Origin: an uncultured Pelagibacteraceae bacterium
GTDB taxonomy: Bacteria; Pseudomonadota; Alphaproteobacteria; Pelagibacterales; Pelagibacteraceae
Reading direction: 5' to 3'
DNA length: 54,157 nt
NCBI GenBank assembly: GCA_902564245.1
Contig: CACFAF010000006.1
Coordinates: 1 to 54,157, forward strand
Under the pieces are notes generated by a model. That model saw nothing but the letters and a program-made list of their open reading frames with translations. It was not told the origin of the DNA and searched no databases. Made by a program: the position numbers and the translations under genes. Positions within the stretch are counted from its first letter, which is position 1; each line of letters starts with the position of its first letter. Positions 1 through 54,157 of the stretch are shown in pieces.

Positions 1-1638
1 TTCTTTTAATTTAATCTCCCCGCTCTCTACTTTTCCATAATGAACAAATAGATCGCCTAATTTTTTTTGTACATCCTCAACTTTAAATTTGAAGGTACCA
101 CCGGTAATATAACCAGTATCACCAATCTGTCCTCCCGACTCTCCATAAAAAGGTGTTTGATTAACAATAATCATTGCGTCATCATCTTTGATTAAACTTT
201 TTACTTCTTTATTACTTTTAATTAATGATAATATAATTCCTTCAGCCTTATTACTTTGGTATCCTAAAAATTCTGTAGGTCCTAACTTATCTTTTATTCC
301 AAACCAAATATTTTCAATAGAACTATCTCCTGATCCTTTCCAATTTTTCTTAGCGAGCTCTCGACTTTCTTTCATCAAAGAGTTCACTTTATTATGATCT
401 ATAATAATGGATTTATTTTTTAAAATATCTTCAGTAAGATCTAGTGGAAAGCCATAAGTATCATAAAGTTTAAAAGCAACTTCGCCAGGTAAAACTTTAT
501 CTACTTTTGTAATTTCCTCATTCAAAATTTTCATACCTCTCTCTAAAAGAACTAAAAATTTTTCCTCTTCCATTCTAAGTGTCTCTTTAATTAAAGACTC
601 AGCTCTTTTTAACTCAGGGTAATTACCTGACATTTCGTTCATTAATGTTTTAAATATGTTAAAAAAAATTGGCTTCTTAGTTCCTAAAAAATGAGAGTGT
701 CTCATTCCTCTTCTCATAATTCTTCTTAAAACATAGCCTCTACCTTCGTTTGATGGAAGGACACCTTCCGAAATTAAAAAAGAACTTGCTCTTAAATGAT
801 CGGCAATAACTCTAAAACTAGAAATATTATTTTCGTCAGGTTTCTTTTTAGTTGCTTCAGAAATAGATCCGATAAGTTTTTTAAAATGATCTGTTTCATA
901 ATTATCATGGGTTCCTTGTAAAAGCGCTGTAATTCTTTCTAGACCCATTCCAGTATCTACTGAGGGTTTCGGAAGATTTATTCTTTTATTTTTAGATAGT
1001 TGTTCAAATTGCATAAAAACTAAATTCCAAATTTCAATATATCTATCTCCATCTTGATCTTTAGTTCCTGGTAAACCACCTTTTAAATGATCACCATGAT
1101 CAAAAAATATTTCAGAACATGGTCCACAAGGTCCAGTCTCACCCATAGACCAAAAATTATCAGATGTAGAAATTTTTATTATTCTATCTTCACCAAAACC
1201 TGTTATTTTCTTCCAAAGCTTAAAGGCTTCCTCATCTTCATTAAATACTGTGAAATAAAGCTTATTTTTATCTAATCCAAAATCTTTAGTAATTAAATTC
1301 CATGCAAGCTCAATAGCTCTTTCTTTAAAGTAATCTCCAAACGAAAAGTTCCCCAACATTTCAAAAAATGTATGATGTCTTGGGGTATAACCTACATTTT
1401 CTAAATCATTATGCTTACCACCAGCTCTCACACACTTTTGAGAAGTGGTTGCTGTTTTATAGTCCCGCTTTTCTAAACCTGTAAAAACATTTTTAAACTG
1501 TACCATCCCCGAATTAGCAAACATTAGAGTAGGATCATTATTTGGGACCAAATTACTTGAGTCTACAATTCTATGACCATTCTTCTCAAAATATTTTAGG
1601 AATGTTTCTCTTATCTGATTTAAAGTTTTTCCAGCCAT
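1..1638 (-). CDS. alaS: Alanine--tRNA ligase, 5' part (cut by left edge)
   Basis: Class II aminoacyl-tRNA synthetase that charges tRNA-Ala in the cytoplasm. Reading leftward from the ATG at 1638, about 546 codons stay open to the window edge, against roughly 875 for a full AlaRS, so the catalytic and tRNA-recognition part is present and the C-terminal editing domain is mostly outside. Typical AlaRS stretches are visible: [18 protein letters not shown] at the start, then [19 protein letters not shown] and [14 protein letters not shown]. Only 19 bp separate its start from the end of the upstream restriction gene, so its promoter must lie inside that gene or it is co-transcribed with it. recA and alaS are neighbours in many proteobacteria; here 3.5 kb of restriction-modification genes separate them. 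Identification is secure. Confidence 0.97.
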
Positions 1639-1657
1639 ATATTATATATATAACTTT

Positions 1658-3035
1658 TTAATTTTTTAGGAAAGGATCATTATCCTTAAAATCATTGTGC
1701 CAGGTTAATATTTTATTATTAATGTAACATAATGAAATTTTAAGATCTTTCATCAATCTTATGTAATGACTTCTAAATAGCTCAGATGGGTCAGAATGAA
1801 AAAGCAAGTGTTTAAAACATTCTTTATCTTTGAATGTTTCATCCTCAAATTTAAACTGATATTCGTAGTCTAATAGTTGTGCAATACCTTTTCTAAACTG
1901 ACCAGTTAGATTACTTGGTATCCAACTTTTTACCTCAAATATGTGCATTTTTTTTCTCAAATTCAAAATACATATCAATTGGATCATAATGAACTTTAAT
2001 TTTTTTATTTTGAACAAAATTTTTTGCATGAAATAAAGCAACGTCATGCATTTGGGTGGACTCTTTTCTTGTTTGCGCAGTCAAACGAGGGTTTGTTTTA
2101 TATCTTATTGATGATTTGGTATTTGATTGTTTTAAGAATTTTTCTAAATTTCTAGTTTCTGTAAAATCTTTTATCTTTATTTTTTTTGCTGTAATAACTC
2201 TATTTCTACGATCAAAATATTCATCGGGTGATAAAGTTTTTATAATTTCTAAATTTTTGTCATTTTCTTTTTTTTCTGAAATTTTCTTAGTTTCAACAAA
2301 ATTTTTAGAAACAATAGATAATGATTCTATGAGGTTAATTCCTAAAGAAGTAAGCTCATAAACTTTGATTTTTTTAGAATCTTCTTTACTAATACCTAAA
2401 AGTGTTTTGGGATTTAAATTAGTTTCTCTTACAATCTTTAATGGACCTATTATGCCATATACCCAATTTAACAAGTCAGGACTTTCTCCACCCTTAAAGT
2501 ATTTTATACAAAATGCTTTAATAATATCTGGTGCAAATTTTAGTGAAGGAGATGAGGTATAAAAATATCCTTCATTAGCTATCATGTTTAAAGCCCGTAA
2601 AACTATGTTTGTTCCAATATTTATATTATTTAGGTTAGTTTCCGAGATTGATTTATAAAAAACTTTTCTCAAATAATCTGGAATTTCATTTTGGTTTTTA
2701 TATCCTTTTTTTGAAAAATATAAATCTCGAGCTTTTTTACCATCTTCAGAAAGACCAAAATTATACAATCCATTTTTTTCTTTTTCATTTGTAAATCCAA
2801 AGCAAGTAAGCACTCTTCTTTTTTGTGATTTAATTGATGGAGCTTTTCTACTAGTCCAAGCTGAATTTTTATTTGGTTTACTCCAGATAAAATAATCTTT
2901 ATTTTCAAATTGCTCTAACCATTGATGGATATGAATAGTAATTGGTCTATATATAACTTTTATAATCGGAAATTTATTTAACTTTGATTGATTGGAGTCA
3001 AAAAAATTATTTAACTGTTCTTCCAATGTGCCCAT
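1658..3035 (-). pseudogene. Type II restriction endonuclease, PD-(D/E)XK fold, split by a frameshift
   Basis: Probable DNA-cutting partner of the two adjacent cytosine methyltransferases. The first frame (3035 down to 1935, 366 codons) ends just after a run of eight A (1948-1955 on this strand). The next frame continues through FEVKSW, then a Q..R..I.QLL.Y helix, to 1658. Removing one A joins them into about 458 residues. The join lies inside the predicted active site: PID (Asp354) is in the first frame and E-V-K (Glu367, Lys369 after joining) in the second, giving D-x(12)-ExK, a PD-(D/E)XK spacing. The N-terminal 300 residues match nothing I recognise and probably carry site recognition. The second frame could start at its own ATG (1948) but would lack the first catalytic Asp. 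The gene may be inactive, switched by slippage, or a consensus error. The nuclease call rests on motif and context. Confidence 0.72.
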
Positions 3036-3067
3036 GAAAGAATATTAGTAAATGTAGAATAATTAAT

Positions 3068-4099
3068 CTACAAATTTTTAGCAAACAATTCAGAGAGTAA
3101 AGGGGGTACTGCATTACCTACTTGTTTATATTGACTCGTTTTTGATCCTTGAAATACAAAATTATCTGGAAAGGATTGTAACCTAGCGCATTCTCTTACT
3201 GTTGGTATTCTATTAGCCTTATAATGAAAATAATTTCTATGACCTGTATCTATTGTTAGTGAGGGTAATTTACTGTTCATCCTCTGAAATGTTTTATTAT
3301 ATTTTCTTATTTCCCAATATTTTTTATCTAAATCGTGAATAGTACCTCCATCTCTTATTTTAGAGATTACACTTATAGTTTGATCTTCATGGTTAGTGTT
3401 TTCGTGATTTATTATTTTTTTTGAATTTTTTCTCATTTGTCTTTGATATGTTGATTTTGCTTCAACTGGATATTGGTAAACACCATTTCCTTTTTTTGAA
3501 TTAAGTTTAAAATTTAAATCAGATATTGCTTCATAGCTTGAAATAAATTTATTATTCTCTTTTGGAAATTCAAATTCTTTATTTTTAGTGCCTATTATAA
3601 ATACTCTTTTTCTATTTTGTGGAACACCATAAGAGGATGAATTAATTAATTTATAATTTATTTTATAACCTAATCCATTATTTCCAAATCTTTTAATTAT
3701 ATCCTGAATAAATATACCTTCGCTTAAATTTAAAAAACCACTTACATTTTCAATAATGAAAAAATTTGGATTTACTTTTTCGACTGTATTATAAAATTCA
3801 AGATAAAGATGATTCCTTTTATCTTCAACTTTTCTAGTACCAACTGTACTAAATCCTTGGCATGGAGGTCCACCTATAACACCATCTATTTTCTTATTTT
3901 TTTTTATAATGTTGTTTAAATGATTTTTATTAAAATCTTTGATATCTTGATTAAAAATTTCTATTTCAGGAAAGTTATATTTATAAGTAAGCAACGCATC
4001 TTTCCAATGGTCAACAGCTGCAACAACTTTGTAATTATTTTTTTTAAAACCATAAGATAAACCACCAACACCACAAAATAGATCAATTATTTTTTTCAC
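3068..4099 (-). CDS. DNA (cytosine-5-)-methyltransferase 1 of an R-M pair
   Basis: Transfers methyl from S-adenosylmethionine to C5 of cytosine in a short DNA site. The 343 residues are a normal bacterial length, and motifs appear in the standard order: motif I DLFCGVGG (6-13), motif IV GGPPCQGFS with catalytic Cys80, motif VI ENV (117-119), motif VIII YGVPQNRKRVF, and motif X GNAVPP (328-333). The stretch between VIII and X, about residues 180-300, is the target-recognition region and differs from its neighbour's. It overlaps the upstream methyltransferase by 4 bp (ATGA), so the two are translationally coupled, and it is followed 32 bp on by the nuclease. Two different m5C methyltransferases beside one nuclease usually mean an asymmetric site, each enzyme modifying one strand; that part is inference. 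Confidence 0.95.
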   Translation of the reverse strand: MKKIIDLFCGVGGLSYGFKKNNYKVVAAVDHWKDALLTYKYNFPEIEIFNQDIKDFNKNHLNNIIKKNKKIDGVIGGPPCQGFSTVGTRKVEDKRNHLYLEFYNTVEKVNPNFFIIENVSGFLNLSEGIFIQDIIKRFGNNGLGYKINYKLINSSSYGVPQNRKRVFIIGTKNKEFEFPKENNKFISSYEAISDLNFKLNSKKGNGVYQYPVEAKSTYQRQMRKNSKKIINHENTNHEDQTISVISKIRDGGTIHDLDKKYWEIRKYNKTFQRMNSKLPSLTIDTGHRNYFHYKANRIPTVRECARLQSFPDNFVFQGSKTSQYKQVGNAVPPLLSELFAKNL

Positions 4100-5151
4100 T
4101 TCTTTAAAATAACTTTTTTAAAGTTTTTGGCTATCTCTTTTGATAATAATGGAGGTACTGCATTTCCTATTTGTCGATATTGACTTGTTCTTGATCCAAT
4201 AAATTCAAAGTTGTCTGTAAAAGATTGAATTCTAGCAGCCTCTCTCGGTGTTGGTATCCTGTGATATATGGGATGGAAATAATTACTATGAGCATTTCCA
4301 GTATCTATAGTTACAGAAAAATCATCTTCTTTAAGTCTTTTAAAAGCTGATGAATGACGATTGTTTCTATTGTTTTTAAATAACTCAACTGGAATACTCT
4401 GCCAATTTTCACCTTGTTTGACTTGTTTAATTTTTTCTATAGTGCTCTTTGCTGGATATACAATATCGTGATTTAAAACCTTTGAATTTTTTTTTCTTAA
4501 ATATTTTATGTAATTATTACCCAGTTTACCGTTTAATTTTTTTTCATCTTTTTTCTCTAAAGAATAGAGTTCTGAAATAGCATCTTTTACTGTAACTTTA
4601 TTTTGTTTTTTTAGAGTTTCAAAAAAATCTATATTGCTTAGTCTATTTCCTACTACAAATACTCTTTTTCTTATTTGTGGAACTCCAAACTCAGAGGCAT
4701 TAAGTAATTTGTAGTCTACTTTGTATCCACTTTTATTTAATATTTCATGTATATTGTTAATAATTTCACCTTTTGATCTAGATAGAATGCCAGAGACATT
4801 TTCTATTAGAATCATCTTAGGTTTAATTATTTTGACAAATTCAATGAATTTTAAAAACAATAGGTTTCTAGGATCACTATAATTTTTATGCCATCTATTT
4901 GCATTAGAAAAACCCTGGCATGGAGGTCCGCCTATAATTACATCGATATTCTTATAATTTTTTTTAATAAATTCTTTGTTTAACTTATTTATATCTTTTA
5001 CAAAAAATTTACCTTTTCCAAAATTTTTTTTAAATGTTTCTATGGAGTCTGGATCGTGATCTATTGCTCCCTCAATTTTAAAACCAGCTAATTTAAAGCC
5101 TAAACTTAGGCCACCACATCCACTAAATAAATCTAAAACTTTTAAACTCAT
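4096..5151 (-). CDS. DNA (cytosine-5-)-methyltransferase 2 of an R-M pair
   Basis: Second C5 methyltransferase, 351 residues and first gene of the R-M operon. Motifs: I DLFSGCGG (7-14), IV GGPPCQGFS with catalytic Cys78, VI ENV (117-119), VIII FGVPQIRKRVF, X GNAVPP (329-334). It shares the flanking framework with its downstream partner (both carry 'SRTSQY/SKTSQY' before motif X) but differs in the variable domain, so the pair are diverged paralogues rather than a recent duplication. The start ATG at 5149-5151 has a purine-rich GAGAG a few bases upstream. The gene begins about 58 bp after the recA terminator hairpin. I see no convincing promoter there; methyltransferase-first order would let protection be made before the nuclease. 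Confidence 0.95.
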   Translation of the reverse strand: MSLKVLDLFSGCGGLSLGFKLAGFKIEGAIDHDPDSIETFKKNFGKGKFFVKDINKLNKEFIKKNYKNIDVIIGGPPCQGFSNANRWHKNYSDPRNLLFLKFIEFVKIIKPKMILIENVSGILSRSKGEIINNIHEILNKSGYKVDYKLLNASEFGVPQIRKRVFVVGNRLSNIDFFETLKKQNKVTVKDAISELYSLEKKDEKKLNGKLGNNYIKYLRKKNSKVLNHDIVYPAKSTIEKIKQVKQGENWQSIPVELFKNNRNNRHSSAFKRLKEDDFSVTIDTGNAHSNYFHPIYHRIPTPREAARIQSFTDNFEFIGSRTSQYRQIGNAVPPLLSKEIAKNFKKVILKK

Positions 5152-5209
5152 GATTCTCTCTTAATTTATCATTTATTCTTAGCCTTAAAAAGTTTCTTCT
5201 TAGAGGGGA

Positions 5210-5234
5210 AAAGGCGCTAATAATAAGCGCCTTT
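5210..5234 (-). terminator. Rho-independent terminator of recA
   Basis: Perfect GC-containing stem AAGGCGC/GCGCCTT (5211-5217 with 5227-5233), extended by an A-T pair on each side, around a short TA-rich loop. On the minus strand it lies 25 bp after the recA stop and is followed by TTTT. It insulates recA from the downstream restriction-modification genes. Confidence 0.8.
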
Positions 5235-5258
5235 ATAATTTAAAGATGACCTTTAATT

Positions 5259-6407
5259 TTAGTTCTTTTTAGAAGGAGCAGTCTCTTTTGCAGCCTCTTC
5301 TTTTTCGGCTACTTTCTTCTCCTTTTCAATTTTCTCAGGACTTAATGGATTTCCTTCAATTTTCTTTGAAATCACACCTGCTTTTTCTCTTATTGACATT
5401 TCAATTTCTGCTGCAACCTTTGGATTTTGTTCTAGATATAACTTGGCGTTTTCTCTGCCTTGTCCAATTTTTTCTCCTTTATATGCATACCAAGCACCAG
5501 ATTTTTCTACAATTTCTGCTTTAGCTCCAAGATCAACTAGCTCTCCAACTTTGCTTATTCCTTTACCATACATTAAATCAAACTCTACAACTTTAAATGG
5601 AGGTGCTACTTTATTTTTAACAACTTTGACTCTAGTAGAATTACCAATGATTTCATCTTTATCCTTAATGGCTCCTATTCTTCTTATATCCATTCTTACT
5701 GATGAATAAAATTTCAGAGCATTACCTCCAGATGTTGTTTCAGGACTACCAAACATAACTCCGATTTTCATTCTGATTTGATTAATAAAAATAACCATTG
5801 TATTTGTTCTTGATATTGAGCTTGTTAATTTTCTTAAAGCTTGGCTCATTAATCTTGATTGAAGGCCCACATGATGATCTCCCATTTCACCTTCAATTTC
5901 TGCTCTTGGTGTTAATGCTGCAACAGAGTCAACAACAAGTACCGATATAGAGCCTGATTTAATTAATGTATCTGCTATCTCTAGTGCTTGTTCACCGGCA
6001 TCAGGTTGTGAAATTAATAATTCTTCTGTATTTACACCAAGTTTTTTCGCATAAATTGGATCTAAAGCATGTTCTGCATCTACAAATGCACAAATTCCAC
6101 CTGCTTTTTGAGCTTCCGCGACCACCTGTAAAGCTAATGTTGTTTTTCCAGACGACTCTGGTCCATAAACTTCGATAATTCTTCCTTTTGGCAAACCACC
6201 TATTCCAAGAGCTAAATCTAAACTTAAGGAGCCAGTTGAAACAGACTCAATATCCATTGCTCTTTGTTGGCCAAGTTTCATTACAGAACCTTTACCGAAA
6301 TTATCTGTGATTTGGCTAATTGCTGCCTCTAATGCTTTGTTTTTTTCTTTATTCTCTGTATCTTGATCTTTTCCAGATTTAACTACTTTTAAATTGTTTT
6401 TAGTCAT
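5259..6407 (-). CDS. recA: Recombinase RecA
   Basis: ATP-dependent strand-exchange protein for homologous recombination. It also triggers LexA/UmuD self-cleavage. Length is 382 residues. Walker [10 protein letters not shown] lies at 82-90; the Walker B-type LVVDSVAAL, the [21 protein letters not shown] loop-2 stretch and the basic C-terminal domain with an acidic/lysine tail are all present. The start ATG (6405-6407) has a GAGG just upstream. Upstream on the same strand is a LexA-like box (6458-6472), and a terminator follows at 5210-5234, so this is a self-contained SOS-type unit. Nothing is unusual in the protein. Confidence 0.99.
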
Positions 6408-6457
6408 TTATTGCCTCATTTTTTAAAATATTTATTGTTCGAATCATTAAAATAAAT

Positions 6458-6472
6458 GTACACATTTTGTTC
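6458..6472 (-). promoter_or_regulatory. Candidate LexA box upstream of recA
   Basis: On the plus strand the sequence reads GTAC-N7-GTTC, one mismatch from the alphaproteobacterial LexA operator GTTC-N7-GTTC. It ends about 50 bp upstream of the recA start. A full match of the same motif lies upstream of umuD (9755-9769), which makes this one more credible. LexA itself is not encoded in the window. Confidence 0.5.
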
Positions 6473-6515
6473 TCATTAGCAATAGCTAATAATTCATAAC
6501 AAATAAATGGCTATT

Positions 6516-7810
6516 TTACTGAATTTTTAGATGCTGACTACTTAAAAGACCAATAGATTTTAATAGCTTAAATTTAGTCAGAAAGTAATCTCTTTCTGAA
6601 TTAGCTAAAGTAATTTTAGCTTCAAGTAAAATAGCATTAGATTGAATTACATCTAATGTAGATCTTCCAAGACCAGATTCATACTCAACAGTAATTCCAT
6701 CATTTGCAATCTCTGCTGCTTTGACTTGTGATTTAACTGAATTCAAAAAACTTTTAGAAGATTGAAAAGAAGACCATGAGCTTGCTACATTAGTGTCATT
6801 AGTTTTAAAAGCATTATCTAATAACAATTTTTTCCTATTTTTCAAATTTCTATTTTTATTTAAAGAAGCTTTATTTTTGCCTCCAGAATAAATTGGCCAT
6901 TTGACAGTTGCTTTAAGAGTATTTTTATCTTTTTCATCATAAGTAGAACTAAAATCATCTGTCTTCGAATTTTCAAATGAAAGAGTTGCTGATGGTGATA
7001 AATTTGACCTAGCAATAAGAACATCTTTTTCTGATTTTTGAAATTCAAATTTAGCTATAAGTAAATCAGGATTATTTTTTTTTGAAATTTTGATTGCTTT
7101 ATTCAAATTTTCTGGAAGTTTTAAATCTATTGTATAATCTTTTTTAAGTAGTTCGGGTTGTGAAATTGGTCCAATAATATTTTCGTAATTTAATTTACTA
7201 GTGGCAATTTCATTTTTGGATTTTATAAACTTTGCTTCTGCTCCTGCAAGTGATGCCTCAGATTGAGCTAGATCTGCCAATGTAATTTGACCACGTTCTA
7301 ATCGTGCTCGATCAGTTTCAACTTGTCGTTCTAGTAAATCTAAATTACTTTTATTTATATCAAATTTTTCATTCGCTAATATTAGTCCTGTAAAAGCTTC
7401 AATTGCCTTTAATAGTATGTCTTGTTCTTTCTTTAATAATTTAACATCAGCAAGATTAATTCCAATTTTATTTTTTTGAAAATCTGCAGATCTACCAAAG
7501 TCAATTAAAGTTTGTTCAATAGTTATAGATTGAGTGAAAGGATCAACATCATTTACAGATTGATCTAATCCTGCACTATTTGTGAGTTTTTTTGTATTTT
7601 CCTGACTTTTTGAGCCTAGAATTGTTATTGAAGGAAGATATTTACTTTTTGAAATTTTTAATTCCTCTTTAGATATTTTTATATTTTCTCTTTCTGCATT
7701 CAATTCTGGATTATTTTTATAAGCTTGGTTAAGAGCCTCATAAAGATTTACTGCAAAAACTTTTGGTATAAAAAAAATAATGAAATTATAATTAAAATTA
7801 TTTTTATCAT
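6516..7810 (-). pseudogene. TolC-family outer-membrane efflux channel, frameshift in signal peptide
   Basis: Trimeric outer-membrane/periplasmic channel used by efflux pumps or type I secretion. The body (395 codons from a TTG at 7703) has two OEP repeats of long helices (for example LLERQVETDRARLERGQITLADLAQ) and the end IQSNAILLEAKITLANSERDYFLTKFKLL. A TTG start would leave no signal peptide. An ATG at 7810, directly after the glycerate-kinase stop (TAA ATG), starts MIKIILIIISLFF in another frame. Adding one T to the run of eight T (7770-7777 on this strand) continues it as FIPKVFA, then VNLYEALNQAYKNNPEL, which gives a textbook signal peptide and the usual TolC N-terminus. The gene as written is therefore out of frame at codon 13-14. 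Either the sequence has a 1-base error or expression depends on slippage. Confidence 0.85.
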
Positions 7811-8734
7811 TTATTTGAATTTAATTGAATTAATTTGATGATTACTATTTAATTTCATAATAATCGAGGCATATTTTGGCACATCTTTAAACATATTTTG
7901 TGTAATTCTTTGATAGGTTTGCATAAAATTTATAATATCACTTTTGTTCATTATTCTTAAATTTTTTTTGTTTTTCGATTTTAACCAAAGTCTTTTTTCT
8001 TGTTTAATTCTCCATTCTTTAAGCACTTTAAAACTTTTTGCTCTTAGATATATTATTTCATTTAATTGTTTAAATAGATTTTTATATTGTTTTTTCAATT
8101 GGTCATTTACATATTTTCTCCAAACTAAACTTAAATCTTTTGATTTTTCTAGGGAATTGATTGGTTTAATAATCTGTGAATTTTTTTGAGCTTTAGCGCC
8201 AACACACCATCCTTCTAAAATAACTACGTCTGGCCTAGAATTAATTTTATACCATAATTTTTTAGGACATCTGTCATCTATAGATTTATCAAACCTAGGT
8301 AGTTTTAGTTGTTTAAATTTTTTATTTTTAACTTTTTTGAAAAATTGAGAAATAATTTTACAATCATGCGTTCCTGGAACGCCTCTAGTCATTAATAATG
8401 GGTGTTTTGTAATTGATAATATTTTTCTTTCATATCTAGTTTTATAAAAATCATCAATAGAAATCTTAAAAACATTTAATTTAAAATATTTTCTTAATAT
8501 CAAAGATATTATTGAAGTGATTGTTGTTTTTCCAGTTCCTTGACCACCAGATAAACCAATAATTAATGGTTTTTTTTTATTAGTTTTATTTGCAATCCAA
8601 AAACATAAAGGAATTAAATAGGACTTTAACATTCTATTTTTATTTTTAAATTTATTAGTAATAGTTTCTTGTGATTTTATATAATGAAAACAATTTTTTC
8701 TTACTTTTGTATAACACTCATTAACTAATTTCAT
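7811..8734 (-). CDS. D-glycerate 3-kinase (GLYK type, P-loop kinase)
   Basis: Probably phosphorylates D-glycerate to 3-phosphoglycerate, feeding glycolate/glyoxylate carbon into central metabolism. Of 307 residues, the P-loop GLSGGQGTGKTT is at 60-71, SIDDFY at 92-97, RGVPGTHD at 117-124, then LPRFDKS and ILEGWCVGA. This order of motifs is that of plant and bacterial GLYK and the related YggC-like kinases, all within the phosphoribulokinase/uridine-kinase fold. The stop codon touches the start of the TolC-like gene, so the two are likely co-transcribed, though no functional link is evident. Substrate is inferred from family motifs and could differ in the YggC branch. Confidence 0.8.
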   Translation of the reverse strand: MKLVNECYTKVRKNCFHYIKSQETITNKFKNKNRMLKSYLIPLCFWIANKTNKKKPLIIGLSGGQGTGKTTITSIISLILRKYFKLNVFKISIDDFYKTRYERKILSITKHPLLMTRGVPGTHDCKIISQFFKKVKNKKFKQLKLPRFDKSIDDRCPKKLWYKINSRPDVVILEGWCVGAKAQKNSQIIKPINSLEKSKDLSLVWRKYVNDQLKKQYKNLFKQLNEIIYLRAKSFKVLKEWRIKQEKRLWLKSKNKKNLRIMNKSDIINFMQTYQRITQNMFKDVPKYASIIMKLNSNHQINSIKFK

Positions 8735-8740
8735 GTTATA

Positions 8741-9109
8741 TTATTTTTTTTGATCTAAGGGATGGTTTTCTCCATCACTAACTGGCACATTTACTATTTC
8801 GAAAGGTTTAACTCCTTCGACACAAGCAATATTTATACCATATATTTTTGGATTTATTCGTGGCCTATTGTGGGTATGAATACCACAAACTTTACAGAAA
8901 TAATGTTCAGCAGTTTTTGTTTTAAATTGATAAAGTGTTAGAAGATCTTCTCCTTTAATTAATTTAAAATCACCTGGTCCAAGAACCCCTATAATATATC
9001 CTTTTCTTTTACAAATTGAACAATTGCATCTTAAAATCTTTTCAAATCCTTTTTCAGAAACATTAACTTCGGCCTCTATTCCTCCACAATGACACGTCAA
9101 TTTTTTCAT
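8741..9109 (-). CDS. GFA/CENP-V-fold zinc protein, short form
   Basis: Small zinc-binding protein of the glutathione-dependent formaldehyde-activating (GFA) superfamily. Of 122 residues, the seven family cysteines are present: Cys6 and Cys8, Cys28/30/33, and Cys72/75, the layout of a structural plus a labile zinc site. Real substrates are unknown for most members; a few bind glutathione S-conjugates. Its start overlaps the stop of the next GFA gene by one base (TAATG), so the two are translationally coupled and may work together. It is much shorter than its partner and has no extra domain. Confidence 0.85.
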   Translation of the reverse strand: MKKLTCHCGGIEAEVNVSEKGFEKILRCNCSICKRKGYIIGVLGPGDFKLIKGEDLLTLYQFKTKTAEHYFCKVCGIHTHNRPRINPKIYGINIACVEGVKPFEIVNVPVSDGENHPLDQKK

Positions 9110-9603
9110 TAACTTTTCTCCTTTGATTTATTGTCTAAATAATTTTTAATTCTATTTAAACTTTCTTTAGGCCAAGTCGTTTTTGGATCATACATTTTTT
9201 CAAAACAAATTGCACTATCTGTTAAATTTAGCCACGGATCTTTGTCTTTTATAAATATGTGAGCTTGAGGAGGAAATTTATCTGGATTATCTAAAGTTTT
9301 AACTCTTAAAGTCAACCTTCCAACAGCAGAATCATAATCTGCATAAAGATAAGTTCCACATTTATTACAAAAATAAACCCTGTATGAGGCTCCGCTACCT
9401 GCCTTAAGTTCAACTGATGAGGAAATTTTACCTTCAACCTTTAAAGTATTTTCTATAACACTTGTGTTCACTATGTATGAAGATCCCGTTAGTATTTTAC
9501 AATTTTTACAATGACAAGCTTGGGTAAATAAAGGTTGTTCTGTAATCTGATATCTTACTTTTCCGCAAATACAGCCGCCTTTTAATTTTTCCTCATTTTT
9601 CAT
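9109..9603 (-). CDS. GFA/CENP-V-fold zinc protein, long form
   Basis: Second GFA-superfamily protein, 164 residues. Zinc ligands Cys11/13, Cys30/32/35 and Cys79/82 are intact and spaced as in the family (CICG, CHCKNC, CNKCG). It has a C-terminal extension after residue 110 (DPWLNLTDSAICFEKMY) that is common in GFA proteins. It is the first gene of the pair and is transcribed away from umuDC. The 175-bp gap between this gene and umuD holds the likely promoters for both directions, plus a DnaA box and short direct repeats. Enzymatic role unknown. Confidence 0.88.
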   Translation of the reverse strand: MKNEEKLKGGCICGKVRYQITEQPLFTQACHCKNCKILTGSSYIVNTSVIENTLKVEGKISSSVELKAGSGASYRVYFCNKCGTYLYADYDSAVGRLTLRVKTLDNPDKFPPQAHIFIKDKDPWLNLTDSAICFEKMYDPKTTWPKESLNRIKNYLDNKSKEKS

Positions 9604-9637
9604 TTTTTTATTAACTTTAAACTATCTTTAGTTAAAG

Positions 9638-9646
9638 TTATCCACA
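9638..9646 (+). promoter_or_regulatory. Perfect DnaA-box consensus (TTATCCACA)
   Basis: TTATCCACA matches the strong DnaA 9-mer exactly. It follows an imperfect inverted repeat (TAACTTTAAAC at about 9612-9622 with GTTAAAGTTA at 9631-9640). It is the only perfect copy I noticed here, so a replication origin is unlikely; DnaA-linked regulation of the flanking genes, or chance, are the alternatives. Confidence 0.5.
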
Positions 9647-9676
9647 AGTGCACCAAATGTGGTTTTGATGTTCATG

Positions 9677-9698
9677 TTTTGATTCACTTTTGATTCAC
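9677..9698 (+). repeat. Two head-to-tail 11-bp repeats (TTTTGATTCAC)
   Basis: TTTTGATTCAC occurs twice with no spacer (9677-9687 and 9688-9698). A degenerate version (TTTTGATGTTC) lies just upstream at 9663-9673. The 11-bp pitch puts each copy on about the same DNA face, as expected for a tandem protein-binding site. It lies between the two GFA genes' promoter side and the umuD promoter. Confidence 0.7.
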
Positions 9699-9722
9699 TT
9701 CCAGACTCAAAATACAACCAAG

Positions 9723-9769
9723 TTGACACTATTGAATAACTCATATATTAATTAGAACAAAAGAAGAAC
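9723..9769 (+). promoter_or_regulatory. umuDC promoter with LexA box
   Basis: A consensus -35 (TTGACA, 9723-9728) is followed by an AT-rich -10 region (TATATT at 9744 or TATTAA at 9746, spacing 15-17). GAAC-N7-GAAC at 9755-9758/9766-9769 is the exact complement of GTTC-N7-GTTC, the LexA operator of alphaproteobacteria. The box sits on the expected transcription start, 10 bp before the umuD ATG, an ideal place for repression. Confidence 0.8.
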
Positions 9770-9778
9770 ATTATTTAT

Positions 9779-10174
9779 ATGAAACTTACCATTCCCTTTT
9801 ATCTACACAAAGCTGGCGCTGGCTTTCCCTCTCCAGCAACAGATTATTTAGAAGAGGACATTGATCTTAATATGCATTTAATAAAAAATGTTCCAGCAAC
9901 TTTTATCATTAGAGTTCAAGGAAAATCTATGAACAATGTTGGTATCCAAGATGGTGATTTATTAGTTGTTGATAGAAGTTTAAAGCCTAAAAATTTTTCA
10001 ACAGTGGTTGCAAATGTTCATGACGAACTAGTTGTTAAAAGCTTTATTAAATCTAAAGATTGCCAGTTTCTAACGTCTGGCTCAAGAAGAATTGAAGATA
10101 AAATATCTATTAATAATGAGTCTGATGTATCTATATGGGGTGTTGTAACTTATGTCATTCATGCAACATACTAA
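9779..10174 (+). CDS. umuD: UmuD, self-cleaving subunit of DNA polymerase V
   Basis: S24-family protein that, on RecA filaments, removes its own N-terminus to form UmuD', the partner of UmuC in translesion synthesis. Of 131 residues (E. coli 139), the cleavage region AGFPSPATDY puts the cut at Ala14-Gly15; the catalytic pair is Ser50 (GKSM) and Lys87 (LVVKSF). The start ATG follows the LexA box by 9 bp with no evident Shine-Dalgarno. It overlaps umuC by 14-23 bp, the usual coupling of the pair. All key residues are present, so UmuD should work even though umuC beside it is broken. Confidence 0.95.
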   Translation: MKLTIPFYLHKAGAGFPSPATDYLEEDIDLNMHLIKNVPATFIIRVQGKSMNNVGIQDGDLLVVDRSLKPKNFSTVVANVHDELVVKSFIKSKDCQFLTSGSRRIEDKISINNESDVSIWGVVTYVIHATY

Positions 10175-11431
10175 AAAAATAGCACTAGTTGATTGTAATT
10201 CTTTCTATGTTTCATGTGAAAAACTATTCAATCCAAAGTTGATAAATAAACCTGTGGTTGTTTTATCAAACAATGATGGTTGTATTATATCAAGATCTAA
10301 TGAAGCAAAAGCTTTGGGAATTAAAATGGGTGAACCTTACTTTAAGGCTAAAGACATAATTCTTAAAAACAAAGTTTATGTTTTTTCTTCAAACTATTCT
10401 CTGTATGGAGATTTATCTAGAAGGGTTATGAGGACACTAAAAAGATTTAATTCTGAATTAGAAATATATTCTATAGATGAAGCTTTTTTAGATCTGAGTA
10501 ATTTTTCTGATAATGAAGTGGAAGATGTTGGAAAAGAAATTAGAAATATTGTTTTAAAATGGACAGGTATACCAACAAGTATTGGTATCGCAAAAACAAA
10601 AACTTTAAGCAAGATAGCTAATCATATTGCAAAAAAAAAACAATCTGGTGTAACTAGTCTAATTGGAATTAAAAATATTGACCCAATACTAGAAAAAATA
10701 GATATTAATGATGTCTGGGGAGTTGGAAAACAACTTACTAAATTTTATTATAAAAATGGAATTTATAATGCAAAACAACTAAAGAATATATCTAACACTT
10801 GGATAAAAAAAGCTCTAACGTTTTAAGTTCTAGAACTGCCATGGAACTTAGAGGTATCTCTTGTATCAAGCTTGAAAAAACTCTATCTAAAAGAAAAAGT
10901 TGTATAGTGTCGCGCTCTTTTGGTAAGAGAGTTAAGCACTTTCAAGAATTAAAAGAAGCAGTTGCAAATTACTGTTTAAATGCCTCTGAAAAAATAAGAT
11001 CGGAGTCATTAGTCGCAAAAGCGATAACTGTCTTTATTAGAACAAGTCCATTTCAAAGAAATTCAAATTATTATTCAAGCTCAAAAACTATGGACTTTCC
11101 AATTGCAACAAATAATAGTATTGAAATTGTTAAAACTGCAGTTTTAATATTGAATAATATTTTTAAAAATGGTTATAGATATCAAAAAGCTGGCATTATG
11201 CTAACAGGCTTACATAATGATGATAAAGAAAAAAATTTATTTTCATCTGAAAAAGATGAAAAAATAAATAATTTAATGAGATCAATTGATAATACAAATT
11301 ACAAGTATGGTCGATCTACTTTAAGTCTTGCAAGCGCTGGGGTTCAAAAAAAATGGAACATGAGAAAAGAATATTCATCTAAAATAGATACTGCTGATTT
11401 TTATTGTTTACCAAAAATTAGAGTTATTTAA
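10152..11431 (+). pseudogene. umuC: UmuC, Y-family DNA polymerase, frameshifted
   Basis: Catalytic subunit of error-prone polymerase V. The first frame (to 10826, start ATG at 10152 or, better, 10161) has DCNSFYVSCE, the SNYSLYGDLSRR stretch and the catalytic SIDEAFLDLS, then the helix-hairpin-helix region. It stops after 'WIKKALTF'. The second frame picks up from the same sequence as WIKK-SSNVLSSRTAMELRGISC and runs through the little-finger domain to 11431. The break is in a run of seven A (10805-10811); an eighth A restores one reading frame of about 425 residues. As written, the polymerase domain would be cut off from the DNA- and clamp-binding part. The 3' end overlaps the convergent glycosyltransferase by 8 bp. 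Confidence 0.92.
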
Positions 11432-12293
11432 TTTTGTTAATATCACCAATATTTTTGAGAGAACTATTAAATTCTTCCATATTTTCTCTTAGAGCTAAAT
11501 TGGAGACTAAATAGACCATTACTAATAGTAATATTAAAGGTATTGAGGTTATTAAAGTAGCATTACTTTTTATCAACAAAATGTAAAAAACAATAAATAA
11601 TGCAGAACGAATTAAAACTGTTTTTCTAAAAACACTTATAATGGATAGAGAATGATTTAATAAATTAAAGAAACTCATTTTAGAAGGTCCAAAATATCTA
11701 CTTCCTCGAATAGAGGGTACTGCAAATAAATCGTTTTCAATTTTACTTAATGCACCTGAAAAACTATTCCAAGTAGCTTTTTCATTAATCATTTTTTCAA
11801 CAGTAGATTTGGGTAAGCAAGTATAATTTCCATATTTAATTGATTTACCGGTAAAAGTTAAAGTAATTAGCTTATGGATTTGGTAGCAAGTTTTAAAAAA
11901 AAAATTTTCTGATCTTTTTATTCTTTCCCCCACTATAGGTTTGCCATTTGAATCTTTGATTTGATCTATAAACTCTTTAATTTCTTCAGGTCTATCTTCG
12001 CCATCTCCATCCATCGGAATAACATAATCAAAATCATCTTTTTCATAAATATATTTTAATCCAGTAGCAATACATCTTGAATGACCTTGATTTTTTTTCA
12101 TATTCAAAATTTTGATGGAGTCAATATTATCTAAATTTTTTTCATCATCTTGACGATCATAATTAGATGCATCATTAATGATAATTATAGAAATTTGAAA
12201 TTCTGGATTAATTGATAGATCATTAATTTTGTCTATAAGTTTAGAGACTGACTGCCAGTCATTATAAATAGGAATTAAAATTTTGATTTTCAT
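11424..12293 (-). CDS. Family 2 glycosyltransferase with C-terminal membrane helices
   Basis: Inverting GT-A glycosyltransferase of the DPM/ArnC-like group, 289 residues. The N-terminus KIKILIPIYND and the acidic metal/nucleotide motif VIPMDGDGED (92-100) are clear. The last 60 residues hold two hydrophobic segments (about 229-265), placing the enzyme on the inner membrane. Only 3 bp separate it from the upstream GT-C gene, so the two likely act together: this type of enzyme makes polyprenyl-phosphate sugars, which GT-C enzymes use as donors. Which sugar is not visible. Confidence 0.85.
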   Translation of the reverse strand: MKIKILIPIYNDWQSVSKLIDKINDLSINPEFQISIIIINDASNYDRQDDEKNLDNIDSIKILNMKKNQGHSRCIATGLKYIYEKDDFDYVIPMDGDGEDRPEEIKEFIDQIKDSNGKPIVGERIKRSENFFFKTCYQIHKLITLTFTGKSIKYGNYTCLPKSTVEKMINEKATWNSFSGALSKIENDLFAVPSIRGSRYFGPSKMSFFNLLNHSLSIISVFRKTVLIRSALFIVFYILLIKSNATLITSIPLILLLVMVYLVSNLALRENMEEFNSSLKNIGDINKIK

Positions 12294-12296
12294 TAT

Positions 12297-13619
12297 TTAA
12301 TATCTTCCCAAACAAACATCGTCTACGCAAATAAATTGTGAAGAATTGTTTAATATTTCATCATTTGTAAAACCTTCCCATTTAGGTCTAGATTTTAAAT
12401 GATAAGAAAGATTCCCCGCCTTCCATTCATTTCCAGTTACAAATTCAATTTCTTTATCGAAATCTTTATCCCAAATAAATTGAACTTTAGCTGCAATTTC
12501 TTTTCCAGGATAATCTGTTCTTTTATCTGTCTTATTAATAGATTCAAAAGAATATAGAATTGGTGACAAGAAAAATAAAAATATAAATCCATAAAAAAAT
12601 GAATTCATTTTTTTTATATCTATTTGAGATTGGAATATATAAACAAATAAAACTCCAAAAAATAAATAAAATGGAGTCATCCACATAGTTCTAATTTTTG
12701 ATCCCGTAATAACAGAAGTCATAAACATTAAAATAATAGGTAAAATATTTATGAATATTAAAAATAGTAATTTTTTATCATTTAAATTTATTTTAAATCT
12801 TATTTTTTTTATTAATAAAAAGATTAAAAAGAAAAATGGAATTAAAATTCCCAATTGTTTAAATAGAAATATAAATGGATATTGAATATGATCTAAGATA
12901 GCTGATGCTTCTAAACCTGATCTTTTTAAACCATACAAAATTGTTACAAAATCATTATTAAAAAGCCAGATAAAATGTGGCACCAATAAAACTAAAAATA
13001 CTTCTATGGTTATTAAATACTTAAAATCAAATTTTTTAGTCTTTTTAATAAATATTATCCAAATAAAAAGAAGGTCAATAGATACCAATAAATAGATAAA
13101 TAAGTATTTTGATAAAAAACCTAAGGCTGCAAATAATCCAACTAAAAAACAATCTATAAATTTAATCTCTTTTGTCTCATAAATTTTCCAAGAATAATAA
13201 ACAACTAAAGACCAAAAAGGTAGTTGGCTCACATTCACATTAAATTCAGGAGTAGTAAAATTATAAAAATATATAGACTCTAATAATAATAATGAAATTA
13301 AGCTTAATTTAGCATTTTTGAAAATTTCATAGGCAAATTTAAAAACATAGTAAAAAGAAATTAAGACAAATATTTGACTTAAAAGATAATATACCCAGTC
13401 TAGAGGGCCAAAAATTTGATAAAAAATTTCTACAAAAAAAGCACTCATAGGCGGATGTTTGTTAAATCCCCAATCTAAATTACTTCCCCAGGCCAAAGCT
13501 TCAATAGTATCTAACGGTAAATTATTATTTGTTAATGATGGAACCAAAGTCCAAATTAACAAATGAACTATAATAAAAATGTAAAATAGATTGTTTATTT
13601 TTGTTTTATTTACAGTCAT
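12297..13619 (-). CDS. GT39/ArnT-like membrane glycosyltransferase (PMT_2 family)
   Basis: Polytopic membrane enzyme, 440 residues and about 11-12 hydrophobic helices. The first periplasmic loop has LDTIEALAWG with Asp37/Glu40 and then a KHPPM motif (54-58), as in ArnT and bacterial PMT proteins that move a sugar from a polyprenyl carrier to lipid or protein. A C-terminal periplasmic tail from about residue 370 (ending in a Cys-x4-Cys stretch, CVDDVC) is soluble. It is paired with the GT2 gene that follows. Acceptor and sugar are unknown. Confidence 0.82.
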   Translation of the reverse strand: MTVNKTKINNLFYIFIIVHLLIWTLVPSLTNNNLPLDTIEALAWGSNLDWGFNKHPPMSAFFVEIFYQIFGPLDWVYYLLSQIFVLISFYYVFKFAYEIFKNAKLSLISLLLLESIYFYNFTTPEFNVNVSQLPFWSLVVYYSWKIYETKEIKFIDCFLVGLFAALGFLSKYLFIYLLVSIDLLFIWIIFIKKTKKFDFKYLITIEVFLVLLVPHFIWLFNNDFVTILYGLKRSGLEASAILDHIQYPFIFLFKQLGILIPFFFLIFLLIKKIRFKINLNDKKLLFLIFINILPIILMFMTSVITGSKIRTMWMTPFYLFFGVLFVYIFQSQIDIKKMNSFFYGFIFLFFLSPILYSFESINKTDKRTDYPGKEIAAKVQFIWDKDFDKEIEFVTGNEWKAGNLSYHLKSRPKWEGFTNDEILNNSSQFICVDDVCLGRY

Positions 13620-13647
13620 TATAATAAATTATACGAATTAACCTTAC

Positions 13648-13675
13648 TTGACACTAATTAATTGCTGAATATACT
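13648..13675 (+). promoter_or_regulatory. Strong sigma70 promoter of dksA
   Basis: TTGACA (13648-13653), a 16-bp spacer, then TATACT (13670-13675): full -35 consensus and 5/6 at -10. Initiation is expected near 13682, about 16 bp before the ATG at 13698. The promoter overlaps an upstream TTG (13662) in the same frame, which argues against that TTG as the translation start. Confidence 0.75.
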
Positions 13676-13697
13676 CCGGCAATTCTTATTAGAACAT

Positions 13698-14114
13698 ATG
13701 GTAAAAATCTCAAAAACATACGAACCAAAATTAACAGAAAAATATATGTGTGAAAAACACAAAGCTTATTTTAAAAAAAAACTAACTGAGTGGAAGGCTG
13801 AAATAGTAAGAGCAAATAATGAAGCTTTATATAACGGATCTATGGATGATAACAGTGTATCAGCTGATATTGTTGATCAAGCTAGTTCCTATACTGATAA
13901 AAATGTTGAGATGAAAGCTATAAATAGACAAATAAAACTTATTTCAAAAATTGATCAAGCTTTAAAAAGAATTAAAGATGGAACCTACGGATTTTGTTCG
14001 GAGACAGGTGATCCGATCGGAATTAAAAGATTAATGGCAAGACCTGTTGCTGAGCTATGTATTGCAGCACAAGAAAAACATGAAAAAGAGGAAAAAGTTT
14101 ACGCAGACGATTAA
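13698..14114 (+). CDS. dksA: RNA-polymerase-binding regulator DksA
   Basis: Binds in the RNA polymerase secondary channel and, with ppGpp, tunes rRNA and amino-acid promoters. Length is 138 residues from the ATG at 13698. A longer in-frame TTG at 13662 is rejected because it lies inside the promoter. The coiled-coil tip and the zinc-finger region (GTYGFCSETGDPIGIKRLMARPVAELC) are typical. Of the four finger cysteines only the first and third positions are Cys; the second and fourth are Thr and Ala. Loss of zinc ligands is common in alphaproteobacterial DksA, so a fold without full Zn coordination is expected. Its stop overlaps the convergent GST gene by 4 bp. Confidence 0.93.
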   Translation: MVKISKTYEPKLTEKYMCEKHKAYFKKKLTEWKAEIVRANNEALYNGSMDDNSVSADIVDQASSYTDKNVEMKAINRQIKLISKIDQALKRIKDGTYGFCSETGDPIGIKRLMARPVAELCIAAQEKHEKEEKVYADD

Positions 14115-14737
14115 GGATTAGGAATAATTGCTCCCGTATTCATTAGATCATATCCTTTAACTACAGCTTTACGACTTGCAATATCTAAATACCATCTTGT
14201 TAAATTTTTATAATCTTTTAATCCAATATCATGCCACTCATGTCTCGCTATCCAGGGCCAAGTGGCAATATCAGCAATAGAATAATTTTCTCCAGCTAAA
14301 AATTTAGAAATTTTTAGTCTTTCATCTAAGTCTTCATAAAGTTGTTTTGTAATCTTAAAATATCTTTCTTCACCAAATTTGCTTTTTCCAGGATTAAAAT
14401 GATGAAATTGATGGTGTTGTCCAATAAGAGGTCCTATCAAACCCATCTGAGCCATCAGCCATTGGTTAATTTTATTTTTATTATTGCTTTCATAAAATTT
14501 ATTACTTTTTTCTCCTAGGTATATAAGTATAGCTCCAGATTCAAATATTGTTTCTTTATTCTCATGATCAATTATTACAGGTATTTTGCTAAAAGGGCTT
14601 ATCTTTCTAAATTCTGGTTTAAACTGCTCGTTTTGATAAATATCTATTTTTGTTACCTTATATTTATAGCCTATCTCCTCTAACATTATTGATATTTTTT
14701 TGCCGTTAGGAGTATCAGCGGTAAATAACTCAATCAC
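14111..14737 (-). CDS. Glutathione S-transferase family protein (YfcG-like)
   Basis: Cytosolic GST fold, 208 residues. The N-terminal thioredoxin-like domain has the TPNGKKISIMLEE start seen in YfcG/YghU disulfide-bond reductases and the cis-proline site SKIPVI. The ESGAIL glutathione-contact motif follows, then the all-helical domain. It overlaps the ferredoxin reductase by 8 bp and is the last gene of the proteorhodopsin-side redox cluster. In the YfcG group the enzyme handles glutathione-dependent disulfide or peroxide reduction; which of these applies is not visible. Confidence 0.88.
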   Translation of the reverse strand: MIELFTADTPNGKKISIMLEEIGYKYKVTKIDIYQNEQFKPEFRKISPFSKIPVIIDHENKETIFESGAILIYLGEKSNKFYESNNKNKINQWLMAQMGLIGPLIGQHHQFHHFNPGKSKFGEERYFKITKQLYEDLDERLKISKFLAGENYSIADIATWPWIARHEWHDIGLKDYKNLTRWYLDIASRKAVVKGYDLMNTGAIIPNP

Positions 14738-15749
14738 TTTTTACACCAAGTCTTTTTTTTATTGTCTTAGATGAAGTTGTAAATTCAAATCTGTACTTTT
14801 CATTAGGTCTTGCTAATTTAAAGCATGCTCTTGCAGCTAACGCTCCCTCATGAAAACCAGATAAAATAAGTTTTAATTTTCCAGGGTAGTTACAAATATC
14901 ACCAATCGCATATATACCTTTTTGATTGGTTTCAAATTTTTCAGTATCAACTTCTATAGTTTTTTTATCAATATTAAGTCCCCAATTAGCAATTGGTCCA
15001 AGTTGCATAATTAATCCAAAAAAACCTAAAACAAAATCCGTCTTAAGATTTTTTGTCTCTTTTTCATCATACTTAATATCAATACTTTCAAGTTTTTCAG
15101 ATCCTTTAACATCACTTATCTGATATTTGGTTAATAGATTAATCTTTCCAGATTTTGCAAGTTCTTTAACTTTATCAACTGTGGCTTGAGCACCTCTAAA
15201 ATCATCTCTTCTATGAATTAAATTAACTTTTGAATTCTTTGACAACTCAATTGCCCAGTCTAAAGCACTATCGCCTCCTCCAAATATAGATACTGTTTTG
15301 CCTTCAAAAATATTTTTATCTTTAATTGAATAAAATACTGATTTATTTTCAAATTTTTCACATTCTTTTAATGTGAATTTTCTTGGTTCAAAAGATCCGA
15401 CACCACCAGCTATTATTATATTTGGTGTTAAAAAAGTTGTTTCATTATTAGTTTTAACTATCCAATGATCTTTTTCTTTCTTTACCTGCTCTACTCTTTC
15501 GCTTAAATGGAACTTAATATCAAATGGTTTAATTTGTTTAATTAAGTAATCTATAAGTTCTTTACCAGAACACTCTGGTATTGCTGGAATGTCATAAATT
15601 GGTTTATCTGGATACAGTTCAATACATTGACCACCAATTTTATCTAAATTATCTACTATATGACAATCAAGACCAATTAATTTTAATTGATGTGCAGTGA
15701 ATAAACCTGTTGGACCTGCCCCAATTATTAATGCATCTGTTTTATTCAT
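14730..15749 (-). CDS. Ferredoxin--NADP+ reductase, thioredoxin-reductase-like
   Basis: FAD- and NADP(H)-binding oxidoreductase that moves electrons between NADPH and ferredoxin. Of 339 residues, the FAD Rossmann motif GAGPTG is at 10-15, the IGGQCIELYPDKPIYDIPA stretch at about 39-57, the NADP Rossmann motif GGGDSALDWA mid-protein and the AIGDICNYPGKLKLI FAD-contact region near the end. There is no CxxC redox pair, which separates it from true thioredoxin reductase and places it in the YumC/TrxR-like FNR group. Its start shares one base with the ferredoxin stop, so the natural partner is the gene next door. Confidence 0.93.
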   Translation of the reverse strand: MNKTDALIIGAGPTGLFTAHQLKLIGLDCHIVDNLDKIGGQCIELYPDKPIYDIPAIPECSGKELIDYLIKQIKPFDIKFHLSERVEQVKKEKDHWIVKTNNETTFLTPNIIIAGGVGSFEPRKFTLKECEKFENKSVFYSIKDKNIFEGKTVSIFGGGDSALDWAIELSKNSKVNLIHRRDDFRGAQATVDKVKELAKSGKINLLTKYQISDVKGSEKLESIDIKYDEKETKNLKTDFVLGFFGLIMQLGPIANWGLNIDKKTIEVDTEKFETNQKGIYAIGDICNYPGKLKLILSGFHEGALAARACFKLARPNEKYRFEFTTSSKTIKKRLGVKSD

Positions 15750-16069
15750 TAAGCTTGTTTTTTTGGTATAGTAACTTCTAATCCATCTAATTTATCTGTT
15801 ACAATTAATTGACAGCTTAGCCTACTAAACTTATTTGGTTCGTATGCCATATCTAACATATCTTCTTCTCCATCTTCTTTTTTTTCCAACTTATCAAACC
15901 ATTCTTCTTTGACATAAACATGGCAAGTTGCACAGGCCATTGAACCTCCGCAGTCAGCATCTATGCCAGGAATATCATTTTGTACTGCGCCCTCCATTAC
16001 ACTTAGGCCATTAGCTACTTCGATTTTATGTAGTTTTCCGTTATGCTCGATATAATTAATTTTAGGCAT
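15749..16069 (-). CDS. 2Fe-2S ferredoxin, adrenodoxin type
   Basis: Small electron carrier of 106 residues. Cluster ligands are Cys40, Cys46, Cys49 and Cys86 in the pattern C-x5-C-x2-C-x36-C of adrenodoxin-like ferredoxins (isc-type or P450 partners). The acidic helix EEDMLDMAYE fits a partner-docking surface. It lies 79 bp downstream of proteorhodopsin, behind a strong hairpin terminator, and is coupled to the ferredoxin reductase. Transcription of the fdx-fnr-gst unit is therefore probably limited read-through or from a start within that gap. Confidence 0.95.
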   Translation of the reverse strand: MPKINYIEHNGKLHKIEVANGLSVMEGAVQNDIPGIDADCGGSMACATCHVYVKEEWFDKLEKKEDGEEDMLDMAYEPNKFSRLSCQLIVTDKLDGLEVTIPKKQA

Positions 16070-16085
16070 CTCTAATATATACCCA

Positions 16086-16129
16086 CTAAAAAAAATAGGG
16101 CAAGTATGTAAAACATACTCGCCCTATTT
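16086..16129 (-). terminator. Strong terminator/attenuator between proteorhodopsin and ferredoxin
   Basis: Seventeen-base arms (16093-16109 with 16113-16129) pair with a single A/C mismatch around an AAA loop. On the minus strand the stem is followed by a run of eight T (16088-16095). It is the longest clear hairpin I found in the window. It would end most proteorhodopsin transcripts and let only a fraction reach the redox genes. Confidence 0.85.
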
Positions 16130-16148
16130 AAAATATTAAACTTAATAG

Positions 16149-16919
16149 TTATTTACGTGAACCGCTTGTAGAACTCATCGCAGCAGCCCAGATTACTAGA
16201 CCAAATGCAATTTTGTTTATAAAGTCAGCTAAGTTATAAATAACGTTCAGTGAGTTAGCATCTACTCCACCTGTTAGGTAACCAAATACATAACCTAATG
16301 GATATATAGCCCAACCTACTGTAACAATCATTCTTAATGCACCAAAAGCAGTTACAAGTGCTTTGTTTCCACTTTTTGCTGCAGCTTTTCCAGCTTCACC
16401 TGAGAAGATTTCATATAATACATAAATCCATCCAGCCATACCAATGATAAAGCCAAGCATTTCATTAATGTATCCTGCTTCTCCCATGTATCCACCGATA
16501 AGCATTACTAATGATCCAATTAACAGTCTCCAGAAAATACCTGAAGGCATTTTTCTAACAGCTGCTAAAATTAAATAAAATTCTACCATTTGTAATGGCA
16601 CTGTTATCAACCAGTCAATATATCTGTAGACAGTTGGTGAATCTCCAGTTTGAACCCAAACACCTCTCATATAAATGTAGTGAATGAATGCAATACCAGT
16701 GATTAGACCAGCAACTGTTACTGATGTTCTCCAACCAGCTGCTACGCTGCTTCTTTCCATGAAAAAGAAAGCAGTAGCCGCTAACATACCCATTGAAATC
16801 ACCCAGAAAGAAATTCCAACAAAGTCATCAGAAGCTAACAACACAGTTTCTGCGTTCGCTACTCCTGAAAAACCCATTAGGGCTACAGCAGCAAGAGCAA
16901 ACAATTTAAGTTTTTTCAT
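16149..16919 (-). CDS. Proteorhodopsin, blue-tuned light-driven proton pump
   Basis: Seven-helix retinal protein of the inner membrane that exports protons in light; 256 residues with a cleavable-looking signal peptide (cut near ANA, 21-23). Retinal Lys236 sits in ADFINKIAFG, the Schiff-base acceptor Asp102 and Thr106 in YIDWLITVPLQ, the proton donor Glu113 in QMVEFYLIL, and His80 pairs with the acceptor. Position 110 (105 in the reference numbering) is Gln, the residue that shifts absorption to blue light. A good GAGGGAG ribosome site precedes the ATG, consistent with high expression. It ends at a strong terminator before the ferredoxin gene. Carotenoid or retinal synthesis genes are not in the window. 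Confidence 0.99.
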   Translation of the reverse strand: MKKLKLFALAAVALMGFSGVANAETVLLASDDFVGISFWVISMGMLAATAFFFMERSSVAAGWRTSVTVAGLITGIAFIHYIYMRGVWVQTGDSPTVYRYIDWLITVPLQMVEFYLILAAVRKMPSGIFWRLLIGSLVMLIGGYMGEAGYINEMLGFIIGMAGWIYVLYEIFSGEAGKAAAKSGNKALVTAFGALRMIVTVGWAIYPLGYVFGYLTGGVDANSLNVIYNLADFINKIAFGLVIWAAAMSSTSGSRK

Positions 16920-16950
16920 AAAAAACTCCCTCTTTAGTTAGTTTTTATTT

Positions 16951-16964
16951 AGTTTATATAAACT
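16951..16964 (-). promoter_or_regulatory. 14-bp perfect palindrome in proteorhodopsin leader
   Basis: AGTTTATATAAACT is its own reverse complement and lies 32 bp upstream of the proteorhodopsin ATG. It contains TATAAA, a possible -10, but I find no matching -35 at proper spacing. It may be a -10 element or a repressor site; the rest of the 16920-17130 gap shows only AT-rich DNA and presumed divergent promoters. Confidence 0.4.
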
Positions 16965-17130
16965 AGGCAAAAGCAAAGCTTTAACCAAAGTTGGTGTGTA
17001 AATACCAAATATAAATAGTTAATTGAAGTCTTATTTGCATCGAATTAGGGTTGATTTTACTTACTTTTTAAATTTAAATACAATTATTAATTTAATAAAT
17101 AAACAAAAACTCAATATAGAATCGAAATAG

Positions 17131-19026
17131 ATGGGGAATAATTTTAAGCAAATTTATGAAAAATCTATCAAAAATCCTGAGGAATTTTGGCAAGAAATTT
17201 CAAATGATATTTTTTGGTTTAAAAAACCCACTAAAATTTTAAATAAATCCAATCCTCCTTTTTACAAATGGTTTGAGGATGGAGTAACTAATACATGTTA
17301 TAATGCTATAGACATACATATTGATCAAGGCAGAGGTGATAAAATTGCGTTAATCTACGATAGTCCAATCACTGGTGATAAAAAAAAGTTTACCTACAAT
17401 GAATTGAAAAAAAAAGTCTCTAGATTTTCTGGAGCTTTAAAAAATCAAGGCGTGAAAAAAGGTGATAGAGTAATAATTTATATGCCTATGATTCCAGAAG
17501 CGGTAATCGCAATGTTGGCGTGTGGAAGAATAGGTGCCATTCACTCAGTTGTTTTTGGAGGATTTGCTTCAAATGAACTTGCTAGCAGAATTGACGATAG
17601 TAAGGCAAAACTATTAGTTACAGCTTCATGTGGTTTTGAACCTGGAAGAGTGGTGGAATATAAGCCTTTAGTAGATGAAGCATTAAAATTAGCTTCTCAC
17701 AAACCAGAAAAGGTAATTCTTTATCAAAGATCAGGTCAGGAAGTAAAATTAAATGCTCCTAAAGAGATCAGTTGGGATGAAGCATTATCAAATGCCAAGG
17801 ATGAAAATTGTGTAGAAATGAATGCTAATGATTTTGCATATATTCTTTATACTTCTGGAACTACAGGGATACCAAAAGGAATTGTAAGAGATATAGGAGG
17901 ACATATAGTTGCGTTGAAATGGACAATGAAGAATATTTATAATATCGAAACTGATGACATATGGTGGTCAGCTAGTGATATTGGGTGGATTGTTGGTCAC
18001 TCATATATTGTTTATGCTCCATTGTTCAAAGGATGTACTACTATCTTGTTTGAAGGCAAACCTGTAGGAACCCCTGACGCAGGAGCTTTTTGGAAAATAA
18101 TTTCAGATTACAAAGTTAAATCACTATTTACAGCACCTACAGCATTTAGAGCAATTAAAAAAGAGGACCCTGAAGGAAAATTTTTTTCAAAATATGATTT
18201 AAGTTCATTTAAGTCATTATTTTTAGCAGGAGAAAGGGCTGATCCTGATACTATAAAATGGGCAGAAAAACTTTTAAAAGTTCCAGTAATAGATCATTGG
18301 TGGCAAACAGAAACAAGCTGGGCAATAAGTTCAAATTGTACAGGGATAGAAATGCAAAAAACAAAATATGGTTCTGCTTGTAAGGCAGTTCCAGGTTATG
18401 ATGTACAAGTTTTAAAAAATGACAATCTAATTGCTAAACCAAATGAAATGGGAGACATTGTAGTAAAACTTCCATTACCTCCTGGAACCTTTCCTACTTT
18501 ATGGAATGCTGATGAAAGATATAAAAAAACTTATATGAGCAATTATGAAGGTTATTACCAAACATATGATGCAGGTCATATTGATGATGATGGTTATATT
18601 TGGATTATGTCTAGAACTGATGACATTATAAATGTTGCTGGGCATAGATTATCAACTGGGGCAATAGAGGAAGTTTTGTCTGAACATCAATCAGTTGCAG
18701 AATGTGCAGTATTAGGAATAGCGGATAAACTGAAAGGACAATTACCTATAGGATTAGTAGTTTTAAAATCTGGAGTGGACAAGGATAATGAAACTATTTC
18801 TAAAGAATGTATTAAAATGGTTAGAGATAAAATAGGACCTGTTGCAGCATTTAAAATTGTAATTGTAATAAAAAGACTACCAAAAACAAGATCAGGCAAA
18901 ATTCTAAGAGGAACAATAAGAAAGATTGCAGATAAAGAAGATTATAAAATACCTGCAACAATTGATGATCCAAAAATCTTAGATGAGATTAAGAATGATT
19001 TAATTAAAAATAATATTTTAAAATAA
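17131..19026 (+). CDS. prpE: Propionyl-CoA synthetase-type acyl-CoA ligase (PrpE-like)
   Basis: ANL-superfamily ligase that activates a short-chain acid with ATP and CoA. Length is 631 residues, close to PrpE (628). The order is an N-terminal ACS domain, AMP-binding P-loop YTSGTTGIPKG, the PrpE-like RDIGGHIVAL, the adenylate contact DHWWQTETSW, and the C-terminal catalytic loop with the conserved Lys in TRSGKILRG. The SASDIGW and APTAFRAIKKED stretches also fit PrpE better than acetyl-CoA synthetase. It diverges from proteorhodopsin. No other propionate genes (prpB, prpC) are nearby, so acetate or another short acid remains possible. Confidence 0.85.
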   Translation: MGNNFKQIYEKSIKNPEEFWQEISNDIFWFKKPTKILNKSNPPFYKWFEDGVTNTCYNAIDIHIDQGRGDKIALIYDSPITGDKKKFTYNELKKKVSRFSGALKNQGVKKGDRVIIYMPMIPEAVIAMLACGRIGAIHSVVFGGFASNELASRIDDSKAKLLVTASCGFEPGRVVEYKPLVDEALKLASHKPEKVILYQRSGQEVKLNAPKEISWDEALSNAKDENCVEMNANDFAYILYTSGTTGIPKGIVRDIGGHIVALKWTMKNIYNIETDDIWWSASDIGWIVGHSYIVYAPLFKGCTTILFEGKPVGTPDAGAFWKIISDYKVKSLFTAPTAFRAIKKEDPEGKFFSKYDLSSFKSLFLAGERADPDTIKWAEKLLKVPVIDHWWQTETSWAISSNCTGIEMQKTKYGSACKAVPGYDVQVLKNDNLIAKPNEMGDIVVKLPLPPGTFPTLWNADERYKKTYMSNYEGYYQTYDAGHIDDDGYIWIMSRTDDIINVAGHRLSTGAIEEVLSEHQSVAECAVLGIADKLKGQLPIGLVVLKSGVDKDNETISKECIKMVRDKIGPVAAFKIVIVIKRLPKTRSGKILRGTIRKIADKEDYKIPATIDDPKILDEIKNDLIKNNILK

Positions 19027-19027
19027 T

Positions 19028-19924
19028 TTAATTTTTTGCTTTAGTTTTCGGAGTAAGAACAACCGCTAAAATTCCTCCAAAAATAATCATAGAACTTCCA
19101 ACAATCTCACGCCAACCAAATGGTTCATTTGTTAATAAACTGGAGCTAATTACACCAACTAATATTTCACTTAAAAATAATATAGAGCAAAGTCCTGCGC
19201 CGAGCTGACTTGGGGACCATAGTATTATTATTCCAGTTGGTATAAAATAAAAAACAGATAACATAATTAAAAAAGTAGACATAGAAACAAAAGCTTCAAT
19301 TGGTGGAAGCTGCCCAAGATATTCTACTAAAAAAAAACCAACAATTATGTTAAATAAACCACCATAAAAGAAAAAAGAAAAAATAATTGGAAAAACTCCA
19401 TCCGTTTTAATTATTTCAAGCCTTATCATTCCACCAGCAAAAATGATTCCACCAGCTAAGGCTATTAAATCTCCAACATTTTGGGGAAGTGGAATAATTG
19501 TATCCTTGCTAAAAACTATCCACAAACCTCCGATTGCTAAACCCAGTGTAATAATTCTTTGCCAGCCATGTTTTTTTTTTAAAAACAGGATCTCAAAAAT
19601 AGTTGTCCAAACAGGTGTCATATAAAATAAAATTAATGCTCTTACAACATCAGTTAAAAGAAAGCTTAGAGCATAACAAACAAAACCTCCTCCAATTAAC
19701 ATGCCTGTAAGTGGAAGTTCAAAACCAGTATCTTTTTTTTTTATTTTTCTCCATAAAGCAACTGGCAATAATAATAAAACTCCTATTATCATTTGCGAAA
19801 TAGTTCCCCAACCTCCAGTAAGACCACCCTCTTCAAGAATTCTTTGAGGTAACCAATATACTCCCCAAGCTCCCGCTGATATTGCTAAAGCAATTGAAAT
19901 TTTATAATGATGGGGGTGTCTCAT
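19028..19924 (-). CDS. EamA/DMT-family transporter
   Basis: Inner-membrane protein of 298 residues with about ten hydrophobic helices in two EamA-type halves. The second half begins near residue 150 and contains the typical LGAGLCSILFLSEILVGVISS segment followed by the NEPFGWREIVGSSMIIFGG helix. Family members export amino acids, purines or other metabolites; the substrate cannot be told. It ends 1 bp from the convergent acyl-CoA ligase and is 19 bp from the dihydroorotase upstream, which may be in the same transcript. Confidence 0.85.
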   Translation of the reverse strand: MRHPHHYKISIALAISAGAWGVYWLPQRILEEGGLTGGWGTISQMIIGVLLLLPVALWRKIKKKDTGFELPLTGMLIGGGFVCYALSFLLTDVVRALILFYMTPVWTTIFEILFLKKKHGWQRIITLGLAIGGLWIVFSKDTIIPLPQNVGDLIALAGGIIFAGGMIRLEIIKTDGVFPIIFSFFFYGGLFNIIVGFFLVEYLGQLPPIEAFVSMSTFLIMLSVFYFIPTGIIILWSPSQLGAGLCSILFLSEILVGVISSSLLTNEPFGWREIVGSSMIIFGGILAVVLTPKTKAKN

Positions 19925-19943
19925 ATTTTTTTAGCTTTTTTTA

Positions 19944-21254
19944 TTAGTTGCTAAATTTTAGAGGTTTTCCAGTAGGGCTACTAATAATTTCTCCATCTTT
20001 CATTTTAATTTCACCATTTATGATACTTGCAACTGGTGTACCTTTAAACTTATATCCATCAAAAGGAGACCAGCCACACTTACTTTCTATTTTTTCATTT
20101 TTAATTTCTATAACTTTATTTAAATCAATTATCGTAAAATCAGCATCAAATCCTTTTTTAATAAAACCTTTGTTTTTAATTCCAAAGATCTTAACTGGAT
20201 TTTCACATACGGAATTCATCAATTGTTCAAGACTTAATTTTCCATTATTTACATGGTTTAACATTACTGGCATCAAAGTTTGAACTCCTGGCATTCCTGA
20301 TGGTGAATTTGGATAATTTTTATCCTTATTTTTTTTTAGATGTGGGGCATGGTCAGATCCAATTGTTTCATTAATATTATTTTTTACTGCATACCATAAT
20401 CTATCATAATGGGACTTATCTCTTATGGGAGGATTCATTTGAGCGTAAGTTCCTAGTTTCTCATAACAATCTGGTGCATAAATTGTTAAATGTTGCGGAG
20501 TTATCTCAAAAGTAATATTGCCTTTATGTTGTGATAAAAAATCAATCTCTTGCTTAGTTGTTATATGCAAAACATGAGCTTTTTTATTATACCTTTCGGC
20601 AATTCTTACGATTCTTCTTGTAGAAGAAATGGCACATTCCTCACTCCTCCAGATTGGATGAGAATTTACGTCACCATTTTTAATTAATTTTTTGTTTATA
20701 TTTAAGATTTCTTCATCCTCTGAGTGAACTGCAACGACTTTAGAGCTATTTTGGAACACAGTTTCAATATCTTTTTCATCTGCAACTAATAGGTTACCAG
20801 TTGAAGAACCTGCAAAAAGTTTAATTCCACAGCAACCCTCTAAATTTTTTAAATCTGCTAATTCGTTAGCATTATTTGCAGTTGCTCCAAAATAAAATGC
20901 GTAATTACAATACATTCTATTTTTAGCTAGATCTAATTTTCTTTGAAATTCTTTTTTAGTTGATGTTGGAGGATTTGTATTTGGCATTTCAAATACGCTG
21001 GTTATTCCTCCTACAATCGCTGCTTTACTGCCTGAGTGAAGATCTTCAGTATCGGTAGAACCAGGTTCTCTAAAATGTGTTTGGGTGTCTATGCATCCTG
21101 GTAAAACAATTAATCCTTTTGCATCAAATATATTAGAAGCTTCTTCATCAATTTTTCCAATCTTAATAATTTTACCATCTTTAATTGCAATATTTTGATT
21201 TTTAAGATCTTTATCTATGTAACAAGAGCCATTTTTTATTATTAGATCTAACAT
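19944..21254 (-). CDS. Dihydroorotase-family amidohydrolase
   Basis: Cyclic-amide hydrolase, 436 residues, in the group annotated as dihydroorotase (third step of pyrimidine synthesis). The entry strand is PGCIDTQTHFREPG; the first metal-ligand His of the usual D-x-H-x-H is Gln58, with Asp56 and His60 kept. Later landmarks are GIKLFAGSS (the Lys that is carboxylated in relatives), VLHITT, NPPIRD and IGSDHAPH with a catalytic Asp. From memory, this DTQ(V/T)H form recurs in alphaproteobacterial dihydroorotases, so it may be a subgroup trait rather than damage. Hydantoinase or allantoinase activity is the alternative. Confidence 0.8.
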   Translation of the reverse strand: MLDLIIKNGSCYIDKDLKNQNIAIKDGKIIKIGKIDEEASNIFDAKGLIVLPGCIDTQTHFREPGSTDTEDLHSGSKAAIVGGITSVFEMPNTNPPTSTKKEFQRKLDLAKNRMYCNYAFYFGATANNANELADLKNLEGCCGIKLFAGSSTGNLLVADEKDIETVFQNSSKVVAVHSEDEEILNINKKLIKNGDVNSHPIWRSEECAISSTRRIVRIAERYNKKAHVLHITTKQEIDFLSQHKGNITFEITPQHLTIYAPDCYEKLGTYAQMNPPIRDKSHYDRLWYAVKNNINETIGSDHAPHLKKNKDKNYPNSPSGMPGVQTLMPVMLNHVNNGKLSLEQLMNSVCENPVKIFGIKNKGFIKKGFDADFTIIDLNKVIEIKNEKIESKCGWSPFDGYKFKGTPVASIINGEIKMKDGEIISSPTGKPLKFSN

Positions 21255-21297
21255 TTTTTAGAAAAGTAATTATATTATATATGAAGATCAATCAATT

Positions 21298-22185
21298 ATG
21301 AATGTTGAAAATGTATATATATTAGAAGATCGAGGAATTTTATTTATAAAAGGTCAAGATGTAAAAGAATTTTTACAAAATCTAATTACTAATGATATAT
21401 ACAAAGTAACAGATGATAATAGTTGCTTTGCATCTTTATTAAATCCACAGGGTAAATTTCTTTTTGATTTTATAATAATTAAACATAAAGACGGTTATTT
21501 TCTTGATTGTGAAAAAAAGCTGGTTGAAGATTTATATAAACAACTAAATACTTATAAACTTAGATCTAAAGTTGAAATCTTAAATCTGAGTAATGAATTT
21601 GTTGTTGCTAATTTTTCTTATGAAAAATTTATTACATTTAAAGAGGCAAAAAATCTAGCTGGTTTTACATTTAAATTTAGAGAAGATCCTATAATTTTAG
21701 ATCCAAGAAATATTAAGCTTGGAGGAAGATTAATTATAAATCTAGAAAAACTTTATTTATCCTTAAAAAAAATGAATTTAAATATTTCAGATACAATAGA
21801 ATATTATCAATACAGCCATAAATTAGGAATTCCTCAAAAAAATTTAAATAAACTTCAAAATAAATTATTTGGTATAGAGTGTAATTTTCAAGAATTAAAT
21901 GGAATAGATTTCAAAAAAGGTTGTTATGTGGGGCAAGAGAATACTGCAAGAATAAAATTAAAAAATAAATTAAAAAAAAGATTATTACCAATAGAATTAA
22001 TTAGTGGAGAGCTAAGTGAAAATGACTCAATTTATAATCAAAAAGATGAAATTGGCAAAGTCTTAATAAATAATGAATATCCTTTTGGATTAATTAAATT
22101 TACAGATAACTTTTTTGACATATCTTTAGAATTCAAATGTAAAAATGCTACGATAAAAATCTTTAAACCTGATTGGTTAAAATAA
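21298..22185 (+). CDS. ygfZ: Folate-binding YgfZ/IBA57-like Fe-S assembly protein
   Basis: Folate-dependent helper for maturation of certain Fe-S enzymes; 295 residues. The signature K-G-C-Y-V-G-Q-E is intact within GIDFKKGCYVGQENTAR, and the N-terminal GcvT-like half starts with FIKGQDVKEFLQNLITNDI. It is divergent from the dihydroorotase across a 43-bp AT-rich gap that must hold both promoters, and it ends 10 bp from the convergent Old Yellow Enzyme gene. Confidence 0.93.
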   Translation: MNVENVYILEDRGILFIKGQDVKEFLQNLITNDIYKVTDDNSCFASLLNPQGKFLFDFIIIKHKDGYFLDCEKKLVEDLYKQLNTYKLRSKVEILNLSNEFVVANFSYEKFITFKEAKNLAGFTFKFREDPIILDPRNIKLGGRLIINLEKLYLSLKKMNLNISDTIEYYQYSHKLGIPQKNLNKLQNKLFGIECNFQELNGIDFKKGCYVGQENTARIKLKNKLKKRLLPIELISGELSENDSIYNQKDEIGKVLINNEYPFGLIKFTDNFFDISLEFKCKNATIKIFKPDWLK

Positions 22186-22194
22186 AAATTTTTA

Positions 22195-23238
22195 TTAATA
22201 AAGTTTCTTTCTCATTATTTCTTCAAAAGGCTTGATGGGTAATTTTTTTTCAATTAATCTCACAAAATCTGGGTTTGCAAGAATTAATCTTCCCCATGTT
22301 ACAAGGTCTAAGTTTCCTGATTCTATTTCTTTTTCAGCCTCTTCAACCTTAAGAGAAGCACCACCTACCATAGTGTGTGGCCACAAACTTCTTATTTTCT
22401 TTATTGTTTTACCAGAGGTCTCAAAATAATTTGAATTTGCACAACTTATATCAAGTTGTCTCAAACCACTTAAATCAAAATCTTTTATCAATTCTTTTAA
22501 TATTTCAAATTTATCAGGCCACTCATATAATCCACCCATCATTCTTGATGGCGAAATTCTTACCATTAGACGATCGTTTCCGATTTTTTTTATTACTGAT
22601 TTAAGTAACTCACTTGCAAACCTTATTCTATTTTCTACCAGTCCACCATAAGCATCATTCCTATCATTTACATTGCCATCCAAAAATTGATCTATCAGAT
22701 AACCATGTCCCATATGAATTTCGACTCCATCAAATCCTGCTTCCATTGCAAGCTCAGCAGAATGAACAAACATTTTATAAATTGATTGCATTTCTTCTAG
22801 ACGAAGTGCTCGGGGTATTCCAAATGGTTTTTGGTTTTGTCTATTCATTCCTGAAGCTCGATTATTAGTTGAACTTACAACATCATAACCAGAGGTATAA
22901 TCTTTATGAGATATTCTTCCGCAATGCCAAAGTTGAGCGTAAATTTTTGTTTCATAATTGTGTACTTTTTGAACAACTTTCCTCCAACTCAGCATTTGTT
23001 CTTTCGAATGCATATGAGTAACATTATTATAACCATCTCCCGAAGGATGAACTATAATTCCCTCTGTTATAATTAATCCAATTCCATTTTTTGCTCTTCT
23101 TTCATAATATTTTGAAATCTCCTCGGTACAACAATGATCTTTATCTGCAAATCCTCTGGTCATAGCAGACATAACAACACGATTTTTTAAATTAATAACG
23201 TTATTTAATTTAATTTCTGATAAAATTTTATTACTCAT
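22195..23238 (-). CDS. Old Yellow Enzyme-family NADH:flavin oxidoreductase
   Basis: FMN-binding TIM-barrel ene-reductase, 347 residues. Visible are the N-terminal KNRVVMSAMTRGF strand, IYAQLWHCGR, the active-site HMGHGYLIDQFL with Asn replaced by His as in many OYEs, NDRNDAYGG, and the C-terminal GRLILANPDF phosphate-binding segment. The substrate is some activated alkene or enone, not identifiable here. It overlaps the upstream SDR gene by 4 bp (ATGA). Confidence 0.92.
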   Translation of the reverse strand: MSNKILSEIKLNNVINLKNRVVMSAMTRGFADKDHCCTEEISKYYERRAKNGIGLIITEGIIVHPSGDGYNNVTHMHSKEQMLSWRKVVQKVHNYETKIYAQLWHCGRISHKDYTSGYDVVSSTNNRASGMNRQNQKPFGIPRALRLEEMQSIYKMFVHSAELAMEAGFDGVEIHMGHGYLIDQFLDGNVNDRNDAYGGLVENRIRFASELLKSVIKKIGNDRLMVRISPSRMMGGLYEWPDKFEILKELIKDFDLSGLRQLDISCANSNYFETSGKTIKKIRSLWPHTMVGGASLKVEEAEKEIESGNLDLVTWGRLILANPDFVRLIEKKLPIKPFEEIMRKKLY

Positions 23239-24197
23239 TTAAATAAATTTCTAAAATATGGGCTATCTAAGTATTCTTCAAGGCTAACTTCCCATTTTCT
23301 TTGCCTATCAAGTTTTTCTTTTATCAACTTATTATTATTCATTATTGCTGATATTGGTCTGACAGCTATTTCTTTTTTTGCCAAAATTTCTGCACTGACA
23401 GAATTAACTTCAAATAAATTTCCAATCTTTAAAATATTTATTATTTTCTTAGTTAAGTCAAAGAAAGAACATGATCCATGTGAAGCCATGCAATATTGAC
23501 CAATCTTTTTTTTTGATAACAAAAGCAATGAATTGTATGCAAGATCCTCAGTATATGATGGTTGCCACACACGATCACCTATTTCAATCGATTTTTTTTT
23601 ATTTTTTATCAAATTAGAAATATGAGTTGTTATTTTTCCTACGAAATTATTATCTTTTTGAAATCCTCCAAAAAAACCTCCCATTCGTATTGATAAATAT
23701 TCAAGAGAAGATCTTAAAATAGAATTTTCTGCTTCTAACTTTAATTTTCCGTATTTGTTTAAAGGCATGGGTTTAGTATTTTCATCAATAATCTTATTAG
23801 TATAATTATAAATTAAGAAAGATTGAGGGTAAAAAATTTTAGAATTTGTTTTTTTTGCAAATTCTATAATATTTTGTGTTCCATCAACTATAATTTTTTT
23901 TCCATTTTCATAATTTCTTTCACATTCATCAGCATTTACTAGTGCAGCGCAATGTATAATATAGTCAGGTTGTATATCTAGATATTTATTTACAGAATTA
24001 ATATTAGAAACATCTAAATTTTTTTTATCAAAAGAATATACTTTTGCATTTTTAATATTTTTAGAAAGTTGATTAACAAAAGAACTACCTAGCATTCCAC
24101 TCCCACCAGTAATTAAAAATTTTTTTCCTGAAAGTAATTTAAAAGATTCAATATCTTGCTCTAAAAAAGTTTTCATTATTTTATAAGTATCTACCAA
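23235..24197 (-). CDS. RmlD-like NAD(P)-dependent sugar reductase (extended SDR)
   Basis: Short-chain dehydrogenase of 320 residues; the more likely start is the second Met at 24176. The nucleotide-binding GGSGMLGSSF, the DYIIHCAALVNADECERN segment and the catalytic Y-G-K-L-K are present. The layout resembles RmlD (dTDP-4-dehydrorhamnose reductase), but no rmlABC genes are near, so the substrate is uncertain. It overlaps the OYE gene by 4 bp and is separated by 44 bp from the transaldolase-like gene. Confidence 0.75.
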   Translation of the reverse strand: MVDTYKIMKTFLEQDIESFKLLSGKKFLITGGSGMLGSSFVNQLSKNIKNAKVYSFDKKNLDVSNINSVNKYLDIQPDYIIHCAALVNADECERNYENGKKIIVDGTQNIIEFAKKTNSKIFYPQSFLIYNYTNKIIDENTKPMPLNKYGKLKLEAENSILRSSLEYLSIRMGGFFGGFQKDNNFVGKITTHISNLIKNKKKSIEIGDRVWQPSYTEDLAYNSLLLLSKKKIGQYCMASHGSCSFFDLTKKIINILKIGNLFEVNSVSAEILAKKEIAVRPISAIMNNNKLIKEKLDRQRKWEVSLEEYLDSPYFRNLFK

Positions 24198-24241
24198 TTA
24201 TTAATATCAACAAGACAAAATTATTGAAGCAAGGACAAATT

Positions 24242-24934
24242 TTAGATGTTAAATCGAGATTTTTTGCTATCAATTAAAAAGGTTTTAACAGTCTCTTTTG
24301 TTAATTGTTGAAAAGATTTTCCAAATTTTTCTATTTTTTCAATTATAGCTGGTGGTACAGTAATTATATGACAACCAAGTTGTTTGGCTTGAAGAAAATT
24401 GTAAGGCTCCCTAACACTTGCCCATAAAATCTCTACATTTTTAAATTTTCTTGCGTAATTTATGCTTTTTTTAAATTCTGGGATTGGGTCTTTGCCTGTG
24501 TCTGCCATTCTTCCAGCGAAAATTGATATAATAACCTTTGTTTTTTTATTTATTTTTTTTAAAATCTTAAGAGTTTGGCTTGAGGTATATACTGCTGTTA
24601 TATTTAGTTTAATATTTCTATTATTTAAATATTTTATTGCATTCCCAAGAAAAATTCCTTTAGAGTTTGTCACAGGCACTTTAACATAAATTTGCTTTCC
24701 CCATTTATTAATCTTTATAGCTTGATTAATTATATTCCTGTTTTCATCTGCAAAAACTTCAAAAGAAACAGGTTTTTTAGTTATTTTTAAAATATCTTTA
24801 CAATACTGTGAATAATTTTTTGCACCTGCTTTTCTTATTAAGCTAGGATTAGTAGTAAAACCCTTAACAATTTTTTTTTTATCAAATTTTTTTATTAATT
24901 TTTTATCTGCAATATCACAAAAAATTTTAGTCAT
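24242..24934 (-). CDS. Transaldolase/fructose-6-phosphate aldolase-family protein
   Basis: TIM-barrel Schiff-base aldolase of 230 residues, the short Tal/Fsa type. Active-site landmarks are GFTTNPSL (25-32), Lys85 in IYVKVPVTN, and SIFAGRMADTG. Short members are either FSA-like aldolases or transaldolases; the two cannot be separated by eye. It ends the transhydrogenase cluster at a 3-bp gap after pntB, so it may be co-transcribed. Confidence 0.85.
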   Translation of the reverse strand: MTKIFCDIADKKLIKKFDKKKIVKGFTTNPSLIRKAGAKNYSQYCKDILKITKKPVSFEVFADENRNIINQAIKINKWGKQIYVKVPVTNSKGIFLGNAIKYLNNRNIKLNITAVYTSSQTLKILKKINKKTKVIISIFAGRMADTGKDPIPEFKKSINYARKFKNVEILWASVREPYNFLQAKQLGCHIITVPPAIIEKIEKFGKSFQQLTKETVKTFLIDSKKSRFNI

Positions 24935-24937
24935 TTC

Positions 24938-26335
24938 TTATAAACTTTTAATTATATCCTCAGTCATTTTTTTTGCGTCAGCAAATAACATTAAAGTATT
25001 ATCTCTATAAAATAAATCATTATCAATTCCAGCATAACCAGGAGATAAACTTCTTTTAACAAATAATACTGACTTGGACTTTTCTACATCTAAAACTGGC
25101 ATACCATAAATTGGACTTTGTGGATCTGTTTTGGCTACTGGATTGGTTACATCATTTGCCCCAATTACGTAAGCAACGTCACAATTTGCAAAATCGTTGT
25201 TAATTTCTTCTAATTCAAAAACCTCATCATATGGAACATTTGCTTCAGCTAAAAGGACATTCATATGTCCTGGCATTCTTCCAGCTACTGGATGAATTGC
25301 GTATGTTACTTTAACACCGTTCTTCTTTAATGCGTCCACCATTTCTCTTAAAGCATGTTGAGCTTGTGCAACTGCCATACCATATCCAGGAACAATTATT
25401 ACAGAAGAAGCATTCTTCATTAAAAAAGCTGCATCATCTGCATTTCCACTTTTAACAGGTTTTTGTTCCCCAGATTTTTTTGAGGAAGTTTGATCAGTTG
25501 CGCCCCAACCTCCTAGTATCACATTAAAGAATGACCTGTTCATTCCTTTACACATTATGTATGATAAAATTGCCCCTGAAGAACCAACTAGAGCACCAGT
25601 AATTATCAATGCAGTATTTTCTAAAGTAAAACCAATCCCAGCTGCAGCCCAACCTGAATATGAATTTAGCATTGAAATTACTACAGGCATATCAGCGCCT
25701 CCGATTGGAATAATTAATAAAACACCAAGTAAAAATGAAATAATAATTAAAATCCAAAACCAATTATTAACTTGGGTTTTGCATAAATAAAAAATCAAGC
25801 CTACTACAATTAAACCTAGAATTAAATTTAGATAATGTTGGCCAAAAAAAGTTATTGGAGACCCTGACATTAATCCCCTTAATTTTAAAAAAGCTATAAC
25901 AGATCCTGTAAATGTTATGGCTCCAATTGATGCTCCTAAAGACATTTCTATTAAACTTGCTATTTTAATATTGCCGGGAGAACCTAATTTAAAAACTTCA
26001 GGATTTAAAAAAGCTGATATTGCTACAAAAACAGCAGCCAATCCCACTAAGCTATGAAAACCTGCTACAAGTTCTGGCATTGCAGTCATCGGAATTTTAA
26101 ATGCAATAAATGCTCCAATTGAACCTCCAACTAAAAGTAAAATCAACAAATATATAAATCCAGTCGAAAAACTACCAACCGAAATAATTGTAACCCCAAT
26201 TGCTATTGCCATTCCAATTATTCCAAATAAATTACCTTGTCTAGAAGTTTCAGGAGATGAAAGGCCTCTTAAAGCTAGTATAAATAATACACCAGATATA
26301 AGATAAAAAATTGCTAATAAATTTGCTGAAATCAT
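24938..26335 (-). CDS. pntB: NAD(P) transhydrogenase subunit beta
   Basis: Proton-translocating transhydrogenase that uses proton entry to push hydride from NADH to NADP+. The 465 residues comprise nine hydrophobic helices (about 1-265) and the NADP-binding domain III, with VPGYGMAVAQAQH, YAIHPVAGRMPGHMNVLLAEA and VIGANDVTNPAA-like NPVA. It overlaps pntAb by 4 bp. A cell with proteorhodopsin can in principle couple light to NADPH through this enzyme; that link is inference. Confidence 0.97.
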   Translation of the reverse strand: MISANLLAIFYLISGVLFILALRGLSSPETSRQGNLFGIIGMAIAIGVTIISVGSFSTGFIYLLILLLVGGSIGAFIAFKIPMTAMPELVAGFHSLVGLAAVFVAISAFLNPEVFKLGSPGNIKIASLIEMSLGASIGAITFTGSVIAFLKLRGLMSGSPITFFGQHYLNLILGLIVVGLIFYLCKTQVNNWFWILIIISFLLGVLLIIPIGGADMPVVISMLNSYSGWAAAGIGFTLENTALIITGALVGSSGAILSYIMCKGMNRSFFNVILGGWGATDQTSSKKSGEQKPVKSGNADDAAFLMKNASSVIIVPGYGMAVAQAQHALREMVDALKKNGVKVTYAIHPVAGRMPGHMNVLLAEANVPYDEVFELEEINNDFANCDVAYVIGANDVTNPVAKTDPQSPIYGMPVLDVEKSKSVLFVKRSLSPGYAGIDNDLFYRDNTLMLFADAKKMTEDIIKSL

Positions 26336-26643
26336 TTTTTATCTTTCCTTTTTTTTTTATACATAGCTAACATTCTTTGAGTAACTAAAAACCCACCAAA
26401 AATATTAACAGCAGCTAAAATTATAGCTAAAAAACCAAAAATATTTGCTGAATCAAATATATTTTCTGACTCTCCTGCTAAGGCTGCAATAATAGCCCCA
26501 ACTATAATTACTGAAGAAATTGCATTTGTTACTGACATTAAAGGTGTGTGTAAAGATGGAGTTACACTCCAAACAACATAATACCCTATAAAAATAGAAA
26601 GTATAAAAATACTAAGTCTGAATATAAAAGGATCTATTTCCAT
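26332..26643 (-). CDS. pntAb: NAD(P) transhydrogenase subunit alpha, membrane part
   Basis: The 103-residue membrane part of the alpha subunit, encoded separately, as is normal in alphaproteobacteria. Three to four hydrophobic helices are visible and the conserved HTPLMSVTNAISS loop is present. A short lysine tail (MYKKKRKDKK) ends the protein. It lies between pntAa (4-bp gap) and pntB (4-bp overlap), so subunits are made in order. Confidence 0.95.
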   Translation of the reverse strand: MEIDPFIFRLSIFILSIFIGYYVVWSVTPSLHTPLMSVTNAISSVIIVGAIIAALAGESENIFDSANIFGFLAIILAAVNIFGGFLVTQRMLAMYKKKRKDKK

Positions 26644-26647
26644 AAAT

Positions 26648-27736
26648 TTATTTAATTAGTGTTTGTGCAATAATTTCATCTTCTAAATTAATATGAAGTT
26701 TTTTATTTTCTTTATCATATAAATTTGAAACAAAATTAAATACATTTTTTGCATAAAGACTAGATGAAGAAGTTGGCAGTTTATTTAAAATATTTTTTTC
26801 ACCCATAATTTTAACACCATTTTTGTCTACTATCTTATCTACCTCGGTAAATGCCACATTTCCTCCTTGAACAGCAGCTAGATCATATATTACTGAACCT
26901 GCTTTTAAGTTTTTTAACATGTTTTCTTTTATAATTAATGGTGCTTTTTTTCCAGGTATTAAGGCTGTGCAAATAACTATATCAATTTTTTTTAAAGTCT
27001 CACTTATTAGGTCTTCTTGTTTTTTTTTAAATTCATCAGAAGCTTCTTTTGCATACCCACCTTTAGTTTCTAAATTTTCCGCTCCTTCAACAGTTAAAAA
27101 TTTTCCACCTAAGCTTTCAACTTGTTCTTTTGAAGCCATTCTTACATCAGTTGCAAATACTATTGCTCCCATCCTTTTGGCTGTAGCGATTGCTTGTAAA
27201 CCTGCTACTCCTGCACCAACAACTAAAACTTTAGCTGCAGGTATAGTTCCTGCTGCAGTCATCATCATTGGTATAGCTTTTTCAAAAGTTGAAAATGACT
27301 CTAATACAGCTTTATATCCAGCTAAATTTGCTTGAGATGAAAGTATGTCCATAGATTGTGCTCTTGTAATTCTGGGCAACAATTCTAGAGAAAATAAATT
27401 TATTTTTTTTTTTACTAATTCATCAAGTCTAATTTTATTTTCATAAGGATTTAAAATACCTATTAATGTTTGATTAGGTTTTAAAAGTGATGCACTTTCT
27501 TCGTTTAATAAGCTCATTTGAATTATAATATTTGAATTTTCTATTAATTCTTTTTCTTCAGCAACAAACTTAACTCCTATATCTGTATATTGTTTTTCTT
27601 CAAATCCTAAATGCTTTCCGTAATTTTTGATGAGTTGTACTTGAAATCCTAAATTTATATATTTTTTTGCAATTTCTGGAGTAATAGAAATTCTTTTTTC
27701 TATATCTTTGTTCTCTGATATTGAACCTATTATCAT
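26648..27736 (-). CDS. pntAa: NAD(P) transhydrogenase subunit alpha, NAD-binding part
   Basis: Soluble domain I of transhydrogenase, 362 residues, alanine-dehydrogenase fold. The NAD Rossmann motif VVGAGVAGLQAIATAKRMGA is clear, with the preceding RITRAQSMDILSSQANLAGYKAV helix and the later DLAAVQGGN contact. It is the first gene of the pnt operon and lies 11 bp downstream of rpmJ. No terminator is evident between them, so the 5S-rpmJ promoter may also drive pnt. Confidence 0.97.
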   Translation of the reverse strand: MIIGSISENKDIEKRISITPEIAKKYINLGFQVQLIKNYGKHLGFEEKQYTDIGVKFVAEEKELIENSNIIIQMSLLNEESASLLKPNQTLIGILNPYENKIRLDELVKKKINLFSLELLPRITRAQSMDILSSQANLAGYKAVLESFSTFEKAIPMMMTAAGTIPAAKVLVVGAGVAGLQAIATAKRMGAIVFATDVRMASKEQVESLGGKFLTVEGAENLETKGGYAKEASDEFKKKQEDLISETLKKIDIVICTALIPGKKAPLIIKENMLKNLKAGSVIYDLAAVQGGNVAFTEVDKIVDKNGVKIMGEKNILNKLPTSSSSLYAKNVFNFVSNLYDKENKKLHINLEDEIIAQTLIK

Positions 27737-27747
27737 AAAACTTAAGA

Positions 27748-27873
27748 TTATTTTTGTCTTGCTTTAAACTTTGGATTAGTTTTATTAATTATGTAAACTC
27801 TGCCTCTTCTTCTAACTAACTTAGAATTTAGATCTCTTTTTTTTAGGGATTTTAAAGAACTTTTTATTTTCAT
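27748..27873 (-). CDS. rpmJ: Ribosomal protein L36 (zinc-free form)
   Basis: Protein of the large ribosomal subunit, 41 residues starting [14 protein letters not shown] and ending [22 protein letters not shown]. It has no cysteines, so it is the C-minus paralogue type that does not bind zinc. An open frame extends upstream but through the 5S rRNA gene, so the ATG at 27873 is the right start. That ATG is only 10 bp from the 5S 3' end, with no room for a normal leader; the only Shine-Dalgarno-like bases (AGG) belong to the 5S tail. Confidence 0.93.
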
Positions 27874-27883
27874 AATTTTTTTA

Positions 27884-28000
27884 GCCTGGCAACGACCTAC
27901 TCTTCCGTGCCTTAAGACAAAGTACCATCGGCGCTGAAGGGCTTGACTTCCGAGTTCGGAATGGGATCGGGTATTACCCCTTCGCAATAATCACCAGGCA
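27884..28000 (-). rRNA. rrf: 5S ribosomal RNA, unlinked to 16S and 23S
   Basis: About 117 nt with the terminal helix GCCTGG/CCAGGC closing both ends and the conserved loop CCCATTCCGAACTCGGAAG. It stands alone: neither 23S nor 16S is on either side for the rest of the window. A good promoter lies immediately upstream and rpmJ begins 10 bp downstream on the same strand. It marks the boundary between the conserved pnt side and the variable glycan genes. Exact ends are good to a base or two. Confidence 0.96.
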
Positions 28001-28005
28001 GAAAA

Positions 28006-28033
28006 CTTATAGACTAAAAAAAGATATTGTAAA
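28006..28033 (-). promoter_or_regulatory. sigma70 promoter of the 5S-rpmJ unit
   Basis: On the minus strand TTTACA (28028-28033), a 16-bp spacer, then TATAAG (28006-28011): 5/6 matches at both hexamers. Initiation 6-7 bp downstream falls at 27999-28000, the first base of mature 5S, so no 5' processing would be needed. The upstream glycan operon (28047 and above) runs in the same direction and might also read through. Confidence 0.7.
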
Positions 28034-28046
28034 CAATGAATTGTCT

Positions 28047-28934
28047 TTAAATTTTACTAATTTTAGTTACTTCTTTTATGTAATTTTTAAGTTTAATATT
28101 TCCATATATTTTATAAACCTTATTTGAGAGATTCATACTAGTCATAGCTGAAGCATATCTTTCTCCAGCTCTTGGGGGTAAATATTTTATTCTGCAATTA
28201 AACATTTTTGCAACTTGTAAAATAGAATAACTTTTTTTATTTGTAATACTATAGTGTCTGCATTTTTTCTGCTTCCATGCATTATAACAAACCTTAACTG
28301 TATCCGAAATATGAGTAAATCTCCTAGATTGAGTGCCTGGTTTAACAACTGTCAAAGGCTTTCCTTTTTTATATTGATCTTCAAAAATACCAATTACTGT
28401 GGCCATACTACCTTTACAAATTTGTTTTGGCCCATAAACATTATAAAAATATATAATCTCAAATTTAAATCTATACCATTTTTTTAAATTTTCTAACATT
28501 TCTAAATTTTTTGATTTAGTAAATGCATATGGTGATAAATTTTTGTCATTGCCACTGTTTCCTAAAGATGCTGATGTTGCTGAATAAATTAATTTAATAT
28601 TATTTTGTAAACAAAAGTTAAAAACTTCATGTGACCCAATTGAATTTGAATTAATACACTCATTCATCTTTATAAAACTTTGATATATTCTTGCAAATTC
28701 ACCAAAGTGAAAGATTGAATGAATATTCTTTTTAATACGTGCCAAGATTTTTGAAATATCTTTTGTGTTTGCTCTGATATATTTTACTTTTTTGTTTCTA
28801 ATATGATTTTTTTTTGATCCAGAACTATAATTGTCTATACTAATAATCTTATACTTTGAATCTTTAGCCAATTTTTCTATTAAATTAGAACCAACAAAAC
28901 CTGCGCCTCCAGTAACAACAATAATATTTTTCAT
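28047..28934 (-). CDS. NAD-dependent nucleotide-sugar epimerase/dehydratase (GalE-like)
   Basis: Extended SDR, 295 residues. NAD motif GGAGFVGSNL at the N-terminus, the FHFGEFARI segment where most homologues have FHLAA, and the catalytic Y-A-F-T-K are visible, with Ser/Thr (YSATSAS) upstream. The C-terminus PPRAGERYASAM resembles UDP-glucose 4-epimerase and GDP-sugar relatives. It is the last gene of the variable operon, ending 46 bp before 5S. Substrate not assignable. Confidence 0.82.
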   Translation of the reverse strand: MKNIIVVTGGAGFVGSNLIEKLAKDSKYKIISIDNYSSGSKKNHIRNKKVKYIRANTKDISKILARIKKNIHSIFHFGEFARIYQSFIKMNECINSNSIGSHEVFNFCLQNNIKLIYSATSASLGNSGNDKNLSPYAFTKSKNLEMLENLKKWYRFKFEIIYFYNVYGPKQICKGSMATVIGIFEDQYKKGKPLTVVKPGTQSRRFTHISDTVKVCYNAWKQKKCRHYSITNKKSYSILQVAKMFNCRIKYLPPRAGERYASAMTSMNLSNKVYKIYGNIKLKNYIKEVTKISKI

Positions 28935-28938
28935 TTAT

Positions 28939-29877
28939 CTAAGCTTCTGTTTCTAAATATGATTGATAAGTTTGTAAGATCTGGGTTTTCAAATTATAAT
29001 TTGGTTTCCATCCATATTTTTTAGCCAAAGAAATATCAAGAACTTTTCGTGGAGTACCATTTGGTTTAGATAGATCATATTTAATCTTAATTTTTTTTTC
29101 TGGTACAATGATATTTAAAAATAATTTTGCAAAGTCACTTATAGATGAATCTTTACCACTACCAATATTTATTATTGAATGTTGAGTTTTTTTGTTCATA
29201 AAATAAATACAAGCTTTTGCCAACTCATCAACATATAATAATTCTCTTTTAGCTTTACCATTTCCCCACACTACAATATGTTTTTTATTATTTATCTTTG
29301 CTTCATGAATCTTTTTAATTAAAGACGGAACAAAGTGAGAATTTAATGGATGATAATTATCATTTGGTCCAAAGGTGTTTGTTGGCATCAAACACTTATA
29401 GTTTGTATTATATTGTTCATTATAACTTTGACACATCTTGATACCTGCTATTTTTGCAACAGCATAGGGTTCGTTAGTTTTTTCTAAAGGACCAGTTAGT
29501 AAATATTCCTCTTTTATTGGCTGTTTACAATTTTTTGGATAAACACAACTTGAACCTAAAAATATCAAATTATTAATCTTATTTAAGAAAGCTGCATGAA
29601 TAAGATTGTTCTGAATACAAGTATTACTATAGATAAAATCAGCTTTAAACTTATTATTTGCAACAATTCCTCCAACTAAAGCTGCTGCGATAATAATAAA
29701 ATTTGGTTTTTTTTTTTTTAAAAAATTAAAAACTCTTGATTGATTGGTTAAGTCAAGTTGTTTTCTAGTTGCTACAACAATATTCTTATACCCTTTTTTT
29801 TTAAGTCTTCTTACTATTGCGCTTCCTACTAAACCATTATGCCCGGCAACATAAATTTTAGCATTTTTACTGACCAT
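28939..29877 (-). CDS. fcl: GDP-L-fucose synthase
   Basis: Epimerase-reductase that turns GDP-4-keto-6-deoxymannose into GDP-L-fucose using NADPH. Of 312 residues, [28 protein letters not shown], the catalytic Y-A-V-A-K, and [14 protein letters not shown] are all family-specific. It overlaps gmd by 11 bp, so the two-step pathway is coupled. The variable region also encodes a fucosyltransferase-like protein (48212), which would use its product. Confidence 0.95.
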
Positions 29878-30910
29878 TTGTTAATTTTTGCATTTCAGAA
29901 CTTACCATTTCTTTAACTAAGCTTTTGATATTAGTTTTTGGTTTCCATTTAAGTTCTCTCTTGGCTTTATTTGCATTACCTAACAAAGTATCAACTTCCA
30001 ATGGTCTATAATATTCTTTATCACTTTCAATAATACATTCATTTAAATCATTATAACATTTTGCTTCAATTCCTTTTCCCTTCCAAGAAAAGTTAATATC
30101 TAATTCATTCAATACTAAATTTACAAATTGTTTTACTGAATATTGTTTTCCTGTTGCAATAACATAATCTGCAGGCTGTCTTTTTTGCATCATTTTCCAC
30201 ATTGCTTCTACATAATCTTTTGCGTGACCCCAATCTCTTCTTGCATCTACATTGCCTAAAAATAATTTTTTTTGCATTCCAAATTTAATTTTACATAAAG
30301 CAATAACAATTTTTCGAGTTACAAAAGTTTCTCCTCTTACAGGACTTTCATGATTAAATAAAATTCCATTACATGCAAAAATATTATAAGCCTCTCTATA
30401 ATTAACTGTTATCCAGTGAGCATAAACTTTTGCTACTCCATAAGGACTTCTAGGATAAAAAGGTGTTTTTTCATTTTGAGGTGTTTCCATAACCTTTCCA
30501 TACATTTCAGATGTTCCTGCTTGGTAAAATTTTGTTTTTTTTTCAAAACCATGAAATTTAATAGCCTCTAAAATTCTTAAAGCTCCTAAGGCATCTGCGT
30601 TAGCAGTATATTCTGGAACTTCAAATGAAACAGAGACGTGAGACTGGGCAGCTAGATTATAAATTTCATTTGGTTGAATTTTTTTAATTAAAGTTGAAAC
30701 AGAAATTGCATCAGTGATATCTCCATAATGTAGAATAAATTTTCTACTTTTTTCATGAGGATCTTGGTAGAGATGATCAACTCTAGCTGTATTTAGGGAG
30801 GAAGATCTTCTTTTTACACCATGAACAATATATCCTTTTTTAATTAAGAACTCCGCAAGATAAGAACCATCTTGACCTGTAACACCAAAAATTAATGCTT
30901 TTTTTTTCAT
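29867..30910 (-). CDS. gmd: GDP-mannose 4,6-dehydratase
   Basis: First committed enzyme to GDP-fucose, GDP-perosamine and related sugars. Length is 347 residues, with [14 protein letters not shown], the catalytic T-S-E and Y-G-V-A-K, the GD-I-TDA helix and the [22 protein letters not shown]-terminus. It begins the gmd-fcl pair and lies 21 bp downstream of a DegT-type aminotransferase. Its product could go both to fucose (Fcl) and, by transamination at C4, to perosamine. Confidence 0.97.
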
Positions 30911-30931
30911 ATTTATTGTTTAAATTTTAAT

Positions 30932-32044
30932 TTAAACTGAATTAACAATTTTACAAATATATTTCAAATTATTTATGGTTAACTTTGTATGCATAGGTAA
31001 AATTAAGATTCTATCCTGTAAAAATTTTGAGTTTTTAAAGTCCTGTTTAGTATTTTTATTAAGTTTTAAATGTTTCATTTGATCTAATGATAAAAATGAT
31101 GGCCTAGCCAAAGTACTCGATTTATTAAGCTTTTTTAAGACAAGATTTTTGTTACTTTTGGTCCTAAATTGGACTGGAAAGCCCCATTTAACAAGTTCAG
31201 AGTTTTTTTCTTCATTCTGTAAGATTAAATTTTTATTATTTTTAAAATTCATATTGTAAAAATTATTTAAAAAAATTTTTTTTCTTCTAATTAAAGAAAC
31301 TTTAGTTAATTGTGCACAACCTATAGCAGCTAATAAATTACTTAATCTAAAATTTCCACCAATTTTATCATAAAAATATTTAGAAGAATCTTTAATCCCG
31401 TGATCTCTGATTTGCATTAACTTAATATAATCAATTTTATTATTTAATGTAATAAAACCACCTTCTCCGGTAGTTAGTGTTTTTGTGGCATGTAGTGATG
31501 AAAATGATATTTTTTTTATATCATTTGAACTTTTTGTTCCAACATATTTATTCTTAAATTTAGATAATAAAGTTTCAGATATGTCTTCAATTAAGAAAAG
31601 TTTTCTTTTTCTTGCAATATTTTCAATTTTTTCAATATTACAAATCCCTCCAAAATTATGGATCATTAAGATTGCCTTTGTTTTTTTTGTTATTTTTTTA
31701 ATAATATTTTTTGGATCAACTTGATAAGTATTTTGTTCTACATCAGCTACAACTGGTGTTGCGCCCATTAATTTAATCATATGTATTGGACTAACATAGC
31801 AAAAAGAAGGAACTATTATTTCATCACCTTTTTTTATTTTAAGTGATAGAAGAATTAATAAAAATGCATTAGTTCCATTATTAACAGTCAAAGAATATTT
31901 TGTATTCATTAATTTACTTAATTTTTTTTCTAATAAATTTACATATGCTCCTTTAGCGATCCACTTTGAATCAAAAGCCTTATTTAAATATTTTTTTTCT
32001 TTATTACCAATATTGGGTTCTGCAAAATTAATTTTATTTTTCAT
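30932..32044 (-). CDS. DegT/DnrJ-type sugar aminotransferase (perosamine-synthase-like)
   Basis: PLP enzyme that transfers an amino group to a keto-sugar nucleotide; 370 residues. The internal aldimine Lys188 sits in SSLHATKTLTTGEGG, with Asp154 of LIEDISE binding the pyridine nitrogen. Location beside gmd makes GDP-4-keto-6-deoxymannose a natural substrate, giving GDP-perosamine, but this is context. It overlaps the upstream GT2 by 11 bp. Confidence 0.88.
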   Translation of the reverse strand: MKNKINFAEPNIGNKEKKYLNKAFDSKWIAKGAYVNLLEKKLSKLMNTKYSLTVNNGTNAFLLILLSLKIKKGDEIIVPSFCYVSPIHMIKLMGATPVVADVEQNTYQVDPKNIIKKITKKTKAILMIHNFGGICNIEKIENIARKRKLFLIEDISETLLSKFKNKYVGTKSSNDIKKISFSSLHATKTLTTGEGGFITLNNKIDYIKLMQIRDHGIKDSSKYFYDKIGGNFRLSNLLAAIGCAQLTKVSLIRRKKIFLNNFYNMNFKNNKNLILQNEEKNSELVKWGFPVQFRTKSNKNLVLKKLNKSSTLARPSFLSLDQMKHLKLNKNTKQDFKNSKFLQDRILILPMHTKLTINNLKYICKIVNSV

Positions 32045-32744
32045 ACAAAGTTTTTATTCTTAATTTAATTGCCTCTAATGTGTAGTTATAAAAAATTTTC
32101 ATAAATTTTGTCTTTGACTTGCCATACTTTCTATCTTTCCAAACGAAACCCATCTCAATTATTGAAATTTTTTTTTTATTTAAATAATATAGTAATCTAA
32201 AATAATAATCTCCGTAACCATAAAAAATTTTATCAAATCTTAAATCATTTAATAGTTTCTTTTTAACTAAAAAAAAACCAGATAAATTATCTAAAACAGG
32301 TAAAGATAAGAAAGGTTTTAAAATATAATTATAAATCTTACTTAAATGATATCTTAGGAAGAAACCATTGGGCCTTTTATCTAAAAACCTAGAGCAGCAT
32401 ATTAAATCATAATTTTTATTTTGATGTAATTTTATTAGATTCACAACATCTTCTAATCCATGACTTAAATCACAATCCATTAATATTATATTATCAAATT
32501 TTGAAATGTTAATCCCTTCTCCTACAGATATACCTAAGCTTCTATTTTCATTCTTTCTATTAACATAAACTAAATGTTCATATTTACTAAGCTCAGTATT
32601 TACAAAAATCTCTGTTCCATCATCACTGTCATCATCAATAATTATAACTTCAACTTTAACAAAATTAATAATTCCAAATATTTCTGGTATAAGAATTTTT
32701 AGATTATCTTTTTCATTATATACTGGGAGTACAATTGAATACAT
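32034..32744 (-). CDS. GT2 glycosyltransferase, dolichol-phosphate-mannose-synthase-like
   Basis: Soluble GT-A glycosyltransferase, 236 residues. YSIVLPVYNEKDN and the acidic motif ILMDCDLSHG fit the polyprenyl-phosphate sugar synthase group. A basic tail and no strong C-terminal helices suggest membrane association without spanning. It would charge a polyprenyl carrier used by the membrane GT-C-like proteins upstream in the same operon; this link is inference. Confidence 0.88.
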   Translation of the reverse strand: MYSIVLPVYNEKDNLKILIPEIFGIINFVKVEVIIIDDDSDDGTEIFVNTELSKYEHLVYVNRKNENRSLGISVGEGINISKFDNIILMDCDLSHGLEDVVNLIKLHQNKNYDLICCSRFLDKRPNGFFLRYHLSKIYNYILKPFLSLPVLDNLSGFFLVKKKLLNDLRFDKIFYGYGDYYFRLLYYLNKKKISIIEMGFVWKDRKYGKSKTKFMKIFYNYTLEAIKLRIKTLYEK

Positions 32745-32782
32745 TTTTTATAAATAAGTATTTGAATGTTTATTTATTATAG

Positions 32783-34078
32783 TTATTTATATTTTAAAAT
32801 GAATTTATTAAAAAAATTAATAAAAAATAAAATATAAAAACCAGATAATTCAAACATAAATAACTTCATTGAGGCTTTAACTTGCCTCTCAACATCATCA
32901 CTTTTTAGTAAATATGCTAAATACATAAAACAAATATTTAAAATAAGGAATGATAATAAGAATTTAAAAAATATATCTTTTTTAAAGTTTCCTATCAAAA
33001 AAGTTAAAATAATTGATAAAAAATTAATTATATAAATTGGAATTAAAACTGAATAACCAATAAAATAGTATGTAATAAATTTTACTTTAAATAATATTTT
33101 ATTTAAATCAGTTTTTAAAGTTTGGTCTAATTGTAGATTAAGACTTCCGGGTGTAATTTGATAAATTTCATAAATTAGATATTTTATTAATACTAAAGAA
33201 AAGAAACCAAAAAAAATAAATAACTTTTGTTTTATGTCTAGTATAGAAAAAAATAATAGACAAATAATTAAAATAAACGAAAATATTAATGACTCATTTT
33301 TTATCCATAATAAAACATTTATTGAAAAAAGAATTAAAAAAATAAGTTGGTTTTTATTTTTATAATTCTTTTTATCAAAAAGATAAAAAATATATTTAGA
33401 TATAATAATTAAAAGAGCAAAAGTAAGAATATCTTGATCACCTGAAAAGTATTCATACTTATATGTGATAAATATAGTTAAAATAGAAAATAATAATTTA
33501 GTATTTTTTTTAACTTTTAAACAATCACATAATGAAAAAATAGATACTACATAAATAAATATATAAAATAATCGACCCAAATATTCATATTTATCAAAAG
33601 GATATTTCCAAAAAAAATACCATACATAACTTCCAAGGTGTGGATAATCTCCAACAGGTAATTGATTTAAATTAGAAAAAGATTGGTCTTGATAAAAATT
33701 TAGTACTTTAAAATACCAGAATAATTTTGTGTCCCAATCAAATTCTAGTTTATAAACAACATCTATAGATAAAAAAATTAAAATAAAAAATAGAACTACT
33801 AAATTTTTATCAAAATAATATTTTACTCTTAAATCTTTAAACTTTTTTATTAATACAATGAAAAATATTATAATTAAAAAAAAATAAATTAGTAAAGAAA
33901 AACCTTGAAAAAAAGAGATAATCAATGAAATATTAAAAAAAATTATTAAGTTAATAGTAATTTTATCAATATTAGTAGAAATGATATTTTTAAAATAACT
34001 AATTAAAAAAGGAAATGAGAAAATAATAATAAAAAATAAATTCTGAGCAAATATGAGTGTTATTTCATTTTGTAACAT
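32783..34078 (-). CDS. Polytopic membrane protein, GT-C-like, unassigned
   Basis: 431 residues with about ten or more hydrophobic helices and few charges. A short loop near residue 110-150 carries acidic residues, LEFDWDTKLFWYFK and LPVGDYPHLGSYVWYFF, similar in placement to the first acidic loop of GT-C glycosyltransferases. I recognise no family by name. It overlaps the next upstream gene by 14 bp and sits in a run of membrane and methyltransferase genes. A GT-C enzyme or polymerase for the surface glycan is the best guess. Confidence 0.55.
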   Translation of the reverse strand: MLQNEITLIFAQNLFFIIIFSFPFLISYFKNIISTNIDKITINLIIFFNISLIISFFQGFSLLIYFFLIIIFFIVLIKKFKDLRVKYYFDKNLVVLFFILIFLSIDVVYKLEFDWDTKLFWYFKVLNFYQDQSFSNLNQLPVGDYPHLGSYVWYFFWKYPFDKYEYLGRLFYIFIYVVSIFSLCDCLKVKKNTKLLFSILTIFITYKYEYFSGDQDILTFALLIIISKYIFYLFDKKNYKNKNQLIFLILFSINVLLWIKNESLIFSFILIICLLFFSILDIKQKLFIFFGFFSLVLIKYLIYEIYQITPGSLNLQLDQTLKTDLNKILFKVKFITYYFIGYSVLIPIYIINFLSIILTFLIGNFKKDIFFKFLLSFLILNICFMYLAYLLKSDDVERQVKASMKLFMFELSGFYILFFINFFNKFILKYK

Positions 34079-34805
34079 AAAGACAACTTTTTAGATTTTT
34101 AGTATTTTGATAATTTTCTATAATATTATAGTTTTCTAAAGGGTACTTGTGGTTTAATTTTAATTTTACTGTATTTATTTTTTTTATTAATTCTTTGTTT
34201 TTTATTTCAATATAAATTTTTTCCCACCTTGAATTTAAATCATTTGTTTTAAAATCTAATTTATAGTTATCACCAATTTTAAAATATCTATTTATTTTGA
34301 ATTTTAAAATTTCTTTGGTGCCATCATAATCTTTTTTATAAATCAATATTTCCGTATCAATAAATAATGGTGAATTTATATCAAATAAAATTGAATCAAT
34401 ACCTTGTGAATATTGAACATGAGCTTTATTTTTAAAAATTAAATTTTCAGTTAAAAAAAAATTTAAAGCTAATTCTTTGGAATAATTTAATAAAACTAAT
34501 TGACTATCATCTTTTGTTTTATAAGTATCATGTAATAACCATGAAGAATTTGGATAAACTTCAAAGTTAATAATTTTTGGGTTTTTTTTAAAATTATATT
34601 TTTTTTTTAAATCATAAACAAATCCTGCAGCTTCTTTTTCGCAATAGCCATATATAGAAATTAGTCTTTTGTCATAGTTTTCATTTATTATATTGTAGGT
34701 TTTGACGATAAAATTTTTTTGAAATATAAAAATTAAAAGTACAAAAAATATTAAAAAGTTTATATGTTTTTTTTTAAGAGGCTTTATTTTCATATATATA
34801 TTCAA
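34065..34805 (-). CDS. Single-anchor hypothetical protein of the glycan island
   Basis: 246 residues. A hydrophobic helix at about 14-32 follows a lysine-rich start (IKPLKKKHINF), so it is a type II anchored protein with its bulk in the periplasm. The rest has no motif I recognise; YGYCEKEAAGFVYDL and a C-terminal KSCLY give two isolated cysteines that could pair. Overlaps on both sides (14 and 32 bp) with the membrane protein and the FkbM gene show tight coupling, suggesting it partners one of them. Confidence 0.55.
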   Translation of the reverse strand: MNIYMKIKPLKKKHINFLIFFVLLIFIFQKNFIVKTYNIINENYDKRLISIYGYCEKEAAGFVYDLKKKYNFKKNPKIINFEVYPNSSWLLHDTYKTKDDSQLVLLNYSKELALNFFLTENLIFKNKAHVQYSQGIDSILFDINSPLFIDTEILIYKKDYDGTKEILKFKINRYFKIGDNYKLDFKTNDLNSRWEKIYIEIKNKELIKKINTVKLKLNHKYPLENYNIIENYQNTKNLKSCLYVTK

Positions 34806-35502
34806 ATGTTTTTCTCAATGGCATTCTTAATTTTAATACTTTGTGGAAATTAAAACTGTTTAAATAATTATTTATATCTCTATACTTATAATTTTTTATA
34901 ATCATATTATCAAAATGATGTTCAAAATAGATATACTTTATTGAGGAAATTTTATCACCTAATCCTTTTAAAATATTAAACTCAAAACCTTCAGTATCAA
35001 TTTTTAAAATATCTATATCACCTAAATTATACTTTTGTAGTTCATCTTTTAATGGTTCTAAATTAATAATTTCTGATTTAGATATATAATTTTTTTTAAA
35101 AAAAAAATTTAGTATTTTTTTTTTTCTTTTAAAATAATTAGAATCGTAATTGATTTTACAAAAAGTGGAAGAGGAACTTTCAGATGTTTGATAAAATTCA
35201 ATCTGCATTTTCTTTTCACCTAACGCTATATTATTATACTCAATTATAGAGTTTGGATTATCAGTTTTAATTTTTTTGATACAATTTTTTAATTTATGAA
35301 AATTTATTTTACTTGCCTCATAGCCAATTATTGATTTAATCTTAAAATTATAAAAAAAAAATTTTAATGTTTCTCCTTCATGAGCGCCAACATCTATAAC
35401 TGTTAGAAACTTTTCTTTTAAAATTTTTTTAAAAAAAATTAGAATTTTTCTTTTATTATAGGCATCAATACAATATAAAATTAATTTTAAAAAAATATTC
35501 AT
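34774..35502 (-). CDS. FkbM-family methyltransferase (first copy)
   Basis: SAM-dependent O-methyltransferase of 242 residues. Motif I VIDVGAHEGETLKFF and the later DILKIDTEGFEFNILKG stretch are the FkbM hallmarks, and the GYEASKINF acidic residue binds SAM ribose. Such enzymes cap or decorate surface sugars. It overlaps its neighbours by 32 and 4 bp. A second FkbM gene lies at 49261. Confidence 0.88.
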   Translation of the reverse strand: MNIFLKLILYCIDAYNKRKILIFFKKILKEKFLTVIDVGAHEGETLKFFFYNFKIKSIIGYEASKINFHKLKNCIKKIKTDNPNSIIEYNNIALGEKKMQIEFYQTSESSSSTFCKINYDSNYFKRKKKILNFFFKKNYISKSEIINLEPLKDELQKYNLGDIDILKIDTEGFEFNILKGLGDKISSIKYIYFEHHFDNMIIKNYKYRDINNYLNSFNFHKVLKLRMPLRKTFEYIYENKAS

Positions 35503-37163
35503 TTATCTCTATAAAACATTACACTATTAAAAAAATTTTCACCCTTGATTTTTTGATTTTTACAAGCTTCATTTTTTTCTTTGATACAATTCTTAATTGT
35601 CATCACATTATTGAAAATTTCAATATTTTTAAATTCTGAGTTATAAGATGGATTTTTGTATATATTGTAATTGTATAAATTAACTTCTTTTTCAATCCTT
35701 ATAATATTTCTAGAAGTCACTATTACTAAAATTAATAAAAATAAATACCCAATTTTTTTTTTATTTATTGAATCATAAAATGAAATCTTTTCTAAATAAA
35801 ATGATAAAGGTAAAAAAATTAATATTGCAATTAAATGATAGCCACCATACCTCAAGGCCGGATGGTTATAAAACCACTCTAAAAACAGAAAAAAGATAAT
35901 TGCATAAACTAATAAAATATTCTTATTAAAATTAATTTTTTTCAAAAAAAAATTCTTTTTTTTAAAAATAAAAATAAATATTATACCCAAAAATAATATT
36001 CCTAAAATATAGTCTAATACTTTATTAAAAAAATAAAGCTCTATCCAATTTGTCAACCAATTAAAATTTCTTATATATTCATTTGGTTCAGAAATTCTAA
36101 ATTCTGGTGTTGCCCCAGCTTTAGACCAAAGCTGATACCATTCGTTCATTTGTTTCACTTCATTTATTTGAATAGACCATGGAATGCTTTCAAAACATGA
36201 GATGGACAATGGATATATAATACATCCAGTATTAATTATATTAATTCCAAAAATAATTAATAAGAAAAATAAGCATATGATAAAAATTTTATTACAAAAA
36301 ATATTTATAACAAAATCAATTTTTTTTTTTTGTATTAACAAAATTGGTATTAATAAAAGTAAATTTATTAAATAGAAAACCTTTAAAGATACTGTTAAAA
36401 AAGTTAAAATTAATATCTTATTTAATCTAAATGGATCTTTAATATTATTTATAAGATATATTAAAATATTTGATACAATCAATAAAATTAATATCTGAGC
36501 AGATTTATCAGTTCCATGTTCGGATAATCTATAAAAAAAAATATTTATTAACGAAAAATTTAATAGTGAGAAATAAAGGACATGGGATAACTTTTTCAAC
36601 TTTATCTCTTTAATAATATCCTTAATCAATACAAAATTTACAAAACCTAAAAAAAATACTGGTACTATGTGAATTAAATCATAATTTATTTTAGGTAGGT
36701 ATAATAAGGAAGATAAATAAAATATAGATGATGGTGTTCTAAATCCATGATTAAAATTTCCAATTCCATAAAAGTGAAGATCTTGAGTTAATAAATGAAT
36801 ATATGGGAAATGATAATAACTAAAATCATCGTGAGTTTTAGCACTAAAAATAAACTGTAATAAAAAAACAAAAATTAAAAATAAAATGATAAGATCTTTT
36901 TTAAGTTCTATGGAATTACCTTTAATATGATTAACAATAAATAGTATACCTATGAGAATTATAGAAAAATTAAATATTAGGTTGTGAGCTACAATAAAAC
37001 TAGTTAAATAAAGAATTATTGTTAAGGCAAATATACCAAATAAACCACAGTACCCATAATTTATTCTTTCTTCATAAAAAAAAATTCTATGAAAAAATAT
37101 ACCGTAACCAACTATAGAGCTTAAAATTACAAAATAATATAAAATATAAAGTGATAAATTCAT
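35499..37163 (-). CDS. Large polytopic membrane protein, GT-C-like, unassigned
   Basis: 554 residues, about 12 hydrophobic helices in the first 470, then a polar tail of about 80 residues with two cysteine pairs. The first loop after helix 3-4 has KTHDDFSYYHFPYIHLLTQD, with an acidic D-D pair and His residues like a GT-C active-site loop, and LSEHGTDKSAQI follows. Similar hypothetical proteins occur in glycan clusters. It is 11 bp from the GT2 gene upstream. Function uncertain beyond membrane glycan transfer. Confidence 0.6.
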   Translation of the reverse strand: MNLSLYILYYFVILSSIVGYGIFFHRIFFYEERINYGYCGLFGIFALTIILYLTSFIVAHNLIFNFSIILIGILFIVNHIKGNSIELKKDLIILFLIFVFLLQFIFSAKTHDDFSYYHFPYIHLLTQDLHFYGIGNFNHGFRTPSSIFYLSSLLYLPKINYDLIHIVPVFFLGFVNFVLIKDIIKEIKLKKLSHVLYFSLLNFSLINIFFYRLSEHGTDKSAQILILLIVSNILIYLINNIKDPFRLNKILILTFLTVSLKVFYLINLLLLIPILLIQKKKIDFVINIFCNKIFIICLFFLLIIFGINIINTGCIIYPLSISCFESIPWSIQINEVKQMNEWYQLWSKAGATPEFRISEPNEYIRNFNWLTNWIELYFFNKVLDYILGILFLGIIFIFIFKKKNFFLKKINFNKNILLVYAIIFFLFLEWFYNHPALRYGGYHLIAILIFLPLSFYLEKISFYDSINKKKIGYLFLLILVIVTSRNIIRIEKEVNLYNYNIYKNPSYNSEFKNIEIFNNVMTIKNCIKEKNEACKNQKIKGENFFNSVMFYRDK

Positions 37164-37174
37164 TAATTTAATAT

Positions 37175-37954
37175 TTAAATTTTTGATAAAAATTTTGTTA
37201 AATAATAGTCTAATTTATTTTTATAAACATCTTTATTATTTAAATACAATATTTTCATAAAATTGTGGGCCTCTAACCTTTTTTGCCACCATTTTTTTTC
37301 ATATTTATTTATATTTGACATTATTCCATTTTCTACTTTTCTATAAACTGTTAATTTTTTTTGACTTATAAAATAATTATTCTTTATATTTCTACATAAA
37401 ACATTAATTCTAAAATCTACCTCTAAATTAAAAAAATCGTTAAAAAGACCCTTATTTAAACAATAATCAAAAAAACTTCTTCTCATACAAATGGAACTGG
37501 TAGGTATTATTGTTGGCCAAATATTTTTTTGAAATTTTTTTTTATTAACAAATCTTGTTAGTTTTGTTTTATCTTTAATAATTGGTATATCAAAAACCAC
37601 ATCAATATCTTTTTGGCTTAAGAATATCTTTTCTATTTCAAATAATTTTTCCTTAAAAAAATAATCATCACCGTCCAAAAAACTTATTATTGAACCTGAT
37701 GATAATTTGAAACCATTGATTAATAAATCTATTTGATTGACTGGTGCATATTTACTAATTTTTTTCTTCTGTAAAATTTTTATTTTATCAGAGTATTGTT
37801 TAAAAATTTTTTCTGACCCATCATCAGAATAGTTATCAATTAAAATTATTTCATAATTATTATGATTTTGACTCAAACATGAGTCTATACATTCTTCTAT
37901 ATATTTTTTTTTATTATAACTTGTTATTAAGATTGAAAATTTTATTGAGTTCAT
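37175..37954 (-). CDS. GT2 family glycosyltransferase
   Basis: 259 residues. KFSILITSYNKKKYIEECIDSCLSQ and the DGDD acidic motif (IISFLDGDDYFFKEK) define a GT-A inverting enzyme. No membrane helix. First gene of the leftward operon that ends at 5S; it faces a divergent membrane protein across a 133-bp AT-rich gap that must contain promoters for both sides. Confidence 0.9.
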   Translation of the reverse strand: MNSIKFSILITSYNKKKYIEECIDSCLSQNHNNYEIILIDNYSDDGSEKIFKQYSDKIKILQKKKISKYAPVNQIDLLINGFKLSSGSIISFLDGDDYFFKEKLFEIEKIFLSQKDIDVVFDIPIIKDKTKLTRFVNKKKFQKNIWPTIIPTSSICMRRSFFDYCLNKGLFNDFFNLEVDFRINVLCRNIKNNYFISQKKLTVYRKVENGIMSNINKYEKKWWQKRLEAHNFMKILYLNNKDVYKNKLDYYLTKFLSKI

Positions 37955-38087
37955 TAATTTTTTTTTCTACAGATAAATCAAGTCACAAGCTATGTTTACG
38001 ATTTTTACGGTGTAAAACATCGTTCTATTATTGAAATATATGCTCATATAAACTAATGATACAAGTAAAAAATAAACATAATTGAAA

Positions 38088-39311
38088 ATGATTAATTTAG
38101 ATAGAAAATTTCGATCATTTATTTATCTATCTTTTTTTATATCACTAATTTTATCTTATCTATTAAATGAAAATTCAAGTGGAGGTGCTTCACTTGATAA
38201 AATTATTACAAAACCTTTCATAGATAGCTTTTCACTAGGTTTTTTGGAGGGTATAAATTATTCCATTAATGTAAGACAGATTCATTCTCCAATATTTTAC
38301 TATGTGCTGTTTTTGATGGATAATTTTTTTACTAATGAAACTTCAGTAATTTTATATATATTTATCTCATCTTTAATACCATTTATTTTTTATAAAATTT
38401 TAAAAAAAAAATTTAAAAAAAAAAATAAAAATTTTTTATTTTTATTATCCCTAATAATATTTTTATCACCATATTTTAGGTCTTCAGCAGTTTGGATTAC
38501 AAATGATAATTTAGCTTTATTATTTTTTTGTAGTTCTATTTATCTATTCATTAAAGGTAAATATGAATTGGATAACAAATTTATTAACTACTTATATAGT
38601 TTTTTTCTATTAGTTCTAGCTTCCTACATAAGACAACATTATGCTCTTTTTATTATTATATATTTCTTACAATGCTATCGTGATTTGAAATTAAATAAAG
38701 TTTTATATATTTTAGGTTTTTGTATTTTACTCTCAATACCTGCTTTAAAGTACTATATTTTATATTTCGAAAGTAATTTTGAATATTCCAGGATAACGCC
38801 AAACTACCGTTTTAATTTTTTAATATTTCTATCTATATTTATTTTTTATATTTTTCCAATTTTTTTATCTAAAAATAATATTAGAAAAATTATATTTTTT
38901 GTAAATGAAAGAAAAATTTTTTTAATTTTTTTATTATTACTTTTTACTACTATTTATATAAATTTTAATTTGCCTCAAATAGAATTTGGTGGTGGTATAA
39001 TATACAAATTTTTCCTTATTATTGATAATAATTTTATTTTTTATCTGATTTGTATTTTATCTTTAATATTACTTTTGTTTTATTCATCATCCATTAATGA
39101 TTTTTTAGTGCTTACAATATTATTTTTATCAAATCCTTTTCCAATTATTTATCAAAAATATTTTGATCCAGTATTATTAATAATTTTTTTTGGCTTGATG
39201 ACATCTAATTTAATAAAAAATCAAATGATTAATAAATCTTTAAATATAAAATTTATATATATTTATTATTCTCTATTTTTATTTTCAGCAAACTACTATT
39301 ATAGTAATTAG
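38088..39311 (+). CDS. Polytopic membrane protein, GT-C-like, unassigned
   Basis: 407 residues from the ATG at 38088 (an in-frame TTG lies two codons upstream). It has about ten hydrophobic helices and very long poly-A/T tracts within them. SINVRQIHSPIFYYVLF and SSAVWITNDNLALLFFCSSIY lie where GT-C proteins have substrate loops. No family name suggested by eye. The next gene, 2 bp downstream, is a short soluble protein, so the two may form a small unit in this opposite-strand block. Confidence 0.55.
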   Translation: MINLDRKFRSFIYLSFFISLILSYLLNENSSGGASLDKIITKPFIDSFSLGFLEGINYSINVRQIHSPIFYYVLFLMDNFFTNETSVILYIFISSLIPFIFYKILKKKFKKKNKNFLFLLSLIIFLSPYFRSSAVWITNDNLALLFFCSSIYLFIKGKYELDNKFINYLYSFFLLVLASYIRQHYALFIIIYFLQCYRDLKLNKVLYILGFCILLSIPALKYYILYFESNFEYSRITPNYRFNFLIFLSIFIFYIFPIFLSKNNIRKIIFFVNERKIFLIFLLLLFTTIYINFNLPQIEFGGGIIYKFFLIIDNNFIFYLICILSLILLLFYSSSINDFLVLTILFLSNPFPIIYQKYFDPVLLIIFFGLMTSNLIKNQMINKSLNIKFIYIYYSLFLFSANYYYSN

Positions 39312-39313
39312 AA

Positions 39314-39886
39314 ATGAAATTTATTTGTGTAAAAAACTATAATTCGAATAGAAATAAATTAATAAAAGATATCTATAAATTTTTAATTACGATGATTCCT
39401 AATTCAATTTTTAATTATTCAAAAATCGATTTTTTTCAAAGATATTTAAAAATGAATCAAGAAAATATTTTTTTTTGTAAAAATAAAAAAAAAATAATTG
39501 GGCTAGTTTCGTATTTAGATAAAAATACTGAAAAAAAACTAAAAAAAATTCTAATAATTCATTTATTAAAAAATCCCTTAATATTATTAAAATTTGTTAT
39601 AAATTTTTCATTTATATTTAAAATTCATACTTTTCCATCAAAGCATATTCAATTATTTCATTTAGCTTTAGATACAAAAAAAATTAATACACAAAAGAAA
39701 TTAAAAACTAAAAAAGACATATCTGTAAATTCTCTTCATAGAAAAATTACAAAAAATAAATATCATGGAGTATATGCAACTTATAATAGAAATAATTTTT
39801 TTGCAGAAAGGTATTATCTTAGAAACAAATTTAAAATATATGATCAAAACTTATTTTTTAGATATGTAAAAAAGGGAACTAAATGA
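39314..39886 (+). CDS. Possible GNAT-like acyltransferase
   Basis: 190 residues, soluble, lysine-rich. The C-terminal third (HGVYATYNRNNFFAERYYLRNKFKIYDQNLFF) resembles the last strands of GNAT N-acetyltransferases, and an IQLFHLALD strand precedes it; a clear acetyl-CoA Q/RxxGxG/A loop is missing, so the call is weak. Its last 36 bp overlap the convergent GT2 gene. If an acetyltransferase, an amino sugar made by the DegT enzymes would be a reasonable substrate. Confidence 0.4.
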   Translation: MKFICVKNYNSNRNKLIKDIYKFLITMIPNSIFNYSKIDFFQRYLKMNQENIFFCKNKKKIIGLVSYLDKNTEKKLKKILIIHLLKNPLILLKFVINFSFIFKIHTFPSKHIQLFHLALDTKKINTQKKLKTKKDISVNSLHRKITKNKYHGVYATYNRNNFFAERYYLRNKFKIYDQNLFFRYVKKGTK

Positions 39887-40633
39887 TTTTTTAAATATAC
39901 CTCTCAATAATGATAAAAAATAAAAATAACATTTGATAAAAAAATCAATTTTATTGCCTATAGTTTTTGAAGTACCACTTGCTCTTTCTTTTTCTATATA
40001 TGGCAACTCTTTTATATTAAAATTTCTGATCAAAGCATCTACAATTAAATTTATAAAATAATCCCCATAATATCCATTAATTTTTAATTTTTTCAATTTA
40101 CTCTTTTTTATACAAATATAACCACTGGTATAATCATGAAAATTATTAAAAATAAAAAATTTACATATCTTATTTAAAAAATAACTTAGCTTATCAATCA
40201 TAACTGAATTTGATTTATCTACCTGAAAATATCTTTTACTTTTTTTTATAAATCTAGAAAATACCAAAATATCATAATGTTTATTGCTATTTGTAATTTT
40301 AATAAAATTTGATAAATATTTTGGTGGATGTGAAAAATCTGCATCCATCCAAATAACATGATCATATTTTGACAATTTTATTCCTTTTTTCAAAGACATT
40401 ACTAAATTTTTTGGCCCAAACTTTCTTACATGAATTTTAACATTATTATTTTTTTTTTTGATTCTTTTAACTATCCTAATAGTTCCATCATCAGATTGAT
40501 CATCAACTACAATTACTTCATACTTCTTTTGATTATTTTTAAAAACTTTAACAATTTCATTAATTAGTTTTTCAATATGACCAGCCTCGTTTAAAGTAGG
40601 TAGCAAAACTGAGTAATTACTGTTTTTTTTCAT
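39851..40633 (-). CDS. GT2 glycosyltransferase, DPM1-like
   Basis: 260 residues. NYSVLLPTLNEAGHIEKLI, VVVDDQSDDGT-like VVDDQSDDGTIRIV and the acidic VIWMDADFSHPPKYL are all of the polyprenyl-phosphate sugar synthase type. A weakly hydrophobic C-terminus (FFIKCYFYFLSLLRGIF) may hold it at the membrane. It is a single gene on this strand between two plus-strand blocks. Confidence 0.9.
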   Translation of the reverse strand: MKKNSNYSVLLPTLNEAGHIEKLINEIVKVFKNNQKKYEVIVVDDQSDDGTIRIVKRIKKKNNNVKIHVRKFGPKNLVMSLKKGIKLSKYDHVIWMDADFSHPPKYLSNFIKITNSNKHYDILVFSRFIKKSKRYFQVDKSNSVMIDKLSYFLNKICKFFIFNNFHDYTSGYICIKKSKLKKLKINGYYGDYFINLIVDALIRNFNIKELPYIEKERASGTSKTIGNKIDFFIKCYFYFLSLLRGIFKKSFSSLFYISKK

Positions 40634-40729
40634 AAATTAATTATTGGTATTTTTTTAAAATATACAATAATTGATATAATATAAGACTAATTTTGAAAAC
40701 TTTACAATTATATTTATAAAAAAAATTAT

Positions 40730-41155
40730 ATGATTAATGAAATAAAATATAAAAAATTTATATTTGGCTATCTTATTAGATATAAGAAAAAAAAAGGTGT
40801 TAATTTCCTTACACCAGCAAAATTAACACACCAAGTGGGAAGTTTAAGACATAAAAAAAATCATGAGATTTTTCCTCATTTACATTTAAAAAATAAAAGA
40901 AAGATAGATTATACATCAGAAGTTTTAATTATTCAAAAAGGTAAAATTAGAATTGATTTATATTCAAATAAAAAAAAATATTTGTTTAGTAAAATTTTGA
41001 TTAAAGATGATATTTTAATTTTAATTAAAGGTGCACATGGGTTTAAAGTTTTAGAACCATGTGATATTTTAGAAATTAAACAAGGTCCTTATAATAAAAA
41101 AAGAGATAAAATAAGATTTAATCCTATTAATGAAAAAAGCTTAAAATTTAAATGA
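40730..41155 (+). CDS. Cupin-like sugar-cluster protein
   Basis: 141 residues. A beta-rich, His/Glu-bearing core (HEIFPHLHLKNKR, then SEVLIIQKGKIRIDLYS and ILIKGAHGFKVLEPCDILEIKQGPY) is a cupin double-strand barrel. Such small cupins occur beside DegT aminotransferases, and some are sugar-nucleotide isomerases of the QdtA/WxcM type. It overlaps the aminotransferase start by 4 bp. The metal-binding set looks partial, so enzyme or regulatory role is open. Confidence 0.65.
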   Translation: MINEIKYKKFIFGYLIRYKKKKGVNFLTPAKLTHQVGSLRHKKNHEIFPHLHLKNKRKIDYTSEVLIIQKGKIRIDLYSNKKKYLFSKILIKDDILILIKGAHGFKVLEPCDILEIKQGPYNKKRDKIRFNPINEKSLKFK

Positions 41156-42261
41156 TACCAGTAAATAAACCAGAAATTACAAAAGTAGATGCACAAAAAG
41201 TTTATAGGGCAGTTAAAGAAGGCTGGGTTTCTTCTAGTGGTCCACAAGTAAAAGTTTTTGAAAATAAAATAAAAAAATTTATAGGGAAAAAATATAGCTC
41301 AGCAGTTGCGAATGGTACAGCTGCACTAGAAATAGCAATTAAAACTTTAAATTTAAAAAAAAATGACGAAGTAATTATTCCAAACTTTACAATAATTTCT
41401 AACGCTTTGGCAGTTATTAAACAAAATGCAAAACCAATTCTTATTGACTGTGATTTGCAAACCTGGAATATGAAAATTGATTTGATGGAAAATGCTATCA
41501 ACAAAAATACAAAGGCTATAATTGCAACTCATATTTATGGATATCCAATTGAGATTGATAAAATTAAAAAAATTTGTAAGAAAAAAAAAATTATTTTAAT
41601 TGAGGATGCTGCTGAAATGTTTGGTCATAAATATAAGAATAAATATTGTGGTTATTATGGAGATATAAGTGTTTTTAGTTTTTATGCAAACAAGCATATT
41701 ACTACAGGAGAAGGTGGTATGATATTAACCAATGATAAAGCCATCAATGATAAAGTTAATGATTTAAGAAATTTATGTTTTGGAAAAATAAATAGATTTA
41801 ACCATGACGATATAGGTTGGAATTATAGATTTACTAACCTTCAGGCTGCACTTGGTTTAAGTCAATTAAAAAGAATTAATAATATTATCAAAAAGAAAAA
41901 AAAAATTGGAAAATTATATTATAAACTTCTTAGTAAGAATAAAACGATAACTATTCAAAAGCCAAAATTAAATAATTTAGAAAATATTTATTGGGTTGTT
42001 GGTATAATTATTAAAAAAAAAATTAATATAGATATTTTGAGAAAAAAACTTTTTAAGTTTGGTATTGAAACTAGGTCTTTTTTTTGGCCAATGAATAAAC
42101 AAAAGATATTTAAAAAGCTTAAAATTAAATTTAAAGGCAGTTTTCCAAATTCAAATTATATTAGTAAATATGGCTTTTATTTACCCTCTGGGATAGGAAC
42201 AACAAGTAAAGATATAAGTTTTGTTTGTAAAAAGATAAATCAAGTTACAAAAAATCTTTAA
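41152..42261 (+). CDS. DegT-type sugar aminotransferase, perosamine-synthase-like (second copy)
   Basis: 369 residues. PLP Lys181 in FSFYANKHITTGEGGM is the exact motif style of GDP-perosamine synthase (FxNKxITTGEGGM), and Asp152 lies in LIEDAAEMFGHK. VSSSGPQVKVFE at the start and the NGTAALEIA phosphate-binding turn are typical. It is only distantly like the DegT gene at 30932, so the island has two different amino-sugar steps or two substrates. Preceded by the cupin and followed by a GT2 gene. Confidence 0.88.
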   Translation: MIPVNKPEITKVDAQKVYRAVKEGWVSSSGPQVKVFENKIKKFIGKKYSSAVANGTAALEIAIKTLNLKKNDEVIIPNFTIISNALAVIKQNAKPILIDCDLQTWNMKIDLMENAINKNTKAIIATHIYGYPIEIDKIKKICKKKKIILIEDAAEMFGHKYKNKYCGYYGDISVFSFYANKHITTGEGGMILTNDKAINDKVNDLRNLCFGKINRFNHDDIGWNYRFTNLQAALGLSQLKRINNIIKKKKKIGKLYYKLLSKNKTITIQKPKLNNLENIYWVVGIIIKKKINIDILRKKLFKFGIETRSFFWPMNKQKIFKKLKIKFKGSFPNSNYISKYGFYLPSGIGTTSKDISFVCKKINQVTKNL

Positions 42262-42276
42262 TTAAACTAAACATTA

Positions 42277-42951
42277 ATGAAAAAAAAATTAGATAATCTT
42301 ACATTGTTAATTCCAGCTAAAAATGAACCTGAATCATTGCCATTAGTTTTAAAAGAATTAAAAAAATATAAAATTAAAAAAGTAATTGTCTTACAAAAAG
42401 ACGATAAAGATACAATAAAAGCTATTAAAGACAAAAAATCAAAAATAATTTTTCAAAAAAAAAATGGTTATGGCTCAGCAATTAAAGAAGGGATATACAA
42501 GATAAAAACAAAATACTTATGTATCTTTAATGCTGATGGTTCTTTTAATCCAAAAGAATTATTTCAAATGAGTAAATCTTTAAAAAGATTTAATTTTGTT
42601 TTTGGATCAAGATATTCAAAAAATGCTGGAAGTAAAGATGATACTTTTTTGACTTTTATTGGAAATAAAATATTTTCTCTGTTAGGAAAATTATTCTTTA
42701 ATATTCAATTAAATGATATTTTGTATACCTATATAATGGGAGATACTAAAAAGTTTAAATCATTAAATCTTCAAAATCATGACTTTAGAATTTGTATTGA
42801 AATACCTTTAAAAATAGCAACTAAAAAATTTAAATATACATTTTCATCAAGTTTTGAAAGGAAAAGATTTAAAGGTGAAAAAAAAGTTAATGAATTTAAA
42901 GATGGTTTTTTGATAGGTTACTATATGTTAAAAAAATTTCTAATAAGATAA
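42277..42951 (+). CDS. GT2 glycosyltransferase
   Basis: 224 residues; a short form with LTLLIPAKNEPESLPLVLKEL and the acidic NADGSFNPKEL motif in place of the usual DxD. It belongs to the polyprenyl-phosphate-glycosyltransferase-like group. Its TAA is followed directly by the TTG of the acyltransferase, with no spacer, so the two are co-translated. Confidence 0.85.
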   Translation: MKKKLDNLTLLIPAKNEPESLPLVLKELKKYKIKKVIVLQKDDKDTIKAIKDKKSKIIFQKKNGYGSAIKEGIYKIKTKYLCIFNADGSFNPKELFQMSKSLKRFNFVFGSRYSKNAGSKDDTFLTFIGNKIFSLLGKLFFNIQLNDILYTYIMGDTKKFKSLNLQNHDFRICIEIPLKIATKKFKYTFSSSFERKRFKGEKKVNEFKDGFLIGYYMLKKFLIR

Positions 42952-44028
42952 TTGAAATTTAAAAAATCAGTGAAGGAAAATAGATTCTACTTACTGGATA
43001 TTGCAAGAGGATTAGCAGCCTTTGCTGTAGTAATTTTTCATTATAAATTATTTTATGATCCTAAAATTAGCTTGGATGAATTTTCTCAAAGTACTCAACC
43101 ATTTTATAATTATATTAACTATGTATATGACTATGGCTGGATGGCTGTTCAATTTTTTTTTGTATTATCTGGTTTTATATTTTATGAATTATATTCTGAA
43201 AAAATTTTATCTAAAAAGATTAACTTAAAAAGATTTTTTCTTTTAAGATTTTCAAGATTATATCCATTACACTTTTTAATGTTAATTTTAATAACAATTT
43301 TATTTTATAATTTTGGTGAAACAAATCCATTAATTTTTATTTATCAATTTGATATTAAGCATTTTTTTTTAAATATTTTTTTAATACAAAGCTGGGGATT
43401 TGAGAATACAGATTCATTTAATGGTCCTGCTTGGTCAATTTCAATTGAATTTTTTTTATATGGAATTTTTTTTACTATATTTTTTAATAAACTAAACAAT
43501 AATAAGATTTTAGTTTTATTAATTTTAATTAGTTTACCAGTATATTATTTAAATAAATATTTAGGTTACGGAATATATTGTTTTTTTATTGGGGGTGCTG
43601 CTAATTTAATATTTAAGAAAATTGAAAATAAAAAGTACTATCTTTCAAAAATCATTAAAATTTTAGCGCTATTAATTCTTCTATCAATATTTCTTATCAA
43701 TGTATTAAATAATCAAATATTATTAAAATTTATCACTTTTACTCTATTATTTCCAAGCCTACTTCTTATAATGATGGCTTTTCAATTAAATAATTCTCAA
43801 ACTGGAAAAAATTTTAAGATTATAGGTGAGGCAAGTTACTCAGTTTATCTTATTCATTATATAATTCAGATAATAATTTATATAATTTTAGTAAGTTTGA
43901 ATGTTAAAATAAATTTTAACTCTGAAATTATTTTTATAAGTTATATTCTAATGGTATTTTTACTTTCTTGTATTATGTATAAATTTTTTGAAATTCCATT
44001 TCAAAAATTAATTAGAGACAGATTTTAA
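42952..44028 (+). CDS. Acyltransferase-3 family membrane protein (OafA/YrhL type)
   Basis: 358 residues with about ten hydrophobic helices; family 3 acyltransferases O-acetylate surface sugars. The N-terminus LLDIARGLAAFAVVIFHY has the conserved His and RG pair, FFVLSGFIFYELY follows, then RFSRLYPLHFLMLI, and the GPAWSISIEFFLYG signature is intact. The start is TTG at 42952 (GTG at 42970 is possible). The last 21 bp overlap the convergent GT4-type membrane transferase. Confidence 0.93.
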   Translation: MKFKKSVKENRFYLLDIARGLAAFAVVIFHYKLFYDPKISLDEFSQSTQPFYNYINYVYDYGWMAVQFFFVLSGFIFYELYSEKILSKKINLKRFFLLRFSRLYPLHFLMLILITILFYNFGETNPLIFIYQFDIKHFFLNIFLIQSWGFENTDSFNGPAWSISIEFFLYGIFFTIFFNKLNNNKILVLLILISLPVYYLNKYLGYGIYCFFIGGAANLIFKKIENKKYYLSKIIKILALLILLSIFLINVLNNQILLKFITFTLLFPSLLLIMMAFQLNNSQTGKNFKIIGEASYSVYLIHYIIQIIIYIILVSLNVKINFNSEIIFISYILMVFLLSCIMYKFFEIPFQKLIRDRF

Positions 44029-45033
44029 TTTTTTTCTAAGAAACAAATAAATAAACACATAAATGAAAATTGAGGTAAATATCAAAATAATCAAATTTTT
44101 ACTTTGATTAAAAAAGGAGACGCTAAAATAAAAAATAATTAAATTATACATCAATATTAATATACCAGTAATATTATTGGATTGTTTAAAATTTAATTTT
44201 TTTTTCATAAAAAGATATATTAAATGATGCAGATGTTTATTATCAGCATCAGAAACTTTTAGATTATCAATTTTTTTTCTAAGAATTGAAAAAAGATTTT
44301 CAAAACAAGGATACCATAAAATTGAAACTGCAAAAAAAGGTGAGATGTAATAATGATTAAAATTTACAAATTCAATTATAATTATTGAGGTTATAAAAGA
44401 TATAAAATATACACCACCATCACCTAGATAACTTTTATTAAAAAAATTAAAAACTAATATCACACTTAATAGTAAGATTTGAACTTCAACAAATTCTTTA
44501 TTGATGATTAAATTATAATTATTTGCAAGGTAATAAATGCTTGCTAAGGTTCCAAGAAAATATCCGATTGATGAAATATTTATTCCATCTATAAAATTAG
44601 ATCCATTTACAAGAACAATTATACAAAATACTGTAAAAGTAAAAGCAACAAAATTAATTTGTAATAATTCATTCAAGCCATCAATTTTAACATTGGTAAT
44701 TTTAATATTAAAAAAATTAATAAAAAAATAAATGACAAATATTTGTAAAAATATTCTTAAAATTGGTGAAAAACTTTTTACCCTATCTGATATAAATCCA
44801 ATTAGAAAAAATAAAATATATAAGAAAAATTGAATATGGTTTAAATAGTTAAAACTTAAAGCTAAATTACCTATTACTAGAAATAATCCTGCTAATATCG
44901 TTAATTGATTAGAATTTTCTATGAATTTTTTATGTTCAGAAAATTTTGTTTTATTTAAAAAAATCTTTTTAATCTGACAAAATCTATTAAAAATAAAAAA
45001 AACACACAAACCTAAAATATATTTAATAATCAT
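44008..45033 (-). CDS. Polyprenyl-phosphate sugar-1-phosphate transferase (WecA/MraY superfamily)
   Basis: Integral membrane enzyme, 341 residues and about ten helices, that starts glycan-unit assembly by moving a sugar-1-phosphate to undecaprenyl phosphate. Active-site landmarks are VNGSNFIDGIN (Asp149), YLGDGGVYF, and the cytosolic D-A-D-N-K-HLHH that corresponds to the HIHH-like loop. The N-terminal DD motif found in WecA/TagO is not obvious, a possible difference. It probably initiates the glycan whose other enzymes surround it. Confidence 0.85.
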   Translation of the reverse strand: MIIKYILGLCVFFIFNRFCQIKKIFLNKTKFSEHKKFIENSNQLTILAGLFLVIGNLALSFNYLNHIQFFLYILFFLIGFISDRVKSFSPILRIFLQIFVIYFFINFFNIKITNVKIDGLNELLQINFVAFTFTVFCIIVLVNGSNFIDGINISSIGYFLGTLASIYYLANNYNLIINKEFVEVQILLLSVILVFNFFNKSYLGDGGVYFISFITSIIIIEFVNFNHYYISPFFAVSILWYPCFENLFSILRKKIDNLKVSDADNKHLHHLIYLFMKKKLNFKQSNNITGILILMYNLIIFYFSVSFFNQSKNLIILIFTSIFIYVFIYLFLRKKLKSVSN

Positions 45034-45048
45034 TAAAATTTAATTTTG

Positions 45049-45801
45049 TTATCTGTTTTTAATATAGTTTTTTCTTATATAAAAAAAAGATAAAATAAAT
45101 ACTCTATAGATTGAATTAATTAATCCAAAATTTTGATAACAATAATATACTTTGAAAGCATTATAAAATTTTTTAGCTATATCGGAAGAAAGTGAGTCAT
45201 TTGTTTTTCTCCATTTACAAAGAGTTTGATTTATTCCAAAAATTTCATATTTTTTTGAAATTTTTAACCAAAGAACATAATCTTCTTTTGTTGAAATGCT
45301 GGGAAATTTATATTTTTTTAAAATTTTTTTCTTTATAATTGCAGTAGAAAGCCCAATATCACATGAATTCAGCAATTGTTGATAGGATAACCTTTTTTTA
45401 GCAATATATTTTCCAATTTTTACTCCATTTTCATCTATTTTTTCATATGTTGTATGGCTAATTTCTATATTTTTTTTTTTCATAAAGTTAATTTGTTTAC
45501 GTAATTTATCTTTATGCCATACGTCATCACTATCTAAAAAAGCTATATATTTTCCTCTTGAAAGTTTAATACCTTTATTTCTAGAAATTCCTACACCTAA
45601 ATTTTTTTTATTAATTATTAATTTTACATTTTTAAGTCTGCGTATATTTTTTTTTATGAAATCCAATTCATTTTTATCTTCATCATCATAAATTATTATT
45701 ATTTCCTTATTTTTAAATGATTGGTTATACGCAGAAAAAAAAGATTTTAAAAAATATTTTTTTTTTTTAAAGTATGGAATGATTATACTTACAACAATCA
45801 T
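45049..45801 (-). CDS. GT2 family glycosyltransferase
   Basis: 250 residues. VVSIIIPYFKKKKYFLKSFFSAYNQSF begins the GT-A fold, and the AFLDSDDVWHKDKLRKQI motif carries the metal-binding acidic pair. Ends with a hydrophobic stretch, VFILSFFYIRKN, possibly membrane-touching. It is coupled (3-bp gap) to the GT4 gene upstream and precedes the sugar-1-phosphate transferase; the three likely form one leftward unit. Confidence 0.9.
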   Translation of the reverse strand: MIVVSIIIPYFKKKKYFLKSFFSAYNQSFKNKEIIIIYDDEDKNELDFIKKNIRRLKNVKLIINKKNLGVGISRNKGIKLSRGKYIAFLDSDDVWHKDKLRKQINFMKKKNIEISHTTYEKIDENGVKIGKYIAKKRLSYQQLLNSCDIGLSTAIIKKKILKKYKFPSISTKEDYVLWLKISKKYEIFGINQTLCKWRKTNDSLSSDIAKKFYNAFKVYYCYQNFGLINSIYRVFILSFFYIRKNYIKNR

Positions 45802-45804
45802 AAT

Positions 45805-46950
45805 CTAAAATTTATTCATTAAAATTTTATTTAAATTTTTACTATGATTAAAAATTGTAAAATTTTTACTCATAATTAAAGCATTTCTTTTATATTTTAA
45901 TTTTTCATTTTTGTTCATATTTGCGAAAAAATTAAATTTTTCATTAAAATCTTGTTTATTTTGAGACTCATATAATAAACCAGCAACATTACTTTCTATA
46001 ATCTCTTTAGAACTATGTTTAAAATTGCTTGAAATTATAAAACTTCTACAAAAAGCAGATTCTAAAATTACAAAACCAGGGTCTTCCCACAATGAAGTCA
46101 TCAAAAAACATTTACTTTTATGAAAATATGGAAAAATATTATGTTGAAATGGCAAAATTTTTATTTTTCCATTTAAATTTAGACTTTTAATCTTTTTTTC
46201 TAAAAAATTTTTTTGTTCTCCATTTCCTAAAATCAAAAGTTTTAAATCTGGAAATTTTAAATTTATATCTTGAAAACAATCAATTAAGAAAGAAAAATTC
46301 TTTTGTTTTGTTAATCTTCCAGCTGACAATATAAAATTTTCATATTCTATTTTATTTTTTTTTTTTTTATTAATTTCATTTACAATTAAGATAGGGTCAA
46401 AAAGCACTTTCAATTTATTATCATCACAAATTTTAAGTTTTTTAATATATTCATATGTTGTCTTGGTTGGACAAGTAACTATAAAAACTTTTTTTAATAA
46501 AATTTTCCAAAAAAAAATTCTTATTTTATTCATCTGAGGGTATCCTGAAATTCTTAAAATACACTTTGTTTCAAAATTAAATAAACTAAACAATAATAAA
46601 GGCAAAGATGTAATTAAATGAATAATCAAAAAATCTGGTTTATCTTTTTTTAAAATATTCTTTAATGAAAAAAATGATAATAAAAAAATTACTATATATG
46701 AAAATCTACTTTTTAATTTTCCATAAGTTGGTAGATAAGAAATATATTTTATTTTAGAAAGATTTTTTAAGCCTATTTTCTTATTATCTATTTCATCTTT
46801 TTTTTTTTCAAACTCTCCTGCAGCATCAATAATAGTAGTATCATACTCTTTAAAATATCTTTTCATCGAATATGCAGAGTTTATTACAGCTTTAATAGTA
46901 GCTACTTCTGTTAAAAAAGGTGACCAGTAATATATTTTTTTTTTATTCAA
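45805..46950 (-). CDS. GT4 family glycosyltransferase
   Basis: GT-B fold retaining glycosyltransferase of 381 residues. FILSAGRLTKQKNFSFLIDCF marks the donor-binding domain, KLLILGNGEQKNFLEKKI its core, and LWEDPGFVILESAF holds the catalytic acidic E-x7-E. The N-terminal acceptor domain starts at KIYYWSPFLTEVATIKAV. It is the first gene of this leftward unit, divergent from another GT4 across the 160-bp promoter gap. Confidence 0.92.
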   Translation of the reverse strand: MNKKKIYYWSPFLTEVATIKAVINSAYSMKRYFKEYDTTIIDAAGEFEKKKDEIDNKKIGLKNLSKIKYISYLPTYGKLKSRFSYIVIFLLSFFSLKNILKKDKPDFLIIHLITSLPLLLFSLFNFETKCILRISGYPQMNKIRIFFWKILLKKVFIVTCPTKTTYEYIKKLKICDDNKLKVLFDPILIVNEINKKKKNKIEYENFILSAGRLTKQKNFSFLIDCFQDINLKFPDLKLLILGNGEQKNFLEKKIKSLNLNGKIKILPFQHNIFPYFHKSKCFLMTSLWEDPGFVILESAFCRSFIISSNFKHSSKEIIESNVAGLLYESQNKQDFNEKFNFFANMNKNEKLKYKRNALIMSKNFTIFNHSKNLNKILMNKF

Positions 46951-47039
46951 TATAAATCTAATATAATCTTAATCATTTATGATCAATTAAAAAATAAAGA
47001 ATATTTTATTTAAGTTTGATTAAATTTAATCTATTAAAA

Positions 47040-47063
47040 TACTTTTTGAAAAAGTACTATAAT
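47040..47063 (+). promoter_or_regulatory. Promoter with adjacent inverted repeat
   Basis: A perfect TATAAT -10 (47058-47063) lies 47 bp before the GT4 start at 47111. The -35 position holds a perfect 17-bp inverted repeat TACTTTTT-G-AAAAAGTA (47040-47056) instead of a TTGACA-like element. It could be a regulator-binding site, or a chance product of AT-rich DNA. Nothing else is clear in the rest of the 46951-47110 gap. Confidence 0.45.
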
Positions 47064-47110
47064 GTTAAAATATTTCAAATTCATATAAAATTAATTTTGA
47101 ATTAATTTAA

Positions 47111-48211
47111 ATGCTTACTAAAAAAAATAAAGAAATTATATTATTTAATCCATCAATTGAAGATGGGGGAGTAGAAAAAAATTTATTTTTAATATCAAAT
47201 TATTTATCTAAAAAATTTGATAATTTAACTATAATCACAAGTGACAAAAATAAAAATTTTTCTAAAAAGATTAATATTTTTACACATTTTTTTTCATTAA
47301 GTAATAATGCAGGAAGAAAAAGTAAATATTTTTTTTGTCTTATTTTGTTAATAATTAAAATCATATTATGTAAAAAAAAATGTCTGGTTTTTGCTTTCCA
47401 GGCGAATGTCTATGCAATTATTGTTTGTTATTTACTAAATGTGAAAATAATTACACGATCAAATTCATCTTCTACTGGTTGGTCTAAAAATATTTTAAAA
47501 AATTATTTTCTAAAATTTTTTTTAAAAAAGGCAGATATGGTTATAGTAAATAGTTTTGACTTTAAGAAAGAATTAGATAAAAAATTTAATATAAAAACTA
47601 AAGTAATTTTAAATCCATTTGATTTTAATGAAATAAAAAAAAAATCTTTAATGAAAATTAAAGATAACTTTTTTAAAAATGATACTTTAAATATTATTAC
47701 TGTAGGAAGGTTTACAGAACAAAAAGACCATGAAACTTTTATTAAAGGTATATTTTTAGCTTCAAAAAAAAAGAATATTAGAGCAATTATAATGGGTAAG
47801 GGTTATTTAAAAAATAAGTTAAAAAACCTTATTGTTGAAAACAAATTATCTAAAAATATTTTAATTCTAAATTACAATTCTAATCCATACAAATATATAA
47901 AAAATTCTGATATATTTATATTAACCTCTGTTTTTGAAGGTCATCCAAATGTTTTAATTGAGGCTCAATACCTTAAGAAATATATTATATCAACTAACTG
48001 TCCAACTGGCCCTAGAGAAATATTAAATAATGGAAAATTTGGAGATTTATTTAAAATTAAAGATTATAAAACCTTATCAAAATTAATTATTAAATATAAA
48101 AAAAATAAAAAAAATCTTTTAAAAGTAAAGTATGCATTTAAGAATCATAAAATTTATGATCATAAAAAAAATTGTGAAGAATATTTTAAAATAATAATGA
48201 AAATTATATAA
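47111..48211 (+). CDS. GT4 family glycosyltransferase
   Basis: 366 residues. N-terminal Rossmann-like domain with NPSIEDGGVEKNLFLI, then IITVGRFTEQKDHETFIKGI for donor binding and the E-x7-E site SVFEGHPNVLIEAQ, with CPTGPREIL following. These are GT4 features. Its stop is directly followed by the fucosyltransferase-like gene start (48212), so the two are co-expressed. Acceptor and sugar unknown. Confidence 0.93.
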   Translation: MLTKKNKEIILFNPSIEDGGVEKNLFLISNYLSKKFDNLTIITSDKNKNFSKKINIFTHFFSLSNNAGRKSKYFFCLILLIIKIILCKKKCLVFAFQANVYAIIVCYLLNVKIITRSNSSSTGWSKNILKNYFLKFFLKKADMVIVNSFDFKKELDKKFNIKTKVILNPFDFNEIKKKSLMKIKDNFFKNDTLNIITVGRFTEQKDHETFIKGIFLASKKKNIRAIIMGKGYLKNKLKNLIVENKLSKNILILNYNSNPYKYIKNSDIFILTSVFEGHPNVLIEAQYLKKYIISTNCPTGPREILNNGKFGDLFKIKDYKTLSKLIIKYKKNKKNLLKVKYAFKNHKIYDHKKNCEEYFKIIMKII

Positions 48212-49234
48212 ATGTTAAACATTATTAGAAAAGTTTTAATCAATAAAAGAGATGCAAAAATAATAAGTAGAAAAAATAAAATAAAAGAGATTATTGAAAA
48301 AAAAAAACTCAATCTTAAAATAAAGAGTTTTGGAAATAAAAATCCTAATAAATTTTTTTATGTTATTCAACGGTCACCTGGTGGTGGAATGTTTTCCAAC
48401 TTAAATTATGTCATTCATCATTTATATCTTGCAGAAAAATTAAATTTTATACCTGTTGTAGATATGGCAAACTTTCCAACCTTATATAATGAAAATAAAT
48501 CAATTATGGGAACTTTAAATTCATGGGAATATTTTTTTGAACCTGTGTCTCCTTACACTCTAAAAGAAGTCTACAAAAGTAAAAATGTGGTCATTACAGA
48601 TAAAAATACAAAAAAAAATAAGTTCTTTGATGGATTAAGGTATCTTACTAATGACCATAAAAAAATTTTTTTTAAATATATAAAAATTAAGAAATATTTA
48701 ATTAAAGAAAAAAATAATTTTTTAACTAGAAAATTAAAAAATAAAAATTTTTTAGGTGTTCACTTTAGAGGCACAGATTATAAAAACAGAGAAAGACACC
48801 CATTACCTGCAACCAAAAAACAAATAGTCAAAAATATTAATAGACTTAAAAAAAAATTTAATTTTGATTATATTTTTCTTGTGACAGAAGAAAAAGATTA
48901 TCTAAATTATTTAAAAAAAGAATTTAAAAATGTTATAAGTTATTCAAAGTTATATACAAATAAAAATCAAATTTTTTTTGAAAGCCAAATTAAAGATTTA
49001 AGATATAAAATAGGAAAAACAAATATTATAGATATGCTTATATTGGCTCACTCAAAACATTTATTAGGTATAGATAGTAATTTGACTGATGCATCTATTT
49101 ATTTTTCAAAAAAAAAAATTCCTTTTACAAAAATTTTTAATGGATACAATTCGAATAATATTTTTTTTGCACAGATTAAATGGTATATTAAAAAAAATTT
49201 ACCTTATTTTTTAGGGGGGTTTAAAGATAATTAA
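48212..49234 (+). CDS. Fucosyltransferase-like glycosyltransferase (GT11/GT23/NodZ-like)
   Basis: 340 residues. The key stretch FLGVHFRGTDYKNRERHP carries the H-x-R-x-T-D motif of alpha-1,2/alpha-1,6- and O-fucosyltransferases, and PGGGMFSNLNYVIHHLYLAEKL at the start matches the family's glycine-rich N-terminus. MLILAHSKHLLGIDSNLTDAS is the sugar-nucleotide contact near the end. With gmd and fcl in the island, GDP-fucose is a fitting donor, but family members vary in acceptor and some use other sugars. Confidence 0.7.
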   Translation: MLNIIRKVLINKRDAKIISRKNKIKEIIEKKKLNLKIKSFGNKNPNKFFYVIQRSPGGGMFSNLNYVIHHLYLAEKLNFIPVVDMANFPTLYNENKSIMGTLNSWEYFFEPVSPYTLKEVYKSKNVVITDKNTKKNKFFDGLRYLTNDHKKIFFKYIKIKKYLIKEKNNFLTRKLKNKNFLGVHFRGTDYKNRERHPLPATKKQIVKNINRLKKKFNFDYIFLVTEEKDYLNYLKKEFKNVISYSKLYTNKNQIFFESQIKDLRYKIGKTNIIDMLILAHSKHLLGIDSNLTDASIYFSKKKIPFTKIFNGYNSNNIFFAQIKWYIKKNLPYFLGGFKDN

Positions 49235-49260
49235 TTAATCTAAAATTAAAATTTTTTATG

Positions 49261-50001
49261 CTAATTATTTTTTTTATAAAGAATGTTAGTATGATTTTTT
49301 TTTGGATCCCAAACTTTTTCAAAATTATTTTTTTTTAGCCAATTATCTAACTCTTCAAATTTGACTGCATCTTTATAAAATTCATCTTTACTTATTTCAA
49401 TGTAAAGATACTTGCAGTTATCAATTAAATTAGTTGAACCATTAAGCACAAGTAATTCAGCACCTTGCACATCTATTACCCAAAAATTATATTTTTTTTC
49501 ATCCAATTTGTGATTATAGAATAAAGAATCTAATTTTAATGTTTTTAACTTAATTTTTTCAATCATTTTAAAATCTCTACCTTTAAAATTTTTGTGTGCT
49601 TCACCAAAATTAAATATAGAAGATGATGCACCATCATTGTTCGAAATATTAAAATTAACTAATTCATCATCTTTATTTGTTATTAAATAATTAAAAGCTT
49701 TTTGATTAGCATAAGGGTGAATATTTAATTTTAACTCTTCAAATATTTCAGGATTTGCTTCCACCCAAATAACATCTTTTCCAAACCAATAATAAATATG
49801 AGACTCTGATCCTCTATGGGCACCTATATGTAACACACCAGTACAATCCATTATTGATTTAATATATTCTAAATGAATTTCTTCTCTTATTATTTTTGGC
49901 TTATTAGAACTTTTTATTAATTTCCATCCTAGATTATTTAATATTTTTTTTATTAAATTTTTTGTAAATTTGGATAGATTTTTTGTATATCTGAAAGCCA
50001 T
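49261..50001 (-). CDS. FkbM-family methyltransferase (second copy)
   Basis: 246 residues. GVLHIGAHRGSESHIYYWFG is FkbM motif I, and YNFWVIDVQGAELLVLNGS replaces the usual KIDTEG with VIDVQGAE. Overlaps the upstream STELLO-type gene by 49 bp, which is long; a start farther inside is possible and would shorten the N-terminus (basic, about 35 residues). Probably decorates the same glycan as the STELLO protein. Confidence 0.88.
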   Translation of the reverse strand: MAFRYTKNLSKFTKNLIKKILNNLGWKLIKSSNKPKIIREEIHLEYIKSIMDCTGVLHIGAHRGSESHIYYWFGKDVIWVEANPEIFEELKLNIHPYANQKAFNYLITNKDDELVNFNISNNDGASSSIFNFGEAHKNFKGRDFKMIEKIKLKTLKLDSLFYNHKLDEKKYNFWVIDVQGAELLVLNGSTNLIDNCKYLYIEISKDEFYKDAVKFEELDNWLKKNNFEKVWDPKKNHTNILYKKNN

Positions 50002-50984
50002 TTGTAAACTAAACTTAATTCTTTTTTATCTAATATTCTATGTTTAATTAAAGCATCATAACATTTAAATAAATTTAATAATATTTTTGATTTATCATCA
50101 CTCAAACTTAATGAATTTAAAACTTCATTAAATACTTTAGTATTTTTATATACAGGGATCTCTAAATTAAAATCATCTAATAAGTTATGAAAATTTCTGT
50201 TTTGGATAACTGTTGAAGGTAAAAATGTAAGTTTCCAATTAAAACATTTTAAAATTCTTAATGCTACAAAACTTCTCCAAATATCTGTGGCTCTCATTGT
50301 GCAATATGAAGGTAAATACATTAAAGGAAAAGCCTCTTTATGCCAAACTGTGTTTTGGCTATTAAATGGGCACAATGAATTTTTTCCCAGTGCTAATTTA
50401 ATATTTTTTTTAAATTTAATAAATTTAAATTTTCTAGTTAATCTAAAAATGGCGTCAACATCTGGATTGCCATCACAAAGTCTTTGTTGTATGGGCGATA
50501 TTACATTTCTTAATTTGTAATTAATTTTAGTTTTATTCCTAATTTCATCTAAAGGAAAGCCTCGTGGCCATATAGATCTAATTTTATTTAAAGAAAACAG
50601 ACTAAAAATGTTAACCCAATCAGTACCTGAAAGTACTTTTACCTTTTTTAATTTATCTATATCTATAAAAAAATTATTTTTTGGGTAATTATCATCATCT
50701 GTTTCCATTATAATTTCTGAGCCCTTTTTCATACCAATTAAATATCCAATATTCTTTCTTGAGTAAGAATTTACTGGTAAAGATTTTGATAGTTTAAATT
50801 TAAGATTGTTTTGTTCTTTGATATTAAACATCCCATATTTTTGTTCATATTTGGGTGTTTTTGTATCACCCACAATAATCAACTTAATTTTTTTCTTTTT
50901 ACATTCACTAAAAATTTTTTTTATTACTTTATTAGGTTTATTTATAGAAGTAATAACTACAGAAATATTATTTTGATTTCTCAT
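49953..50984 (-). CDS. STELLO-type glycosyltransferase (DUF288)
   Basis: 343 residues. The N-terminal VVITSINKPNKVI, then VGDTKTP, SRKNIGYLIGMKKGSEIIMETDDDNYP and the later GTDWVNIFSLF and ARDLWRS-like ATDIWRSF segments match the DUF288/STELLO family, with TDDDN as the metal-binding acidic motif. STELLO proteins act in plant cell-wall glycan synthesis; bacterial members sit in surface-glycan loci. The donor is unknown. It is first gene of a two-gene leftward unit. Confidence 0.82.
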   Translation of the reverse strand: MRNQNNISVVITSINKPNKVIKKIFSECKKKKIKLIIVGDTKTPKYEQKYGMFNIKEQNNLKFKLSKSLPVNSYSRKNIGYLIGMKKGSEIIMETDDDNYPKNNFFIDIDKLKKVKVLSGTDWVNIFSLFSLNKIRSIWPRGFPLDEIRNKTKINYKLRNVISPIQQRLCDGNPDVDAIFRLTRKFKFIKFKKNIKLALGKNSLCPFNSQNTVWHKEAFPLMYLPSYCTMRATDIWRSFVALRILKCFNWKLTFLPSTVIQNRNFHNLLDDFNLEIPVYKNTKVFNEVLNSLSLSDDKSKILLNLFKCYDALIKHRILDKKELSLVYKWLSDIQKIYPNLQKI

Positions 50985-51052
50985 TAATAAATGATTTATT
51001 GCCTATTATTAATATGTTTTATATTTTAAACCCATATAGTATATAAATATTT

Positions 51053-52267
51053 ATGAAAATTGCCATTTATTTTGAAAGCTCTCCTAGAGAAGGTGGGGCA
51101 TTTCATCAAAACATTAATCTTATCAAAATTTTTAATAAATATCTTAAAAAAAAATTCGATTTTACATATATTGTTTCATCTGATGAATTAAAAAAAATAA
51201 TAGAAGAACAGGGATGTAAAACTTTTTTTTTTAAAAAAAACCTTTTTTTTAGATTAGATAGTTTTTTATTAAAATTTAATTTTTTTAAAGTTTTATACAA
51301 AAAATTTTTTATTAAAAATGAACTTGAAAAGATTTATTATAAAAATAAATTTAATTTAATTTGTTTTAATAACCCATCAGAAATTTCACTACTTGCATCA
51401 AATATAAATTTTATAATTATGCTATTTGAAATGCAGCACAGAACTAATAATTATTTACCAGAATATAAAGGTTTTCATGATCACGATTTAAGAGAAATAA
51501 TTATTATAAATGCTATTCATAGAGCTTTCAAAACCATTGTTGCTACTAATAAAGATAAATCATTGCTTCAAAAGTTTTATAATGCAAATGAAAAAAGTAT
51601 TGAAGTTCAACCTTATGTGCCTTTTTTACCTGATATTTATGAAAATAGTAAAGATCAAGATTTTAATGAGATATTCTTAAAATTAGATATTCCAAAAAAT
51701 AAAAAAATATTATTATATCCTGCTCAATTTTGGCCTCATAAAAATCATGGCTATATAGTAAAAGCTGCCAAAACATTTAAAGAAAATAATATTGAAAATA
51801 TTATTTTTATTTTTACTGGTTTTGATAAAGGTAATTTAAATTTTATAAAAAAAAATATTGCTAAAGAAAATTTAGAAGATTATTTCAAAATTTTTAATTA
51901 CGTTGATAACCTTGAATTAATTTCACTATATCTAAATTGTTTCGCTATAATTAGCCCAACATATGTAGGCCATTCTACTTTGCCTTTATATGAGTCGTTT
52001 TATTTTAGAAAAAATATAATATTTACAAAAGACCTTTTAGATGAGTCACTGAAAGAATTTGTTTATGAAACAGACATTATGATACCAAAAGATATTTTCG
52101 ACAAATATAATGAAATTCTAAATAATAAAACAGAAGCTTTAAAAAAAATTGATTTAGCGAATAAATATTATAACGAGAAATGTTCAGAAGAAAAACTTGC
52201 CAATAAATATGAGAATATTTTTAATGAATTGAAATATTTGAAATCAAACTGGGATGAAAAAATTTAG
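51053..52267 (+). CDS. GT4 family glycosyltransferase
   Basis: 404 residues. KIAIYFESSPREGGAFHQNI starts the N-terminal domain and ILLYPAQFWPHKNHGYIVKAAK the C-terminal donor domain. The last acidic site is PTYVGHSTLPLYESFYF with the Glu at the usual E-x7-E end point. Single plus-strand gene between two leftward units. Its stop is 4 bp from the convergent methyltransferase. Confidence 0.9.
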   Translation: MKIAIYFESSPREGGAFHQNINLIKIFNKYLKKKFDFTYIVSSDELKKIIEEQGCKTFFFKKNLFFRLDSFLLKFNFFKVLYKKFFIKNELEKIYYKNKFNLICFNNPSEISLLASNINFIIMLFEMQHRTNNYLPEYKGFHDHDLREIIIINAIHRAFKTIVATNKDKSLLQKFYNANEKSIEVQPYVPFLPDIYENSKDQDFNEIFLKLDIPKNKKILLYPAQFWPHKNHGYIVKAAKTFKENNIENIIFIFTGFDKGNLNFIKKNIAKENLEDYFKIFNYVDNLELISLYLNCFAIISPTYVGHSTLPLYESFYFRKNIIFTKDLLDESLKEFVYETDIMIPKDIFDKYNEILNNKTEALKKIDLANKYYNEKCSEEKLANKYENIFNELKYLKSNWDEKI

Positions 52268-52271
52268 CCTA

Positions 52272-53498
52272 TCATAACACTTTTACACTAGGTAATGGAA
52301 AAATAAATTTAGTACCCTTTTTTATAATTTTTTTTTCTCTTTTAAGAATCTCCTTTTTAAAATGCCATGGTAGAACTAAATAAAAATCTGGTCCTTCTTT
52401 TCTTGACTCTGATTCAGAAACAATTGGGATTTTAGTACCAGGAGTAAATGACCCATTTTTTGCTTCATTTCTATCAGCTATTAAACTAATTTCTTTTTTT
52501 GTTAAACCATAAAATTGAAGTAAAACATTTCCTTTTGTTGATGCACCACAACCATGAATTATTTTATTTTTTTTGATTAGATTTTTTATTAAAAATAATA
52601 ATTCTTTTTTTAACTTTTTTATTTTTTTAAAAAATTTTTTATATGTACTTACATGTTCTAATTTAAGTTTTTTATCAATTAACAAATACTTATTTATTTT
52701 CTTAGAATTTGTTTTATAATTAGATTCCTTATGAGATATAAGGTATTGCATACTGCCACCGTTTATATCATTTGAAAAAACATCAATTAGTTTAAGATTA
52801 TTATGAATCAACATTTTATTTATAATTGTCGTTGAATAGTATTCTAAGTGTTCATGACATATTGTATCAAACATGTTGAGCTTTATAATAGATGCTAAAT
52901 CTGCATGCTCTAAAAGGAATAATCCATCTTTATGTAAAATATTTTTAATATCTTTTAAAAATTTATTTGGGTCAGGTAAATCATAAAATACTGATAAGGC
53001 TGTTATAATCTTAAATTTATTATTCTTACAATATTTTTTTATTTTTTGAGCTGAAAAAAAATCAGAAATTGCAAAGTTTATATTTTTATAATTTACTTTA
53101 TACTTTTTTATTATTGGATCAACTCCTACTCTGGTTAATTTTTTATTATATAAATTTAAAAGTGTTCCATCATTACTTGCTATATCTAAAATAAAATCTT
53201 TATCATTTAGTTTTATTTTTTGTTTAAATAAATTAACTATATTCTTCATATGATTCTTCATGGTTTGATTTAAACCGGTTTTATAACCATAGTCATCTGC
53301 ATATAAATATTTAGAATTAAAAGAATTTTTTAATTGAACTAATTTACATTTACTACAAATTACAAGTTCTATTTTACTTTTAGGAATTTCTTTTTCAATT
53401 GAGTCAGGAAACTTTCCAGTATAGCTAATTTTTCCAAGTGAAAATAAGCTTTGACTATTTTTATTTTTACAAAATCTACATTTAAAAGAATAGTTCAT
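52272..53498 (-). CDS. Sugar C-methyltransferase with N-terminal zinc domain
   Basis: SAM-dependent methyltransferase of the TylC3/NovU group that adds a methyl to a keto-sugar; 408 residues from the ATG at 53498 (a GTG at 53510 is possible). The zinc domain has CRFCKNK and CSKCKLVQL; motif I is FILDIASNDGTLLNLY, and HGCGASTKGNVLLQFY marks the C-terminal domain. It would act on a 4-keto-6-deoxy sugar such as those from gmd. It lies 16 bp after the epimerase-like gene. Confidence 0.88.
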   Translation of the reverse strand: MNYSFKCRFCKNKNSQSLFSLGKISYTGKFPDSIEKEIPKSKIELVICSKCKLVQLKNSFNSKYLYADDYGYKTGLNQTMKNHMKNIVNLFKQKIKLNDKDFILDIASNDGTLLNLYNKKLTRVGVDPIIKKYKVNYKNINFAISDFFSAQKIKKYCKNNKFKIITALSVFYDLPDPNKFLKDIKNILHKDGLFLLEHADLASIIKLNMFDTICHEHLEYYSTTIINKMLIHNNLKLIDVFSNDINGGSMQYLISHKESNYKTNSKKINKYLLIDKKLKLEHVSTYKKFFKKIKKLKKELLFLIKNLIKKNKIIHGCGASTKGNVLLQFYGLTKKEISLIADRNEAKNGSFTPGTKIPIVSESESRKEGPDFYLVLPWHFKKEILKREKKIIKKGTKFIFPLPSVKVL

Positions 53499-53514
53499 TT
53501 TAGAACACAATTAA

Positions 53515-54157
53515 TTAAGTTATTTTATAAATTTTATTTTTAGTATACCAAGTAATTATACTCTCCAACTTGTTGCTTAATTTAGCAAAATTTTTCTTTC
53601 GATATTTTGTTAAATTTAAGACTTTTCTATTACATCCATGGGTTTTTTTAACATCTAATTTATTTTTTTTTGTCAATGTAATATCTAAATCTTTATATTT
53701 ATCTTTAAACAATTGTATTATCTTTTTTAAATTTATTGGATTATTTGAACTAATATTAAAAACGTTAAATTTATTTTTTTCTTTTACATTCATTAATCTA
53801 ATTACAATATTAACAGCATCATCTATATGAGTGAAATCTCTTGAATGGTTTCCATAATTATTAAGATAAAATTTTTCCTTTTTATAGATACTTTTTAATA
53901 ATTTAAATAAAAACATATCTGGTCTACCCCATTTTCCATACAATGTAAAAAATCTTAAAACATAAATTTTTAAATTAAAAATCTTTGAATAATAATTTGC
54001 TGTTATTTCATTAATATATTTAGTTTCTGCATAAAGATTAATTGGATTCAATCTAAAATTTTCTTTTACGGGAAATCTTGAAACATTCCCATAAACTGAA
54101 CTTGAAGAAGCAATAAAAATTTTTTTTGGTCTTATATCTTTTATTATATCAAGTAAA
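53515..54157 (-). CDS. UDP-glucuronate 4-epimerase-like SDR, 5' end cut by right edge
   Basis: C-terminal 213 residues of an extended SDR; the frame stays open to the window edge, so the N-terminal NAD-binding motif lies outside. Visible: ASSSSVYGN upstream of the catalytic Y-A-E-T-K, the LRFFTLYGKWGRPDMFLFKL stretch characteristic of UDP-glucuronate epimerases, and RDFTHIDDAVNIVI. A 4-epimerase of UDP-glucuronate or a related UDP sugar is likely. It is upstream of the C-methyltransferase in the same direction. Confidence 0.85.
   Translation of the reverse strand, partial: LLDIIKDIRPKKIFIASSSSVYGNVSRFPVKENFRLNPINLYAETKYINEITANYYSKIFNLKIYVLRFFTLYGKWGRPDMFLFKLLKSIYKKEKFYLNNYGNHSRDFTHIDDAVNIVIRLMNVKEKNKFNVFNISSNNPINLKKIIQLFKDKYKDLDITLTKKNKLDVKKTHGCNRKVLNLTKYRKKNFAKLSNKLESIITWYTKNKIYKIT

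What the first reader, a model, noticed from the sequence alone, without database searches (positions are those of the whole stretch)
1658..5151. Type II R-M system with two m5C methyltransferases inserted between recA and alaS
Seen: two C5 methyltransferases with full motif sets, overlapping by 4 bp, then a PD-(D/E)XK-type nuclease, all lying between recA and alaS. Known: recA and alaS are often neighbours in proteobacteria, and R-M systems are uncommon in streamlined SAR11 genomes. Inference: this is an acquired cassette; two different methyltransferases suggest an asymmetric recognition site. The nuclease N-terminus matches nothing I recognise.
Basis: partly seen in the sequence, partly recalled or inferred. 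Interest (0 to 1): 0.62.

Follow-up and report, generated by a model that had tools for sequence, protein, structure and literature searches.

The report
Mobile two-methylase restriction cassette in SAR11
A small DNA-defence cassette (two DNA-marking enzymes and one DNA-cutting enzyme) moved recently between ocean SAR11 bacteria into the gap between two housekeeping genes; related cassettes show the cutter being swapped while the markers stay, and here the cutter gene reads as broken.

Summary
The observation mostly holds. Between recA and alaS lie two complete m5C methyltransferases (4-bp overlap) and a PD-(D/E)XK nuclease gene. One correction: the nuclease is not open here. A one-base frame shift in a run of eight A (1948-1955) parts the catalytic Asp from the ExK motif. 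A 98.5%-identical intact copy exists in assembly AH-321-G15.

It is an acquired cassette. The recA-alaS spacer is short in 67 of 71 order genomes. Between the window and AH-321-G15, dS is 0.05-0.06 in the cassette but 0.89 in recA and 1.76 in alaS. The nuclease N-terminus matches no family searched; only two full-length relatives were found. Its C-terminal domain also occurs behind SRA and MTaX1 domains.

Best reading: a type II R-M system for an asymmetric site, probably IIS-like, one methylase per strand; target untested.

The least expected result concerns the endonuclease. SAG-MED13 has methylases 92-97% identical to the window's, yet the nuclease is 41% identical, with breaks at the gene edges. 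In a second SAR11 methylase pair (93-99% identical in five genomes), nucleases are 36-70% identical or of a different fold (PLD versus HNH). Endonucleases seem to be exchanged around kept methylases.

The parts
5259..6407 (-). recA, left flank of the cassette (upstream in the reading direction)
   Evidence: TIGR02012 E 1.1e-168; 85.6% DNA identity and dS 0.89 to AH-321-G15
5152..5258 (-). recA-M1 spacer: hairpin after recA (GGCGCT..AGCGCC then a short T run, shared with empty sites), then the leader of M1; the alaS -35-like box of empty sites is not seen here
   Evidence: alignment with two other occupied copies, G505 and three empty sites; the terminator scan does not list this hairpin; terminator and promoter roles inferred
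4096..5151 (-). M1: m5C DNA methyltransferase, 351 aa
   Evidence: PF00145 E 1.2e-74; all motifs; 96.9% aa to AH-321-G15, 91.7% to G303
3068..4099 (-). M2: m5C DNA methyltransferase, 343 aa, GTG start, 4-bp overlap with M1
   Evidence: PF00145 E 6.7e-73; all motifs; 97.4% aa to AH-321-G15, 96.5% to G303
1935..3035 (-). R, first frame (366 aa): N-terminal part of unknown family plus the start of the nuclease domain, catalytic Asp (D354) included
   Evidence: no family over its cut-off; first 359 codons dN 0.002, dS 0.049 against AH-321-G15
1948..1955 (-). run of eight A where the frame of R is broken by one base
   Evidence: an intact copy exists in L058
1658..1955 (-). R, second frame: rest of the PD-(D/E)XK domain (E367-x-K369, Q386-x3-Y390)
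   Evidence: fold on the intact L058 copy, pLDDT block means 70-92 from residue 321 on; XisH Z 10.1, BsmI 8.6, McrBC chain M 8.2
1639..1657 (-). 19-bp R-alaS spacer; a -10-like AT box is kept next to the alaS start
   Evidence: promoter role inferred
1..1638 (-). alaS (5' part), right flank of the cassette
   Evidence: TIGR00344 E 5.6e-195; 77.5% DNA identity and dS 1.76 to AH-321-G15

Best explanation
It is a compact type II restriction-modification cassette acquired between SAR11 lineages. M1 and M2 each methylate a cytosine, most likely one on each strand of the same asymmetric site. R binds that site with its N-terminal part and cuts with a C-terminal PD-(D/E)XK domain, probably beside the site (IIS-like). 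Shown: the genes, the motifs, the predicted fold of the nuclease domain, the recent transfer of the cassette without its flanks, the broken R frame in this assembly, and in relatives different R genes beside nearly the same methylases. Inferred: target sequence, asymmetry, shifted cutting, anti-phage role. If the frame shift is real, this cell now methylates but does not restrict (M+ R-), a plausible stage before a new R is picked up.
For: Two complete, different m5C methylases. Intact R with a PD-(D/E)XK domain in AH-321-G15. Purifying selection on R between window and AH-321-G15 (dN 0.002, dS 0.049). Relatives of the R nuclease domain lie next to m5C methylases in G022, G318, G508, G914, G845 and G963. 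In the two SRA-bearing relatives (G337, G239), where a methylase would not be needed, no M1- or M2-like gene was found in the fetched 17.0 and 13.3 kb. Cassette edges coincide with the edges of high identity. The three plasmid relatives of M2 that were opened (of 38 records) also have m5C pairs. A review states that type IIS enzymes usually have two methylases (passages of PMC4081073; see also section 17 of PMC12707154).
Against: No specificity or activity is testable here. R is broken in this assembly. The N-terminal part of R has no confident model (mean pLDDT 38.0), so a separate recognition domain is not shown. XisH, the best fold match, is not known to me as a restriction enzyme (recalled). 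The target-recognition stretches of M1 and M2 can be aligned, so a shared site is not excluded.
Confidence: 0.74

Rival explanations
1. The cassette no longer restricts: R is a fresh pseudogene and M1/M2 persist as a methylation-only (M+ R-) pair, kept for an epigenetic use or only for lack of time to decay.
For: R frame broken between D354 and the ExK motif, so the 366-aa product lacks the ExK; M1 and M2 intact with low dN.
Against: A second one-base break in the same window (translesion polymerase gene, around 10804, also by an A run) raises the chance of sequence error. The part of R before the break shows purifying selection.
Confidence: 0.4
2. The break is a sequencing or assembly error, and R is intact in the cell.
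For: Two one-base breaks at A runs within about 9 kb; the close relative is intact.
Against: 150 A or T runs of 8 or more were counted in 51 scanned frames of 150 aa or more; only 4 of the 150 lie in the broken genes, so an error rate would have to be low. Frames were not checked one by one against relatives.
Confidence: 0.4
3. The A8 run acts as a reversible switch (replication or transcription slippage), so that a part of the cells or transcripts make R.
For: A8 run exactly at the break; slippage at such runs is described in the literature (titles and abstract starts listed; not read further).
Against: AH-321-G15 does not have an uninterrupted run of this length here, and similar runs occur all over this AT-rich window.
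Confidence: 0.12
4. R is a modification-dependent (type IV-like) nuclease that cuts foreign methylated DNA, not the partner of M1/M2.
For: Related nuclease domains also occur in SRA-fused proteins (G337, G239).
Against: No SRA or other domain is found in R over a family cut-off. R lies directly behind the two methylases in all three occupied genomes seen. A nuclease cutting m5C DNA could attack its own host here.
Confidence: 0.05
5. M1 and M2 recognise the same or two unrelated palindromic sites (redundant methylases).
For: Their recognition stretches are alignable and the methylases are about 43-46% identical.
Against: The recognition stretches differ clearly in sequence. Two methylases with one R is the usual layout for asymmetric type IIS sites (PMC4081073 passages).
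Confidence: 0.15

Closest known systems
Type IIA/IIS restriction-modification systems with two methylases
   Same: Two separate methylases plus one larger R; the review says each methylase marks one strand (PMC4081073, passages)
   Different: R belongs to no family searched; target and cut position unknown; R frame broken in the window
FokI, BsmI, BspD6I and PaqCI nuclease domains
   Same: PD-(D/E)XK-like fold by structure comparison (Z 7.1, 8.6, 6.9, 7.4); in FokI, BsmI and BspD6I the matched domain is C-terminal, as here
   Different: Z is in the range where only a common arrangement may be shared; in PaqCI the match is N-terminal (chain residues 2-162); recognition parts could not be compared
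LlaJI (Lactococcus)
   Same: Two m5C methylases for an asymmetric site, GACGC/GCGTC (PMC1459862, abstract passage)
   Different: LlaJI restricts with an McrB-related NTPase and an McrC-related nuclease (PMC12707154 passage); no such ATPase lies in this cassette
SAR11 MTaX1-type systems (G022, G318) with GHKL ATPase and Z1 genes, akin to the MORC neighbourhoods of PMC2292703
   Same: Two m5C methylases; nuclease C-terminal domain about 29% identical to R
   Different: R there has an MTaX1 domain and lies between the methylases on the other strand; Z1 and GHKL genes follow; the window has none of these
HphI-like set (m5C + D12 m6A + HNH) in the same recA-alaS gap of G505
   Same: Same gap, three genes in a row, R end about 20 bp before alaS
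   Different: Different methylase chemistry and nuclease fold; the resemblance to HphI is recalled, not tested

Membership tests
Type II restriction-modification system | DNA methyltransferase with complete catalytic motifs | tested here: met
Type II restriction-modification system | separate endonuclease gene linked to the methylase | tested here: met
   intact 458-aa R in AH-321-G15 with PD-(D/E)XK domain; in the window the frame is broken
Type II restriction-modification system | methylation blocks cutting at the same site | not testable with these tools
   needs expression
Type IIA/IIS | asymmetric recognition sequence, one methylase per strand | not testable with these tools
   two different methylases are present; target unknown
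Type IIS | N-terminal recognition domain separate from C-terminal cleavage domain | tested here: inconclusive
   C-terminal domain modelled; N-terminal job mean pLDDT 38.0, block means 28-59; MarR-like winged helices only at Z 6.2 or less
Type IIS | cleavage outside the site | not testable with these tools
   needs enzyme
PD-(D/E)XK nuclease superfamily | D...ExK motif on the alpha-beta core | tested here: met
   D354, E367, K369 invariant in 10 sequences; fold; weak Cas4 hits of the G303 copy, E 0.0096
MORC/Z1-type R-M | GHKL ATPase and helicase/Z1 gene beside the methylases | tested here: not met
   neighbours are recA and alaS
LlaJI type | McrB-like NTPase gene in the cassette | tested here: not met
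   only three genes in the gap, none with an ATPase hit
Modification-dependent (SRA) nuclease | SRA domain | tested here: not met
   Pfam gives only two sub-threshold hits in R, E 0.078 and 0.25, neither SRA; the G303 copy has none up to E 0.1

The most novel reading that the evidence does not exclude
In SAR11 the methylase pair is the lasting part of a type II system and the endonuclease is a replaceable part. R decays (as it may be doing in this window), the methylases stay, and recombination in the methylase genes and the downstream flank brings in another R for the same site, sometimes of a different fold. If so, the 41%-identical nucleases of AH-321-G15 and SAG-MED13, and the PLD and HNH nucleases of the second pair, are isoschizomers, and SAR11 populations hold pools of unrelated cutters around one fixed methylation pattern, perhaps because phage counter-defence aims at the cutter.
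Probability: 0.4. Interest if true: 0.72.

Novelty: new variant of a known kind. Interest (0 to 1): 0.56.

Why it matters
SAR11 cells are among the most abundant on Earth, with very small genomes, and are often taken to carry few defence genes (recalled). A cassette that moves precisely into a housekeeping gap shows one way such genomes gain and lose defence. Different nucleases beside near-identical methylases give a natural test of whether restriction enzymes of unrelated fold share a target, and whether selection acts on the cutter rather than on the mark. The R family matches no profile library searched here and could be the source of a new endonuclease.

Tried and rejected
A recA-alaS fusion protein: the table gave 'open frames' of about 1300 aa over both genes. 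In the loci read (L045, L046, L047, L050, L051, of which L047 was one of those flagged) recA ends in a normal stop with 90-100 bp of spacer before the next gene, and in L048, also flagged, recA and alaS are separate frames, so it was dropped as a tool artefact.

Integration by a defined repeat: local alignment of the left and right junctions of the window, AH-321-G15, G303 and G505 stood out from Markov-resampled junctions only in G505 (17 of 300 resampled pairs reached its score; the other three were reached by 174, 148 and 122 of 300). No mechanism is claimed.

Loss of the alaS promoter: the -35-like box of empty sites is not seen before M1, but a -10-like box remains before alaS. The promoter scan finds no more sites than shuffles (23 against 21.8), and the terminator scan does not list the hairpin after recA (one other site against 0.8 in shuffles). 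Operon coupling with alaS stays open.

recA-alaS as a defence hot spot: the three other long gaps in the census hold a trypsin-like protease (G066) or an aldehyde dehydrogenase with a DUF779 gene (G078; G105 alike by eye). Only two different R-M sets were found in the gap (the window's, and that of G505), so 'hot spot' is too strong.

Phage or plasmid origin: P0001 has no match in plasmids or phages at E<=0.01. R and M1 gave no relative in the viral contigs reached by the pattern scans. These scans use few peptide patterns and can miss relatives.

Fold of the N-terminal half of R: two AlphaFold jobs stayed at low confidence there. Winged-helix matches are weak (best Z 6.2 and 4.4) and are only a lead. 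A pattern of two winged helices was seen by eye only (note).

Rows set aside: a short weak match of P0001 in G063 (E 1.6e-4, residues 87-159, in a 563-aa protein with no M1/M2-like gene in the fetched stretch) was taken as chance. Partial C-terminal matches were not counted as full-length R. G037 (methylases 59-69% identical) was left out of the five-genome comparison.

Literature: searches listed no title on this locus or on this swap; only the listings (titles, abstract starts) were seen, and some matching papers were not listed. H. pylori hrgA, which replaces hpyIIIR beside a kept methylase, is recalled and comes from no call; it shows that replacing R beside a kept methylase is not new in itself.
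Full report
What is there. On the minus strand, recA (5259-6407) is followed by M1 (4096-5151), M2 (3068-4099) and a nuclease reading R (1658-3035), then alaS (1-1638, running off the window). M1 and M2 overlap by 4 bp and are m5C methyltransferases by PF00145 (E 1.2e-74 and 6.7e-73) with motifs I, IV, VI, VIII, IX and X. Their target-recognition stretches differ but are alignable. R is split over two frames: 366 aa (1935-3035) and a second frame to 1658. The break is a one-base length difference in a run of eight A at 1948-1955. Read through, R is 458 aa.

R. No family is matched over its cut-off in Pfam (sub-threshold hits only, E 0.049-0.25) and none is matched at E<=0.1 in NCBIfam or PADLOC; the PDB sequences give nothing better than E 0.21. 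The intact copies of AH-321-G15 and G303 have no PHROGs hit; the G303 copy has weak Cas4 hits in its nuclease domain (E 0.0096), in keeping with the superfamily. The C-terminal domain carries H330, D354, E367-x-K369 and Q386-x3-Y390; of these H330, D354, E367, K369 and Y390 are invariant in the 10-sequence alignment. The model of the intact copy is confident for residues 321-458 (10-residue block means 70-92) and shows the alpha-beta core. The best structural matches are XisH proteins (Z 10.1 and 9.8), then BsmI 8.6, EndoMS 8.6, a McrBC chain 8.2, PaqCI 7.4, FokI 7.1 and BspD6I 6.9. These support the fold, not a family. The N-terminal half could not be modelled (mean pLDDT 38.0); MarR-like winged helices appear at Z 6.2 or less and 4.4 or less, which is weak. 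Other SAR11 proteins carry a related nuclease domain (23-29% identical) behind an SRA domain (G337, G239) or an MTaX1 domain (G318, G022, G845). G508, G963 and the split G914 look alike by eye. In G022, G318, G508, G914, G845 and G963 the gene lies beside m5C methylases (Pfam checked for G845, G963 and G508). Beside the SRA forms no M1- or M2-like gene was found in the fetched stretch.

Acquisition. A named relative, assembly AH-321-G15 (L058), has the same three genes in the same gap with R intact. DNA identity to the window is 97.7% (M1), 98.2% (M2) and 98.5% (R), but 85.6% for recA, 77.5% for alaS and 67.0% for the tolC-like gene before recA; the block profile falls at the cassette edges. 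dS is 0.060 (M1), 0.052 (M2) and 0.049 (first 359 codons of R) against 0.887 (recA) and 1.764 (alaS, near saturation). So the cassette moved recently without its flanks. Frequency: a query joined from RecA and AlaS found both genes in 71 of 78 order genomes, the window's own included. The distance between the two matches is 119-220 bp in 67 and 1677-3728 bp in 4: the window, G066, G105 and G078. An earlier genus search (match in 151 of 201) listed only part of its rows and was not used for counting; it led to G505. There the same gap holds an m5C methylase, a D12 m6A methylase and an HNH_2 protein. Full-length R was found in 2 of 397 order genomes (own and G303; 7 of 397 with any match), 2 of 399 genus genomes (own and G956, whose coordinates agree with AH-321-G15; 9 of 399 with any match) and 1 of 299 phylum genomes (own). 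In the named genome collection it appeared only in AH-321-G15 and SAG-MED13 (two peptide patterns only). SAG-MED13 is taken to be G303, since contig length and coordinates agree.

Nuclease exchange. G303/SAG-MED13 has M1 and M2 91.7% and 96.5% identical to the window, but R 41.0% identical to the AH-321-G15 copy; it is one open frame of 468 aa. Along the DNA (AH-321-G15 against SAG-MED13), 50-column blocks are 86-100% identical through M2, 78% at its end, about 38-70% through R (one gapped block 20%), then 80% and 96% over the last codons of R, the R-alaS spacer and the start of alaS. M1 and M2 differ in history (dS to G303 0.70 and 0.24). The same is seen in a second, unrelated methylase pair, which follows rpoD in G067 and G068. 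In five genomes (G397, G393, G068, G107, G067) Ma is 94-99% and Mb 93-97% identical in pairs. The convergent nuclease beside them is 36-70% identical among G397, G393, G068 and G067 (HNH_2 in all four), while in G107 it has no similarity to the others (E<=1e-3) and is an NgoFVII-type PLD protein (PF09565 E 3.8e-26). Between G107 and G067 the pair is 96.8% identical over 2393 bp up to the end of Mb, the nuclease genes are unrelated, and identity returns to 88-96% for about 600 bp just beyond the nuclease; the outer flanks are lower (84.9% in rpoD, 75.9% over the 2.7-kb match on the other side). That the exchanged nucleases keep one target is inferred, because the host must be protected.

State of R in the window. 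Two readings are about equally likely. The break may be real (M+ R-). Or it may be a sequence error: a second one-base break near an A run interrupts a translesion polymerase gene (IMS, IMS_C) at about 10804, which is one open frame in AH-321-G15. Against a high error rate, 51 scanned frames of 150 aa or more hold 150 A or T runs of 8 or more, 4 of them in the broken genes. The first 359 codons of R were under purifying selection since the split from AH-321-G15 (dN 0.002, dS 0.049).

How it most likely works. M1 and M2 mark one strand each of an asymmetric site and R cuts unmarked DNA at or beside it. This follows the usual layout for type IIS enzymes as stated in PMC4081073 (passages) and PMC12707154 (section 17). 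Target, asymmetry and cut position are not shown. The three plasmid relatives of M2 that were opened, of 38 records, also have m5C pairs: with a PLD nuclease in L. lactis p275D, with a DUF3883 protein in an Acinetobacter plasmid, and in a Photobacterium plasmid.

Verdict. As a system it is a new variant of a known kind. The wider pattern, different endonucleases around kept methylases, is the part worth following.

Noticed in passing
window 10152-11431 (+): Translesion (IMS/IMS_C) polymerase gene in two overlapping frames, broken by one base near an A run at about 10804; one open frame of 425 aa in AH-321-G15.
   Followed up: partly
L045 (G505) 1811-4915: A different R-M set (m5C, D12 m6A, HNH_2) in the same recA-alaS gap; about 29 bp around the gene starts looks repeated at both ends, at marginal significance.
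   Followed up: partly
L055 4349-7518 and L056 4190-7323: Near-identical m5C pair with non-homologous nucleases (PLD against HNH_2), near-identical DNA on both sides of the nuclease.
   Followed up: yes
L013 8797-10167, L014 8634-10001: SRA plus PD-(D/E)XK-like nucleases in SAR11 genomes without an M1/M2-like methylase in the fetched stretch, perhaps modification-dependent restriction.
   Followed up: no
L012 6984-14682, L015 7382-15097: M-R-M systems with MTaX1 nuclease, Z1 and GHKL ATPase genes in SAR11, akin to the MORC-type neighbourhoods of PMC2292703 (section 4 read).
   Followed up: no
L061 1670-2785; L062 1592-3553; L063 1969-3930: Other inserts between recA and alaS: a trypsin-like protease (G066), and an aldehyde dehydrogenase with a DUF779 gene (G078 by Pfam, G105 by eye).
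   Followed up: partly
window 31000-54157: G+C falls to 16-25% from about 31 kb on; many frames there look like sugar-transfer and surface-glycan genes by eye, as in a variable island.
   Followed up: no
L049 (G487) 1-1826 and 10509-12501: An inverted duplicate of the alaS start with an 87-aa lipoprotein-like frame on one contig, possibly an amplification or assembly chimera.
   Followed up: no
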